A stretch of DNA of 47,468 bases from Bacteroidota bacterium. Its GTDB lineage: Bacteria > Bacteroidota > Bacteroidia > CAILMK01 > JAAYUY01. The notes under the pieces were generated by a model that had not been told where the DNA came from, ran no database searches, and was given only the letters and a program-made list of their open reading frames with translations. This document shows positions 1 to 47,468 of the stretch, in pieces (positions within the stretch are counted from its first letter, which is position 1; each line of letters begins with the position of its first letter). Both the position numbers and the translations under genes were made by a program. The stretch is from NCBI GenBank assembly GCA_018698135.1, contig JABINZ010000134.1:1-47468 (forward strand), written 5' to 3'.

Positions 1-243
1 ATTTTCAGGAGTTTCTCCTGGGCATTAATACCAACAATTTTTGTGAGCTATTGGCAAGTATTTGCCTTAATGAGAACTGCTTACCTTATTCATTGGCTAC
101 CAACTACTTTCAAAAGCAAATACATCAATTGGTTTAAGGCAACACCCGTTTGGGTTAAGCTTGCCATTGTAATTTTAGTTGTATTTGTTTGTTACCAAGC
201 CAAATCAGCTGATGTACAGCCCTTTATATATTTTCAGTTTTAG
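1..243 (+). CDS. C-terminal end of an MBOAT-family O-acyltransferase (partial)
   Basis: The frame is open from the first base, so only the last 80 residues are present. Two hydrophobic segments are visible (about residues 7-25 and 55-70), and the protein ends in PFIYFQF. From memory, that tail is typical of Bacteroidota MBOAT proteins (AlgI/DltB/PatA-like), which move acyl groups from a carrier onto exported polysaccharide or cell-wall polymers across the inner membrane. The catalytic His lies upstream and cannot be checked. A GTG at 43 could start a short protein, but the open frame before it and the family-like tail favour a truncated longer gene. Assignment rests mainly on the C-terminal motif. 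Confidence 0.55.
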   Translation: MFRSFSWALIPTIFVSYWQVFALMRTAYLIHWLPTTFKSKYINWFKATPVWVKLAIVILVVFVCYQAKSADVQPFIYFQF

Positions 244-392
244 GATCGATTTCAATTCAAATAGTAATAGCAAAATGTTTATGACTTTTGAAACAGCCCT
301 TGTTTAAAGCATTATCAGAACATTGCATTTGGTACTTCTACCCAATAATATTCATCAACACTTTCCATCAGAAAGCAAATATCTAATTTAGC

Positions 393-400
393 TATATTTG
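393..400 (+). promoter_or_regulatory. Candidate -7 box (TAnnTTTG)
   Basis: TATATTTG fits the Bacteroidota primary sigma -7 consensus. No good -33 TTTG lies at the usual distance. It would give a leader of roughly 120 nt before the gene at 524, so it is only a weak candidate. Confidence 0.3.
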
Positions 401-523
401 AATAGAGATTATATTAGCACAAAGCCAACTTATTTCATAAACAATGTGCTATTGGATCTTTGATAGAAGGGAGTTAGCTGTTGTACGAATAAATAATTGA
501 ATAAACAAACAAATACAAATGGT

Positions 524-937
524 ATGAATTATAAAGAAAAAATTGGAACCAAAGAGAATCCAATGGTTCTCAAGACTCCACCATTGTCTTCAGAATACAC
601 TATGCATGTTGATGAAAAAGACGGAAAGGAAATTTTGGTGTGCACTGTTAAATCAACCGTACTTCATTACGACAGCCATTGTCTGAAAGACTTACATACA
701 ATGCTCATTGAGCACAATGACTGGATGGAACTTGGGAGCAAAGATGAAAAGGTAGAAACCAAAGAAGGAACTGTAGAGCATTGGGGTCGCTCGCCAAAGA
801 ACCCAATCGGAGGGTGGTATGGTTTAAAAAAAGGATTCAAAGGTCGATTTGGCATGTATATCCCACCTCTCATGGAAGCACTCGGACTCGCTGAAGTGAC
901 TCACGAAAAACGAGGAAATAAAATGAAAGCCAAATAA
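524..937 (+). CDS. Conserved hypothetical cytoplasmic protein, 137 aa
   Basis: A soluble protein with no signal peptide or membrane segment. It is rich in charged residues and has a Gly/Trp/aromatic segment (GGWYGLKKG, then GRFGMYIPP) near residues 95-115 that looks like a conserved family core. I recall small proteins of unknown function with this core but cannot name the family with certainty. I chose the ATG at 524 over an in-frame TTG at 497 because TTG starts are uncommon and the nine extra residues are low-complexity Asn/Thr/Lys. It stands alone: about 280 bp separate it from the gene upstream and 293 bp from the regulator downstream. Function unknown. Confidence 0.7.
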   Translation: MNYKEKIGTKENPMVLKTPPLSSEYTMHVDEKDGKEILVCTVKSTVLHYDSHCLKDLHTMLIEHNDWMELGSKDEKVETKEGTVEHWGRSPKNPIGGWYGLKKGFKGRFGMYIPPLMEALGLAEVTHEKRGNKMKAK

Positions 938-976
938 GAACAGTAGGTAACATCCCCATTAAGCTAAGTCAATAAA

Positions 977-1070
977 GTCAACCTTCGTTATAAATTCGGC
1001 TGACAAAGACTGCCTGCGTTGAAACTTCGGCTGACAAAGACTGCCTACGTTGAAACTTCGGCTGACAAAG
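977..1070 (+). repeat. Three tandem units of a 31-bp palindromic repeat
   Basis: The core TTCGGCTGACAAAG occurs at 995, 1026 and 1057, exactly 31 bp apart, with similar spacer sequence between. Within a unit, GTCA-CC on the left can pair with GGCTGAC on the right, giving a stem with a loop of about 14 nt. A related single unit lies at 8077-8116. This is a small dispersed REP-like element and it fills most of the 293-bp gap between the genes at 524 and 1231. Confidence 0.75.
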
Positions 1071-1230
1071 GTTTTAGGATATTAGGGATTGAAAAAATAA
1101 GTATTATTGCCAATGCGGTTATTTGGCCTTAAAATTAGCTCACTGCACCAATGACGTAAAAATGACATACTCTTGACGCAAACTAGAAAAATGATTAAAC
1201 TTAATATTGTTCTGAACTAAAAATTTTAAC

Positions 1231-1839
1231 ATGAAGAATAACGTTTTAGCGAAACGTGTGAAAGAACTAAGAATGAGAAATGGATATTCTCAAGAAGAAT
1301 TATCTGATTTATCTGGTTTAAGTTTGCGAACTATACAAAGAATCGAAGGAGGAGAAAATGAACCAAGGGGTGATTCTTTGAAAAGATTATCAAATGTATT
1401 TAATGTGACTCCAGAAACACTAACTGATTGGACAATAAAAGTAGATATTGGATACCTCACGAACCTTAATCTTGCGTCATTAACATTCATATTCTTTCCA
1501 TTACTTGGAATATTGGTTCCGCTTATTATGTGGATTTCAAAAAAAGATACAATAAGCCATGTTAAGTTGCTTGGAAAACAAATAATGAATTTTCAAATTA
1601 CATGGACAATTCTATTTTTTCTTGGATATTTCATAATTGTTCTTAACCTAGCAAACAACGCAAACCCATTAAATACATTCTCTCCAGAAATATTAGTGAC
1701 TAATTTGAAAAGAATAATCTTATTTATTGGAATAATGTATTTGTTTAACATTACTATGATAATTATAAATACAGTGAGAATCGCAAATGAAAAAGATGCT
1801 AAATATTTTCCAAAAATATCTTTTCTTGGAAATCAATAA
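1231..1839 (+). CDS. XRE-family regulator with C-terminal membrane domain
   Basis: Residues about 6-60 form a Cro/CI-type helix-turn-helix: KELRMRNGYSQEELSDLSGL followed by SLRTIQRIEGGENEP. From about residue 85 the protein becomes hydrophobic, with three to four membrane helices separated by short loops (a DUF4870-like layout). HTH proteins anchored this way in Bacteroidota are usually small regulators that may sense a membrane or peptide signal; the ligand is unknown. A near-consensus -7 box (TAATATTG, 1202-1209) lies 21 nt before the ATG. No obvious partner gene. The HTH call is firm; the role of the membrane part is inference. Confidence 0.85.
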   Translation: MKNNVLAKRVKELRMRNGYSQEELSDLSGLSLRTIQRIEGGENEPRGDSLKRLSNVFNVTPETLTDWTIKVDIGYLTNLNLASLTFIFFPLLGILVPLIMWISKKDTISHVKLLGKQIMNFQITWTILFFLGYFIIVLNLANNANPLNTFSPEILVTNLKRIILFIGIMYLFNITMIIINTVRIANEKDAKYFPKISFLGNQ

Positions 1840-1885
1840 TGCCACATAATGCTGATCCATTGGCAGCAATAAAATGTTAAAACAC

Positions 1886-1893
1886 TATTTTTG
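1886..1893 (+). promoter_or_regulatory. -7 promoter box of the lipoprotein gene at 1916
   Basis: TATTTTTG matches TAnnTTTG and lies 22 nt before the ATG, the same distance as several other boxes in the window. A possible -33 TTG at 1860-1862 is slightly far (23-nt spacer). Confidence 0.5.
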
Positions 1894-1915
1894 TTTGTAA
1901 ATGTAAATATTTATA

Positions 1916-2572
1916 ATGATCAGACTACTCGCAATACTGGCATTGGGCTTATTTATAATATCATGTGAAAAAGCTAATTATAGCCCAAATACTCCTGAAA
2001 AAATTATTTTATTCTTTGATGACTTTGATGACTCAAAAAATTGGGAAATAACTAATCCACCAGATTCTATTGATAATAATATTTCTATTTCTAATGGAGC
2101 AATGATCGCTAGCGTTTTAAGTACAAAACCAGCGATGTTGATTTCTATGGCGAATGCTCAAATAGTGGATTCATTATTAAGAGATTCAACAATAACGAAA
2201 TTTGGAATTAGGATAAAATTGCGCGATGGTGATATCCATTATCATTTCAATTGGCCTCCTTACGGTAGTAATGGCATCAAGTTTACAATAGACTATGGGT
2301 ATTATCAAATTGTAATCCCGAATTATATTATTGGTCAAAATGTTATTCTGCCCTATGGGAAAGAGTATATAGCGGAATATGATAATGGGCTTATAAAATT
2401 TTTTGTTGATGGGGTTGAGTTTAATAATAAATATGTGTATTTAGAGAAAGATAAATATTTATACAGTGGACGTTCAAATCTTCAGGTATGGATGGATGGA
2501 TTTTTTATTAATAATCCATCCTATAATCATAAAGTTGAAATTGATTTTATAGAATTTTATGTTTACAAATAA
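1916..2572 (+). CDS. Hypothetical lipoprotein with LamG/concanavalin-like domain
   Basis: A 218-aa lipoprotein. The N-terminus is a hydrophobic signal ending in the lipobox IISC, followed by EK, so it should be lipidated at Cys17. The mature part begins FFDDFDDSKNWEI, then alternates short hydrophobic and aromatic strands and ends EIDFIEFYVYK. This is the usual pattern of a beta-sandwich of the concanavalin/LamG type, like glycan-binding or glycoside-hydrolase-associated domains. No catalytic acid pair can be recognised. It is followed within 2 nt by the membrane-protein gene at 2574, so the two are probably cotranscribed. Substrate and function unknown. Confidence 0.75.
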   Translation: MIRLLAILALGLFIISCEKANYSPNTPEKIILFFDDFDDSKNWEITNPPDSIDNNISISNGAMIASVLSTKPAMLISMANAQIVDSLLRDSTITKFGIRIKLRDGDIHYHFNWPPYGSNGIKFTIDYGYYQIVIPNYIIGQNVILPYGKEYIAEYDNGLIKFFVDGVEFNNKYVYLEKDKYLYSGRSNLQVWMDGFFINNPSYNHKVEIDFIEFYVYK

Positions 2573-2573
2573 A

Positions 2574-3098
2574 ATGACAAATAAGAATCTATTAAGAATC
2601 ATAAGCTCATCATTGTTTGTTATACTCATAGGCATAATCCTTAATCTTTTTTATCAAACAAAAGAGATTGGCTATGTATTACTTAACATAGGTGCTGTTG
2701 TTGGACAATTATCAGGAATATATCTACTCTTTCGAAATAGTATGCTCCAAACTACAGTTTTTTGGAAAATCATAAAATTTTTCATTGGATTAACAATTTT
2801 AGGAGCTTTATTCAAAATCCAACATTGGGTCGGTGCAGGTATTTTACTTTTAATCTCTCAACTAGGAATATGTGCAACTTACACCATACGATTCTTGTTG
2901 AAGAAATATAAAAAGCGATTAGATATTTTAAAATTTCTATACATTTTTTCAGCCACAACTACCTATATACTTACTGTACAGCATTGGATAAGAGGAGAGT
3001 ATAGACTATTTCCACTATTAATATTTTGGATTCTTCTATTAGATTTTATCATGTCAAGTTTTGATTTAAGAATAATATTTAAGACAAATAAAGAATAA
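2574..3098 (+). CDS. GldL-like multi-helix membrane protein
   Basis: 174 aa with five to six predicted membrane helices. It contains GALFKIQHWVGAG (about residues 84-96), a motif that resembles the first helices of GldL, the proton-conducting motor subunit of T9SS and gliding. It lacks the long cytoplasmic tail of true GldL and no gldM neighbour is present, so it is at most a distant relative. A second such protein lies at 20098-20730. I chose the ATG at 2574, 1 nt after the upstream stop; an alternative ATG at 2559 would overlap that gene by 14 nt. Function unknown. Confidence 0.75.
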   Translation: MTNKNLLRIISSSLFVILIGIILNLFYQTKEIGYVLLNIGAVVGQLSGIYLLFRNSMLQTTVFWKIIKFFIGLTILGALFKIQHWVGAGILLLISQLGICATYTIRFLLKKYKKRLDILKFLYIFSATTTYILTVQHWIRGEYRLFPLLIFWILLLDFIMSSFDLRIIFKTNKE

Positions 3099-3219
3099 CG
3101 GGTATCAATACGAACTTTCGGGATGGGGAAAAGAAGAGTTATTGTCACCGCAAAAAGCTCAAACGTTAGCTGTGAAGAAAATCCAAAAAACCAGACTTTA
3201 TAAAATTAACAACAGATAA
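3076..3219 (+). pseudogene. Possible gene relic: coding-like 47-codon open frame without start
   Basis: In a different frame from the gene at 2574, a 47-codon stretch reads like a protein C-terminus (GYQYELSGWGKEE, then QTLAVKKIQKTRLYK) and ends at TAA 3217-3219. It has no ATG, overlaps the end of the previous gene, and has protein-like composition (Trp, Tyr, amphipathic helix). It may be what remains of a gene lost when the neighbouring DNA arrived. This is a visual judgement only. Confidence 0.3.
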
Positions 3220-3308
3220 TATTAAAACGAAGAATAATAAAAATATACTAATCTGACCTTAACTACGTTATTTCTTGTAATTGAAAATGCTGAATACCAT
3301 GAGTAATT

Positions 3309-3328
3309 AATTATTAAACACATCTATT
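3309..3328 (+). promoter_or_regulatory. 20-bp leader shared by the two SUMF1-like genes
   Basis: The 20 bp directly before the ATG at 3329 are identical to the 20 bp before the ATG at 4416 (4396-4415). The match fixes the start of the second gene and shows that the duplicated unit included its translation-initiation region. Confidence 0.7.
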
Positions 3329-4207
3329 ATGAAAGCAATAATAAAATTTTCAATTCTGTTCTGCTTTTTAGCTGCTCAGCTTACCATAATTAGTGCTCAA
3401 AATAAGACACAAAAACTTAAGGTGAAGAAGCCTAAGGCTACTGTAAAAGAAATTGACGAATCGCTTGCAAAGGTATATGACAGTTTGTATGCCAGCAAAT
3501 ATGAATTGTCCAATAAGCTTTACAGAATGTTTGAGTATGATCTTTTAAAATCTAATCAATCCGAATTTTTTAAAATTGCTTTAATTGATTCAAATGTATG
3601 GACATCACCAAATGAACCAATGGTTATATATTATCACAGACATCCTAATTATAATGATTACCCTGTTGTAGGTGTTTCACACGAAGCAGCAAAATTATTT
3701 TGCAATTGGCTGACTGATAAATACAATATCAGTCCAAAACGAAAGTTTAAAAAGGTGATATTTAGGCTGCCAACTGAAAGTGAATGGGAATTGGCAGCAC
3801 GTGGTGGAAGACTAAACACTGTTTATCCCTGGGGGGGGCCGTATTTAAGAAATTCAAAAGGAAGGTTTTTGTGTAATTTCCAAAATATCGGTGATGAGAA
3901 TATCATATATGATTCATTGACTAATAAATTTGTTGTAGAGTTTTATAATAGCCCCAATAAAGCTGATACTATTATTTCAGGGACACTTTTAAGAACCACT
4001 GTCCCGGTAACATCCTTTTATAATAATAATATTGGATTGTATAATATTGCTGGAAATGTGGCGGAAATGGTCAATGAAAAAGGAATTTCACGAGGAGGTG
4101 GTTGGAGAAGTCCAGGTGGTGATGTACAAAATGAATCAAGGGCATTTTATTCTAAACCTGATAATGATCTTGGATTCAGGATTTTTATGGTTGTGATAGA
4201 AGAGTGA
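3329..4207 (+). CDS. Secreted SUMF1/FGE-fold protein, paralog 1
   Basis: A 292-aa protein with a cleavable signal peptide (cut near SAQ, residues 22-24). Residues about 110-290 carry the formylglycine-generating-enzyme (SUMF1) fold: YPVVGVSHEAAKLFCNWL-like start, RLPTESEWELAARGG, YPWGGP, GLYNIAGNVAEM, RGGGW and a final DLGFRIF. The paired cysteines of true formylglycine-generating enzymes near the C-terminus are absent, so sulfatase activation is unlikely. The fold is also used by GldK/GldJ-type structural lipoproteins of gliding and T9SS. A run of eight G (3831-3838) encodes the WGG motif and could slip. A close paralog follows at 4416. Confidence 0.85.
   Translation: MKAIIKFSILFCFLAAQLTIISAQNKTQKLKVKKPKATVKEIDESLAKVYDSLYASKYELSNKLYRMFEYDLLKSNQSEFFKIALIDSNVWTSPNEPMVIYYHRHPNYNDYPVVGVSHEAAKLFCNWLTDKYNISPKRKFKKVIFRLPTESEWELAARGGRLNTVYPWGGPYLRNSKGRFLCNFQNIGDENIIYDSLTNKFVVEFYNSPNKADTIISGTLLRTTVPVTSFYNNNIGLYNIAGNVAEMVNEKGISRGGGWRSPGGDVQNESRAFYSKPDNDLGFRIFMVVIEE
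3831..3838 (+). repeat. G8 homopolymer inside SUMF1-like gene 1
   Basis: Eight consecutive G in an AT-rich gene, covering the codons of a Trp-Gly-Gly motif. A change of one base would shift the frame at about residue 170. The same tract is present in the paralog (4939-4946). Confidence 0.9.
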
Positions 4208-4415
4208 TCTGAAAGCCAAAATATTTCTATAATAAACTCAACAGACCTTAAAAAAACATACCTAATTATTGATAATATTCCGGCTGAAAATGAAGACAAG
4301 ATAAAGAATAGAATACATGAAACAAAGAATTAGTAAAAAATTCTTAGTGACTTAATAAAAACGTTAATCATTTTACTATAAAGAATTGTTAGTGCAATTA
4401 TTAAACACATCTATT

Positions 4416-5363
4416 ATGAAAGCAATAATAAAAATTTCAATTCTGTTCTGCTTTTTAGCTGCTCAGCTTACCATAATTAGTGCTCAAAATATGACACCTT
4501 ATGTTAAGATGAAGAGGTATAAGACTTATGTAAAAGAAATTGACAAATCCCTATCACAGGTTCATGACAGTTTGTATGCCAGCAAATATGAATTATCCAA
4601 CCTGCTTTACAGAGTGTTTTTTTTCTCAATTGAGCAAGACCTTAAAAATCCCCATCATACTGAATTATTAAAAATTGCCACAGTTGATTCAAATGTTTGG
4701 AGTCCAAAACTGGATGTAAATGAACCTATGACAAGGTTCTACTTCAGGCATCCGGCTTATAATGATTACCCTGTTGTAGGTGTTTCACACGAAGCAGCAA
4801 AATTATTTTGCACATGGCTGACTGATAAATACAATAGCAGTCCAAAACGTAAGTTTAAAAAGGTGCTATTTAGGCTGCCAACTGAAAAAGAATGGGAATT
4901 AGCTGCAGGTGGTGGCAGACAAAACGCTGATTATCCCTGGGGGGGGCCGTATTTAAGAAATTCAGAAGGAAGGGCTTTGTGTAATTACCAAAGTATAGGT
5001 GATGAGAATATCATATATGATTCATTGACTAATAAATTTGTTGTGGAATTTACAAATACCCCCTATGCATATTATAAAAATTATTTTGTGGGACATAAAA
5101 ATAGCCGCTATACATATGATACTTCTAGTTCAGGACAAAATATTTTTGCAGCCACTGAACCAGTAGCCTCCTATTTTGCTAATAATATTGGATTGTATAA
5201 CATAGCTGGAAATGTGGCGGAAATGGTCAATGAAAAAGGAATTTCACGAGGAGGCAGTTGGAAAAGTCCCGGTGGTGAAGTACAAATTAAATCAAGGGCA
5301 TTTTATTCTAAACCAACTAATGATCTTGGATTCAGATTTTTTATGGAGATCATGGAAAAGTGA
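4416..5363 (+). CDS. Secreted SUMF1/FGE-fold protein, paralog 2
   Basis: 315 aa, with the same architecture as the gene at 3329: near-identical signal peptide, then the SUMF1 fold with RLPTEKEWELAAGGG, YPWGGP, GLYNIAGNVAEM and DLGFRFF. It differs by longer, dissimilar stretches at about residues 55-80 and 200-235, so framework and loops have diverged unevenly. It too lacks the catalytic cysteines. I chose the ATG at 4416 rather than an in-frame start at 4386 because the 20-bp leader and signal peptide match paralog 1. It carries a G8 tract (4939-4946) and a T8 tract (4617-4624). The lipoprotein gene at 5379 follows after 15 nt, suggesting cotranscription. Confidence 0.85.
   Translation: MKAIIKISILFCFLAAQLTIISAQNMTPYVKMKRYKTYVKEIDKSLSQVHDSLYASKYELSNLLYRVFFFSIEQDLKNPHHTELLKIATVDSNVWSPKLDVNEPMTRFYFRHPAYNDYPVVGVSHEAAKLFCTWLTDKYNSSPKRKFKKVLFRLPTEKEWELAAGGGRQNADYPWGGPYLRNSEGRALCNYQSIGDENIIYDSLTNKFVVEFTNTPYAYYKNYFVGHKNSRYTYDTSSSGQNIFAATEPVASYFANNIGLYNIAGNVAEMVNEKGISRGGSWKSPGGEVQIKSRAFYSKPTNDLGFRFFMEIMEK
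4939..4946 (+). repeat. G8 homopolymer inside SUMF1-like gene 2
   Basis: Same position in the fold as the tract at 3831-3838. Preserved in both paralogs. Confidence 0.9.
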
Positions 5364-5378
5364 TATGAAAACCAAAAA

Positions 5379-5876
5379 ATGAAAATGAAATTAACGATTA
5401 TAATATTTGGCATTTTATTATTGATATCATCATGTAAAAAAGAAACCAATTATGGATATTGGATTGGCATTCATAATAGAACGACAAAAGAAATTCAAGT
5501 CAAGGTTTTTCCAAAATCAGAGTTAATAAAAGGAGATCAATATAAAATTTCCTCTTACAATGATTATTCAGATATGGTATTTACAATTGCTCCAAATGAA
5601 ACTGAGAATCTTTATCAATCAGCTAAATTGGATTATGAACCGGAATTATTATTAAAAGAAATATTTGATAGTATTGCTATAGAAATAAAACTCGATTCGA
5701 CAGTTGTGATAAAATTTAGACCAGAATCTGTAGAGAATTATTCAAGAAACATGTATGCAAAGAATTCAATCTGGCACTTTATTTTGAAAGAAGGATCAGA
5801 AAGGACTAGTTTAAGTTCAATACCATTTGAAATCCAGGATTATCAATTTGAAATAAAAGAGGAAGAAATAAGATAA
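5379..5876 (+). CDS. Hypothetical lipoprotein, 165 aa
   Basis: A type II signal peptide with lipobox LISSC, Cys at about residue 19, followed by KKE. Charged residues directly after the Cys are compatible with a Bacteroidota surface-export signal. The mature part (about 145 residues) is hydrophilic and probably mostly beta, with no recognised motif. It lies 15 nt after the second SUMF1-fold gene, probably in the same transcript, so it may be a partner of that protein at the outer membrane. Function unknown. Confidence 0.7.
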   Translation: MKMKLTIIIFGILLLISSCKKETNYGYWIGIHNRTTKEIQVKVFPKSELIKGDQYKISSYNDYSDMVFTIAPNETENLYQSAKLDYEPELLLKEIFDSIAIEIKLDSTVVIKFRPESVENYSRNMYAKNSIWHFILKEGSERTSLSSIPFEIQDYQFEIKEEEIR

Positions 5877-5966
5877 ATACGGCACACAGTACCAGCTTAA
5901 AGTATTACTTTGCTATTCGCTTCATACTACTCAAAGTTGAATCCTTATGCCAATTAAGAAAAAATC

Positions 5967-6629
5967 ATGAGAATAATATTTTTATTAATCGCATTATTAT
6001 CATCTACTATAATTCTTGCGCAAGATTTGTCAATTGGTTATGAGATTGGATTGATTTCATCTTCAAACTCTGACTACAATCGATTAGATATTGAAAATAG
6101 GCGAAATACCGATTATTTTGGTGTAAATTTTCAAAAAACGATGAATCAAAGCATATCATTTGGCTCTGGTTTACAATTTCTTAAGCAAGGCTATAAACAT
6201 GGAACATGTTACATTGTTCCTGATGATGTGAAAAATGAAGTAGTAGGTAAGTTAAATTATTTAGTTGTTCCAGCAACAATCAACACTCACCTCGGCAAAT
6301 CAAAAAGATTTATTGCGAATTTTGGTATATATGGAGCTGTTAATATAAAAGCAGTACAAGATATCCCTGACGAAATAATTGGTGGATGTGCAATAGGTTA
6401 TATTGATAATTTAAGACGATTTACAAAAAGGTTTGGTGTTGGTGGGATTCTGGAACTTGGCTATGAGGTGTATAGGCATGATAAATTTCAGATTAATACA
6501 TTGGTCAAGTACTATCAAGGCTTTAGTAATACCAAAAAATATCCAGATCCAAATGTTATCGTTCCATGGATGGCCAAATATAATTCTGCAATAATATCAG
6601 TAAGTTTAAATTATAAAATCGGCATTTAA
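5967..6629 (+). CDS. Small outer-membrane beta-barrel protein
   Basis: 220 aa with a cleavable signal peptide (cut after ILAQ, about residue 19). The mature protein has many short amphipathic strands with alternating aromatic and small residues (GVNFQKTMNQSISFGSGLQFL, IANFGIYGAVNIKA, GVGGILELGYEVYR) and ends in NYKIGI. This fits the PorT/OmpA-like barrels of about eight strands common in Bacteroidota. Two Cys in a loop may form a disulfide. The preceding gene ends 90 bp upstream and no promoter box was found. No specific function can be given. Confidence 0.75.
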   Translation: MRIIFLLIALLSSTIILAQDLSIGYEIGLISSSNSDYNRLDIENRRNTDYFGVNFQKTMNQSISFGSGLQFLKQGYKHGTCYIVPDDVKNEVVGKLNYLVVPATINTHLGKSKRFIANFGIYGAVNIKAVQDIPDEIIGGCAIGYIDNLRRFTKRFGVGGILELGYEVYRHDKFQINTLVKYYQGFSNTKKYPDPNVIVPWMAKYNSAIISVSLNYKIGI

Positions 6630-6649
6630 AGGGTTTCTGTAAAATAGGA

Positions 6650-6739
6650 ATGCAGGAAGAGAAGTTTATTGCCACACAACAAAGCTCCACCTTTGGAATT
6701 GATTATGTCCGTAAAAACCCCAATTATTCCTATACATGA
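6650..6739 (+). pseudogene. Possible short gene relic after the barrel gene
   Basis: A 29-codon frame with ATG at 6650 and TGA at 6737-6739 reads like a protein tail (KFIATQQSSTFGIDYVRKN). It has no match to its neighbours. It may be a remnant or chance; it is listed because the gap between 6630 and 6768 holds nothing else. Confidence 0.15.
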
Positions 6740-6768
6740 AAGCACGGTTTCGCTATACTTCTAAAAGC

Positions 6769-7836
6769 TTATATATTAATCAGAACCCAAAGCTCTACTT
6801 CTTCGGATGAGCGCCAGTGCGGATCTCGCTTTGTTTTTTCAGAAGCAGCCTTCACTGTTTTTTTCAAACATTTTTCCAATTGAAACCTCCCTCCTTCGGT
6901 TAGTTCCTTCTCTATCGGATGGTCTTTAGTTACATTCGTTATCTGAGCTAAATTTGAGAATAAAATGACCAGCTTTCCTTCCGGTAATAGTCTCTTTTTT
7001 GCCCCTTCAAAAAAATCAGGGAATAAATTTTCATTGTAATATATAGCTTCGTCATTTCCTTCCGGGTCATATGATGCTGGTAACCAAGGTGGATTAAAAA
7101 CAATTAATTCGGTCTGTTTTTCCCATTTACCAAAAAGATGTCCAAAATCTAATTCAATCTTTCTCGACAACTTAGTATCAGCCATAAACTCTGTTAGTCC
7201 AACAATGGCATTGGGATTTGTGTCTGTAGCAAAAACCTTCTGAAAACCATACTTTATCATTTGAAAAGAAAGCACACCACTCCCTACCCCAACATCAATT
7301 GCAAACTTTTTAGGTCCTTCATAACGTTTTAACCAATTGTCGAAAAGAATCAAATGCTCAAAACGTGTAGGAAAATAAGTACCGTAATACGGATGTATTT
7401 TATTTCGCAATACAGGAATGGAAATTCCATTTTTGTACCACTGCCAAGCACTATTTAGTCCTTGAACCTGAGGAAAGGGCAATAAGAACTCACTGGTTTC
7501 TGGATAAAGCTTTTCTAACCACCCAATAAAAGGCGATTTTTTTACCTTCAATTTATGATCTTCAATTTCTATAAAAATTAGATTTGACAGCTTACGATAT
7601 TCTGACCGATACTCACGTTGCTCCTGAAAGGATTTATTAGGCAACTTTTTAAAAAGATGCATTTGCAACTCCTTGAGAAGTAGAGTTCCATTGCTGTAAA
7701 ACTCTGTCACTAATACTGGTTTCCCCGCTTCTAATGCTTTAATTGTAAGCTTAACATCAGTCGTGCGATTAAACAACTCCAATTGTTTTCCAGAAGCAAT
7801 AGGTTCTGGCTTGTTTACATTAATATCTTCAATCAT
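6769..7836 (-). CDS. Class I SAM-dependent methyltransferase (NPPW type)
   Basis: 355 aa, cytoplasmic. The Rossmann-fold methyltransferase core starts near residue 178 with motif I (AIDVGVGSGVLSF), an acidic ribose-binding stretch (FATDTNPNA) and the catalytic NPPW at 248-251. NPPY/W enzymes methylate planar nitrogens: Gln in release factors (PrmC), or adenine/guanine in RNA and DNA. The roughly 150-residue N-terminal part is not the PrmC helical bundle that I know, so the substrate is open; a protein-Gln or rRNA-base target is more likely than restriction-modification, since no endonuclease gene is near. It is encoded alone on this strand. A -7 box far upstream (8002-8009) would give a leader of about 160 nt. 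Confidence 0.8.
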   Translation of the reverse strand: MIEDINVNKPEPIASGKQLELFNRTTDVKLTIKALEAGKPVLVTEFYSNGTLLLKELQMHLFKKLPNKSFQEQREYRSEYRKLSNLIFIEIEDHKLKVKKSPFIGWLEKLYPETSEFLLPFPQVQGLNSAWQWYKNGISIPVLRNKIHPYYGTYFPTRFEHLILFDNWLKRYEGPKKFAIDVGVGSGVLSFQMIKYGFQKVFATDTNPNAIVGLTEFMADTKLSRKIELDFGHLFGKWEKQTELIVFNPPWLPASYDPEGNDEAIYYNENLFPDFFEGAKKRLLPEGKLVILFSNLAQITNVTKDHPIEKELTEGGRFQLEKCLKKTVKAASEKTKRDPHWRSSEEVELWVLINI

Positions 7837-8218
7837 TAAATGGTTTTACTTTCGCTTATAGTGAACGAAATTTGTTTTGTAATTTCTATGACTTTGTTTT
7901 TTTAAGGCGTCATAACAATTCTTAAAAACATTAATATGGTCTAGAAGTCTTTAAAATTGTTCTGGATAGGTTTTTAATATCACCAGATAAATCATATTAG
8001 ACAAAGATACCTATTTAAACCCCACTATAGTTATATACCAATTGGATTATGAAATGCTTGCATAAAATCTATTGACGATAAAGTCAGCTTTCGTTAAAAC
8101 TTTGGGTGACAAAGGTTTTCTTTGAGGATGGTGAAGTAAAGAGTAAGTTCCCTCCCAACGTGCCAAACCATTGTATCACATTGCTTAGTATAATAAAACA
8201 ACCAACTAGAACAAAATA
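7837..8218. other. Gene-free stretch between methyltransferase and higBA
   Basis: About 380 bp without a convincing reading frame. It contains a minus-strand -7 candidate (TATCTTTG as read on the minus strand, 8002-8009) that could serve the methyltransferase gene, and one unit of the dispersed palindromic repeat (8077-8116). I see nothing else. Confidence 0.5.
8077..8116 (+). repeat. Single diverged unit of the dispersed palindromic repeat
   Basis: It begins ATAAAGTCA, continues with TTTCGTTA and ends GGTGACAAAG. This aligns over about 37 bp, with few mismatches, to the first unit of the array at 977-1070. Its stem is imperfect. It lies in the gap upstream of higBA. Confidence 0.65.
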
Positions 8219-8257
8219 TCCCAAATTGGGAAATGCGGATTAATTTTTGTATATTTG
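8219..8257 (+). promoter_or_regulatory. higBA promoter with overlapping inverted-repeat operator
   Basis: An exact inverted repeat, TCCCAA-A-TTGGGA (8219-8231), contains the -33 TTG (8226-8228). After 21 nt comes a consensus -7 box, TATATTTG (8250-8257). Only 4 nt separate the box from the higB ATG at 8262, so the transcript should start at or within a few bases of the start codon. The repeat is well placed for autorepression by the HigA helix-turn-helix protein; that role is inferred. Confidence 0.7.
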
Positions 8258-8261
8258 CATA

Positions 8262-8561
8262 ATGAGAATTATTGCATTTCGGACTATACGGGATTTTTTT
8301 GAGAGACCTGAGTACTCAGATTCCGAGGCATCTTTAAGAGCATGGTATCATGATGTTAAAAAAGCAGAGTGGAAAAATTCAAATGAACTAAAACAGCTAT
8401 ATAAAAATGCAAGTATTCTTGGAGAAGGAAAAGTGGTTTTTAATATAAAAGGCAATGATTACAGATTAGTAGTTGCAATTGACTATGATTTTCAAGTGAT
8501 TTTTATAAGATTTATTGGAACTCATAAGCAATACGACAAAATTGATGCTAAAACGATTTGA
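8262..8561 (+). CDS. higB: HigB-type mRNA-interferase toxin
   Basis: 99 aa. The sequence follows the HigB family closely: SLRAWYHDVKKAEWKN near residues 23-38, then ASILGEGKVVFNIKGN-YRLVVAI and FIRFIGTHKQYDKIDA at the end. Proteins of this RelE-like fold cut mRNA on the ribosome when free and are neutralised by the antitoxin encoded next. The length is as usual. I start at ATG 8262; the TTG at 8247 lies inside the promoter. The order toxin then antitoxin, and the 2-nt gap to higA, are typical of higBA. The overlapping promoter/operator is described separately. Confidence 0.93.
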   Translation: MRIIAFRTIRDFFERPEYSDSEASLRAWYHDVKKAEWKNSNELKQLYKNASILGEGKVVFNIKGNDYRLVVAIDYDFQVIFIRFIGTHKQYDKIDAKTI

Positions 8562-8563
8562 TT

Positions 8564-8914
8564 ATGGAAATTAGACCAATAAAAACAGAGCAAGACTATA
8601 ATTCAGCCTTAGAAAGGATTGAAGAATTATGGGGCGCCAAAAAAGATACTCCAAAAGGTGATGAATTGGACTTACTAGTAACTTTAGTTGAATCTTATGA
8701 AATGAAACATTACCCAATTGCACCTCCTGACCCAATAGATGCAATTAAATTTCGGATGGAACAGATGGGTATGAAAAAAGAAGATATGGTTAAATATCTT
8801 GGAAGCCAAAGTAGAGTAAGCGAAATTTTGAACAGGAAAAGAAAGTTGACCCTTAAAATGGTAAAGGCATTGTATAAAGGATTAAAAATACCTGCAGATA
8901 TTTTGTTAGCCTGA
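8564..8914 (+). CDS. higA: HigA-type antitoxin (XRE HTH)
   Basis: 117 aa. The N-terminal half (RPIKTEQDYNSALERIEELW, then GDELDLLVTLVESYEMKHYPI) is the dimerising, toxin-binding part of this HigA subgroup. The C-terminal half is a Cro/CI-type HTH (MKKEDMVKYLG, then SRVSEILNRKRKLTLKMVKAL). It neutralises HigB and should repress the shared promoter through the inverted repeat at 8219-8231. I chose ATG 8564, 2 nt after the toxin stop; a TTG at 8558 overlapping the toxin gene is less likely. Confidence 0.93.
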   Translation: MEIRPIKTEQDYNSALERIEELWGAKKDTPKGDELDLLVTLVESYEMKHYPIAPPDPIDAIKFRMEQMGMKKEDMVKYLGSQSRVSEILNRKRKLTLKMVKALYKGLKIPADILLA

Positions 8915-8956
8915 TTGACAAATAATCAAAGAACCAAACCATAATTAATTAAGAAT

Positions 8957-9391
8957 ATGAAAGGAACTTGGAATGGGTATTACACATATAATAACCAAGC
9001 AGCCCAAGAGGCTATTGGACACCAAATGACTTATTTCAAATTGAAAATTAAAGAAATTAATCAAGAGTATTTTACAGGAGAAGTCTCTGATGATCTTGAA
9101 TCTGGGGGTTCAGCTGGGATTGGTTTTATTAAAGGAGTAATCAATAAACGAAATGTTGATTTTATTAAAGAAATGCCAATTAATACAATAATAGATTTTG
9201 ATGGGAAAAGGAGAGAATTTGACAGGAAGCATCCCAAGATATATTATTCTGGGATATTAAGTTTAGATAATAAAACCATAGAGGGTGAATGGAGATTTAA
9301 ATTTGGATTCATGTTTATTGGTTTTTTACCCATTCCTGTTCTCCCGACTAAAGGGAAATTTGAAATGAGGAAACAATTCATCGAAGAATAG
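8957..9391 (+). CDS. Hypothetical cytoplasmic protein, 144 aa
   Basis: There is no signal peptide. The sequence starts MKGTWNGYYTY and continues with strand-like segments (FKLKIKEINQEYFTGEVSD, IEGEWRFKFGFMFIG), suggesting a small lipocalin-like beta-barrel in which the opening WNGYY and the later GEWRF pair as in other small barrels. The gene starts 42 nt after higA and may ride on that transcript, but nothing links it to the toxin system functionally. Family not recognised. Confidence 0.65.
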   Translation: MKGTWNGYYTYNNQAAQEAIGHQMTYFKLKIKEINQEYFTGEVSDDLESGGSAGIGFIKGVINKRNVDFIKEMPINTIIDFDGKRREFDRKHPKIYYSGILSLDNKTIEGEWRFKFGFMFIGFLPIPVLPTKGKFEMRKQFIEE

Positions 9392-9793
9392 TAAAAACAG
9401 TTCAAAATAAGCCGTAATGAGGGACTTCTATTCCTATTTTGTAATCCTTACCCCATTCGTTTTCTTGATCATATTGATAGTTGTAAATGAGAATATCAGA
9501 TCGTTTATTTAAACGTTTCCTTTATCGTTGTTTTCAGTATCTTTACAACTGCAAAAAGTTATAATTACCTTTTGTATTAATAAACACAAAAATTCTAGTA
9601 GAAAATTAGTATTAACAAAATCTTAATAGGTTGGTTCAACACATTAATGATTTTATTCCTACAAAATATCACAATCATTACAAAAAAGAAATAGCAAAAA
9701 TTGAGGACATGCAATAGACGTTTTCAGAGAATTAGTCCTTTATAAATTCTCAATTGCAATAACATTATAACAAACTTCAAACTGTTTCTTTGT
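9392..9793. other. Gene-free stretch upstream of the cyanophycin operon
   Basis: About 400 bp, very AT-rich, with stops in all frames and no protein-like frame. Near-consensus -7 boxes exist (for example TATCTTTA near 9528), but none is perfect. The stretch holds no repeat that I can see. Its length suggests room for regulatory sites of the operon that starts at 9885. Confidence 0.4.
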
Positions 9794-9835
9794 CCGATAT
9801 AGATAGCCGATTTTCAAAAGCTTTTGGCCTATCGG
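9794..9835 (+). promoter_or_regulatory. Nested inverted repeat upstream of cphB
   Basis: CCGATA (9794-9799) pairs with TATCGG (9830-9835) and encloses the perfect 12-bp palindrome CAAAAGCTTTTG (9815-9826). An alternative pairing is GATAGCC with GGCCTATC. The structure lies 50 nt before the cphB start. It is either an operator for a dimeric regulator or an mRNA leader hairpin; there is no T-run, so it is not a simple terminator. Confidence 0.45.
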
Positions 9836-9884
9836 GACTTTCTACTGAGAATAATTTTTCCTTAACAAATTGAGTTAAACATGT

Positions 9885-10757
9885 ATGATGAAAGAGGCAA
9901 AGGATTTTGAAAAGAACAACGGTGTTATAGTGCCAAAAGGCTTGTTAGTGGCTGTTGGCGGAAACGAAGACAAAGAACATGATTTATTCGTATTACGAAA
10001 AATTGTTTCTTTAGTAAAAAAAGACCTCGTTCTTATTGAGATTATTACCACTGCCAGTGAAATACCAGAAGAAGTTGGCAAAATGTATCAGAGAGCATTT
10101 GACAAGATTGACAATACAGCTGTTCAATTTATGCACATAAGAACAAGAGAGCAAACAGAAGAGGAACAATATATAGAACGACTAAAAAAATGCCACATTA
10201 TATTTTTCACAGGTGGCGATCAACTTCGAATTACAAGTATATTAGGAGGTACAGTATTTATGGATGTTATAAAAAACAAATACCATACTGAAGAGTGTAT
10301 TGTAGCTGGAACAAGTGCAGGAGCAACAGCCATGTCGCAAACAATGATTTTTGATGGAGAAAGTGCAGAAGCCTTGGTAAAGGGATCTGTTAATGTTACA
10401 GCTGGCATGGGCTTAGTTCAAAATATAATAATCGATAGCCACTTTATTAAAAGAGGTCGTTTTAGTCGTTTAATGGAACTAATCACCTCAACCCCAGGTC
10501 ATCTTGGAATTGGATTGGGTGAGGACACCGGTATCATTATTAGAAAGGGATATTTGATTGAGGCAATAGGAAATGGCTTGGTGGCAATTTTTAATGGGAA
10601 ACGCATCCAGTATTCCAATATTTATTCAATAAAAATAGGAGAAGCCATTGCTGTTGAAAATATGCAAGTGCATACCTTAGTTAATGGTTACGGCTATGAT
10701 GTTTTAAATGAGATGTTTCTCCAACCATCGGAATTGGAGAAATTACTTACTAATTAA
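9885..10757 (+). CDS. cphB: Cyanophycinase (peptidase family S51)
   Basis: 290 aa, intracellular (no signal peptide). It hydrolyses cyanophycin, the branched poly-Asp/Arg reserve polymer, to beta-Asp-Arg dipeptides. The nucleophile elbow GTSAGA holds Ser144. His186 in SHFIKRGRFSRL and Glu213 in GLGEDTG follow at spacings of 42 and 27 residues, as I recall for Synechocystis CphB (Ser132, His174, Glu201). FFTGGDQ upstream is the usual oxyanion/GGDQ segment. The protein is about 20 residues longer at the N-terminus than the shortest homologs. ATG 9885 is directly followed by a second ATG, so the true start could be 9888. cphA follows after 10 nt, giving an operon. Confidence 0.95.
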   Translation: MMKEAKDFEKNNGVIVPKGLLVAVGGNEDKEHDLFVLRKIVSLVKKDLVLIEIITTASEIPEEVGKMYQRAFDKIDNTAVQFMHIRTREQTEEEQYIERLKKCHIIFFTGGDQLRITSILGGTVFMDVIKNKYHTEECIVAGTSAGATAMSQTMIFDGESAEALVKGSVNVTAGMGLVQNIIIDSHFIKRGRFSRLMELITSTPGHLGIGLGEDTGIIIRKGYLIEAIGNGLVAIFNGKRIQYSNIYSIKIGEAIAVENMQVHTLVNGYGYDVLNEMFLQPSELEKLLTN

Positions 10758-10767
10758 TTATTTTATT

Positions 10768-13404
10768 ATGGAAATACGTGAAATACGCGCATTAAGAGGT
10801 GCAAACTATTATTCCAGATACCCTGTTATCTACATGCAAGTGGCTCTTGGTGAACTGGAAGAAAAACCATCGGATACAATCCCAGGATTCAAAACCAGAA
10901 TTGAAAAAATACTTCCATCTCTTATTGAACACCAATGCTCTCCAGGCCATCGTGGCGGATTCTTTGAGCGCCTTGACAGAGGCACTTGGGCCGGTCATAT
11001 TGCAGAACATATTGCTATTGAAATTCAATGTCTGGCACAAATGGAGGTTGGCTTTGGGAAAACATATAGTACCGATGATTATGGAATATACAATATAGTA
11101 TATAGATATAGAGACGAAGAAGTTGGAATAGAAGCGGGTAAATACGCAGTGCAAATAGTTAATAACCTATTTAATAGTCAGGAAACTGACATACCTCCAA
11201 TCATTCAGCGATTAAAGGAAATAAGAGAAAATAACCTTTTTGGCCCATCGACTCAATCTATTGTTTCTGAAGCTAATAACAGGTCTATTCCGGTCATAAG
11301 ATTAAATGATGACAGCTATGTTCAGCTTGGCTATGGTATTCATCAAAGAAGAATTCAGGCAACTATTATTGATACGACCTCTGCTATTGGAGTTGAAATA
11401 GCTGATGATAAAAAACGGACAAAAGATTTGCTTTCGGGAATGGGTATACCTGTTCCTAAAGGGTATTCGGTAGAAACTTTATCTGAAGCATTGGAAGCAG
11501 CTGAAACCATAGGATATCCAGTTGCCATCAAACCCGTTTCAGGCAATCATGGAAGAGGCATTACCACCAATATATTAAGCCCTTCAGATTTGGAAACATC
11601 ATTCCAAAATGCAAAAAAATTCAGTGAATATCTTGTGGTTGAAAAATTCCTATCTGGCTCAGATTATCGTATGCTGGTTATCGATGGGAAATTTATAGCT
11701 GCATCCAGAAGAGATCCTGCATCTATTGTTGGTGATGGGAAATCCACCATTCAGCAATTGGTAAATGAGATAAATCTTGACCCAAACAGAGGTTTTGGTC
11801 ACGAGAAAATTCTCACTCGTATTGCAATTGATTACATGACAGAGCGTCTTTTGAGTCAAAAACAATTGACGCTGCAATCAATTATTCCGAAAGACGAGAA
11901 ACTCTATATCAAATCTACAGCAAATTTAAGTGCAGGAGGAATCGCTATTGATGTAACGGATGAAGTGCATCCGATGACAAAAACAATAGCAGAACGCATA
12001 TCTCAAATCGTAGGATTAAATGTAATTGGTATCGATCTTATTACAAGTGACCATAGAATTCCATTATCAAATGACAATGGAGGCGTTATCGAAGTTAATG
12101 CAGCACCAGGTTTTCGTATGCATGTAAACCCATTTGAAGGGAAATCCAAAAATGTAGCAGGAGCAATTGTAGACATGCTTTTCCCTCCAGGGTCTAAATT
12201 CGACATTCCCATTGTAGCGGTTACGGGTACAAATGGAAAAACAACCACTACCCGACTCATTTCGCATATAATTGGGCTGAATGGAAACATTGTTGGAATG
12301 ACATCAACAGATGGGATTGTTTTTGGCAATGACTTGATTCTTGAAGGTGATTATAGCGGGCCTGAAGGTGCAAAAATTGTACTGAGGGATGCATCTATAG
12401 ATCATGCAGTATTGGAAGTAGCAAGAGGAGGAATTATTCGGAGGGGGCTTGGATATGAAGAAAGTGATGTTGCTGTGGTGACAAATATCACACAGGATCA
12501 TCTCGGTGAAGGAGGAATTAACACCCTCGAAGAACTCGCCAGATTAAAAGGCACTATTGTGGAGGCAATAAAACCATCAGGTTACGCAGTATTGAATGCA
12601 GATGATGATTTGGTCTTGACACTAAAAGAGAAAACAAAAGGGCGCGTAATCCTATTTTCTATCAATCACAATAATCCTGAATTGCAAAAACACCATGCCG
12701 AAGGACATATTATTGTAACTCTTATTGATGGAGTCATTATCATTCAACAAGGATCTTTGATCTCTACTGTTGCTAACGTAATTGAAATACCTCTCACCCT
12801 TAATGGTAATGCCTTATTCAATGTGTCAAATACTCTAGCCGCAGTTGGGGCAACCTATGCATTAGGATTAAACGAGAAACAAATAAGAGCTGGTGTTATC
12901 AGTTTCAGCCCATCCATTGGTCAATCTCCAGGCAGAATGAATATTATTGACATGGGTAAATTTAAGGTGATGATTGACTACAGTCATAATATTGGAGCCG
13001 TTATAGCTACAGGAAAAATGCTTCCTTTTGTTGCTCCGGGGAAAAAAATTAGAATGGCAGTAGGTACAGGAAATCGCAGAACCCAAGATATAATTGATTT
13101 CGGAGAAAGCCTTGCTGAATTTTATGATTATGTAGTGATTAAAGATACTGATCCGCGCGATAGAGCCCCCGGGGAAACATGCGAACTGGTAAAACAGGGT
13201 TTACTTAAAGCTGGTTATTCTAAAGATAATATAGATATTATAATTGATGGAAGAGAAGCTACACAAAAAGCCCTGAATATGGCATCTGATGGCGATATTG
13301 TTGTTCTTCAAGCAGATGATATACAACAAGTGATTCAAGATGTGATCGATTATAAAGAAATACTGGCCGAAGAAATACTTCGTGCTTTAAAACTTGAAAA
13401 ATGA
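10768..13404 (+). CDS. cphA: Cyanophycin synthetase
   Basis: 878 aa, the usual CphA1 length. It polymerises Asp and Arg with ATP into cyanophycin, adding Asp to the backbone and Arg to each side chain. The N-terminal domain (1-200) starts MEIREIRALRGANYY and includes SPGHRGGFFERL. The ATP-grasp domain (about 210-480) contains YPVAIKPVSGNHGRG and GVIEVNAAPGFRMH. The Mur-ligase-like domain (from about 485) has the P-loop GTNGKTTTTRL, TNITQDHLG, and the C-terminal SPGRMN, DYSHN and DTDPRDRAPGE. All three domains look intact. I start at ATG 10768; an earlier frame start would overlap cphB. The stop overlaps the next start (ATGA). Confidence 0.97.
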   Translation: MEIREIRALRGANYYSRYPVIYMQVALGELEEKPSDTIPGFKTRIEKILPSLIEHQCSPGHRGGFFERLDRGTWAGHIAEHIAIEIQCLAQMEVGFGKTYSTDDYGIYNIVYRYRDEEVGIEAGKYAVQIVNNLFNSQETDIPPIIQRLKEIRENNLFGPSTQSIVSEANNRSIPVIRLNDDSYVQLGYGIHQRRIQATIIDTTSAIGVEIADDKKRTKDLLSGMGIPVPKGYSVETLSEALEAAETIGYPVAIKPVSGNHGRGITTNILSPSDLETSFQNAKKFSEYLVVEKFLSGSDYRMLVIDGKFIAASRRDPASIVGDGKSTIQQLVNEINLDPNRGFGHEKILTRIAIDYMTERLLSQKQLTLQSIIPKDEKLYIKSTANLSAGGIAIDVTDEVHPMTKTIAERISQIVGLNVIGIDLITSDHRIPLSNDNGGVIEVNAAPGFRMHVNPFEGKSKNVAGAIVDMLFPPGSKFDIPIVAVTGTNGKTTTTRLISHIIGLNGNIVGMTSTDGIVFGNDLILEGDYSGPEGAKIVLRDASIDHAVLEVARGGIIRRGLGYEESDVAVVTNITQDHLGEGGINTLEELARLKGTIVEAIKPSGYAVLNADDDLVLTLKEKTKGRVILFSINHNNPELQKHHAEGHIIVTLIDGVIIIQQGSLISTVANVIEIPLTLNGNALFNVSNTLAAVGATYALGLNEKQIRAGVISFSPSIGQSPGRMNIIDMGKFKVMIDYSHNIGAVIATGKMLPFVAPGKKIRMAVGTGNRRTQDIIDFGESLAEFYDYVVIKDTDPRDRAPGETCELVKQGLLKAGYSKDNIDIIIDGREATQKALNMASDGDIVVLQADDIQQVIQDVIDYKEILAEEILRALKLEK

Positions 13405-14333
13405 GCAAAATTGCTATAGCCATACATGGTGGTGCAGGTACAGTCTTAAAAAAATATATTACTACTGAACAAGAAGCGGCTTATAAAAAAGCCCTAAAGC
13501 AGGCATTAGATGTTGGCTATGCTGCCCTCGAACAAAACAAAACTGCAGTGGATGCAGTGGAATTATCAATTATTGAAATGGAAAATTCTCCATTGTTTAA
13601 TGCTGGAAAAGGGGCAGTTTTTTCAAATAAAGGTACTCACGAAATGGATGCTTCTATCATGGAAGGGAAAACACTTTATGCCGGAGCTGTAGCCTTAGTA
13701 CAAAGCATAAAAAACCCTATTTCTTTGGCAAGATTAATCATGGATAAATCAGAACATGTAATGCTTGCAGGTGAAGGGGCCATTGAGTTTGCTAAGAAAA
13801 TGAAATGCAAGTTTGAACAAGACAGCTACTTCTATGATGAATTCAGATATCAACAATGGTTGGAAGTGAAAGGTTCGGATAAAGTTCAGTTAGATCATTC
13901 AGTAAATAAAAATAAAAAGATAGGAACCATTGGGGCTGTTGCTTTTGATGCTTTTGGAAATCTTGCTGCTGGTACATCTACAGGAGGAGTAACCAATAAA
14001 AAGATTGGTCGAATTGGCGATAGCCCAATAATTGGTAGTGGAACCTACGCCAATAACCTCACATGTGCGATTTCTTGCACTGGTACGGGAGAGTTTTTTA
14101 TGAGAGGGGTGGTTGCCTATGATATTTCCTGTTTAATGGAATACAAAGGAATGAGCATAGTTGATGCTTGCCATGAGGTTGTAAACAATAAATTATTGAA
14201 ATTAGGTGGAGATGGTGGCCTTGTAGGAGTAGATGCTTGTGGAAACATTGCTATATCCTTTAATACCGAAGGGATGTACCGTGCTTATAAACAATCTGAT
14301 AAATCAGAAGTGATAGCTATTTACAAGGATTAA
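13401..14333 (+). CDS. iaaA: Isoaspartyl peptidase / type III asparaginase (Ntn hydrolase)
   Basis: 310 aa, a proenzyme that should cleave itself before Thr176 (IGTIGAVAFD) to give alpha and beta chains; the new N-terminal Thr is the nucleophile. Other family marks are IHGGAG at the start, NAGKGAVF, DASIM, the TSTGG and GRIGDSPIIGSGTYA segment, and GTGEFFMR. The known role is hydrolysis of beta-aspartyl dipeptides; in this operon the natural substrate is beta-Asp-Arg released by CphB, yielding free Asp and Arg. The start codon overlaps the cphA stop by 4 nt, implying translational coupling. No separate secretion signal. Confidence 0.95.
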   Translation: MSKIAIAIHGGAGTVLKKYITTEQEAAYKKALKQALDVGYAALEQNKTAVDAVELSIIEMENSPLFNAGKGAVFSNKGTHEMDASIMEGKTLYAGAVALVQSIKNPISLARLIMDKSEHVMLAGEGAIEFAKKMKCKFEQDSYFYDEFRYQQWLEVKGSDKVQLDHSVNKNKKIGTIGAVAFDAFGNLAAGTSTGGVTNKKIGRIGDSPIIGSGTYANNLTCAISCTGTGEFFMRGVVAYDISCLMEYKGMSIVDACHEVVNNKLLKLGGDGGLVGVDACGNIAISFNTEGMYRAYKQSDKSEVIAIYKD

Positions 14334-14456
14334 TATAAATACTTGTTCCTTTATAGGGTATATACAAAGTATTGTAAAACCAATTACAATATGGAAAGAA
14401 GCAGCTCACAAAATTTTTCATCAACATAATTTTAAATTAATAATGAAAAATTTATG

Positions 14457-14464
14457 TAGGTTTG
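14457..14464 (+). promoter_or_regulatory. Candidate -7 box upstream of the M28 peptidase gene
   Basis: TAGGTTTG matches TAnnTTTG. No clear -33 box is seen. It implies a leader of about 115 nt that would include the hairpin at 14539-14561. Confidence 0.35.
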
Positions 14465-14538
14465 AGCCGCCAAAAGTCAGTTATATGAAACGAACATGAG
14501 TAAAATATTCCTCATATTGGGGGATGATTATCATGTGA

Positions 14539-14561
14539 GTTCTCCCGAGTTATTCGGGAAC
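14539..14561 (+). other. Strong hairpin in the leader of the M28 peptidase gene
   Basis: GTTC(T)CCCGA and TCGGGAAC form an 8-bp stem with one bulged T and a GTTAT loop. It is followed by A-rich, not T-rich, DNA, so it is not an intrinsic terminator on this strand. It ends 23 nt before the ATG at 14585 and might affect translation or mRNA stability. Confidence 0.5.
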
Positions 14562-14584
14562 CTTAAAAAAATAATTATAGACAT

Positions 14585-16162
14585 ATGAAATACCTAAAAT
14601 TCATTTTCCCCCTATTTATTTTATCCTTATTTGCATTCCAAACTACAGATGGTGATGATCCGGTTATTGCTAAAATCATAGAAATCGGACAAACCGACAA
14701 CCAGGCCATGGATCATTTAGATATTTTGTGCAACCGATTTGGTGGTCGACCCATTGGTTCTGACGCGTATGAAAATGCAGCAAATTGGGCTGCCTTTAAA
14801 TTCAAAGAATGGGGAATGGACGTTGAATTGGATGAAGCGGGCGAATTGCCTATCGGTTTTAACAGAGGTCCATGGTTTGGGAAAATGCTTGATGTTGATG
14901 GCTTTCATTTGCATTTTGCAACCCCGTCTTATACGGCCGGAACCAAAGGAGTGCAAAGAGGTGAAGTTTTGATTGAGCCAAAAACACAGGCTGAATTCAA
15001 CAACATAAAAGGTAAACTCAAAGGAGCCTGGGTTTTGATTACTGGTGTGAACGATGGTTTTCCGATTGATATTTCAGCCAAAGCTGACCAAATAAGAGAC
15101 TCTATTGTTGCATTAAATAAAGAAATTGATAAAGAGAACGATGTCATTCGTAGAGAAAACAGGCATAGTAAAAAACAGAAAGAGCTTCTACCCTACTATG
15201 AAGAGCCAGCTTTGTTCTACCGACAAATGGTAGAAGCTGGAATATTGGGTATTATTCAGTCATCAAAGCTTCCCATAAGGGCTATGTATGATCGAAAGAA
15301 TATCATGAGTATGACGTTTGAGAATCTGCCAAGCGTACCCGATATTAAGCTTGACGAACATCAATATAAAATCATAGAGCAGAAAGTGAAAGAAAGATTA
15401 TACTTTCAGTTAGAATTTGATATTCGCAATCATTTCAAAATGGGTCCCATTAAATATCACAATGTAATTGGCATTATTCCTGGAACCGAATTTCCAGATG
15501 AATATGTAATTATGGGTGGACATTTGGATGCTTATGATGTAGCCACCGGAGGCGTTGATGATGGTTCAGGAGCTACACCTGCCATGGAAGCGGCCCGCCT
15601 GATTATGAAAGCTGGGGGAAAACCAAAGCGGACTATTCTGGTTTGTTTATGGGCTGGAGAAGAATTTGGTTTGTTGGGTTCAACCAGTTGGATTTTGCGA
15701 AATGAAGACAAACTGGGGAAAATATCCAATATGTTTAATCGTGATGGAGGACCTGCTGTAACCACAGGAATAAGTGTAACTGAAGCCATGCTTGATGATA
15801 TGGAAAAGATTTGTGCACCACTAAACAGCATCAATCCTGAGTTCCCTTTTGAAATTAAAACCAAGGAAGCTCGTCAGCAACCGCTTAAACCATGGGGAAC
15901 TGATAGTGGTCCTTTTGCAGTTATGGGTGTTCCTACCATGACATTTAGCACAGGATATCCAAGAGGTGACAATTTCGATTATCATGAAATTTGGCATACC
16001 GAAAGGGATTTATATAATAAAAGTATACCTGATTATCAGGAGCATACAGCCATTGTTACGGCTGTAGTCGTATATGGCGTTGCTAATTTAGATCATTTGT
16101 TGGATAGAGAAGGTTATTATATCCCCTCCAAAGAAAAAGGCACATTGCAGTATTTGAAATAG
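14585..16162 (+). CDS. Exported M28-family zinc metallopeptidase
   Basis: 525 aa with an N-terminal signal peptide (hydrophobic residues 4-18, mature part near TTDGDD). A PA-like insert covers about residues 120-270. The catalytic domain has the M28 zinc ligands His313 (GGHLDAYD), Asp325/326 (GGVDDGSGA), catalytic Glu359 with Glu360 (AGEEFGLLGS), an Asp in NRDGG and a C-terminal His in HEIWHTERD. Enzymes of this type are periplasmic or outer-membrane aminopeptidases or carboxypeptidases. A link to the cyanophycin operon 250 bp upstream is not supported by its export. The last 20 codons occur again at 18479-18541, evidence of a former paralog. Confidence 0.9.
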   Translation: MKYLKFIFPLFILSLFAFQTTDGDDPVIAKIIEIGQTDNQAMDHLDILCNRFGGRPIGSDAYENAANWAAFKFKEWGMDVELDEAGELPIGFNRGPWFGKMLDVDGFHLHFATPSYTAGTKGVQRGEVLIEPKTQAEFNNIKGKLKGAWVLITGVNDGFPIDISAKADQIRDSIVALNKEIDKENDVIRRENRHSKKQKELLPYYEEPALFYRQMVEAGILGIIQSSKLPIRAMYDRKNIMSMTFENLPSVPDIKLDEHQYKIIEQKVKERLYFQLEFDIRNHFKMGPIKYHNVIGIIPGTEFPDEYVIMGGHLDAYDVATGGVDDGSGATPAMEAARLIMKAGGKPKRTILVCLWAGEEFGLLGSTSWILRNEDKLGKISNMFNRDGGPAVTTGISVTEAMLDDMEKICAPLNSINPEFPFEIKTKEARQQPLKPWGTDSGPFAVMGVPTMTFSTGYPRGDNFDYHEIWHTERDLYNKSIPDYQEHTAIVTAVVVYGVANLDHLLDREGYYIPSKEKGTLQYLK

Positions 16163-16186
16163 AAGATGGAATAACATGATTTGCTT

Positions 16187-17170
16187 TTAGAATCCAATAC
16201 CAATGCCCATAAATAAATACGATTTTTTATTATTCTTAATTTTGTATGTATCGAAATGCAACCATGTATTCTTGCCTGAACTCATTACAAGTCCAAATTT
16301 ATAGCTTATAGGGTTTTCAAATAATTGCATTTCAGAACCCAAGGGATATCCGAATTCAAAACCAAACCAATTTCCTATATTACCATACCATGGTAATGTT
16401 TTCCTTCTGAAACCTAAACAAATATGACTAGCTCCTTCAAGTTTTTCCACCGCTGAATTATAGGTACTTAATGTAGATACGGTAGAATATATAAAAATTT
16501 CGTCTTCATTTTTAACAGTCCACATATAACCAATACCTGATGTTAAAACATTGGCAATTCTGCCATTTATTATACCAAATTGAGCACTATATATGATGTC
16601 ATATACATAACTTTTATTAATCTTAAACCTATAGTTTTCTGATTTTTTGAGACTATCATTAATATACTCATAATGGAATGAATTACACCACCTGTTTCTT
16701 CTTGGCAATTCTTCCAGACTCTGATTAATTAAGCTTTGAATAGTCGTATCATTCAAATACGCTAAATCAGCAAAAAAAACATCAATTTGATAATGCCAAT
16801 CCTTAATAACTAATTTGTGAATTAATGTCTGGCTATGAAAAAGTTGATCTTTTCCCAGACTATAAATACTAGCACTTTCAGCAGCAGTAATTTTTAAAAA
16901 ATTCCCATTCACAAATTCGATAGAATAGGATGAATACACTGGAATTGAATCTTTTACTGAATTAAAAACAGTTAAAAACTGATTATAAATTGTATCAATA
17001 CTTTTAAACTGATAATCGTCAGCATAGTTTACTAAATGCATATTTAAATATACATTTTCACTATATCTAATTTGGATTAAATCATTGAATTCATTCTCTT
17101 CCTGAGCTACCACATTCAAAGTGAACAGAATAAATACGATAGAAATCAAACTTAATGCTAATGTCTTCAT
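16187..17170 (-). CDS. Hypothetical exported protein of the ECF sigma cassette
   Basis: 327 aa with a clear signal peptide (cut after VVAQ, about residue 22). The N-terminal half is mixed and the last 130 residues contain alternating strands (YDIIYSAQFGIINGR, GIGYMWTVKNE, GNWFGFEFGYPLGS) and end YLFMGIGIGF, as in outer-membrane barrels or barrel-associated proteins. It is the last of three genes after an ECF sigma factor and its presumed anti-sigma factor, 10 nt from the latter, so it is probably the envelope output of that regulator. Family not recognised. Confidence 0.7.
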   Translation of the reverse strand: MKTLALSLISIVFILFTLNVVAQEENEFNDLIQIRYSENVYLNMHLVNYADDYQFKSIDTIYNQFLTVFNSVKDSIPVYSSYSIEFVNGNFLKITAAESASIYSLGKDQLFHSQTLIHKLVIKDWHYQIDVFFADLAYLNDTTIQSLINQSLEELPRRNRWCNSFHYEYINDSLKKSENYRFKINKSYVYDIIYSAQFGIINGRIANVLTSGIGYMWTVKNEDEIFIYSTVSTLSTYNSAVEKLEGASHICLGFRRKTLPWYGNIGNWFGFEFGYPLGSEMQLFENPISYKFGLVMSSGKNTWLHFDTYKIKNNKKSYLFMGIGIGF

Positions 17171-17180
17171 TTTTAGGTTA

Positions 17181-17840
17181 TTATAATTTTATTCGTAAAG
17201 CTGAAAATTGAGCTTCTTCAGCATGTTCTGTATTAAATTTCCTTATTCTAATTCCAAACCTTACTTTTTCCTGTGGTCTGGTTTTATTTGATTTTAAATC
17301 AACCTGAAATGAGGTTGGGGTAGATGAAGTGTGAGAATTACTTGCAATAGTTTTAATCAATTCTTTTTCAATTATCACCGTATCATAAATAATATGAGTA
17401 ATAAACTGAGGTTCTTCGGTTTGATAAATACGGATAGTGTCGTATTCAATTATGTTGATTATTTCCTGGGTATTACTAATACTTCCCTCTTTTTCAATCA
17501 AATAATCATTCTCTGTCAAACTAAGCTTCAGTCCTTCATTTTCAGACTGATAAACAGCAATAATGTCCTGATTTTGATTAACCTTTGTTTTCAGTTCTTC
17601 AATCACATTAAGTAACTGGTTGGACTGAAAATCTCTGTTCAAATACAAGTAAATAGTTGAAGTAGAGAGAAATATTATCAGTAAAAGTGCGGCAATTCTA
17701 AACCACAAAAAGTTATTCTTTTTACTCAAATCAATTTTATTCCAAACATTCTCTTTTACATCTTCTGCATTTTGGGCAATAGGATATGAAGTATCCAATA
17801 TTTTTCTTAATTCGTTTTCTTTATTCTTTTTCATAATCAT
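17181..17840 (-). CDS. Membrane-anchored putative anti-sigma factor
   Basis: 219 aa with a single membrane helix at about residues 44-66 (FRIAALLLIIFLSTSTIYLYL). The N-terminal about 40 residues are cytoplasmic (ELRKILDTSYPIAQNAEDVKENVWNKID) and would hold the sigma-binding part. The periplasmic part begins with a coiled-coil-like stretch (VIEELKTKVNQNQDII) and ends basic. The gene overlaps the sigma factor gene by 20 nt, the usual arrangement for ECF sigma/anti-sigma pairs. No CHCC zinc motif, so it belongs to a non-ZAS class. Role inferred from topology and position. Confidence 0.75.
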   Translation of the reverse strand: MIMKKNKENELRKILDTSYPIAQNAEDVKENVWNKIDLSKKNNFLWFRIAALLLIIFLSTSTIYLYLNRDFQSNQLLNVIEELKTKVNQNQDIIAVYQSENEGLKLSLTENDYLIEKEGSISNTQEIINIIEYDTIRIYQTEEPQFITHIIYDTVIIEKELIKTIASNSHTSSTPTSFQVDLKSNKTRPQEKVRFGIRIRKFNTEHAEEAQFSALRIKL

Positions 17841-18366
17841 CTACTTTAACCAATTTGTTCCTGAGTTGAGTTTTAGCTCTATGCAAATGAGATTTTGATG
17901 TATTAACTGGAATTTTCAGTTTATCAGCTATTTCCTGATGTGAATATTCGTCAAGTACAAATAGATTGAATACTAGTTTTTGTGCTATTGGCAACTCGTT
18001 AATTTGTGCATATAATTTTTCACAGTCAATAGATGAATCAAAATAATCATCCAAATTTTCATCCATATAATGCTCAATCTCATCTGGATAGAAAACTATT
18101 CTTTTCTTCTCAACAAACCTGAGCGATTCATTTATGACAATAGTATTTATCCATTTATTTAAACTTCCTTCACCCCTGTTTTCAAAGGAAACTATTTTCT
18201 TAAATATTCTTGTGAATGCCAGACTCAGTATATCTTCAACATCATGGTGATTTCCAAGATACCTAAAAGCTAAATGAAAACATTGTTGATAGTATCTATC
18301 AAATAGAATTCGCTGTGCAAGTGTATTCTTTTCTTTACAATGAAATATCAGGTCAGCTTCAGTCAA
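17821..18366 (-). CDS. ECF-type RNA polymerase sigma factor
   Basis: 181 aa. Sigma region 2 covers about residues 10-75 (QRILFDRYYQQCFHLAFRYL then DVEDILSLAFTRIFKKI) and region 4 about 120-170 (LPIAQKLVFNLFVLDEYSHQ, EIADKLKIPVNTSKSHLHRA). There is no region 1 or 3, as expected for ECF factors. It directs RNA polymerase to a few promoters, probably including its own. It overlaps the putative anti-sigma gene and starts a three-gene unit. Bacteroidota ECF factors often pair with SusCD transporters, but none is adjacent here. Confidence 0.9.
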   Translation of the reverse strand: MTEADLIFHCKEKNTLAQRILFDRYYQQCFHLAFRYLGNHHDVEDILSLAFTRIFKKIVSFENRGEGSLNKWINTIVINESLRFVEKKRIVFYPDEIEHYMDENLDDYFDSSIDCEKLYAQINELPIAQKLVFNLFVLDEYSHQEIADKLKIPVNTSKSHLHRAKTQLRNKLVKVDDYEKE

Positions 18367-18478
18367 GGTTGCTTTCTTTTTTATATGAACCCTTTATATT
18401 AGAAAAAGGTTGCAGTGACAATAAAAATACTGATATTATTTATAAAAAAAGACTCTGTATAATTTCTGATAACAAATC

Positions 18479-18541
18479 TTAGATAAAGAAGGTTATTATA
18501 TCCCCTCCAAAGAAAAGGGTACATTGCAGTATTTGAAATAG
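18479..18541 (+). pseudogene. Fragment of a second M28 peptidase gene (last 20 codons)
   Basis: The stretch encodes LDKEGYYIPSKEKGTLQYLK and a TAG stop. It is identical to the end of the peptidase at 16100-16162 except for Lys in place of Arg. The few base differences are mostly in third codon positions. Upstream in the same frame there is a stop within three codons, so the rest of the gene is gone. It is best explained as the tail of a lost tandem paralog. Confidence 0.85.
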
Positions 18542-18618
18542 ATAATTCTTGAAAGTATATTAACGTATACCCTTTATTATGCTACAAACATATTTACTTA
18601 ATACCATTCATATTTAGA

Positions 18619-18665
18619 CCACTGATTCGCAGAAATTTCAATGTCTCCTGAAAACAAATCAGTGG
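18619..18665. repeat. Inverted repeat with 9-bp arms, REP-like
   Basis: CCACTGATT (18619-18627) and AATCAGTGG (18657-18665) are perfect reverse complements around a 29-nt loop. The right arm is followed by AATCTGTGG, a near copy of the 9-mer, so short units are repeated in tandem on one side. It looks like a short interspersed palindromic element; only one copy is seen in this window. Confidence 0.6.
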
Positions 18666-18719
18666 AATCTGTGGCAATTTTTACATCATAGGTACAATTG
18701 CGGATATTCAATTATAGTA

Positions 18720-19016
18720 TTATTTAGATTTCAAAAACTTGATATTACTACTTACCAATCGATAAAGAAGCATAGAAATAACAAATTGAACCAATGTTTT
18801 GTATTCGTAATCTTCCATCCTTTCATAGAATTCTTCAAATGCTCTAAATTGATGTGTAAGAATAAGAATTACTCCTAGTTGAAAAAAAATGGTTGCTATA
18901 AAAATAGTCAGATGAAGAATTAATTTAGCAAATCCTACTAATCCACTTGTGAAAAACATCGATACTTCATCTAGAAATAATCGAATTCCTTTTTGCACAA
19001 ATGATTTAATTCGCAT
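18720..19016 (-). CDS. Small hypothetical membrane protein, 98 aa
   Basis: Two hydrophobic stretches, a long one at about residues 25-55 (probably a hairpin of two short helices or one long helix) and one near 74-90, are separated by the acidic segment EEFYERMEDYEYK. Basic residues at the N-terminus suggest it faces the cytoplasm. It begins 27 nt after the stop of the LamG gene upstream on the same strand, so the two are likely cotranscribed. Family not recognised. Confidence 0.6.
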   Translation of the reverse strand: MRIKSFVQKGIRLFLDEVSMFFTSGLVGFAKLILHLTIFIATIFFQLGVILILTHQFRAFEEFYERMEDYEYKTLVQFVISMLLYRLVSSNIKFLKSK

Positions 19017-19043
19017 GAATGGAAATGACTAATATGTTATCGG

Positions 19044-19979
19044 TTATTTGAAAATCAACTTTCCTGAGCCAATCAATTCCTGTTCAGAGTCAAATACTTT
19101 ATAAAAATAAACACCATTTGGTTCGGCCTTTCTATAAATTTTTGCATTTCCCATACCCAGTGCTTCATTCCTAACTTGCTGACCTAATGAATTATAGAGT
19201 TCAAAACTTAATTGATTTTGAAGCGAAGCAGAAAAGTCAATAGTAAAAGCATCTTGCACGGGATTTGGATATACATTTAACTGATCCTGAACGACATATT
19301 GTTCTTTGATTGAAGTATAAATATGGTTAACTTCAGCTGATGTTAAGCTACATCCAAACACTTTAAAATTATCTATTGAACCTTTGAAAAACTTATCATA
19401 CTTTCTACCACATCCAACACGGGTATTGGTATCACCATCCACACTTCCCGTTCCGTAAAGCATATTTCCTGAATATACCTCTTGTCCATTAAAATAGTAC
19501 TTAACATAATTCACATCTACAGTAAAAGCAATAAAATACCATGTTTCAAGAGAAATTGCTTGATTAAATTGATTGCCATCCTTACCAACATTGTATTTGA
19601 TGTTGTATTGAGTACCATCGTGGTTTACATTGATAATATTTTTGCCATAAAGCAGACTTGGATTATCATTATTAAAAATGATGGTTGTTTCCATTTTATC
19701 CTCAACATAAACCCAAAAACTAACTGATCTGTTAGGATAATCAAAAGCATTATCGAGTACAATATATTCATCCTGCCCATTGAAATGAAAAGCAGAATTA
19801 GCATCCCCAAGATATCCTTCCACAGCATCAGCACCATAATTAACAGCCTGAACCCCTTTTAGTGAATAATCATCAACATTTCCTTCAAATCGGAAATCAG
19901 CTTGCAAACAGCTATCATGTTGTGCAATTCCATACAATGATAATAGTGAGCAAATAAAGACAAGTATTAGTTTTTGCAT
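19044..19979 (-). CDS. LamG-domain protein exported by T9SS
   Basis: 311 aa. The signal peptide is MQKLILVFICSLLSLYGIAQ. A LamG/concanavalin-like lectin domain spans about residues 25-215 (ADFRFEGNVDDYS, YIVLDNAFDYPNRSVSFWVYV, GSIDNFKVFG). The last 75 residues form a type A T9SS sorting domain (LNVYPNPVQDAFTIDF, then YNSLGQQVRN, NGVYFYKVF, GSGKLIFK). The protein should be exported through the T9SS and attached to the cell surface. I chose the ATG at 19979; a start at 20021 would add 14 residues ahead of a perfect signal peptide. Ligand unknown, probably a glycan. Confidence 0.85.
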   Translation of the reverse strand: MQKLILVFICSLLSLYGIAQHDSCLQADFRFEGNVDDYSLKGVQAVNYGADAVEGYLGDANSAFHFNGQDEYIVLDNAFDYPNRSVSFWVYVEDKMETTIIFNNDNPSLLYGKNIINVNHDGTQYNIKYNVGKDGNQFNQAISLETWYFIAFTVDVNYVKYYFNGQEVYSGNMLYGTGSVDGDTNTRVGCGRKYDKFFKGSIDNFKVFGCSLTSAEVNHIYTSIKEQYVVQDQLNVYPNPVQDAFTIDFSASLQNQLSFELYNSLGQQVRNEALGMGNAKIYRKAEPNGVYFYKVFDSEQELIGSGKLIFK

Positions 19980-20097
19980 AATCCTTAATTTAAATTGAAA
20001 AGAATTTGTTTCACTAAGCAATATACGCTTTAATTACTTATTTCCAAAGAGAATTCCAGCATTGAAATTCTCAATATTCATGGAATTGGATATAAGA

Positions 20098-20730
20098 TTA
20101 CATTTTAATAAAAGTTGAGTCTTCTACTTCATCGTTTTCATATTCTCTCACATGCATTTTTTCCCTTTCCATTTCATAAATATGTTGTAATTCCACACTA
20201 TCAGGATAGGTAAGATAGTCTTCATATGCCTGGATATATTCCAAAGGAGCATTTTTATGATGATATTTCATCAAACTAACATTGGGAATATTGAATAATA
20301 CAAAAGCCACGATACCAATTGGAAGTATTCTCCTCATCAAATTCAAATAAAAATCATCTTTTGCTTTTAAAAGCTTAACTGCAGCTATAATTAAAGAAAC
20401 AAGCAAAGTAAGCAAGCCCAATTTGAGCATGATGGTCGCTCCTTTCCAGAGTTGAATTTTAAATAAGATTCCCAGTAAGAGAATGGAAAAAACCCAAGCT
20501 GTTGCAAATGTTCCGAATGCACGCCAATAATTTTCATCTTCCTTTAGCACCTTCTGATAAGCCGCTTTGATAGGCAATTCGCTACATAAAGGCAATAATG
20601 CAAATAAATAGAAAATAGCTAAAGCCTGAAATCCCAATACATGCAAAATTCCTCCACCCGGAATATGCAAAACTTTTAATAGGGCACCAAGCAAAATAAG
20701 TAAGACGAAGCCGAGTTCTGTTTTTTTCAT
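20098..20730 (-). CDS. GldL-like multi-helix membrane protein
   Basis: 210 aa with about six membrane helices. Two copies of a short motif are visible: GALLKVLHIPGGGILHVLGF near residue 15 and GILFKIQLWKGATIMLKLG near residue 86. Both resemble the GldL helix motif also seen at 2574-3098. The C-terminal 50 residues are hydrophilic and acidic. It lies between two T9SS-exported LamG proteins, 17 nt after the large one, so it is probably cotranscribed and may serve their export or anchoring. It is not a GldL ortholog by length or by context. Confidence 0.7.
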   Translation of the reverse strand: MKKTELGFVLLILLGALLKVLHIPGGGILHVLGFQALAIFYLFALLPLCSELPIKAAYQKVLKEDENYWRAFGTFATAWVFSILLLGILFKIQLWKGATIMLKLGLLTLLVSLIIAAVKLLKAKDDFYLNLMRRILPIGIVAFVLFNIPNVSLMKYHHKNAPLEYIQAYEDYLTYPDSVELQHIYEMEREKMHVREYENDEVEDSTFIKM

Positions 20731-20747
20731 TTTAATCGTGTTTTATT

Positions 20748-23700
20748 TTATTGAACAAATAGTTTATTATTGACCAGTAAATTGCTTGACTGTATCCGCA
20801 CAAAGTAAATAGCTTGTGGTTCCTGAACCGTGTAAGAATATTCACCTTTAACAAAATCTTTAACTAATTCCTTACCAATTGCATTATAAATGGTTAAAGT
20901 TAGCGCTTCACTTGTTTTTGAAATGATGTGAATTTTGCCATTCTCAGACCAAATTTTGAGATCGTCATTTGGGTTTTCACTAATTGCATTATTTAAAGTA
21001 TAAAAGGTAGAATCTGCACCATAAGCTTCGCCATGATCACATTTAGCAACTAGTCGATAATGATACTCCCTATTGCTGGTTAAAGCGCTAAGTGTTGTGC
21101 TAATATTTTCATCAACACTGGTGGTTATATTATTGGGTATGCCAGCAGAATTTCTTCCATAAGCTGTTGTTAATCCATATTCAAAATAAACATTGGTTAA
21201 AACTCCTTTGGCATTCACAATTCCCGATAACTCAACACCATCGATGGTCGAATTGGTTGGGGCTCCAGTAACAGCCGTTGGTGGTGTAATTTCAAAACTT
21301 CTTTCATTACCGTATGCTGTATCTACATCATTAATAGCATAAGCTCGTACGTAATAAATTGTATTGGCTTGCAAGCCTGTTATGCTGGATGCAAAGGTTC
21401 CCAATCCGGCTCCATCATTCGTTTTTGTTGATAAGGCAACTGTTGGGTTTGGGTTTGAACTCCAGCAAATACCTCTCAATAGTACTGGCATTCTTCCATC
21501 ATCAGTTACATTTCCTCCACAATCTGCAGAAGAAGACATGATGTTGCTTATACTGGCAGTGGTTATACTTGGTTTATCGGCTGTTGTAAATGTGCTGTCG
21601 CCTCCATAAGCTATTCCTACAGTATTGATGGCATAGGCTCTGACATGATAGGTGGTATTGGCCAATAGGCCTGTGATCAGACTACCAAATGTTCCTAATC
21701 CGCTTCCTTCAATATTTTTGGTCGTTAAGCCTGTTGATGGGTTTGGATATTTACTCCAAACAACCCCCCTTTCAGTAACATTCGTTCCGGAAACTACCTC
21801 ACCATTTACTTTTGCAGTATAACCGCTTATTAATTCAATTCCGCTGGTAATAACTTCAGGAGCACTGGGTGTCAGAAAATTAATTTCTTGTCCATAAGCA
21901 GTGTCCATTGAATTGATAGCATATGCTTTTACATAATAAGTAGTATTAGCAGAAAGGCCACTTAAAGCACTGTTATAGTGTCCTAAACCGTATCCATCAG
22001 TAGTTTTAGTCGATAAATTGGCCGTTGGATTCGGAACATTACTCCAACAAACACCCCTTCTGATTACTGCTGCTCCACCATCATCCGTTACGGTGCCTCC
22101 GCATTGAGCTGTTCCTGCCCCTATATTGCTTATTGCATCGGTAACTACAGTAGGAGCTCCCAAGGTAGTAAAGCTACTATCTCCACCATAAGATGTGTCA
22201 ATGTTGTTTATCGCATAAGCACGAACATGATAAAGAGTTCCTTTGGCAAGATTAATCATGGTTCCGTTAAAAGTACCTGTACCTGATCCCAAGGTCAATT
22301 TTACACCAGTTACAATTGTTGGATTAGCGGATGTACTCCAACATAAACCTCGTTCAGTTACAGGAGTTCCACCATCAGAAATAACTATTCCACCACATAA
22401 TGCAGAAGTAGCAAGCACATTAACCACTTTTTTAGTGGTCACAACTGAGGCAACAGTAGCGACTGTTGTGAAAATACTATCCGCACTATATGAAGTATCC
22501 ACATCATTAATGGCAAAAGCCCGTGTGTGGTAAATCGTGTTTGGAAACAAGTTTACTAAATTGCAATTAACGACACCAGTTGCCCCTGCTTTAATCACGG
22601 CTGAAGCACTTAAATCAGGATTTGAACTCAATCCTAAACAAATCCCTCTTGATGTAATGGGCATTCTTCCATCGCTGGTTACATTAATTTTTACTGTTGC
22701 TGTATAATAGGTGATTGCACTTATTTGATCAATTTGAACTTCGGGATGTGTAGCCGTAAGAATAACACTATCGGCTCCATAGGCTGTACCAACAGAATTA
22801 GTTGCATATGCACGTGCATAATAGGTTGTATTTGCTTGTAAATTTGTGAGTGAACTCGCAAAATTACCAATTCCACCACCTTCAGTTGTTTTAGTAGTTA
22901 ACGCTATAGTGGGATTTGCAGAAGTTCCCCAAACAATTCCTTTTTGACTTACTGCACGTCTACCATCAAAAGTACATCCTCCACTAACTGTTGCAGTATA
23001 TCCGGTAATAGCTGATAATCCTCCTGTAAATACATCAGGAACTGAAATAGGCAAAGTAGTGAAACTACTATCTGCCCCATAAGACGTATCAACTGCATTG
23101 ATTGCATAGGCTCTGTAATGGTATTGACTATTCGGTGTGAGTCCACTTATCATAGCTGTAAAATAACCTTCTCCACTTCCCTTAATTACTTTAGTACTTA
23201 AATTGGCTTTTGGATTCGCAGAGCTACTCCAACAAATACCCCTTTCCGTAACATTAACATCTCCATCAGAAACCACTGTACCTGCCACCAAAGCTGAATC
23301 TGTAAATAAACTAAGCGTTCCATCAGTTGTTACTGTAGGTGCATATGGTGTTGGAGTGGTGAACGTACTATCTGAACCATAAACAGTATCTTTGGTATTA
23401 TAGGCATAAGCACGCACATGATAGGTCGTATTTGCAGTTAGATTGCTAAGATTAGCTGTATACAATCCGTTCCCGGTTCCATTTGCGGTTTTGCTGTCAG
23501 CAATATCAGGATTAACATTCGTTGACCAACAAATTCCACGATTGGTTTGAAGGCCACCATCATCAAGCACTTTTCCTCTTATTTTAGCTGAATAAGCTTT
23601 CACCTCTTCAATTAAGTTTGTTTCAACTGTTGGCCCCTGATAATCGTAAGCTCCAAAACAATAATAAAAAGAATCCTGAAATGAAATATTGTTATATACA

Positions 23701-24803
23701 ATTTGATGATTTCCAATTTTGTTACCAGAAATGACCGATGCATTGCTAAAATTCGTATCAGATGACACTAATAATTTGAAAGTATAAAATCCATTTGTAT
23801 CTAAATTAGCGTAGTCAAGTTTAATCGATCCGCTTAGCGATCCCTCTTTTTCCAATCTCCAAATCCGACCCAGCCTTTTTTGGATATAACTGGGTTTATT
23901 AGTGATGTTGTAACTCAAACTGTTTCCATTGTGTCCAAAAACAACGTAGGTGTTTCCTGACATATTATCACTTACTTCAAAAACGGAGGAAGATGCTGTT
24001 GACCATACTGGCCAGACTGCATTCAAATCGTGTAAAAAATTGGAAGGTGTAGACGCCATTGGAACATAGGAGCTTTGCCATGGAGAAGCTGCAAAATTTG
24101 TTAAAGTAGCGTCAAAACTATTTCCACTTGAATCATAAGCGGTAGTTCCTGTTCCCGCATTCATTTTGTAATAACTTACTAAATTAGAGCTACTTGGATG
24201 AGCTGAGCTAATTGGTTTATTCATCCATTTTCTCATTGTGGTGGTATCCAATGCAACATTCCATAATCGAACTTCATCGATTTTACCATCAAAAACTCTA
24301 TTTCCCAATTGCCCCGTGCAATCTCCAATAATCATTTTCTCCATTGTAGAGTAACGAATTCCGCCTGTATTGGCTATTGTTTTTACTAAAACACCATTTA
24401 TATATACTTTTTGGTTTGATCCATCATATGTTCCTGCAACATGATACCACTTTCCTGTACTCATTAATTGAGCGGACATACATTCTACCCATGCTCCAGT
24501 GCTGCCATTTGCTGCTAAAAGTGTAAGTCTCCCATTGTCTCCTGTTCGTAAATCCCAACCTCGTTGACCACCAGTTCCTGACCACGAATCAGTACTTAAA
24601 ATGGTCCCTTGCCAATTATTTGAACGCCATGTATCTGCATAAATCCAGGCTTCAATAGTTAATTGAGCAGGACGAAATGAACTACTCGTATCGCAATCTA
24701 CATAATCGTTTGATCCATCAAAATCAAGAGCTGTTCCTGCATTTTGAGAAAAACCAATTGTTGCTAATAAGGAAAATGAAAGTATGTATGTAATTATTCT
24801 CAT
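20748..24803 (-). CDS. Large T9SS-exported LamG / Fn3-like repeat surface protein
   Basis: 1351 aa. Order of parts: signal peptide (MRIITYILSFSLLATIGFSQ), LamG lectin domain (about 25-215), a linker domain (about 220-390), eight tandem repeats of about 85-90 residues and a ninth, diverged one, and a T9SS type A sorting domain (last about 75 residues). Each repeat holds a Gly-Ile-Cys/Val-Trp-Ser...Asn-Pro core and ends YHVRAYAINxxDTxYGxDSxFTT-like, resembling Fn3 beta-sandwiches. It is probably a long surface adhesin or glycan-binding stalk. Start taken at ATG 24803 because the signal peptide begins there. No catalytic motif. Confidence 0.9.
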   Translation of the reverse strand: MRIITYILSFSLLATIGFSQNAGTALDFDGSNDYVDCDTSSSFRPAQLTIEAWIYADTWRSNNWQGTILSTDSWSGTGGQRGWDLRTGDNGRLTLLAANGSTGAWVECMSAQLMSTGKWYHVAGTYDGSNQKVYINGVLVKTIANTGGIRYSTMEKMIIGDCTGQLGNRVFDGKIDEVRLWNVALDTTTMRKWMNKPISSAHPSSSNLVSYYKMNAGTGTTAYDSSGNSFDATLTNFAASPWQSSYVPMASTPSNFLHDLNAVWPVWSTASSSVFEVSDNMSGNTYVVFGHNGNSLSYNITNKPSYIQKRLGRIWRLEKEGSLSGSIKLDYANLDTNGFYTFKLLVSSDTNFSNASVISGNKIGNHQIVYNNISFQDSFYYCFGAYDYQGPTVETNLIEEVKAYSAKIRGKVLDDGGLQTNRGICWSTNVNPDIADSKTANGTGNGLYTANLSNLTANTTYHVRAYAYNTKDTVYGSDSTFTTPTPYAPTVTTDGTLSLFTDSALVAGTVVSDGDVNVTERGICWSSSANPKANLSTKVIKGSGEGYFTAMISGLTPNSQYHYRAYAINAVDTSYGADSSFTTLPISVPDVFTGGLSAITGYTATVSGGCTFDGRRAVSQKGIVWGTSANPTIALTTKTTEGGGIGNFASSLTNLQANTTYYARAYATNSVGTAYGADSVILTATHPEVQIDQISAITYYTATVKINVTSDGRMPITSRGICLGLSSNPDLSASAVIKAGATGVVNCNLVNLFPNTIYHTRAFAINDVDTSYSADSIFTTVATVASVVTTKKVVNVLATSALCGGIVISDGGTPVTERGLCWSTSANPTIVTGVKLTLGSGTGTFNGTMINLAKGTLYHVRAYAINNIDTSYGGDSSFTTLGAPTVVTDAISNIGAGTAQCGGTVTDDGGAAVIRRGVCWSNVPNPTANLSTKTTDGYGLGHYNSALSGLSANTTYYVKAYAINSMDTAYGQEINFLTPSAPEVITSGIELISGYTAKVNGEVVSGTNVTERGVVWSKYPNPSTGLTTKNIEGSGLGTFGSLITGLLANTTYHVRAYAINTVGIAYGGDSTFTTADKPSITTASISNIMSSSADCGGNVTDDGRMPVLLRGICWSSNPNPTVALSTKTNDGAGLGTFASSITGLQANTIYYVRAYAINDVDTAYGNERSFEITPPTAVTGAPTNSTIDGVELSGIVNAKGVLTNVYFEYGLTTAYGRNSAGIPNNITTSVDENISTTLSALTSNREYHYRLVAKCDHGEAYGADSTFYTLNNAISENPNDDLKIWSENGKIHIISKTSEALTLTIYNAIGKELVKDFVKGEYSYTVQEPQAIYFVRIQSSNLLVNNKLFVQ

Positions 24804-24824
24804 ATTTTTAGGTTTGAATTTTAA

Positions 24825-24832
24825 CAAATTTA
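24825..24832 (-). promoter_or_regulatory. -7 box of the large LamG protein gene
   Basis: Read on the minus strand it is TAAATTTG, fitting TAnnTTTG. It ends 21 nt before the ATG at 24803 and overlaps the end of mutY. No -33 match. Confidence 0.45.
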
Positions 24833-25864
24833 GTAATAAAAGTCAAGGAATTCTATGATAGGTTTTGGAAAAGGATAAGCTTGTATTTCGGAAACGGCTA
24901 TTTCCAAATAAGCTTCTTCCACCATGCATTCTCCCCTATCGATCTCATAAAATGAAATGTATAATTCCTGATGAGATAACAGGTGCTTGACTGATGAAAT
25001 GAGTTTGAGTTTTTCTAAATCACAAGAGAAATTTTTCCTTACTTCAATCAAAGACAGCTTCCCTTCATCCATTTTTTCGAGTAAAGGAAGTTCATACAGT
25101 TTAAACCAAATTCCTTTTGTGTTTCTTTTTTTTATAAATAAAGAACCATTTTGCTTGAAGACAAAGTAGTGCAAATAGCGCTTTTTCAGATCTTTTGCCT
25201 TCAATTTCGTGGGTAGACTCGCCTGACTTTGCTCTCTCTTTGCCACACAATCAAATTGTAACGGGCAAGATGTGCATGCAGGATTGTTTGGCTTACAAAC
25301 CATAGCCCCAAAATCCATTAGTGCCTGATTGAAATCTCCAGGATTTGATTGATCAAGAAATTCATTTGCTTTTTTCTTGAATATTTTTTTTCCTATTGTA
25401 CTGTTGATCGGCTCTTCAATACCAAATAATCGGGATAATAACCGGAAAACATTCCCATCCAAAACCGCATAGGGCTGATGATGACAAAAAGAAAGGAGTG
25501 CACTAGCTGTATAATCTCCAATTCCTTTCAGCGATATTAAATCATCGTAATTTGAAGGAAAATGACCATTCCACTTTTCAACTATGGTTTTTGCAGCATG
25601 ATGCATGTTTCTGGCTCTTGAATAATAGCCCAAGCCCTGCCAGTGTTTCAAAACTTGATCTTCAGAGGCTTTGGCCAAACCAAATACTGTTGGGAAACTA
25701 GAAACAAACTTATTGAAATAAGGAGTTCCTTGTTCTATTCGAGTTTGTTGCATGATAATTTCCGAAAGCCAAATCACATAAGGATCCTTTGTTTTTCTCC
25801 AAGGCAGTTCTCTGGCATTTTCCTTATACCAATTCATTATGTCTTGTTGAAGCTTTCTTTCCAT
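24830..25864 (-). CDS. mutY: A/G-specific adenine DNA glycosylase MutY
   Basis: 344 aa. It removes adenine mispaired with 8-oxoguanine. Seen are catalytic Glu35 in LSEIIMQQT, the helix-hairpin-helix LKGIGDYTASAL, catalytic Asp136 in VLDGNVFRLLSR, and the [4Fe-4S] cluster loop Cys-x6-Cys-x2-Cys-x5-Cys (CKPNNPACTSCPLQFDC). The C-terminal NUDIX-like 8-oxoG recognition domain covers about 225-344. I start at ATG 25864; the longer frame from 25882 would run through the -7 box at 25880-25887. It is divergent from yjbQ across a 64-bp gap. Confidence 0.96.
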   Translation of the reverse strand: MERKLQQDIMNWYKENARELPWRKTKDPYVIWLSEIIMQQTRIEQGTPYFNKFVSSFPTVFGLAKASEDQVLKHWQGLGYYSRARNMHHAAKTIVEKWNGHFPSNYDDLISLKGIGDYTASALLSFCHHQPYAVLDGNVFRLLSRLFGIEEPINSTIGKKIFKKKANEFLDQSNPGDFNQALMDFGAMVCKPNNPACTSCPLQFDCVAKREQSQASLPTKLKAKDLKKRYLHYFVFKQNGSLFIKKRNTKGIWFKLYELPLLEKMDEGKLSLIEVRKNFSCDLEKLKLISSVKHLLSHQELYISFYEIDRGECMVEEAYLEIAVSEIQAYPFPKPIIEFLDFYY

Positions 25865-25879
25865 ATCTTTTGAACAATT

Positions 25880-25887
25880 CAAAGATA
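25880..25887 (-). promoter_or_regulatory. -7 box of mutY
   Basis: Read on the minus strand it is TATCTTTG, consensus TAnnTTTG, ending 15 nt before ATG 25864. It supports that start over the one at 25882. No good -33 box is seen. Confidence 0.5.
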
Positions 25888-25928
25888 ATCAGCTAAAAGT
25901 GCTAAATTTCATTACAAATGAAAACAAT

Positions 25929-26339
25929 ATGATTGAGCAGAAGGAAATAGTTTTAGATGCGTACCCAAGAGGTTTTAATTTGATCACTCAAACCATTAAA
26001 AAGCAGCTCCCAGCATTACCTGAAAAAGGTTTGCTAAATCTTTTCATTAAACATACTTCTGCAGGAATTACAATAAACGAAAATGCAGATCCAAGTGTGC
26101 CAATAGATTTAGAGAATTCAATCAATGCTTTAGTGAAAGAAAATGAATCTTTTTATACGCACACGCAAGAAGGTTCGGATGATATGCCAGCACATATAAA
26201 ATCCAGTTTGATTGGTTGCTCCCTCACAATACCCATACAGAATTATCAATTAGCTTTAGGTGTATGGCAAGGCATTTACCTGTGTGAATTCAGAGATTAT
26301 GGAGGTCATCGAAAAATACTATCAACCATCTATTCCTAA
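25929..26339 (+). CDS. yjbQ: YjbQ/UPF0047 family protein
   Basis: 136 aa, cytoplasmic. The family core is complete: GLLNLFIKHTSAGITINENADPSV (about 34-57), DDMPAHIKSSLIGCSLTIPI, and GVWQGIYLCEFRDYGGHRK near the end, with conserved His and Glu/Asp residues that bind metal. Members have been described as weak thiamine-phosphate synthases in E. coli, but the physiological role is not settled. I chose ATG 25929, where the family N-terminus begins. The stop overlaps the stop of the convergent mmdB gene by 3 nt. Confidence 0.88.
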   Translation: MIEQKEIVLDAYPRGFNLITQTIKKQLPALPEKGLLNLFIKHTSAGITINENADPSVPIDLENSINALVKENESFYTHTQEGSDDMPAHIKSSLIGCSLTIPIQNYQLALGVWQGIYLCEFRDYGGHRKILSTIYS

Positions 26340-27526
26340 TACAAGAAACTGAGCAAAATACCTGCGGCTACAGCACTTCCGACTACACCAGCTACATTTG
26401 GAGCCATAGCATGCATCAGCAAATGATTGGTTTTATCGTATTGTAAACCAAGAACCTGAGAGACACGAGCACTATCTGGCACAGCAGAAACTCCAGCATT
26501 ACCAATTAAAGGATTGATTTTATTTCCCTCTTTGAGAAAAAGATTCATGAATTTTACAAATAAAACACCTCCAGTGGTGGCAACCATAAATGAAAATGCT
26601 CCAATGACAAAAATTCCAATCGACTTAGTGGTTAAAAAAGTGGACGCTTGTGTAGATGCTCCTACAGTAAGTCCCAAAAGTATGGTCACAATATCAACCA
26701 ATGCCCCACTTGCCGTTTGAGCCAGACGTTTGGTTACACCTGATTCTTTCAACAAATTCCCAAAAAATAACATACCCAGCAATGGTAAACCAGCAGGGAC
26801 AATGAAGGTTGTCAATAATAATCCGGCAATTGGAAAAATAATTTTTTCTGTTTTAGAAACAACACGAGGTGGCTTCATTCGAATTACACGTTCTTTTTTG
26901 TTGGTTAGCATTCGCATAATAGGTGGCTGAATAACCGGTACCAAAGCCATGTAAGAATAGGCTGATACAGCAATTGCACCCATTAATTCAGGAGCCAGTT
27001 TGGATGATAGGAAAATGGCTGTAGGTCCATCCGCTCCACCAATAATGGCAATCGCACCAGCTTGCTCTGGAGAAAATCCCAAAGCCAATGCAATGGCATA
27101 GGCACCAAATATCCCTAATTGAGCTGCAGCTCCGATTAATAACAAACGAGGTTTAGACAGTAAAGCGGAAAAATCAGTCATGGCACCCAAGCCAAGGAAT
27201 ATTAAGGGAGGATAAATACCTTTTATTACCCCAAAGTATAGGTAATTCATTACACTACCCTCCTGATAAACACCCAATTTCATGTTGTTTGGATCGCTTA
27301 TATCAGTAAATTCTGCACCCCAAAAGGCAATATTACCGACTATCATTCCAAATCCAATCGGAATTAAAAGCAAGGGTTCAAATTCTTTTGTGATGGCCAA
27401 GGTTATAAAAACCAAACCCACTACTATCATGATTAAATTGCCCCAGCTCATGTTTGCAAAAGCAGTATATTGGAAAAATCTTTCCAGATTTTCTAATAAA
27501 AAACCAATGAAGCTTGTATTTTCCAT
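26336..27526 (-). CDS. mmdB: Na+-pumping decarboxylase beta subunit
   Basis: 396 aa, about ten membrane helices, the OadB/MmdB family. In the complex it couples decarboxylation of carboxybiotin to export of Na+. Recognisable are the helix-breaking segment GGADGPTAIFLSS with the essential Asp, QPPIMRMLT, and the C-terminal NPLIGNAGVSAVPDSARVS and HAMAPNVAGVVGSA. Length as usual. It is the last gene of the operon, 5 nt after the biotin carrier. Neighbours show that the substrate is methylmalonyl-CoA rather than oxaloacetate. Confidence 0.95.
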   Translation of the reverse strand: MENTSFIGFLLENLERFFQYTAFANMSWGNLIMIVVGLVFITLAITKEFEPLLLIPIGFGMIVGNIAFWGAEFTDISDPNNMKLGVYQEGSVMNYLYFGVIKGIYPPLIFLGLGAMTDFSALLSKPRLLLIGAAAQLGIFGAYAIALALGFSPEQAGAIAIIGGADGPTAIFLSSKLAPELMGAIAVSAYSYMALVPVIQPPIMRMLTNKKERVIRMKPPRVVSKTEKIIFPIAGLLLTTFIVPAGLPLLGMLFFGNLLKESGVTKRLAQTASGALVDIVTILLGLTVGASTQASTFLTTKSIGIFVIGAFSFMVATTGGVLFVKFMNLFLKEGNKINPLIGNAGVSAVPDSARVSQVLGLQYDKTNHLLMHAMAPNVAGVVGSAVAAGILLSFLY

Positions 27527-27531
27527 AATCC

Positions 27532-27975
27532 TTAAGCTATAACAAACAGGAGATCACCTTGCATAACGGAATCGCCTTTGCCTACTTTTATTGAAATTAT
27601 TTTTCCTGCTCGGTCAGAGTCTATATTGTTTTCCATTTTCATCGCTTCGAGCATCATCAGTCTTTGACCTTCTGTTACCATGTCACCGACTTTTACATCA
27701 AGCTCAAGAACCACACCCGGTAAGGGCGAAAGTATTTGGTATCCCTCTCCAGATGTTTGAATGGGAACCGTTTTTTCCGGAGAAAGTCTGGGTGTATCTG
27801 TTGTCGGAATAGCTGATTTACGAACCAATTTAGGCGTTTTGGTCGGTTTTATATCTTTATCGACTTCAACAGAATAATGGGTTCCGTTCACTTCAACATC
27901 TACTATATTATCTTCAATATCCTTGATATTAACCTCGTATTCATTCCCATTAATAATATACTTAAACTTTTTCAT
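27532..27975 (-). CDS. mmdC: Biotin carrier subunit of the methylmalonyl-CoA decarboxylase
   Basis: 147 aa. The C-terminal biotinyl domain (about 78-147) contains EAMKMEN with Lys113 as the biotinylation site. Before it is a Pro/Thr-rich linker (about 43-75) that acts as a flexible arm, and an N-terminal region (1-40) of short strands (KYIINGNEYEVNIKDI). It carries CO2 from the carboxyltransferase subunit to the membrane subunit. Its start overlaps the stop of the upstream oadG-like gene by 4 nt (ATGA). Confidence 0.95.
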   Translation of the reverse strand: MKKFKYIINGNEYEVNIKDIEDNIVDVEVNGTHYSVEVDKDIKPTKTPKLVRKSAIPTTDTPRLSPEKTVPIQTSGEGYQILSPLPGVVLELDVKVGDMVTEGQRLMMLEAMKMENNIDSDRAGKIISIKVGKGDSVMQGDLLFVIA

Positions 27976-28397
27976 CTCGATTTTTTTAATGGTGTTTGAG
28001 ACATACCATACAATTTAGAACTCCAGGGTGAATATATTCTTGAAACACGATCAATTGTAAGTTTAAAACTCTCAATATCATGAATTTGTTTGCGGTACAT
28101 ATGAATAGCCAAAGCAATAGCTGCATTCACCTCTCCAGAAATATCTTCTTCATTTTTTGTTTCAATAGAACCTTTTGATTTCCTTTTCCTTCTGACTTGG
28201 AGATCCTTATTCATCAACATGGTCAGGGCATTAACCACTAAAAAAAGAAGAACAAGCGACATAAAAACAACGCTCATTGCAATAATAGCCATACCAATAC
28301 CCGTAGGATCTTGCTCATAAAACTCTTGAGCAGAATTTCTTCCACTTTTTGCACCTATCAAAGTGGCTGTCGATAATAGTAAATTCAGGACAAGCAT
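27972..28397 (-). CDS. oadG: OadG-family small membrane subunit
   Basis: 141 aa. One membrane helix lies at about residues 35-58 (GMAIIAMSVVFMSLVLLFLVV), after a short N-terminal hydrophobic stretch, and is followed by a basic cytoplasmic tail (RRKRKSKGS) and a helical domain (GEVNAAIALAIHMYRKQ). OadG/gamma subunits hold the carboxyltransferase to the membrane part of the pump. Longer than the gammas of enterobacteria, as is common in Bacteroidota. 6 nt after mmdA and overlapping mmdC. Confidence 0.85.
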   Translation of the reverse strand: MLVLNLLLSTATLIGAKSGRNSAQEFYEQDPTGIGMAIIAMSVVFMSLVLLFLVVNALTMLMNKDLQVRRKRKSKGSIETKNEEDISGEVNAAIALAIHMYRKQIHDIESFKLTIDRVSRIYSPWSSKLYGMSQTPLKKSR

Positions 28398-28403
28398 ATT
28401 GAT

Positions 28404-29963
28404 TTATAAAGGTATATTAGAATGTTTCTTAGGCGGATTCACGTCTTTTTTGGTTGATAAAGATTGCAGTGCCCGAATGATACGAAAACGAGTATTTCGT
28501 GGTTCGATAACATCATCAATATAGCCAAACTTGGCAGCTACATAGGGATTGGCAAACTTATCTTTGTATTCAGCTTCTTTCTCTTTTAAGATCTCCTTCT
28601 TTTTCTTTTCATCTTCGATAGATGATAATTCGCGGCTTAATAAGACCTCAATAGCTCCTTTCGGACCCATAACGGCTATTTCTGATCCCGGCCATGCATA
28701 ATTTATATCTCCTCTCAAATGTTTACTGCTCATCACATCATAAGCGCCTCCATAGGCTTTCCTTAAAATGACAGTTACTTTAGGAACTGTTGCTTCTCCA
28801 TAAGCAAACAAAAGCTTTGCACCATGAATAATAATACCTCCATACTCTTGAGCAGTACCAGGTAAAAATCCGGGAACATCAACCAAAGTAACAAGTGGAA
28901 TATTGAAAGCGTCACAATAACGAACGAAACGAGCTGCCTTTCGGGAAGCATTAATATCCAAAACTCCAGCCAGGTAATCTGGTTGATTAGCCACAATACC
29001 AACAGACATGCCATTGAAACGTGCAAATGCAGTAACTATATTCGGTGCATAGTTTCGTTGTACCTCTAAATATTCATGATAATCAACAATCGACTCAATT
29101 ATTTCTTTGACATCATATGGTTTATTGGTGTTTTCTGGTAATATCTCATTCAAGTTATCATCAACTCTATCGATAGGATCATCTGAAAATGCTAATGGAG
29201 GATCTTCCATGTTATTCTGTGGGAAATAACTGATTAGCTTGCGAATCAACATGAGGCCTTCTTCCTCATCTTCTGCAACAAAATGAGCCACTCCAGAACG
29301 AGTAGAATGAACACTTGCACCACCTAGCTCTTCTGTAGTAACATCTTCACCTGTAACCGTTTTTACTACTTTTGGGCCTGTAACAAACATATAGCTCGTA
29401 TCCTTGCTCATGATATTAAAATCTGTGAGAGCAGGAGAATAAACTGCACCACCGGCACAAGGACCAAAAATGGCTGATATTTGAGGAATCACACCTGAAG
29501 CGAGTATATTACGTTGAAAAATTTCAGCATAACCACCTAAACTTTTTACTCCTTCCTGAATACGTGCTCCTCCACTATCATTAATCCCGATTACTGGTGC
29601 TCCCACTTTGAGAGCCTTATCCATTATCTTGCAAATTTTTGCTGCGAACATTTCCGATAGTGAACCACCAAAAACAGTAAAATCCTGTGAAAAAACATAT
29701 ACAAGTCGCCCATCAATTGTTCCATAACCTGTAACAACACCATCTGATAGAAAGTGTTGCTCGTCAAGGCCAAAATCTATACAGCGATGTGATACGAACA
29801 TGTCGAACTCCTCAAAACTACCATCGTCCAACAACATGTCTAAACGCTCACGAGCAGTATATTTTCCTTTTTTATGCTGTGCTTCAATGCGCTTTTCGCC
29901 ACCACCCAATCGGGCTGTTTCGCGAAGAGCCATCAATTCATTGATCTTTAGTTGCATACTCAT
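28404..29963 (-). CDS. mmdA: Methylmalonyl-CoA decarboxylase carboxyltransferase subunit
   Basis: 519 aa, the acyl-CoA carboxylase beta family. It transfers the carboxyl group from (S)-methylmalonyl-CoA to biotin, giving propionyl-CoA. Marks are [48 protein letters not shown], and, in the C-terminal half, [17 protein letters not shown] and [11 protein letters not shown]. The same family includes propionyl-CoA carboxylase beta; the linked beta-type Na+ pump subunit and the absence of a biotin carboxylase gene argue for the decarboxylase. It follows mce by 6 nt. Confidence 0.94.
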
Positions 29964-29969
29964 GATAAA

Positions 29970-30389
29970 CTATTTGTTCTGTTTATCTTCACATATTTCT
30001 GTTAAAACGCCATGTGTTGATTTTGGATGTAAGAAAGCAATTGACAAACCCTCTGCCCCATTTCTAGGCTCCTGATCTATTAATTGAATTCCTTTTTGAT
30101 CAAGTTCTGTTAATTTTTCCTCAATATCATCAACAGCAAAGGCTAAATGATGTACACCTTCGCCTTTTTTCTCAATGAATTTACCAATTGGCCCGTTGGG
30201 ATCGGTAGATTCGAGGAGTTCAATTTTTGTCTGACCAACTTTAAAAAAGGCAGTTTTAACTTTCTGATCAGCAACTTCTTCAATAGCATAACAACTTAAT
30301 CCAAAAACATTTTCATAGTAAGCAATCGATTCTTCCAGATTGCGAACAGCAATTCCAATATGTTCGATATATTTTGGTTTAATACTCAT
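29970..30389 (-). CDS. mce: Methylmalonyl-CoA epimerase
   Basis: 139 aa, vicinal-oxygen-chelate fold with two beta-alpha-beta-beta-beta modules. It converts (R)- to (S)-methylmalonyl-CoA, linking the B12-dependent mutase to the decarboxylase encoded next. Metal ligands are likely His10 (YIEHIGIAV), His81 (GVHHLAFAV) and Glu131 (GVLTEIC). Length as usual. It is the first gene of the operon, with a strong promoter 21 nt upstream. No mutase gene is in the window. Confidence 0.95.
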
Positions 30390-30410
30390 ATTCCATATTA
30401 ATTAGTGAGG

Positions 30411-30442
30411 CAAAAGTATCATTAAATAAATCAGATAACAAA
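30411..30442 (-). promoter_or_regulatory. Promoter of the mce-mmd operon
   Basis: Read on the minus strand: TTTG (30439-30442), a 20-nt spacer, then TACTTTTG (30411-30418). Both boxes and the spacing fit the Bacteroidota sigma-ABfr consensus. The -7 box ends 21 nt before the mce ATG. This is the best promoter in the window. Confidence 0.8.
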
Positions 30443-30615
30443 GTTTTTTGTTAATTAATTCACAGCGAAAAACAGCCTAGAATCGATACATTTAAAGAAA
30501 AACATATAATGATTTGAAATAATGTCTGGTCTTAAATAATTAAAACTATCTTGATAATTTGTAACAAGACAATTGCATTTTTTTTATAATTTTATAGCTC
30601 AATTATACCTTACCA

Positions 30616-31716
30616 ATGAAAGCCATTTCACGACAAATTGATTTCTTGACAAATATAAGCTTAGATGATATTAATCTGGCTAGATTTCTTGACAACATCG
30701 AAGTAGGAATTATAATTATTAATGAAAACAATGAAATTGTTCATACCAATAAACGTGTAGAAGATTTGTTTGGATATGAAAAAGCTGAGTTAGCAGGGCA
30801 ATTATTGAATATATTAATTCAGGACAACATTATCCATACACACCAATCTCATATTGATCGTTTTTTCAAAAATCCTGAAAACAGACCCATGGGAATTGGT
30901 CTTGATTTATTTGCTAAAAAGAAAGATCAGGAAGTTATTCCGGTTGAAGTTAGCATTAGCTATTTAAAAACCAAAGAAGGCAAATTGGGCATATCTTTTA
31001 TAAATGATCTCCGATTTCGAAAAAAATTAGAGAATGAATTACGCGATGCAAATAATGAATTACAAGCATTTGCAAAAACCGTTGCACATGACATAAACAA
31101 TACGTTAGTTGGTGTTGTGAGTTTAAGTGAGTTATTGGCAGAACAATACGATCATATTCCGCAAGAAAAACAAAAAGATTTATTACTAGAAGTAGCTCAA
31201 TCAGGGAGAAAACTGAGTAATATTATTAATGAATTACTTCTTTTTGCCAGTATCGATAAAATAGAGGTCAATCTGCTTCCAATTGAAATGAAATCGGTTA
31301 TCGATGAAGCCTTAAAACGTTTGCATTATTTGACTAGTGATGTAGATATTTCAATAAAAATGGCTGATAATTTCCCCTTGTCACTGGGGCATGCAGCTTG
31401 GATAGAGGAAGTATGGTTCAACCTGATAAGTAATGCCATCAAATATGGAGGAAACCCACCAGAAATTGAATTTGGCTTCAATAAAGAAGATAAATGGATT
31501 AATTACTGGATAAAAGACAATGGCAATGGATTGACCAGCGAGCAAGTTGCGGTTATTTTTAATGCTACTGAACTGGCTGAAAAGAATATTATTAAAGGAC
31601 ATGGTTTAGGACTTTCAATAGTCAAACGAATTATTGAAAAGCAAGGTGGTAAAGTTAGTGTACAGAGTGAAGAAGGAAGAGGAAGTAGTTTTGGTTTTTA
31701 TCTGGAGCAGGCTTAA
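30616..31716 (+). CDS. PAS-domain sensor histidine kinase (soluble)
   Basis: 366 aa without membrane helices. A PAS domain lies at about residues 25-135 (GIIIINENNEIVHTNKRVEDLFGYEKAELAG). The phospho-acceptor His158 sits in AHDINNTLVG; this H-D-x-N-N form is less common than H-E. The ATP-binding domain follows with the N box (WFNLISNAIKYGG), DNGNGL and GHGLGLSIVKRII. It should autophosphorylate in response to a cytoplasmic signal sensed by PAS. No response regulator is adjacent; the HPt and lone receiver about 4-6 kb away are possible partners. A near-consensus -7 box (TAATTTTA) lies shortly upstream. Confidence 0.92.
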   Translation: MKAISRQIDFLTNISLDDINLARFLDNIEVGIIIINENNEIVHTNKRVEDLFGYEKAELAGQLLNILIQDNIIHTHQSHIDRFFKNPENRPMGIGLDLFAKKKDQEVIPVEVSISYLKTKEGKLGISFINDLRFRKKLENELRDANNELQAFAKTVAHDINNTLVGVVSLSELLAEQYDHIPQEKQKDLLLEVAQSGRKLSNIINELLLFASIDKIEVNLLPIEMKSVIDEALKRLHYLTSDVDISIKMADNFPLSLGHAAWIEEVWFNLISNAIKYGGNPPEIEFGFNKEDKWINYWIKDNGNGLTSEQVAVIFNATELAEKNIIKGHGLGLSIVKRIIEKQGGKVSVQSEEGRGSSFGFYLEQA

Positions 31717-31865
31717 ATCGTCAAATTATTCAATTTTGCAGATTAATAAAAGCTTACAAAAACATTAAAAAAATTTAAGTTTTTGGGGTAACCTCTTCAC
31801 ATTTTATGTAATCTATTTTATACAAACAGAGCATTATTGTTTCTGGAATTAGTAAATGAAATTTC

Positions 31866-32516
31866 ATGAGAAAATTAGTATTGATTATCTTGATCAGCTT
31901 ATTATTAAACATACTTTCCATACATATACAAGCACAAAATAATAAGCAGTATTTTATTTCATTGGCACCAGCTTATGAGGTTTTATATTCACAATTAGAA
32001 ATACGTGCTGAAAGTTTCTCTTTTGGAGTTGGATTATTCAATCAGTATAAATTTCATATCAGTGGGAATGTAAACTACACCTTTGGTAAAAGTTTGCCTG
32101 AAACAAATTTGCGTACAGTTAAGTTTAATCGGATTTCACCCGGAATTAAAATGAAATGGTTGCTATTGGGTGATAATCGATATAAAAGCGACAAATATTT
32201 TGACAACCTCAGATTGTGTTTGGATTTCGCTTCTCATTATAATTTTGCATTCACTGAGTTGTATCGTGAAGATATGTTAACCAATGAAAAATTAGTTCCA
32301 TACCTATCTGTAGACCTTGGATTTAGCCTACTTATCCCCTATGGTTACGTAGCAAAAAACACAATACATTTTCTGAATCATTCAGATTTGTATTTGGAAA
32401 TACTAGGATCAGCAATAATCAATACTGATATTTCAATTCTTAATTCAACAGGATCATCAATTGATCAAGTAACAACAGCTGGCAAACTTGCTTTAAATTG
32501 GATGTATTATTTCTAA
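31866..32516 (+). CDS. Hypothetical exported protein, probably a small beta-barrel
   Basis: 216 aa with a signal peptide (cut near IQAQ, residues 20-23). The mature part shows alternating strands with aromatic residues (FSFGVGLFNQYKFHISGNVNYTF-type segments) and ends ALNWMYYF; a terminal Phe is the usual last residue of outer-membrane barrels. Its stop overlaps the stop of the convergent porin-like gene by 3 nt. Family not recognised. Confidence 0.65.
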   Translation: MRKLVLIILISLLLNILSIHIQAQNNKQYFISLAPAYEVLYSQLEIRAESFSFGVGLFNQYKFHISGNVNYTFGKSLPETNLRTVKFNRISPGIKMKWLLLGDNRYKSDKYFDNLRLCLDFASHYNFAFTELYREDMLTNEKLVPYLSVDLGFSLLIPYGYVAKNTIHFLNHSDLYLEILGSAIINTDISILNSTGSSIDQVTTAGKLALNWMYYF

Positions 32517-33742
32517 AAGAAATAAAATGCGGCAATCAGTGTTCGGAGGTTAGCATATTCGATGGAATTTGCAACCTGCATGTATTGATCGGTGGTACCA
32601 TAAGCAACAACAGTATATTCAATTTCTGCAGATACCATTAATTTTCCACTCCAATAAGATAAGCGAGGTCCTATTCTATAAACATAATCTATATCTGATC
32701 CTCTGCTATAAACATGGCTGTTAATGATATGATCGGAGCCCCGATTTTTAGCATAACCCAAGAATACTCCTGGTCGAAAGCTTCCTTTTGTTTTTTCGAT
32801 TACACCCCAAATAGAGGCTTGACTAATATTATGATAGCTTGAAAATCCAGTCATGGTGTCTTCCAGAAACTCACCATAACCACCTAACATTAAATGATCA
32901 GTCAGGTTTCCACCTTCAATATATTGTACTTTAAAAGCATAATCATTATAAACATATTGCCCATAAGCTACAAATGCCTGAGAATATAATAATTCCTTGG
33001 TCTGAAACCCCATTTCTGTTTCCAATCTGGGACGTAGAATTTTTTGATCAAATCCCACTCCTGCTTTGAAGTTTTCAAGATCAAATTTCATCTGAAAATG
33101 AACATTTGGTATAAGTGCATTTCGTTGATAGGAATTGGAAACACCAAGCGGACCAATGGATGCATAATCTCTTTCAGAACCTGCAAATACTAAAAGGGAT
33201 AAAAGGCCAATTTTTCTTGTATACGAAATTTGATTAAACCGAGAAAAAGATCTCATTGGTGCACCGGAATTTAAGGCAATCGTACCCACTTTCACTTCCA
33301 CTACATCAAGCGGATGCCAATAATGACCAATCAATAGTTCATCATTTTCCCAATTCAATTTCATATATGCATGCCTTAATCGAAAACCATTGTTATCGCC
33401 ATTGCTCACACCCGTAAAGTCTCCTTCAATTAAGGCAGATGACTTCGCTTTAAAAACATCAGGTCCTGATATATTAGCAGATAATCGGGTAGTCATGGCT
33501 AACATTTGGAAACTGGATGCTGAATTCATATCCACTAAATTATGGTCATAATCTGCATTTTTAGGATAGAGCGTAAACATCCCTTCACGTGCCTCTACCA
33601 TTTGACGGGTATCATAAAAAGCTTGCCAGTTTACAAAACCGTGAAATTGAATTCCAAAAGAAGATTTCTTGTCCTTTGTTTGAGCAAAGGAATTAAAATT
33701 GAGAATGAGGATGAAAAGAATTGGAATAAGGCGTTTAAGCAT
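32513..33742 (-). CDS. Porin-like outer-membrane protein
   Basis: 409 aa. The signal peptide is MLKRLIPILFILILNFNSFAQ. The mature protein (about 388 residues) has long alternating strands typical of 16-strand porins (FGIQFHGFVNWQAFYD, LRHAYMKLNWENDELLIGHYWHPL, KFDLENFKAGVGFDQK) and ends IAAFYFF with a C-terminal Phe. It resembles DcaP/phosphate-selective-porin-like proteins; the substrate is unknown. I start at ATG 33742: the longer frame from 33760 crosses the -7 box at 33758-33765. It is encoded alone, convergent with the gene at 31866. Confidence 0.75.
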   Translation of the reverse strand: MLKRLIPILFILILNFNSFAQTKDKKSSFGIQFHGFVNWQAFYDTRQMVEAREGMFTLYPKNADYDHNLVDMNSASSFQMLAMTTRLSANISGPDVFKAKSSALIEGDFTGVSNGDNNGFRLRHAYMKLNWENDELLIGHYWHPLDVVEVKVGTIALNSGAPMRSFSRFNQISYTRKIGLLSLLVFAGSERDYASIGPLGVSNSYQRNALIPNVHFQMKFDLENFKAGVGFDQKILRPRLETEMGFQTKELLYSQAFVAYGQYVYNDYAFKVQYIEGGNLTDHLMLGGYGEFLEDTMTGFSSYHNISQASIWGVIEKTKGSFRPGVFLGYAKNRGSDHIINSHVYSRGSDIDYVYRIGPRLSYWSGKLMVSAEIEYTVVAYGTTDQYMQVANSIEYANLRTLIAAFYFF

Positions 33743-33757
33743 ATTTTGATTTTTGAG

Positions 33758-33765
33758 CAAAAATA
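33758..33765 (-). promoter_or_regulatory. -7 box of the porin-like gene
   Basis: Read on the minus strand it is TATTTTTG, consensus TAnnTTTG, ending 15 nt before ATG 33742. No clear -33 box. Confidence 0.45.
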
Positions 33766-33787
33766 GAAAAATAATTAAGTCTCTTGC

Positions 33788-34873
33788 TTAGCCTGAATAT
33801 TTTAATCCATGACCCGTAAATACCAACACATTGTTTTGTCCCAATAAATTGCTTTTTTGAATTTGGGAGATAGCAGCCACAACCACCGCTGAAGTAGGCT
33901 CTATATAATACCCCTTTCTTTGTATGAACTTCAACGCATGCTTTATATCTTCCTCACTAACTTTAAAAATATCTCCTTCTGTTTTAAGAATTGCTTCAAT
34001 TATTTGTTCAAACCGGACAGGCTTTTCAACAGCAATTCCTGCAGCAATTGTTTTTGCCATTTTGGGAAAAGTCGATTTCTTCAAATAATGATAAATGGGA
34101 GCACATTTTTCAGCTTGTACAGCTAATAATTTGGGCATTTTGTCAATCAAACCAGCAATTAATAAATCATTAAACCCAATATAAGCTCCAATGAGTAAGG
34201 TTCCATTTCCTAGAGGTAAAATCACTGTATCGGGTGCTACCCAATTAAGCTGTTCCACAATCTCGTAGGCAATGGTTTTAACTCCCTGAAAAAAATAAGG
34301 GTTCCAACTATGACTGGCATAATATATACTTTCAGCTTTACAAAGTGTATAATCAGCAACTTCTTGCCTGCTACCTTTTACTAATTCTAAATCTGCTCCA
34401 TAGCTTTCAATTTGCCTGATTTTTTCTTTGGAGGTTTTTTCTGGAACAAATATTTTGCATGCAATGGCTGATTTTGCTGCATAGGCAGCTATTGAGCTCG
34501 CTGCATTTCCTGATGAATCTTCAATAATACTGGAAACGCCAAGTTCGTTCAGCTTAGAAATCAAAACACTGGCTCCTCTATCCTTGAACGAGGCTGTAGG
34601 AAATAAATAATCATGTTTGATATGGAATTTAATTCCAAATAATTCGTTTTGTTCCAAAGGAGTATATCCTTCACCAAAACTTATTTTATACTTACTTGAA
34701 ACAGGTATGGCACTTTCATAACGCCAAAGTGAGGGACTACTTTTTTTTATTTTTTCAAGAGGAAATTCAGCTACAAAATCAACATCTAATAACCCACCAC
34801 AATCACATCGCCAAAGCAAACTAGCTGAACCATATTTTCGATTACAACTTCTACAAAAAAGTGAAGTATTCAT
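33788..34873 (-). CDS. thrC: Threonine-synthase-like PLP enzyme
   Basis: 361 aa, fold type II PLP enzyme. An N-terminal zinc-ribbon-like segment (Cys7, Cys10, Cys23, Cys25) precedes the catalytic core. Lys97 in PTASFKDRGA should hold PLP. Other marks are EDSSGNAASSIAAYAA (phosphate/substrate loop), VLPLGNGTLLIGA and the C-terminal FTGHGLKYS. Threonine synthase (phosphohomoserine to threonine) is the closest family that I recognise; a related lyase cannot be excluded. It is the last gene behind an NtrC-type regulator and an HPt protein, 15 nt after the latter, which is an unusual place for a biosynthetic enzyme. Confidence 0.82.
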   Translation of the reverse strand: MNTSLFCRSCNRKYGSASLLWRCDCGGLLDVDFVAEFPLEKIKKSSPSLWRYESAIPVSSKYKISFGEGYTPLEQNELFGIKFHIKHDYLFPTASFKDRGASVLISKLNELGVSSIIEDSSGNAASSIAAYAAKSAIACKIFVPEKTSKEKIRQIESYGADLELVKGSRQEVADYTLCKAESIYYASHSWNPYFFQGVKTIAYEIVEQLNWVAPDTVILPLGNGTLLIGAYIGFNDLLIAGLIDKMPKLLAVQAEKCAPIYHYLKKSTFPKMAKTIAAGIAVEKPVRFEQIIEAILKTEGDIFKVSEEDIKHALKFIQRKGYYIEPTSAVVVAAISQIQKSNLLGQNNVLVFTGHGLKYSG

Positions 34874-34888
34874 TCGTATTAAAGAGAA

Positions 34889-35239
34889 TTAATCAAGTTC
34901 GTGTTCCATTTGTATGTATACTTGCTTAAGTGTAGAGGACAATTTAGGAATCAAATCGTTCAATGATTCAATGTCATCTTGATCCTTCCCGATTCGCTCA
35001 ATGGTTCTAATATCAGTTTTTAATGATTCAATACCCATTAAATCGATTGAGGATTTTAACTTATGAGCCATGGCACCAACTTGCCCATAATCCTTACTAT
35101 CAAAAGATGAATTCAGTTCATCCATTGTTTCTGCCGAAGTTTCTAAAAACAATTTAACAAACTCTTGCAATGCAACTTTATCAGCACCAATCATACTAAT
35201 AAGATTCTCGAGGTTATATAGCTTAATATTCTCTTCCAT
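34889..35239 (-). CDS. Histidine phosphotransfer (HPt) protein
   Basis: 116 aa, a single four-helix HPt domain. His59 in GAMAHKLKSSIDLMG is the phosphoryl carrier; the AHKLKS and LMG surroundings are the family signature. Such proteins pass phosphate between receiver domains in a multistep relay. It lies between a receiver-containing sigma-54 activator (16 nt upstream) and the threonine-synthase-like gene. Both that activator and the lone receiver at 36860 could be partners. No hybrid kinase is in the window. Confidence 0.9.
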   Translation of the reverse strand: MEENIKLYNLENLISMIGADKVALQEFVKLFLETSAETMDELNSSFDSKDYGQVGAMAHKLKSSIDLMGIESLKTDIRTIERIGKDQDDIESLNDLIPKLSSTLKQVYIQMEHELD

Positions 35240-35255
35240 AACAAATAGTTTAAAA

Positions 35256-36608
35256 TTACTTCATTTTAATTTCACCAGTCTTAATCATCCGATAAATCGT
35301 TGATTTCCCAATATCCAGCTTCTTTGCTACCATTAAAATGTTATTGTCATACTTCTCCAAATAATGTAATATTATCTTCTGCGTATATCCTCTCAGTGTA
35401 TTTTCATCGAGCAGAAAATCAGTCATTGATCGGGTAGAATTAAAAGAAATATCTTCAGCTTCAATAATGCTTGTATTAGACATAACAGACGCCAATTCAA
35501 CAATAGCTTTCAATTCGCGAACATTACCGGGATAGACATATTTTGTCAATTTCTCCTGTGCCTCAACCGAAATGGTCAGTTTTTCCAACTTGTTCTCTTT
35601 GCAAAACTCATCGACAAAAAACTTTGCCAAAATTAATATATCATTTCCTCTATCCCTAAGTGGTGGTAATTCAATTGGCAGACCTAACAAACGATAATAT
35701 AAATCTTCCCTAAAATTACCCTTCTTCACCTCCTCTGCCAGATTTTTATGTGTTGCTACAATTACTCTGACATCCGTTTTAATAATCTGATTTCCTCCAA
35801 CTCTGGTTAATTCCTTCTCTTGAATAACACGCAATAATTTTGTTTGCATGTTTAAATCCATTTCTGCAATTTCATCCAAAAAAATGGTTCCCTTTGCTGC
35901 TTCTTCAAATTTACCAATCCTGCGAGCTGCTGCACCGGTAAATGATCCTTTTTCGTGTCCAAACAACTCACTTTCAATAAGTTCATTAGGAATGGCCGAA
36001 ACATTAATGGCTATAAAAGGTCTTTTTCCCCGAGGTGAATTATAATGGATTGCTTTGGCTACCAACTCTTTTCCTGTACCTGTTTCTCCAGTTACCGAAA
36101 CCGTGATATTTGTTTTTGCAGCCTTATCCATTAATTTAAATGACTGCCAGATGACATTACTTTTACCTTTAATTATGGTATTGAACTCATATTTTTTTCC
36201 AATCTCTTCCTTTAATTCAGATATTTCTTTTTTCAGACTGACGTTTTCACGAATATTTTTCATGGTATTCCACAATCGGTCTTTGGTGTCTTCATCTTTA
36301 ACGATGTAATCGTATGCACCTTTTTTTAGAAGATCGACAGCAGTTGAAACATCTTCCTGACCGGAAACGATAACAACCGGAATCTCCGCATTGTATTTTT
36401 TAATTTTTTCGATTACTTCTAAACCAGTCATATCAGGAAGAGAATAATCTAAAGAGATTGCAGATGGTGCTTTATAGAGTGCATTCACACATTCAGCCCC
36501 TGTAGAAAAACGCTCGACTTCGTAATCTGGATTTAATGACAAATTAAAAGCCAGCAATTCACCGTACATGGTGTCATCTTCTACGATAAAAATTTTAAAA
36601 GGATCCAT
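35256..36608 (-). CDS. NtrC-family sigma-54-dependent response regulator
   Basis: 450 aa. The receiver domain (1-120) has acidic residues EDD at 10-12 and phospho-acceptor Asp54 (SLDYSLPDM). The AAA+ domain (about 145-380) has Walker A GETGTGKELVAKA, the sigma-54 contact loop GSFTGA, and Walker B GTIFLDEIAEM. The C-terminal Fis-type HTH reads MVAKKLDIGKSTIYRMIK. It activates sigma-54 promoters when phosphorylated. It forms an operon with HPt and the threonine-synthase-like gene, and is divergent from a lone receiver that resembles its own receiver domain. A -7 box at 36759-36766 would give a leader of about 145 nt. Confidence 0.94.
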   Translation of the reverse strand: MDPFKIFIVEDDTMYGELLAFNLSLNPDYEVERFSTGAECVNALYKAPSAISLDYSLPDMTGLEVIEKIKKYNAEIPVVIVSGQEDVSTAVDLLKKGAYDYIVKDEDTKDRLWNTMKNIRENVSLKKEISELKEEIGKKYEFNTIIKGKSNVIWQSFKLMDKAAKTNITVSVTGETGTGKELVAKAIHYNSPRGKRPFIAINVSAIPNELIESELFGHEKGSFTGAAARRIGKFEEAAKGTIFLDEIAEMDLNMQTKLLRVIQEKELTRVGGNQIIKTDVRVIVATHKNLAEEVKKGNFREDLYYRLLGLPIELPPLRDRGNDILILAKFFVDEFCKENKLEKLTISVEAQEKLTKYVYPGNVRELKAIVELASVMSNTSIIEAEDISFNSTRSMTDFLLDENTLRGYTQKIILHYLEKYDNNILMVAKKLDIGKSTIYRMIKTGEIKMK

Positions 36609-36859
36609 TAATTAATTGAATTAAGTTGGATATGCTAGAATTGAAACGAATTCCAAATTACGAAAATTTTCTTAATTTTAGAATAATTGAATCAAATAGG
36701 CAAACATTATTTCCAGTATTGGGAAAAGCTATCTTATATAAAGAAGTTCGGTTTAGGGCAAATATATCTAAGCAACTCATAATCTAAAACTTAATAACTT
36801 TTTCTCGCATGGCATAAAAATGGAAAAAGAAGTAGCGAACCGGAAAAGTATTTTACATA

Positions 36860-37234
36860 ATGAGTCCAGAAAAGAGACCACTGATATTTATTGTTGACGA
36901 TGATCCAATGTATCATAAAATGATCTCACATAATCTTAAAGCAGAGAACTTTGACAATGTTATGACATTTGAATCTGGCGAGGAATGTATAAAGAATCTT
37001 GATAAAAAACCTGAAGTTATTATCCTCGACTATGAAATGAAAGGAATAAATGGAATTCAAACACTAAAAAGTATTAAAGAGTACAACAAAGATATCAAAG
37101 TGATTCTTTGTTCCAGTCAGGAAGACATGAATATCGTATTTGACTCATTGAAATTTGGAGCATTCAATTATGTCAGAAAAAATGAGTTTGCCTATAATAA
37201 GATTAAATTCTTGATGAAAAACATACTTAACTAA
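36860..37234 (+). CDS. Stand-alone receiver (CheY-like) protein
   Basis: 124 aa, a receiver domain with no output domain. Acidic pocket DDD at 13-15, phospho-acceptor Asp57 (VIILDYEMKGING), Ser at about 86 in CSSQED and Lys near 109. It aligns well with the receiver of the divergent NtrC-type protein (IFIVDDDPMYHKM against IFIVEDDTMYGEL), so the two are paralogs. It is likely a phosphate sink or shuttle in a relay with the HPt protein. The segment GGCAT at 36811-36815 might belong to a sigma-54 promoter, but the -12 part is poor. Confidence 0.9.
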   Translation: MSPEKRPLIFIVDDDPMYHKMISHNLKAENFDNVMTFESGEECIKNLDKKPEVIILDYEMKGINGIQTLKSIKEYNKDIKVILCSSQEDMNIVFDSLKFGAFNYVRKNEFAYNKIKFLMKNILN

Positions 37235-37527
37235 TTTCATTATTTCTAATTGCAATTTGTGCTGTATTGATTAAATGATTGTTTAAGAAATAGCTATTTC
37301 AATTTTTGAACTAGCCATCTTGCTATTCTTCTATCTACTAATTAGAATTATCTAATTTACCTGAACCTATTGCTCTTTGATGCAATATCAAGCATCAACT
37401 TATAGCTAATTTGCTAACATTATTCCCTAAAGAGCATTTACACCTAAAGCACTGAAAATCAACACATTTGATTCATTCAATCCACTTATGCATGATTATT
37501 GTTTAGAACTATTCAAAATAAATTTTA
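37235..37527. other. Gene-free stretch
   Basis: 293 bp, AT-rich, with no reading frame, repeat, hairpin or consensus promoter that I could identify. Confidence 0.4.
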
Positions 37528-38070
37528 ATGAAAAAGTTAATATATACCTTAATTATTATCAGCATGGCTAGCGTACTAAGTGCTCAAAATTCTGTATCAT
37601 TCTATTCACTAAAAGCAAAAACAATTGATAATCAAGAATTTGATTTTTCTACCTTAAAAGGAAAGAAGGTTTTAATTGTCAATACAGCTTCAAAATGTGG
37701 CTTTACTCCTCAATACGAGCAGCTGCAGGAGATACATAAAAAGTATGGAGGAGAGAACTTTGTTATTCTGGGATTTCCTTCAAATGATTTTGCACGACAA
37801 GAGCCCGGAAATGAAGAACAAATTAAATCATTTTGTCAAGTAAACTATGGAGTAACTTTTCAGATGATGTCGAAAGTATCTGTAAAAGGCAGCGACCAGC
37901 ATGCTGTGTATAAATGGCTAACGGGAAAAAACAAAAACGGCAAAATGGATTCCAAAGTAAAATGGAATTTTCAAAAATATTTAATTGATGAAAAAGGTCA
38001 ATTAATTGAAATGTATCCTTCGAATGTTAAGCCAAATGATGATAAGATAATAAGTTGGATTAAGAGTTAA
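37528..38070 (+). CDS. Exported glutathione-peroxidase-family thiol peroxidase
   Basis: 180 aa with a signal peptide (MKKLIYTLIIISMASVLSAQ), so it acts in the periplasm. Peroxidatic Cys57 lies in NTASKCGFT; Cys103 in IKSFCQVNYG is at the place of the resolving Cys of thioredoxin-dependent enzymes. The Trp-Asn pair (VKWNFQKYL) is present. The usual Gln in the FPCNQF motif is replaced: here FPSNDF, so the second Cys and the catalytic Gln are missing. This variant probably reduces peroxides with a thioredoxin-like donor. It stands alone; the small gene at 38134 follows after 63 bp. Confidence 0.92.
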   Translation: MKKLIYTLIIISMASVLSAQNSVSFYSLKAKTIDNQEFDFSTLKGKKVLIVNTASKCGFTPQYEQLQEIHKKYGGENFVILGFPSNDFARQEPGNEEQIKSFCQVNYGVTFQMMSKVSVKGSDQHAVYKWLTGKNKNGKMDSKVKWNFQKYLIDEKGQLIEMYPSNVKPNDDKIISWIKS

Positions 38071-38133
38071 TTTCAAATTCATTATTACTATGTATTAATG
38101 AATTCTTAATTTTACAAGCAAAAACACATTAAA

Positions 38134-38547
38134 ATGAAAAAGTATTTTATCGTTTTTGCATTGTTGATGCCTCTTTTTATTTATTCTCAAGACTTTTCTG
38201 AGTCATTTGATAAAACGCAAACACTTTCCTGGATTAGTAAAAACATTAAGCCAACAGGAAACACGTCTAGTATGCGATCATTGAAAACGCAGGTCACCTA
38301 CACTGAGAATTTTTTTGATAAAAATGGAGCAGCAATTTATTCATTTGATTTAGCCAAAGTCAGTTTTTCAATTGTTGGAAAAAAAGTTCGTATCAATTGT
38401 AGTTCAGGTTCATGCATTAGCTACACCTACAAATCAGCCGGCAATAAAGATGTTAAAAACTTAAGCTCATTCGATCTGGAAGCTAAAAACTCAGTCAGTC
38501 AGCTTAATCAAGCATTGAATCATTTAAAGAGGAGAGTCGGCTTGTAA
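38134..38547 (+). CDS. Hypothetical exported protein, 137 aa
   Basis: Signal peptide MKKYFIVFALLMPLFIYSQ, cut near residue 19. The mature part has strand-like segments (AIYSFDLAKVSFSIVGKKVRINCS), two Cys (INCSSGSCISY) that could form a disulfide, and a C-terminal helix (VSQLNQALNHLKRRVG). No family recognised. The 3' end overlaps the 3' end of the convergent ABC-F gene by 24 bp, so the transcripts are complementary there. Confidence 0.65.
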   Translation: MKKYFIVFALLMPLFIYSQDFSESFDKTQTLSWISKNIKPTGNTSSMRSLKTQVTYTENFFDKNGAAIYSFDLAKVSFSIVGKKVRINCSSGSCISYTYKSAGNKDVKNLSSFDLEAKNSVSQLNQALNHLKRRVGL

Positions 38548-40491
38548 TTTTTCTAATGCAGCATTTTTATTTTCCCATTCCTCGAATTTTGTAAGTAAAT
38601 CGCTGTTGATTTTGGTATAGTTCTGCATCACCTTCGATGACTCAGCATAATCATCATAAAATTCTGGTTTTTGCATAATCAGGTCGAGTTCGGCTATCCT
38701 TCTATCAATGGCTGCAATTTCAGCTTCTGCTTTTGAAACAGCATTTTTCAATTTTCGCACTTGCTTTTCATACTCTTTCTTTTGCTCGTACTGTTCCTTA
38801 TTTCCCGAATCGAGATTACTTAATTTTGTGTTTTTCGAACTCTTTGTGTTTTTATTTGATTCAAATTCCCTAAAAGTTTGCACACTGTGTTTGCTTAAAA
38901 ACTCTGAAACATTGCCCAAATGCTCCTTTATTTTTTTATTCTTAAACTCAAATGTACGTGTGGTTAATCCTTGTAAAAAATCCCGATCATGCGATACCAA
39001 TATCAAGGTTCCATCGTATTGCAATAAGGCTTGTTTCAATACTTCTTTCGCTTGAATATCCAAATGGTTAGTTGGTTCATCCAGTATTAATAGGTTCACA
39101 GGTTTGAGTAATAGTTTGGCTAAAGCAAGACGCGATTTCTCACCTCCAGAAAGTACTCTTACTTTCTTATCCACATCGTTTTCATCAAATAGAAATGCAC
39201 CTAATAATCCACGAACTCTTGATATATTTGACCATTCACCAGTAGCCACATCTTCAATGGTTTGCAAAACACTTAAGTTATCGTCCATGCTTTTTTCCTG
39301 AACCTGAGCATAATAACCCACTTCAACCTGATGCCCACTTTTTAATGTTCCATCAAAAGCAATTTCATTGATAATCATTTTAACAAGTGTTGTTTTTCCC
39401 TCTCCATTCTTTCCTACAAAAGCTATCCGCTCCCCCCTTTCAATAACAAATTCCAGATTTTTTAGAATTACGTTTTGATCATATTTTTTTGAACATCCTT
39501 CAGCTTCTAAAACGATAGTACCTGAGCGTGGAGCAGGTGGAAACCTAAAGCTGATCTGACTTTTATCGACTTCGTCATATTCTATTCTTTCGATTTTATC
39601 CAGTCGCTTTATTTTGGACTTTACTTGTTTAGCTTTTGTATTTTTTGCCCTAAATCGTTCAATAAAACGTTCTTGCTGTTCGATGTATTTCTGTTGGTTA
39701 AGTGCGGTAGCATATTGCGACTTCAGACGCTCGTCTCTTACTTCAAGAAACTTGCTATACGGCAAATTGTAATCGTATATTTTACCATTAATTAGCTCAA
39801 CGGTTTTGTTGCAGATATTGTCCAGAAACATCCTGTCGTGAGAAACCATTACAATAGCTCCAGAGTAATTCTTCAGGAAATTCTCCATCCACAAAATGGA
39901 CTCTATATCTAAATGGTTGGTTGGTTCGTCAAGTAAAAGTAAATCAGGTTTGCGCAATAATATCTTGGCTAATTCAACACGCATTTGCCAGCCTCCACTA
40001 AACTCAGACATATTGCGATGAAAATCAGTTTCTCTAAAACCAAGTCCTTTCAATATTTTCTCAATCAGCCCATCATTCTTCTCATCATCCAAAAAGCTCA
40101 AACGTTCAGTTTTCTCATTCAGCCTATCTAATAAATTATAATAACGGTCAGATTCAAAATCCTCAAAATTTTCTATTTCACTATTTAGTTTATCAATTTC
40201 TTCTTTGAGTTCAATAAGCTCATTAAAAGCTGTACTTGTTTCATCGTATACACTTTTGTGCGATTTATTGCGAAGTTCTTGCGGCAAATAGGATACATAT
40301 TTCTCCTGAGGATAACTAAAAGAACCTTTTTCTGCTTGTTGAAGTCCAGCCATAATGGTTAAAAGTGTTGATTTACCTACACCATTTTTTCCTACTAACC
40401 CTATTCTATCTCTGGCATTTATCAAAAAAGAAATATTATTGAATATTTCAATCCCACTAAATGACACACTTAATCCACTAATTGAATACAT
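38524..40491 (-). CDS. ABC-F family ATPase
   Basis: 655 aa, two ABC domains and no membrane helices. Walker A motifs are GKNGVGKSTLL and GKNGEGKTTLV; signatures are EFSGGWQMRVELA and VLSGGEKSRLALA; both Walker B motifs end LLLDEPTNHLD / LILDEPTNHLD. The two domains are joined by a charged linker (RFIERFRAKNTKAKQVKSK) and followed by a C-terminal coiled coil, as in Uup/YdiF-type members. ABC-F proteins act on ribosomes (translation or antibiotic protection) rather than transport. The subgroup cannot be set without a tree. Encoded alone. Confidence 0.95.
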   Translation of the reverse strand: MYSISGLSVSFSGIEIFNNISFLINARDRIGLVGKNGVGKSTLLTIMAGLQQAEKGSFSYPQEKYVSYLPQELRNKSHKSVYDETSTAFNELIELKEEIDKLNSEIENFEDFESDRYYNLLDRLNEKTERLSFLDDEKNDGLIEKILKGLGFRETDFHRNMSEFSGGWQMRVELAKILLRKPDLLLLDEPTNHLDIESILWMENFLKNYSGAIVMVSHDRMFLDNICNKTVELINGKIYDYNLPYSKFLEVRDERLKSQYATALNQQKYIEQQERFIERFRAKNTKAKQVKSKIKRLDKIERIEYDEVDKSQISFRFPPAPRSGTIVLEAEGCSKKYDQNVILKNLEFVIERGERIAFVGKNGEGKTTLVKMIINEIAFDGTLKSGHQVEVGYYAQVQEKSMDDNLSVLQTIEDVATGEWSNISRVRGLLGAFLFDENDVDKKVRVLSGGEKSRLALAKLLLKPVNLLILDEPTNHLDIQAKEVLKQALLQYDGTLILVSHDRDFLQGLTTRTFEFKNKKIKEHLGNVSEFLSKHSVQTFREFESNKNTKSSKNTKLSNLDSGNKEQYEQKKEYEKQVRKLKNAVSKAEAEIAAIDRRIAELDLIMQKPEFYDDYAESSKVMQNYTKINSDLLTKFEEWENKNAALEKLQADSPL

Positions 40492-40513
40492 GAAATGCTA
40501 TTTTTTTGAACAA

Positions 40514-40521
40514 CAAAGATA
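40514..40521 (-). promoter_or_regulatory. -7 box of the ABC-F gene
   Basis: Read on the minus strand it is TATCTTTG, consensus TAnnTTTG, ending 22 nt before the ATG at 40491. No good -33 box. Confidence 0.5.
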
Positions 40522-40743
40522 AAATATGCAAGCCAAGTATTGGTGAGGCTTGGAGTTTAATTATTCTTATTTGGAACATAGTCAATATGTGGCTAATTCA
40601 CTGTCGAGTAATTCATTTGACCGATTAGGATTTTTATGAATACTAAAAACCCAAATTGTTAATAATAATTAAAATTTTTCGAACCGAAAATTCATTCAAT
40701 TCTACTATTTTCGAATGCTTTACGAAAGGCAAAAATCAAACAA

Positions 40744-41145
40744 ATGAAAAAGTATTTATTACAAGTTTCAATTCTTTTATTTATTGTAGTTGGCTTAAGC
40801 AGTTGCGGGAAGTATGACGAAGGACCCAGTTTATCATTAATGTCAAAAGTTTCCCGCATAACGGGCGATTGGCAAATCGTTCTGCAAAACAGCCAAACTG
40901 TATCAGATGTTGTAGTTTGGTCCTTTAACAAGGACGAAAGTTTTACAAGAAGTTACAATGGTCAAGCTAATGTAAATCCAGCGATTTGGAGTTTTAGTGC
41001 AGACAAAGAAATCATTGAAGTATATTATCTTAATGATGATTATACCGACTATTACAACATTATTCAACTCAAGAATTCATCTATCATTCTTGAAATTGAT
41101 AATTCGGGAACAATAACCCGATATGAATTTGAAGCAGCAAAGTAA
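40744..41145 (+). CDS. Small lipoprotein, lipocalin-like
   Basis: 133 aa. A type II signal peptide ends in the lipobox LSSC, with Cys at about residue 21. The mature part begins with a Gly-Asp-Trp pattern (ITGDWQIVLQNSQ), continues with strands (VVVWSFNKDESFTRSY, AIWSFSADKEIIEVYY) and ends ITRYEFEAAK. This layout is common in Bacteroidota lipocalin-like lipoproteins (DUF5004/lipocalin_4-like). Ligand unknown. A strong terminator follows 3 bp after the stop. Confidence 0.75.
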   Translation: MKKYLLQVSILLFIVVGLSSCGKYDEGPSLSLMSKVSRITGDWQIVLQNSQTVSDVVVWSFNKDESFTRSYNGQANVNPAIWSFSADKEIIEVYYLNDDYTDYYNIIQLKNSSIILEIDNSGTITRYEFEAAK

Positions 41146-41148
41146 GTG

Positions 41149-41172
41149 AAAGCCCGAAAGGGCTTTTTTTTT
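41149..41172 (+). terminator. Rho-independent terminator with GAAA tetraloop
   Basis: AAAGCCC (41149-41155), loop GAAA, GGGCTTT (41160-41166), then a continuous run of T to 41172. It ends the lipoprotein gene at 40744. The convergent kinase gene ends just beyond, at 41177, so it may also limit opposing transcription. Confidence 0.92.
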
Positions 41173-41176
41173 GCCA

Positions 41177-42526
41177 TTAAAAAGACAAAGTAAACACAGT
41201 CCCCTCCCCAGGCGCTGAAATAACAGATATACTGCCTCCATGCAATTGCATAATTTGGCGCGAAATGCTTAATCCAATGCCACTTCCTTTTTCACGCGTT
41301 GTAAAAAATGGTGTATATATTTCGTCAATAATATCTGCATTCATTCCAATTCCATTGTCTCGTACCTGAATTAAAGTCTGACCACTCTTATGCATAAATG
41401 CCCTGATATCAACAACTCCATCGGCAATACTATCCAAAGCCTGTATCGAATTCTTTACCAAATTAATAATAACTTGTTCCAATAGTTTTTCATCTGCTTT
41501 CAGTTGCAAACTCTCTGGATTGACGGTACACATGCATTTAATTTTTTGTTCGGCTAATTCCTTTTTCATTAGCCGGTGTACATTATCAAGTAACTGATTA
41601 ACAGGTAATACTTCGATAACCGGAGTAGGAATCCGAGTCAGGTTTCTGTAAGTATCCACAAAACTAATCAGCCCCTTGCTCCTTTTACTGATCGTTTTCA
41701 ATCCTGTAAGCACATCATCAACAACTTCTGGATTTATAACTTTATTTTTCGTTTGCTGCTTTTCTGTTTCCAACATTTGACTGATCGTAGAACTCAATGA
41801 GGTAATTGGTGAAATCGAATTCATAATTTCATGTGTGAGTACTCTGATTAGTTTTTGCCATGCTCCCAGCTCTTGTGCATCCAATTCACTTTTAATATCC
41901 TGAATGGAAACCAATTTAACCAGATTGTTTTCCATTTTCATTTCAGTGGCTCGAATCGATAATTGTTTTAGCTCATTTTGTTGTTGGATTTTCACCAATC
42001 TGGTCTCGGAATTTTGAATATTACGAACAATGCCTGACAGTGAACTATCAATACGGTCTAACAATGAAATGTTAGGTAAATATGGCATATTTAAAATATT
42101 CTGTGCGGCTTTATTAAATATGTCTACCTCTCCTTTTTCATCAAACGAAATAAGCCCTACTCCTAAATGTTCAACAAGCGTTTTTAAAAAATTATGTTGG
42201 CTTTCTTTTTCAATACGTGCTTCTTTGTACACCTCAATAATTTGATTGAAACTTTTATGCAAATGCCGGATCAAAACATCTTTTTCATTTTCATTAAACG
42301 ATTGTGTCAAATCTTTATTCTTGATTGATTCGAAAAATCGATTGAGGCTGTAATTGGTTCGATTGATATATTGTATCAGACTAATAATGATACCGATCAA
42401 AACAATCAGCAAAACACACACAGTTATATATTGTTTGTTCATAAACAATAAAGTTGCAAAAACGGCAATTGCCACAATAATTGCTATTCGCAAAATGATT
42501 AAAATGAAAAATCGTTTATATGCCAT
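41177..42526 (-). CDS. Membrane sensor histidine kinase
   Basis: 449 aa. Two membrane helices at about 5-25 and 30-50 with almost no periplasmic loop, then a HAMP-like helix, a PAS-like domain (about 115-175, LGVGLISFDEKGEVDIFNKAAQNIL), the H box (VLTHEIMNSISPITSLSS) and the ATP-binding domain (VIINLVKNSIQALD, DNGIGMN, PFFTTREKGSGIGLSISRQI). NtrB/NtrY-like layout; it likely senses membrane state. I start at ATG 42526, overlapping the stop of the upstream regulator by 11 bp, so the pair is translationally coupled. Probable partner: the sigma-54 activator at 42516. Confidence 0.93.
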   Translation of the reverse strand: MAYKRFFILIILRIAIIVAIAVFATLLFMNKQYITVCVLLIVLIGIIISLIQYINRTNYSLNRFFESIKNKDLTQSFNENEKDVLIRHLHKSFNQIIEVYKEARIEKESQHNFLKTLVEHLGVGLISFDEKGEVDIFNKAAQNILNMPYLPNISLLDRIDSSLSGIVRNIQNSETRLVKIQQQNELKQLSIRATEMKMENNLVKLVSIQDIKSELDAQELGAWQKLIRVLTHEIMNSISPITSLSSTISQMLETEKQQTKNKVINPEVVDDVLTGLKTISKRSKGLISFVDTYRNLTRIPTPVIEVLPVNQLLDNVHRLMKKELAEQKIKCMCTVNPESLQLKADEKLLEQVIINLVKNSIQALDSIADGVVDIRAFMHKSGQTLIQVRDNGIGMNADIIDEIYTPFFTTREKGSGIGLSISRQIMQLHGGSISVISAPGEGTVFTLSF

Positions 42527-43889
42527 AACGGTCAATCTTATTATATAATGTAGCCCTGGAAACACCCAATTCCTTAGCAACATGACTCATGTTACCTCTT
42601 AGCTTTAGCAATGCTTTTTTTATCAATACCTTTTCCATTTCCTCAATGTTCAGGGATTGGATATCATCCATTTCGTTTCGTTTCGAAGGATGAAAAAGGA
42701 AATCATCTGCTTTAAGTACATCCAATTCCGAAAGAATTACAGCTTTTTCAATAGCATGTTCAAGTTCACGGATATTACCCGGCCATCGATAACTTTTTAA
42801 GTGATCCAAAGCAGATTTATTAATTTTAAGATTTTGCTTTTCGTACTTCTTAGCATATCGAGCTAGAAAATGATCAGCAAGTAAAGGTATATCTTCGGTT
42901 CTGTCTCTCAAAGGTGGCAGTCCAATTTGAATTGTATTCAAACGATATAATAAATCCTCTCTGAAAGTTCCCTCGCTTACCATATCGTGTAAATTCTTAT
43001 TGGTAGCTGAAATCAGCCGAATGTCTATTGGAATTGCTTTGGATGATCCAATTCGAAATATTTCACGATTCTGGAGCACAGTTAATATTTTTGCCTGCAT
43101 GGCCAGGGATAAATTTCCAATCTCATCCAAAAACAAAGTTCCACCACTGGCTACTTCAAATCGTCCAGCCCTGTCTTCTTTCGAATCGGTAAAAGAGCCT
43201 TTCATGGAGCCAAACAATTCGCTTTCAAACAAGCTTTCACTAATGGAAGACATGTCGACAGAAATGAACACTTCATCCTGTCGTTTGGATTGACGATGAA
43301 GCTCACGGGCAACTAACTCTTTTCCTGTTCCATTTTCACCTATAATAAATACATTCGCTTCGGTTTTAGCCACCTTTGATATAGTTTTGAAAACGTCCAT
43401 CATTTTTTCTGACTCTCCAATGAAGTTGGTGTATTTTTTATCACTATCCTTTTTGAGTTGCTGTTGTTTCCCTTTTAACTTATTTATCTCCAATTTGGAT
43501 TGTCTTAACTTTAATGCAGAATGAAGAGTTGCCAGCATTTTCTCATTGTCCCATGGTTTAAGTACGAAGTCAGTTGCTCCTTCCTTAATGGCTTTTACAG
43601 CCAATTCAACAGCCCCATAAGCAGTCATCATTACTACCACGGCTGCAGGATCTTTATCCAATATAGTTCTTAACCAATAAATTCCTTCATTGCCGGTATT
43701 CAGGCCAGCACTGAAATTCATATCCAGCAATATCAGATCATAATTGTCTTTTTCAAGAAGATTTGGTAATTGAATCACGTTTTTCTCTGTAATTATATCG
43801 GCAAAATGCTGCTTTAATAAAAGCTTAAGCGACATCAGAATATCTTCATCATCGTCAACAATTAGTACTTTTGCTACTTTCTTGTTCAT
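42516..43889 (-). CDS. NtrC-family sigma-54-dependent response regulator
   Basis: 457 aa. Receiver with VDDDED near residue 11 and phospho-acceptor Asp56 (LILLDMNFS); AAA+ domain with Walker A GENGTGKELVARE and Walker B GTLFLDEIGNL; C-terminal Fis-type HTH (HVAKELGVSRATLYNKI). The sigma-54 contact loop reads GSFTDS in place of GAFTGA, a variant I also recall from other Bacteroidota regulators. It forms an operon with the histidine kinase and is divergent from an ABC transporter that has a candidate sigma-54 promoter, so that transporter is its likely target. Confidence 0.94.
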   Translation of the reverse strand: MNKKVAKVLIVDDDEDILMSLKLLLKQHFADIITEKNVIQLPNLLEKDNYDLILLDMNFSAGLNTGNEGIYWLRTILDKDPAAVVVMMTAYGAVELAVKAIKEGATDFVLKPWDNEKMLATLHSALKLRQSKLEINKLKGKQQQLKKDSDKKYTNFIGESEKMMDVFKTISKVAKTEANVFIIGENGTGKELVARELHRQSKRQDEVFISVDMSSISESLFESELFGSMKGSFTDSKEDRAGRFEVASGGTLFLDEIGNLSLAMQAKILTVLQNREIFRIGSSKAIPIDIRLISATNKNLHDMVSEGTFREDLLYRLNTIQIGLPPLRDRTEDIPLLADHFLARYAKKYEKQNLKINKSALDHLKSYRWPGNIRELEHAIEKAVILSELDVLKADDFLFHPSKRNEMDDIQSLNIEEMEKVLIKKALLKLRGNMSHVAKELGVSRATLYNKIDRYGI

Positions 43890-44047
43890 TTGATATTTTT
43901 ATTTATTTCAAGAAACTAAATTTATCTTATGCAAGTTAATAAAATGTCCAATAATTAGACAACTTTGTAAAATATTTTAACACATCGATTCTTTGATATA
44001 ACATAAATACCCTATTTAAAACACTGTAATTCTGCTAATTATATCAT

Positions 44048-44063
44048 CGGCATAGCACTTGAA
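44048..44063 (+). promoter_or_regulatory. Candidate sigma-54 promoter of the ABC transporter genes
   Basis: CGGCATAGCACTTGAA against the consensus TGGCAC-N5-TTGCA: GGCA and TTG are present at the right spacing (GG, 10 nt, then GA instead of GC). One key base of the -12 element deviates. A transcript would start near 44074, about 45 nt before the ATG at 44120. The divergent gene is a sigma-54 activator. Confidence 0.5.
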
Positions 44064-44119
44064 AGATTTATATAGCAATAGTTGAACAAAATATACCAAA
44101 TCAAAACTGAGATAAAAAA

Positions 44120-44818
44120 ATGATAAAATTTCAAGATCTGACAAAATCATACAAAAGTTTAGAAATTGAAACACTGGCTTTGCATAATATTAACCTGGAA
44201 ATCAAACAAGGTGAATTTGTTTCGATTATGGGGCCAAGTGGATGTGGCAAATCAACTTTGCTCAATATCATGGGTATGATAGATTCATGTACCGCTGGAT
44301 CATATTATTTTAATGATCAGCTTATTAATAAACTTAGTGAACGAAAGAGAGCAGAGTTACGCAAAAACAACATTGGTTTTGTTTTCCAGAGTTTCAATTT
44401 AATTGATGAGCTAACAGTTTATGAAAATGTTGAACTTCCTCTGATTTATCTAAAAATAGCAAGCAGCGAACGCAAGCTAAGGGTAACTGAAGTTTTGGAG
44501 AAACTTCAATTAATCAATCGAGCCAATAGTTTTCCTCAACAACTATCAGGTGGCCAACAACAAAAAGTTGCTATTGGAAGAGCAATTATTAGCAAACCTA
44601 AGCTTATACTTGCAGATGAACCAACAGGAAATCTTGACTCCACTTATGGCAAAGAAGTAATGCAAATTTTGAGTCGATTGAATGAGGAAGGCACTACCCT
44701 GATCATAGTCACTCATTCCGAATTTATTGCCCAGTACAGCCAAAAGAAAATATTGCTATTTGATGGACGAATCTTATCCGAAACCAATTTTAATTCCCCG
44801 GAAATAACAACTAATTAG
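44120..44818 (+). CDS. ABC transporter ATPase (MacB/LolD type)
   Basis: 232 aa. Walker [15 protein letters not shown] loop [12 protein letters not shown], signature [15 protein letters not shown], Walker [14 protein letters not shown] and the switch His in IVTHS. This is the LolD/MacB subgroup, which works with FtsX-like permeases as a mechanotransmitter acting on periplasmic or outer-membrane substrates. The permease gene follows after 4 nt. It probably depends on the sigma-54 promoter noted upstream. Confidence 0.95.
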
Positions 44819-44822
44819 CATT

Positions 44823-47228
44823 ATGTTCAGGAATTATTTCATTACGGCCTATCGCACATTTATCCGAAACAAGACTTTTTCCTTTATCAATATTTTAAGT
44901 CTTACGCTTGGTTTGGTTGGCTTCATGTTTATTTTGCTTTACATTTATGACGAACTAAGCTTCGATAAGCATAATGATGATTTTAATCGCATTTTTCGGA
45001 TAGGTAATTCCGTCAACCATCAGGGTGTTGGAGAAGTTTCTTCCAGTGTCCCTTTTCCAATTGCTCCTTATCTGGAAAAGGAATATCCTGAAATGATTGA
45101 TGAAGTTGTTCGATTTTTCAATTTTCAAATACCCAAGTTCTTTATTCAATACGATAGCATTAAAGCATTTGAAAACAGAGTGTTTTTTGCAGATTCCAAT
45201 GTATTTGAAATTTTCAAGGTTGAATTCATCAAAGGTAATCCAGATAGTGCATTAGCAAATCCATTTACAATGGTTATTACAGAAAGTATGGCTAAAAAGT
45301 ACTTTGGTAGTGCTGATCCAATTGGCCAATACATTCTCCTGGATGATGCAATAAAATTCAGGATAACCAATGTTGTAAAAGATCCTCCTTTGCAATCACA
45401 TTTTCATTGGGATTTTCTATCATCGATGTCAACTGTAGATAGTATTTACAAAAGACCACAAAAAAGCTGGATTTGGAATCCATGCTGGACCTATGTGAAA
45501 CTAAATCCAAATTTCACCAAAGAAGAACTTCAACATGCTTTAGATCAAATTGTAGTTGATAATTATTCAGGCGATGAACAAAACTACATATCCTTTTTCC
45601 TACAAAACTTAAAGTATATTCATTTATCATCTGATCTTGCTTATGAAATAGAACCCAATAGCAGTATACTGAATATTTTATTATTGGCAGGAATAGCTTT
45701 ATTCATCCTGATTATTGCTTGTATCAGTTTTATGAATCTGGCCACAGCTTTTAGTGCTGCGCGTGCCAAAGAAATCGGGATTAAAAAAGTATTAGGAGCA
45801 AAACGATCGCAATTAATTTTCCAATTCCTAACAGAAAGTATTTTTCTTTGTTTCATATCGCTTTTCTTGTCCTTAAGTATAGTAGAATTGGTTTTACCCC
45901 TTTTCAATGAATTTGCTGATAAGAGTATTGAATTGAATACACATTACCGATTTATCTCTGTATTTCCATTATTCATTATTTGCATACTTACTGGATTTAT
46001 TGCAGGTTTTTATCCTGCCTTTTTCCTATCCAAGTTCGAACCAGTTAAAGTATTAAGAATCAAAAGCGGCAAACTCTCAACGGCCAAATTCGGACGAAAA
46101 ATATTGGTAATCCTCCAATTTTCAATTTCCGCAGCTATTATAATTATTACGCTAATTGCCATGAAGCAGGTTAAATATGTTGAGCAAAAAGACCTTGGCT
46201 TCAATCATGATGAAATTCTTATTATAACTTCTGCTAATTCTTTTGCAGCTTATTATTTCGATAGCATTAAACAAGACCTTTTACAAACAAATGGGATAGT
46301 TTCTGTAACAGCATCCGATTACAGGCTCGGTATTAACCACAACACACATGATTATTCGTTATCGGAAGAAAAAGATGAAGACTGGCTTTATTACCCAGCT
46401 TTAATGGTGCGAAATGATTTCATTAAAACTTATGATATTGAATTGGTTACAGGCAGAGATTATAGCGAAGATTATGAATATGAATCGTATAATTCTATTC
46501 TGATTAATGAGTCTATGGTAAGGCATCAGGATTGGACGAACGAAGAAGCAATTGGAAAAACATTTCATAGCAAGGGGCAAAATGAAAAAGTAATAGGTGT
46601 TGTAAAAGACTTTCATGTACAATCCCTGCACATGCCAAAAGGACCCTTTTTACTCGATATGATCCCTCCTTCCAATTACCAGGTTTCATGGACAAATTAT
46701 ATCAGTGTGCGACTTGAAGATGAAGATATTGATGCTTCCATAGTTGCTATTGAAAAAATATGGAATAAATATGTTCCTAACCGGCCTTTTGAATATTCTT
46801 TTTTAAAGGATGATTTGATTGCACAATATGAATCAGAAAATAGGTTTAGCAGTATCGCTGGAATATTATCCCTTTTAACAATTTTTATAGCAGCACTGGG
46901 GTTATTTGGATTAACATCCTATTTAACAGAGCTTCGAACCAAAGAAATTGGCATTAGGAAAGTACTTGGTGCCTCCAACACCAATATCATATTTTTATTA
47001 GCAAAAGAATTTGTATACCTGATTTTGTGGTCAAATTTATTGGCTTGGCCATTGGCCTTCTTATTTTTAAAAGTTTGGTTTGCTAATTTCGCTTATCAGG
47101 TAAATATAGGCTGGGAGCCTTTTGCATTCTCTGCAATACTTACTTTTGCCATTACAGCTTTAATCACGATATACAAAGCCATTCAGGTTTCCAGAAGAAA
47201 TCCAGTTGTTTCTTTGCGATATGAATGA
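44823..47228 (+). CDS. FtsX/MacB-type ABC permease
   Basis: 801 aa, a duplicated permease. An N-terminal membrane helix (about 18-42) is followed by a MacB-type periplasmic domain (about 45-275), three helices (about 280-400) with the FtsX motif RAKEIGIKKVLGAKRSQLI, a fourth helix near 425, a second periplasmic domain (about 450-680) and three more helices with LRTKEIGIRKVLGASNTNII. The protein ends RRNPVVSLRYE, as in its family. Members of this kind are abundant in Bacteroidota; substrates are mostly unknown (efflux, peptides, lipoproteins). Confidence 0.93.
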   Translation: MFRNYFITAYRTFIRNKTFSFINILSLTLGLVGFMFILLYIYDELSFDKHNDDFNRIFRIGNSVNHQGVGEVSSSVPFPIAPYLEKEYPEMIDEVVRFFNFQIPKFFIQYDSIKAFENRVFFADSNVFEIFKVEFIKGNPDSALANPFTMVITESMAKKYFGSADPIGQYILLDDAIKFRITNVVKDPPLQSHFHWDFLSSMSTVDSIYKRPQKSWIWNPCWTYVKLNPNFTKEELQHALDQIVVDNYSGDEQNYISFFLQNLKYIHLSSDLAYEIEPNSSILNILLLAGIALFILIIACISFMNLATAFSAARAKEIGIKKVLGAKRSQLIFQFLTESIFLCFISLFLSLSIVELVLPLFNEFADKSIELNTHYRFISVFPLFIICILTGFIAGFYPAFFLSKFEPVKVLRIKSGKLSTAKFGRKILVILQFSISAAIIIITLIAMKQVKYVEQKDLGFNHDEILIITSANSFAAYYFDSIKQDLLQTNGIVSVTASDYRLGINHNTHDYSLSEEKDEDWLYYPALMVRNDFIKTYDIELVTGRDYSEDYEYESYNSILINESMVRHQDWTNEEAIGKTFHSKGQNEKVIGVVKDFHVQSLHMPKGPFLLDMIPPSNYQVSWTNYISVRLEDEDIDASIVAIEKIWNKYVPNRPFEYSFLKDDLIAQYESENRFSSIAGILSLLTIFIAALGLFGLTSYLTELRTKEIGIRKVLGASNTNIIFLLAKEFVYLILWSNLLAWPLAFLFLKVWFANFAYQVNIGWEPFAFSAILTFAITALITIYKAIQVSRRNPVVSLRYE

Positions 47229-47438
47229 GGTAAACTGTGAAATTGGTAAACTATTAAACTGTAAAAGTGTAAAATTGTATAATTGAAAAACTGCAAAATT
47301 GAAAAACTGCAAAATTGAAAAACTGCAAAATTGAAAAACTGTTAAATTGAAAAACTGTTAAATTGAAAAACTGTTAAATTGAAAAACTGTTAAATTGAAA
47401 AAGTGTAAAACTGAAAAAGTGTAAAATTGTATAATTGC
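47229..47438. repeat. 16-bp tandem repeat array
   Basis: TTGAAAAACTG recurs every 16 bp at 47283, 47299, 47315, 47331, 47347, 47363 and 47379, with variants at 47395 and 47411. The linker is CAA in the first three units, TTA in the next four, TAA in the last two. A 23-bp sequence occurs on both sides (47263-47285 and 47415-47437). Looser copies of the theme extend back to 47229. It fills the gap between the permease gene and the next gene. It is non-coding: the unit is not a multiple of 3 and contains TGA. Confidence 0.95.
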
Positions 47439-47453
47439 TGAAATAATACTCAT

Positions 47454-47468
47454 ATGAAGAAACTCATC
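47454..47468 (+). CDS. Start of a further gene (partial)
   Basis: ATG followed by four codons (MKKLI) at the very end of the window, on the same strand as the transporter genes. The opening is typical of a signal peptide or membrane protein. Nothing more can be said. Confidence 0.35.

Follow-up and report, generated by a model that had tools for sequence, protein, structure and literature searches.

In the 47,468-nucleotide stretch of DNA analysed here (the window), which belongs to an uncultured Bacteroidota bacterium whose genome assembly is in 287 contigs, an intact gene for an M28-family peptidase of 525 aa occupies positions 14585..16162 of the plus strand. The open reading frame contains the M28 domain at residues 293–490 (Pfam search, PF04389, Peptidase_M28, E = 8.4e-27) and has an ortholog in the one congener compared (G001). 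Its last 63 nt (20 codons and the stop) with one further nucleotide, at 16100..16163, occur again on the plus strand at 18479..18542, with 60 of 64 positions identical. With this second, orphan copy as query, the own-genome search retrieves the gene-linked copy at E = 1.8e-21, and the match is therefore not a chance one; only these two sites are listed. Protein search of the fragment recovers only peptidase residues 504–525. The four differences (TTG>TTA, AGA>AAA, AAA>AAG, and GGC>GGT) are all transitions, three of them silent and one, Arg to Lys, a replacement. An earlier note had described such a repeat of the last 20 codons with one Arg-to-Lys change, which is confirmed; its "mostly silent" holds for three of the four differences, but with only four in the window the claim is carried by the pooled test below.

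The 2.3 kb between the copies contain three genes on the minus strand. The first (17821..18366, 181 aa, TTG start) encodes an ECF sigma factor, with Sigma70_r2 (E = 3.5e-10), Sigma70_r4_2 (E = 3.9e-15), no region 3, and a match to TIGR02937 above the cut-off. It overlaps by 20 nt the open reading frame of a putative membrane anti-sigma factor (17181..17840, minus strand, 219 aa), so called from its single hydrophobic span (residues 49–67) and from the gene order at four sigma homologs; it has no Pfam or NCBIfam match. The third open reading frame (16187..17170, minus strand) encodes a 327-aa protein with a signal-like N-terminus (hydrophobic stretch at residues 4–22), again without Pfam or NCBIfam family and restricted to its own genome among 395 genomes of the phylum. 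It is possibly located in the outer membrane; its single-sequence structural model (mean pLDDT 34.4) was not used. Neither the open reading frames nor Pfam reveal a transposase or integrase gene in the cassette. The complete sigma/anti-sigma/envelope-protein unit on the opposite strand and the absence of a transposase, both proposed before, thus stand, the anti-sigma being putative.

The four nearest sigma homologs in the 395-genome sample are 38–41% identical, and each is followed by a protein of 225–245 aa and one of 322–364 aa. In gene order and sizes the cassette is like these Bacteroidota operons of an ECF sigma factor, a membrane anti-sigma factor and a third secreted protein. The cassette departs from them in its 327-aa protein, which is not significantly similar in BLASTP to the third protein of one of these operons (E = 0.57) and reaches only 19–22% identity with the four third proteins in a forced alignment. 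From this anatomy, the cassette is most likely an envelope-signal switch in which the putative anti-sigma factor would hold the sigma factor until a signal arrives, and the freed sigma factor, going by what is generally known of the ECF group, would transcribe its own operon. A plasmid or phage origin is unsupported: searches of plasmids and phages return nothing for the 327-aa protein, 19 pattern matches in viral contigs yield no confirmed relative, and the best matches of the sigma factor are 34% identical in plasmids and 31% in phages. The G+C content is 29.1% in the cassette vs. 34.2% in the window, a weak argument for foreign origin, since at third positions the cassette and the neighbouring genes overlap.

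To the right of the orphan copy, on the minus strand, there are a 98-aa open reading frame with a hydrophobic span (18720..19016; no Pfam or NCBIfam family, and not found at the G001 site) and a LamG protein with a Por secretion tail (19044..20021; Laminin_G_3 and Por_Secre_tail). No RNA or tRNA gene that might be an integration target is present in the window. In G001, the peptidase ortholog (81% identical, at a single position) is directly followed by the LamG ortholog (54% identical), with neither cassette nor fragment. The orphan copy, recognized by the repeat match and absent from the G001 site, may be read as the original gene tail of the recipient.

The earlier note had proposed a tandem peptidase pair whose second copy was largely lost by deletion or replacement on arrival of the cassette. 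Two paralogs would also fit a silent-biased divergence, a tandem pair may have existed in a lost donor or ancestor, and G001 does carry three close peptidase copies; these are dispersed, however, the two besides the ortholog being on other contigs. Among 80 peptidase loci kept from relatives (many on short contigs, and with a near strain absent from the set), a second full-length peptidase gene is found in none, and two show a weak partial M28-like match of 25–31%. The check suggested in that note, for relatives with two adjacent peptidase genes, thus finds none, and G001 has the peptidase–LamG order. No full-length tandem pair at 70% protein identity or above is found in the 1.50 Mb of own genome scanned (about 36% of it, a non-random choice, with 1,124 open reading frames of 100 aa or more). 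In our judgement, a decayed tandem pair is unlikely, and less likely than the homology-anchored uptake of a relative's DNA set out below. The donor form of such an uptake, a strain with the cassette beside the peptidase, occurs in 0 of the 80 loci; with no near strain among them, this is weak evidence against uptake.

The same arrangement occurs elsewhere in the genome. Within the 1.50 Mb, an orphan copy of the gene's 3′ end lies downstream on the same strand at six genes: the window peptidase, a second peptidase (M28-440), RNase H, a DEAD helicase, an SNF2 helicase, and PPDK. Five of these (the window peptidase included) come from the DNA tail scan and PPDK from the protein tail scan, in which RNase H is absent. 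No 5′-end equivalent occurs at a credible gene in the 1.50 Mb. In the DNA scan, 5 of 14 rows were kept; those dropped are seven rows of one doubtful 110-aa open reading frame in a repeat array (C114; two labelled as 3′ end outside), one internal 44-nt match (C202), and one internal match with four copies (L228). In the protein scan, 5 of 8 rows were kept, the other three being the C114 frame. A further own-genome repeat scan gave short open reading frames in repeats (L163, L206, and L223, some at the 5′ end) and a coding pair (L227), all dropped. The repeats are 57–169 bp long, and the inserts range from about 0.3 to 2.3 kb and are unrelated: they hold the sigma operon, a glutathione peroxidase, a transposase, small open reading frames, or no gene. 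Set against G001, a simple insertion does not account for cases 2 and 3, a point against the uptake explanation below. That a scar of this kind recurs at other genes, and always at the 3′ end, argues further against the tandem-pair history, PPDK and the two helicases being, in our judgement, unlikely tandem pairs.

Similar cases are seen in two other assemblies. In G001, the DNA tail scan gave five rows, of which three 5′-end rows of a 5–7-copy repeat (C15; one labelled outside) were dropped, and an N-terminal row of the same C15 frame was dropped from the protein scan. The DNA tail scan of the relatives, over 77 loci (L034, L049, and L053, which is G001 itself, left out), gave two rows, one of them, dropped, being an internal match of 58 identical nt in a doubtful open reading frame (L096). 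Among the seven rows of the repeat scan of the 80 loci, L102 is an internal coding repeat and L112 the 5′ ends of paralogs, both likewise dropped.

It is well known that some integrative elements rebuild the 3′ end of the gene they target, and the geometry here matches them: an integrase, since lost or acting in trans, would integrate an element at gene 3′ ends, and the element's tail would restore the gene. The cassette holds no integrase, however, the six targets differ, their gene-linked repeats share no 9-mer, and the inserts have no common content, so that site-specific integration, as on an integrase-borne genomic island, is very unlikely. Strain variants of a gene tail joined by the assembler are conceivable in an assembly of this many contigs, where alleles about 8% apart do exist at two contig ends. 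With a junction between cassette and orphan that is continuous and free of N, six cases with different inserts, and the similar cases in the other two assemblies, we regard an artefact as most improbable.

In five own-genome pairs pooled, with untrimmed codons kept at the repeat edges, 19 codons differ silently vs. 12 with replacement. In simulations of neutral decay of the orphan under three transition biases, with 300 runs for each, this ratio is never reached; if the orphan decays beside a constrained gene, P is at most 0.017, and if both copies are constrained it is 0.90–0.98. Three further segments (G001 and L105) give 15 silent vs. 11 replacement and the same outcome. PPDK shows 7 silent vs. 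0 replacement. No silent excess is seen in the DEAD helicase pair alone (2 vs. 5) or in the G001 gene alone (4 vs. 7). Decay after duplication would not leave so many silent changes among the pooled differences, and the copies therefore diverged as working genes. The earlier claim that the fragment belonged to a functioning gene while it evolved, and was severed only later, is in this way supported by the pooled pairs, but the window pair is too small by itself.

These numbers bear on an insertion with long target duplication, in which a mobility process duplicates a target of about 55–170 bp and the copies, identical at first, then diverge. The geometry is alike (direct repeats of variable length around unrelated inserts, at the window and four genes by DNA and at PPDK), an IS200-like transposase lies in one insert, and a ParE-type toxin gene adjoins another. 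Polarity by eye points the same way in the window, where the orphan carries the derived state at 3 of 3 usable sites, as expected of simple decay and against uptake; over three genes, derived changes lie on both copies (5 on the gene side and 8 on the orphan side), which speaks for uptake. Such insertions were described for Helicobacter pylori (Nobusato 2000, as related in the citing papers PMC3031569, PMC1643837, and PMC4978471), mainly with restriction-modification genes in those accounts, whereas the inserts here are varied. If "duplication" there means, as we read it, identical repeats that then change at random, the pooled silent excess and the 7 of 7 silent changes in PPDK contradict it. 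We consider this explanation rather unlikely.

We give an even chance to homology-anchored uptake of a relative's DNA as the explanation of the arrangement in the window and the five other scars. A strain that was related but had diverged would have supplied DNA with its own peptidase gene followed by the sigma cassette; this DNA would enter the cell by some route and, anchored by homology in the peptidase gene, pair there with the chromosome. The far end of the donor DNA would join the chromosome illegitimately, about 60 nt before the stop of the recipient gene. The product would be a peptidase gene with a donor tail, the cassette, the old recipient tail and the old downstream DNA, the donor and the direction of transfer being parts of the model. 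The five other scars would stem from the same kind of event, and only 3′ ends would be seen because mostly events that spare the gene and its promoter survive. A single recombination with a diverged donor accounts for the silent differences and the cassette alike. Also in its favour are the peptidase–LamG order of G001, the alleles about 8% apart in this assembly, the lack of a common 9-mer among the six gene-linked repeats, and the precedent at Vibrio T6SS loci described below. Against it stands PPDK, where the noncoding tail is nearly identical and the coding tail diverged, a contrast that plain divergence of alleles does not predict. The interpretation in the earlier note is, overall, partly supported.

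The process proposed resembles both long target duplication and homology-facilitated illegitimate recombination, which have already been described. The latter is reported from Acinetobacter, Pseudomonas stutzeri, and Streptococcus pneumoniae (PMC5361080, PMC3240628), and is proposed for Vibrio T6SS arrays (PMC5361080). In this process, an anchor gene is followed by new DNA and then by the older 3′ end shifted downstream, the copies are diverged alleles, and a mobile element is unnecessary. The allele-like divergence of the homologous end is seen here in the pooled pairs. The anchors differ from the toxin effectors of the Vibrio case, being ordinary enzyme genes known from sequence alone. Tentatively, uptake anchored on ordinary genes may be legible across a genome from the orphan 3′ tails it leaves, and the repeats of reported long target duplications may likewise be donor and recipient alleles instead of two copies of a single target. 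If so, a leftover tail would reveal the genes that arrived, the anchor gene and the divergence of the donor, even in metagenome assemblies. A small operon like that of a sigma factor and its regulator could spread without transposases or integrases, and tail counts with the silent-change test would gauge gene gain through one-sided homologous recombination with no mobile element.

Just past the orphan copy there starts a dispersed intergenic repeat (about 18546..18725, plus strand), which, like the recurrence at other genes, had escaped the earlier note. The genome search gives at least 38 further match rows for it (a lower bound, with 40 of 113 candidates scored), and 30 copies were aligned. 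The copies have unrelated flanks, and the repeat is taken as a mere neighbour of the arrangement, not its cause. We read it as marking the DNA to the right of the orphan as native.

The final 63 nt of the M28 peptidase gene (14585-16162, assigned to family M28) are found again at 18479-18541, with 60 of 64 positions identical when the next base is added (16100-16163 and 18479-18542). The downstream copy, here called the fragment, covers solely residues 504-525 of the peptidase, and no third copy of the repeat is listed in the search of the same genome. In the 2.3 kb separating the two copies lie three genes on the minus strand. The first encodes an ECF sigma factor, the second a 219-aa protein with a single membrane span and the third a 327-aa protein whose N-terminus is signal-like. 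The first two share 20 nt and the third begins 10 nt after them, and thus the three look like one operon. Neither a transposase nor an integrase gene is seen between the copies. The coordinates and description in the earlier note are right.

Of 12 genomes compared in the order, none but this one has the membrane protein or the 327-aa protein, and in a phylum sample of 395 genomes the 327-aa protein is again restricted to it (1/395). In that sample, sigma homologs at E <= 1e-33 are present in four other genomes, each of which has a gene for a protein of 225-245 aa and then one of 322-364 aa after the sigma gene. The layout of the cassette, therefore, occurs elsewhere in Bacteroidota, but no sequence relation was found between the third proteins of those four ECF operons and the 327-aa protein. 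A sigma-switch mechanism is predicted for the cassette from what is generally known of ECF systems.

In G001, the one other genome of the genus compared (peptidase 81% identical), the gene directly 3′ of the peptidase is orthologous to the LamG gene of the window (19044-20021); the cassette, the fragment and a 98-aa ORF are all absent at that site. Immediately 3′ of the fragment lies a dispersed intergenic repeat that has at least 38 other matches in the genome of the window (40 of 113 candidates scored), and the DNA on the right side of the fragment is therefore taken as native. This repeat (18546-18725, ∼150-165 bp) is clustered on some contigs (C254, C249, C112, C3) and was not found in three G001 stretches compared.

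A tandem peptidase pair, with the second copy mostly lost, had been proposed as the origin of the fragment. Its prediction was not borne out: at the peptidase loci compared (80 kept of 104 found, many of them short contigs), there is no second full-length peptidase gene, with a weak partial M28-like match at two loci (L048 and L056). Two further close peptidase copies of G001 sit on other contigs. At the protein level, no full-length tandem pair of at least 70% identity within 15 kb was found in 1.50 Mb of the genome of the window. The cassette adjoins the peptidase at none of the 80 loci; four show a sigma match of 25%-31% identity, with the partner genes missing.

Orphan copies of a gene's own 3′ end occur at other genes of the same genome, a draft in 287 contigs. 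A first scan of 447 kb gave two further cases, both on one contig. The sample was widened to 1.50 Mb (78 pieces, 1124 ORFs of at least 100 aa), non-random in that some pieces were picked for matches to the dispersed repeat, sigma or M28. Besides the window peptidase, the cases are a 440-aa M28 peptidase (M28-440), where a 145-bp repeat (90%) brackets a glutathione peroxidase gene; an RNase H gene (57 bp, 88%), with an IS200-like transposase gene between the copies; a DEAD helicase gene (169 bp, 96%), with 663 bp without clear gene; and an SNF2 helicase gene (150 bp, 88%), where the copies enclose an 84-aa ORF of no family and a ParE-type toxin gene lies just outside. Scanning these pieces at the protein level adds PPDK, the tail of which is repeated 333 bp on. 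All six orphans lie downstream of their own gene and in the same direction, and no 5′-end counterpart is left at any credible gene of the 1.50 Mb. Compared with G001, M28-440 and RNase H (2/6) involve more than a simple insertion: the glutathione peroxidase region is there 12.5 kb from the peptidase, and the RNase H gene is itself absent at the site. In the SNF2 case, the toxin region is also extra DNA; for the DEAD helicase gene, no ortholog was found in G001. Elsewhere in the same genome, at L163 (contig C114, ∼20000-23900), several imperfect repeats of 40-200 bp form an array that lacks credible genes.

According to the earlier note, the fragment had evolved as a functional gene before it was broken. 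The window pair alone, with three silent changes to one replacement, is insufficient for this, but the pooled pairs support a past of the fragment as part of a working gene, as judged from codon differences. The coding differences of five pairs amount to 19 silent and 12 replacement codons (M28-440, 4 to 3; RNase H, 4 to 3; DEAD, 2 to 5; SNF2, 6 to 0). When only the orphan is left to decay neutrally (three transition biases, 300 simulation runs each), the mean silent fractions are 0.21-0.29, and the observed 0.61 is reached in no run. Orphan decay next to a constrained gene gives 0.34-0.42 (P at most 0.017), and constraint on both copies gives P of 0.90-0.98. Three further segments (15 silent to 11 replacement) lead to the same outcome, driven by L105, a Prevotellaceae assembly (11 to 4); the G001 gene alone has 4 to 7. 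In PPDK, there are seven silent and no replacement changes in the coding tail, whereas the noncoding tail is nearly identical between the copies (∼333-bp unit, 3′ of the gene at ∼400-1100 of L214, contig C121).

Polarity was read by eye from alignments with G001. In the window, all three usable sites are derived in the orphan, which on its own fits orphan decay. Five sites are usable in M28-440 (three gene-derived, two orphan-derived) and five in SNF2 (two gene-derived, three orphan-derived). That gene and orphan both carry derived changes is consistent with two alleles, but the site numbers are small.

The arrangement could arise if a diverged allele and passenger DNA entered together, with one side pairing by homology and the other joining illegitimately; the gene would then take the incoming tail and the old tail would stay behind. 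Papers citing Nobusato 2000 (PMC3031569, PMC1643837, PMC4978471) report gene insertions in H. pylori that are accompanied by long target duplications. No 9-mer is common to the six gene-linked repeats, and this argues against a single recombinase acting at a fixed core. Alleles ∼8% apart are present in the assembly, at two contig ends that carry the tail of a glycosyltransferase-like gene, and this distance falls inside the 4%-12% divergence between gene tails and orphans. The two ends (L165, contig C180, and L276, contig C105, both 1-508) are 92% identical and are either strain variants or another tail scar; after the tail, a gene begins whose 281-aa product has a penicillin-binding transpeptidase domain.

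In other genomes, a stricter first scan of 80 loci gave no case. A scan of 432 kb of G001 (346 ORFs) gave one comparable case: behind an M24 aminopeptidase gene come an aminotransferase gene and then the 3′ portion of the aminopeptidase gene again, partly deleted. Among distant relatives (77 loci chosen for peptidase, 0.999 Mb, 835 ORFs), one case occurs, in L105 (6991-11111), where an M28 gene and an ATPase gene are followed by an 81% identical fragment of the M28 3′ portion. Both are looser cases, because the repeats stop short of the stop codon in long matches. The G001 case (L033, contig C114, 4147-7007) adjoins an extra M28 peptidase copy.
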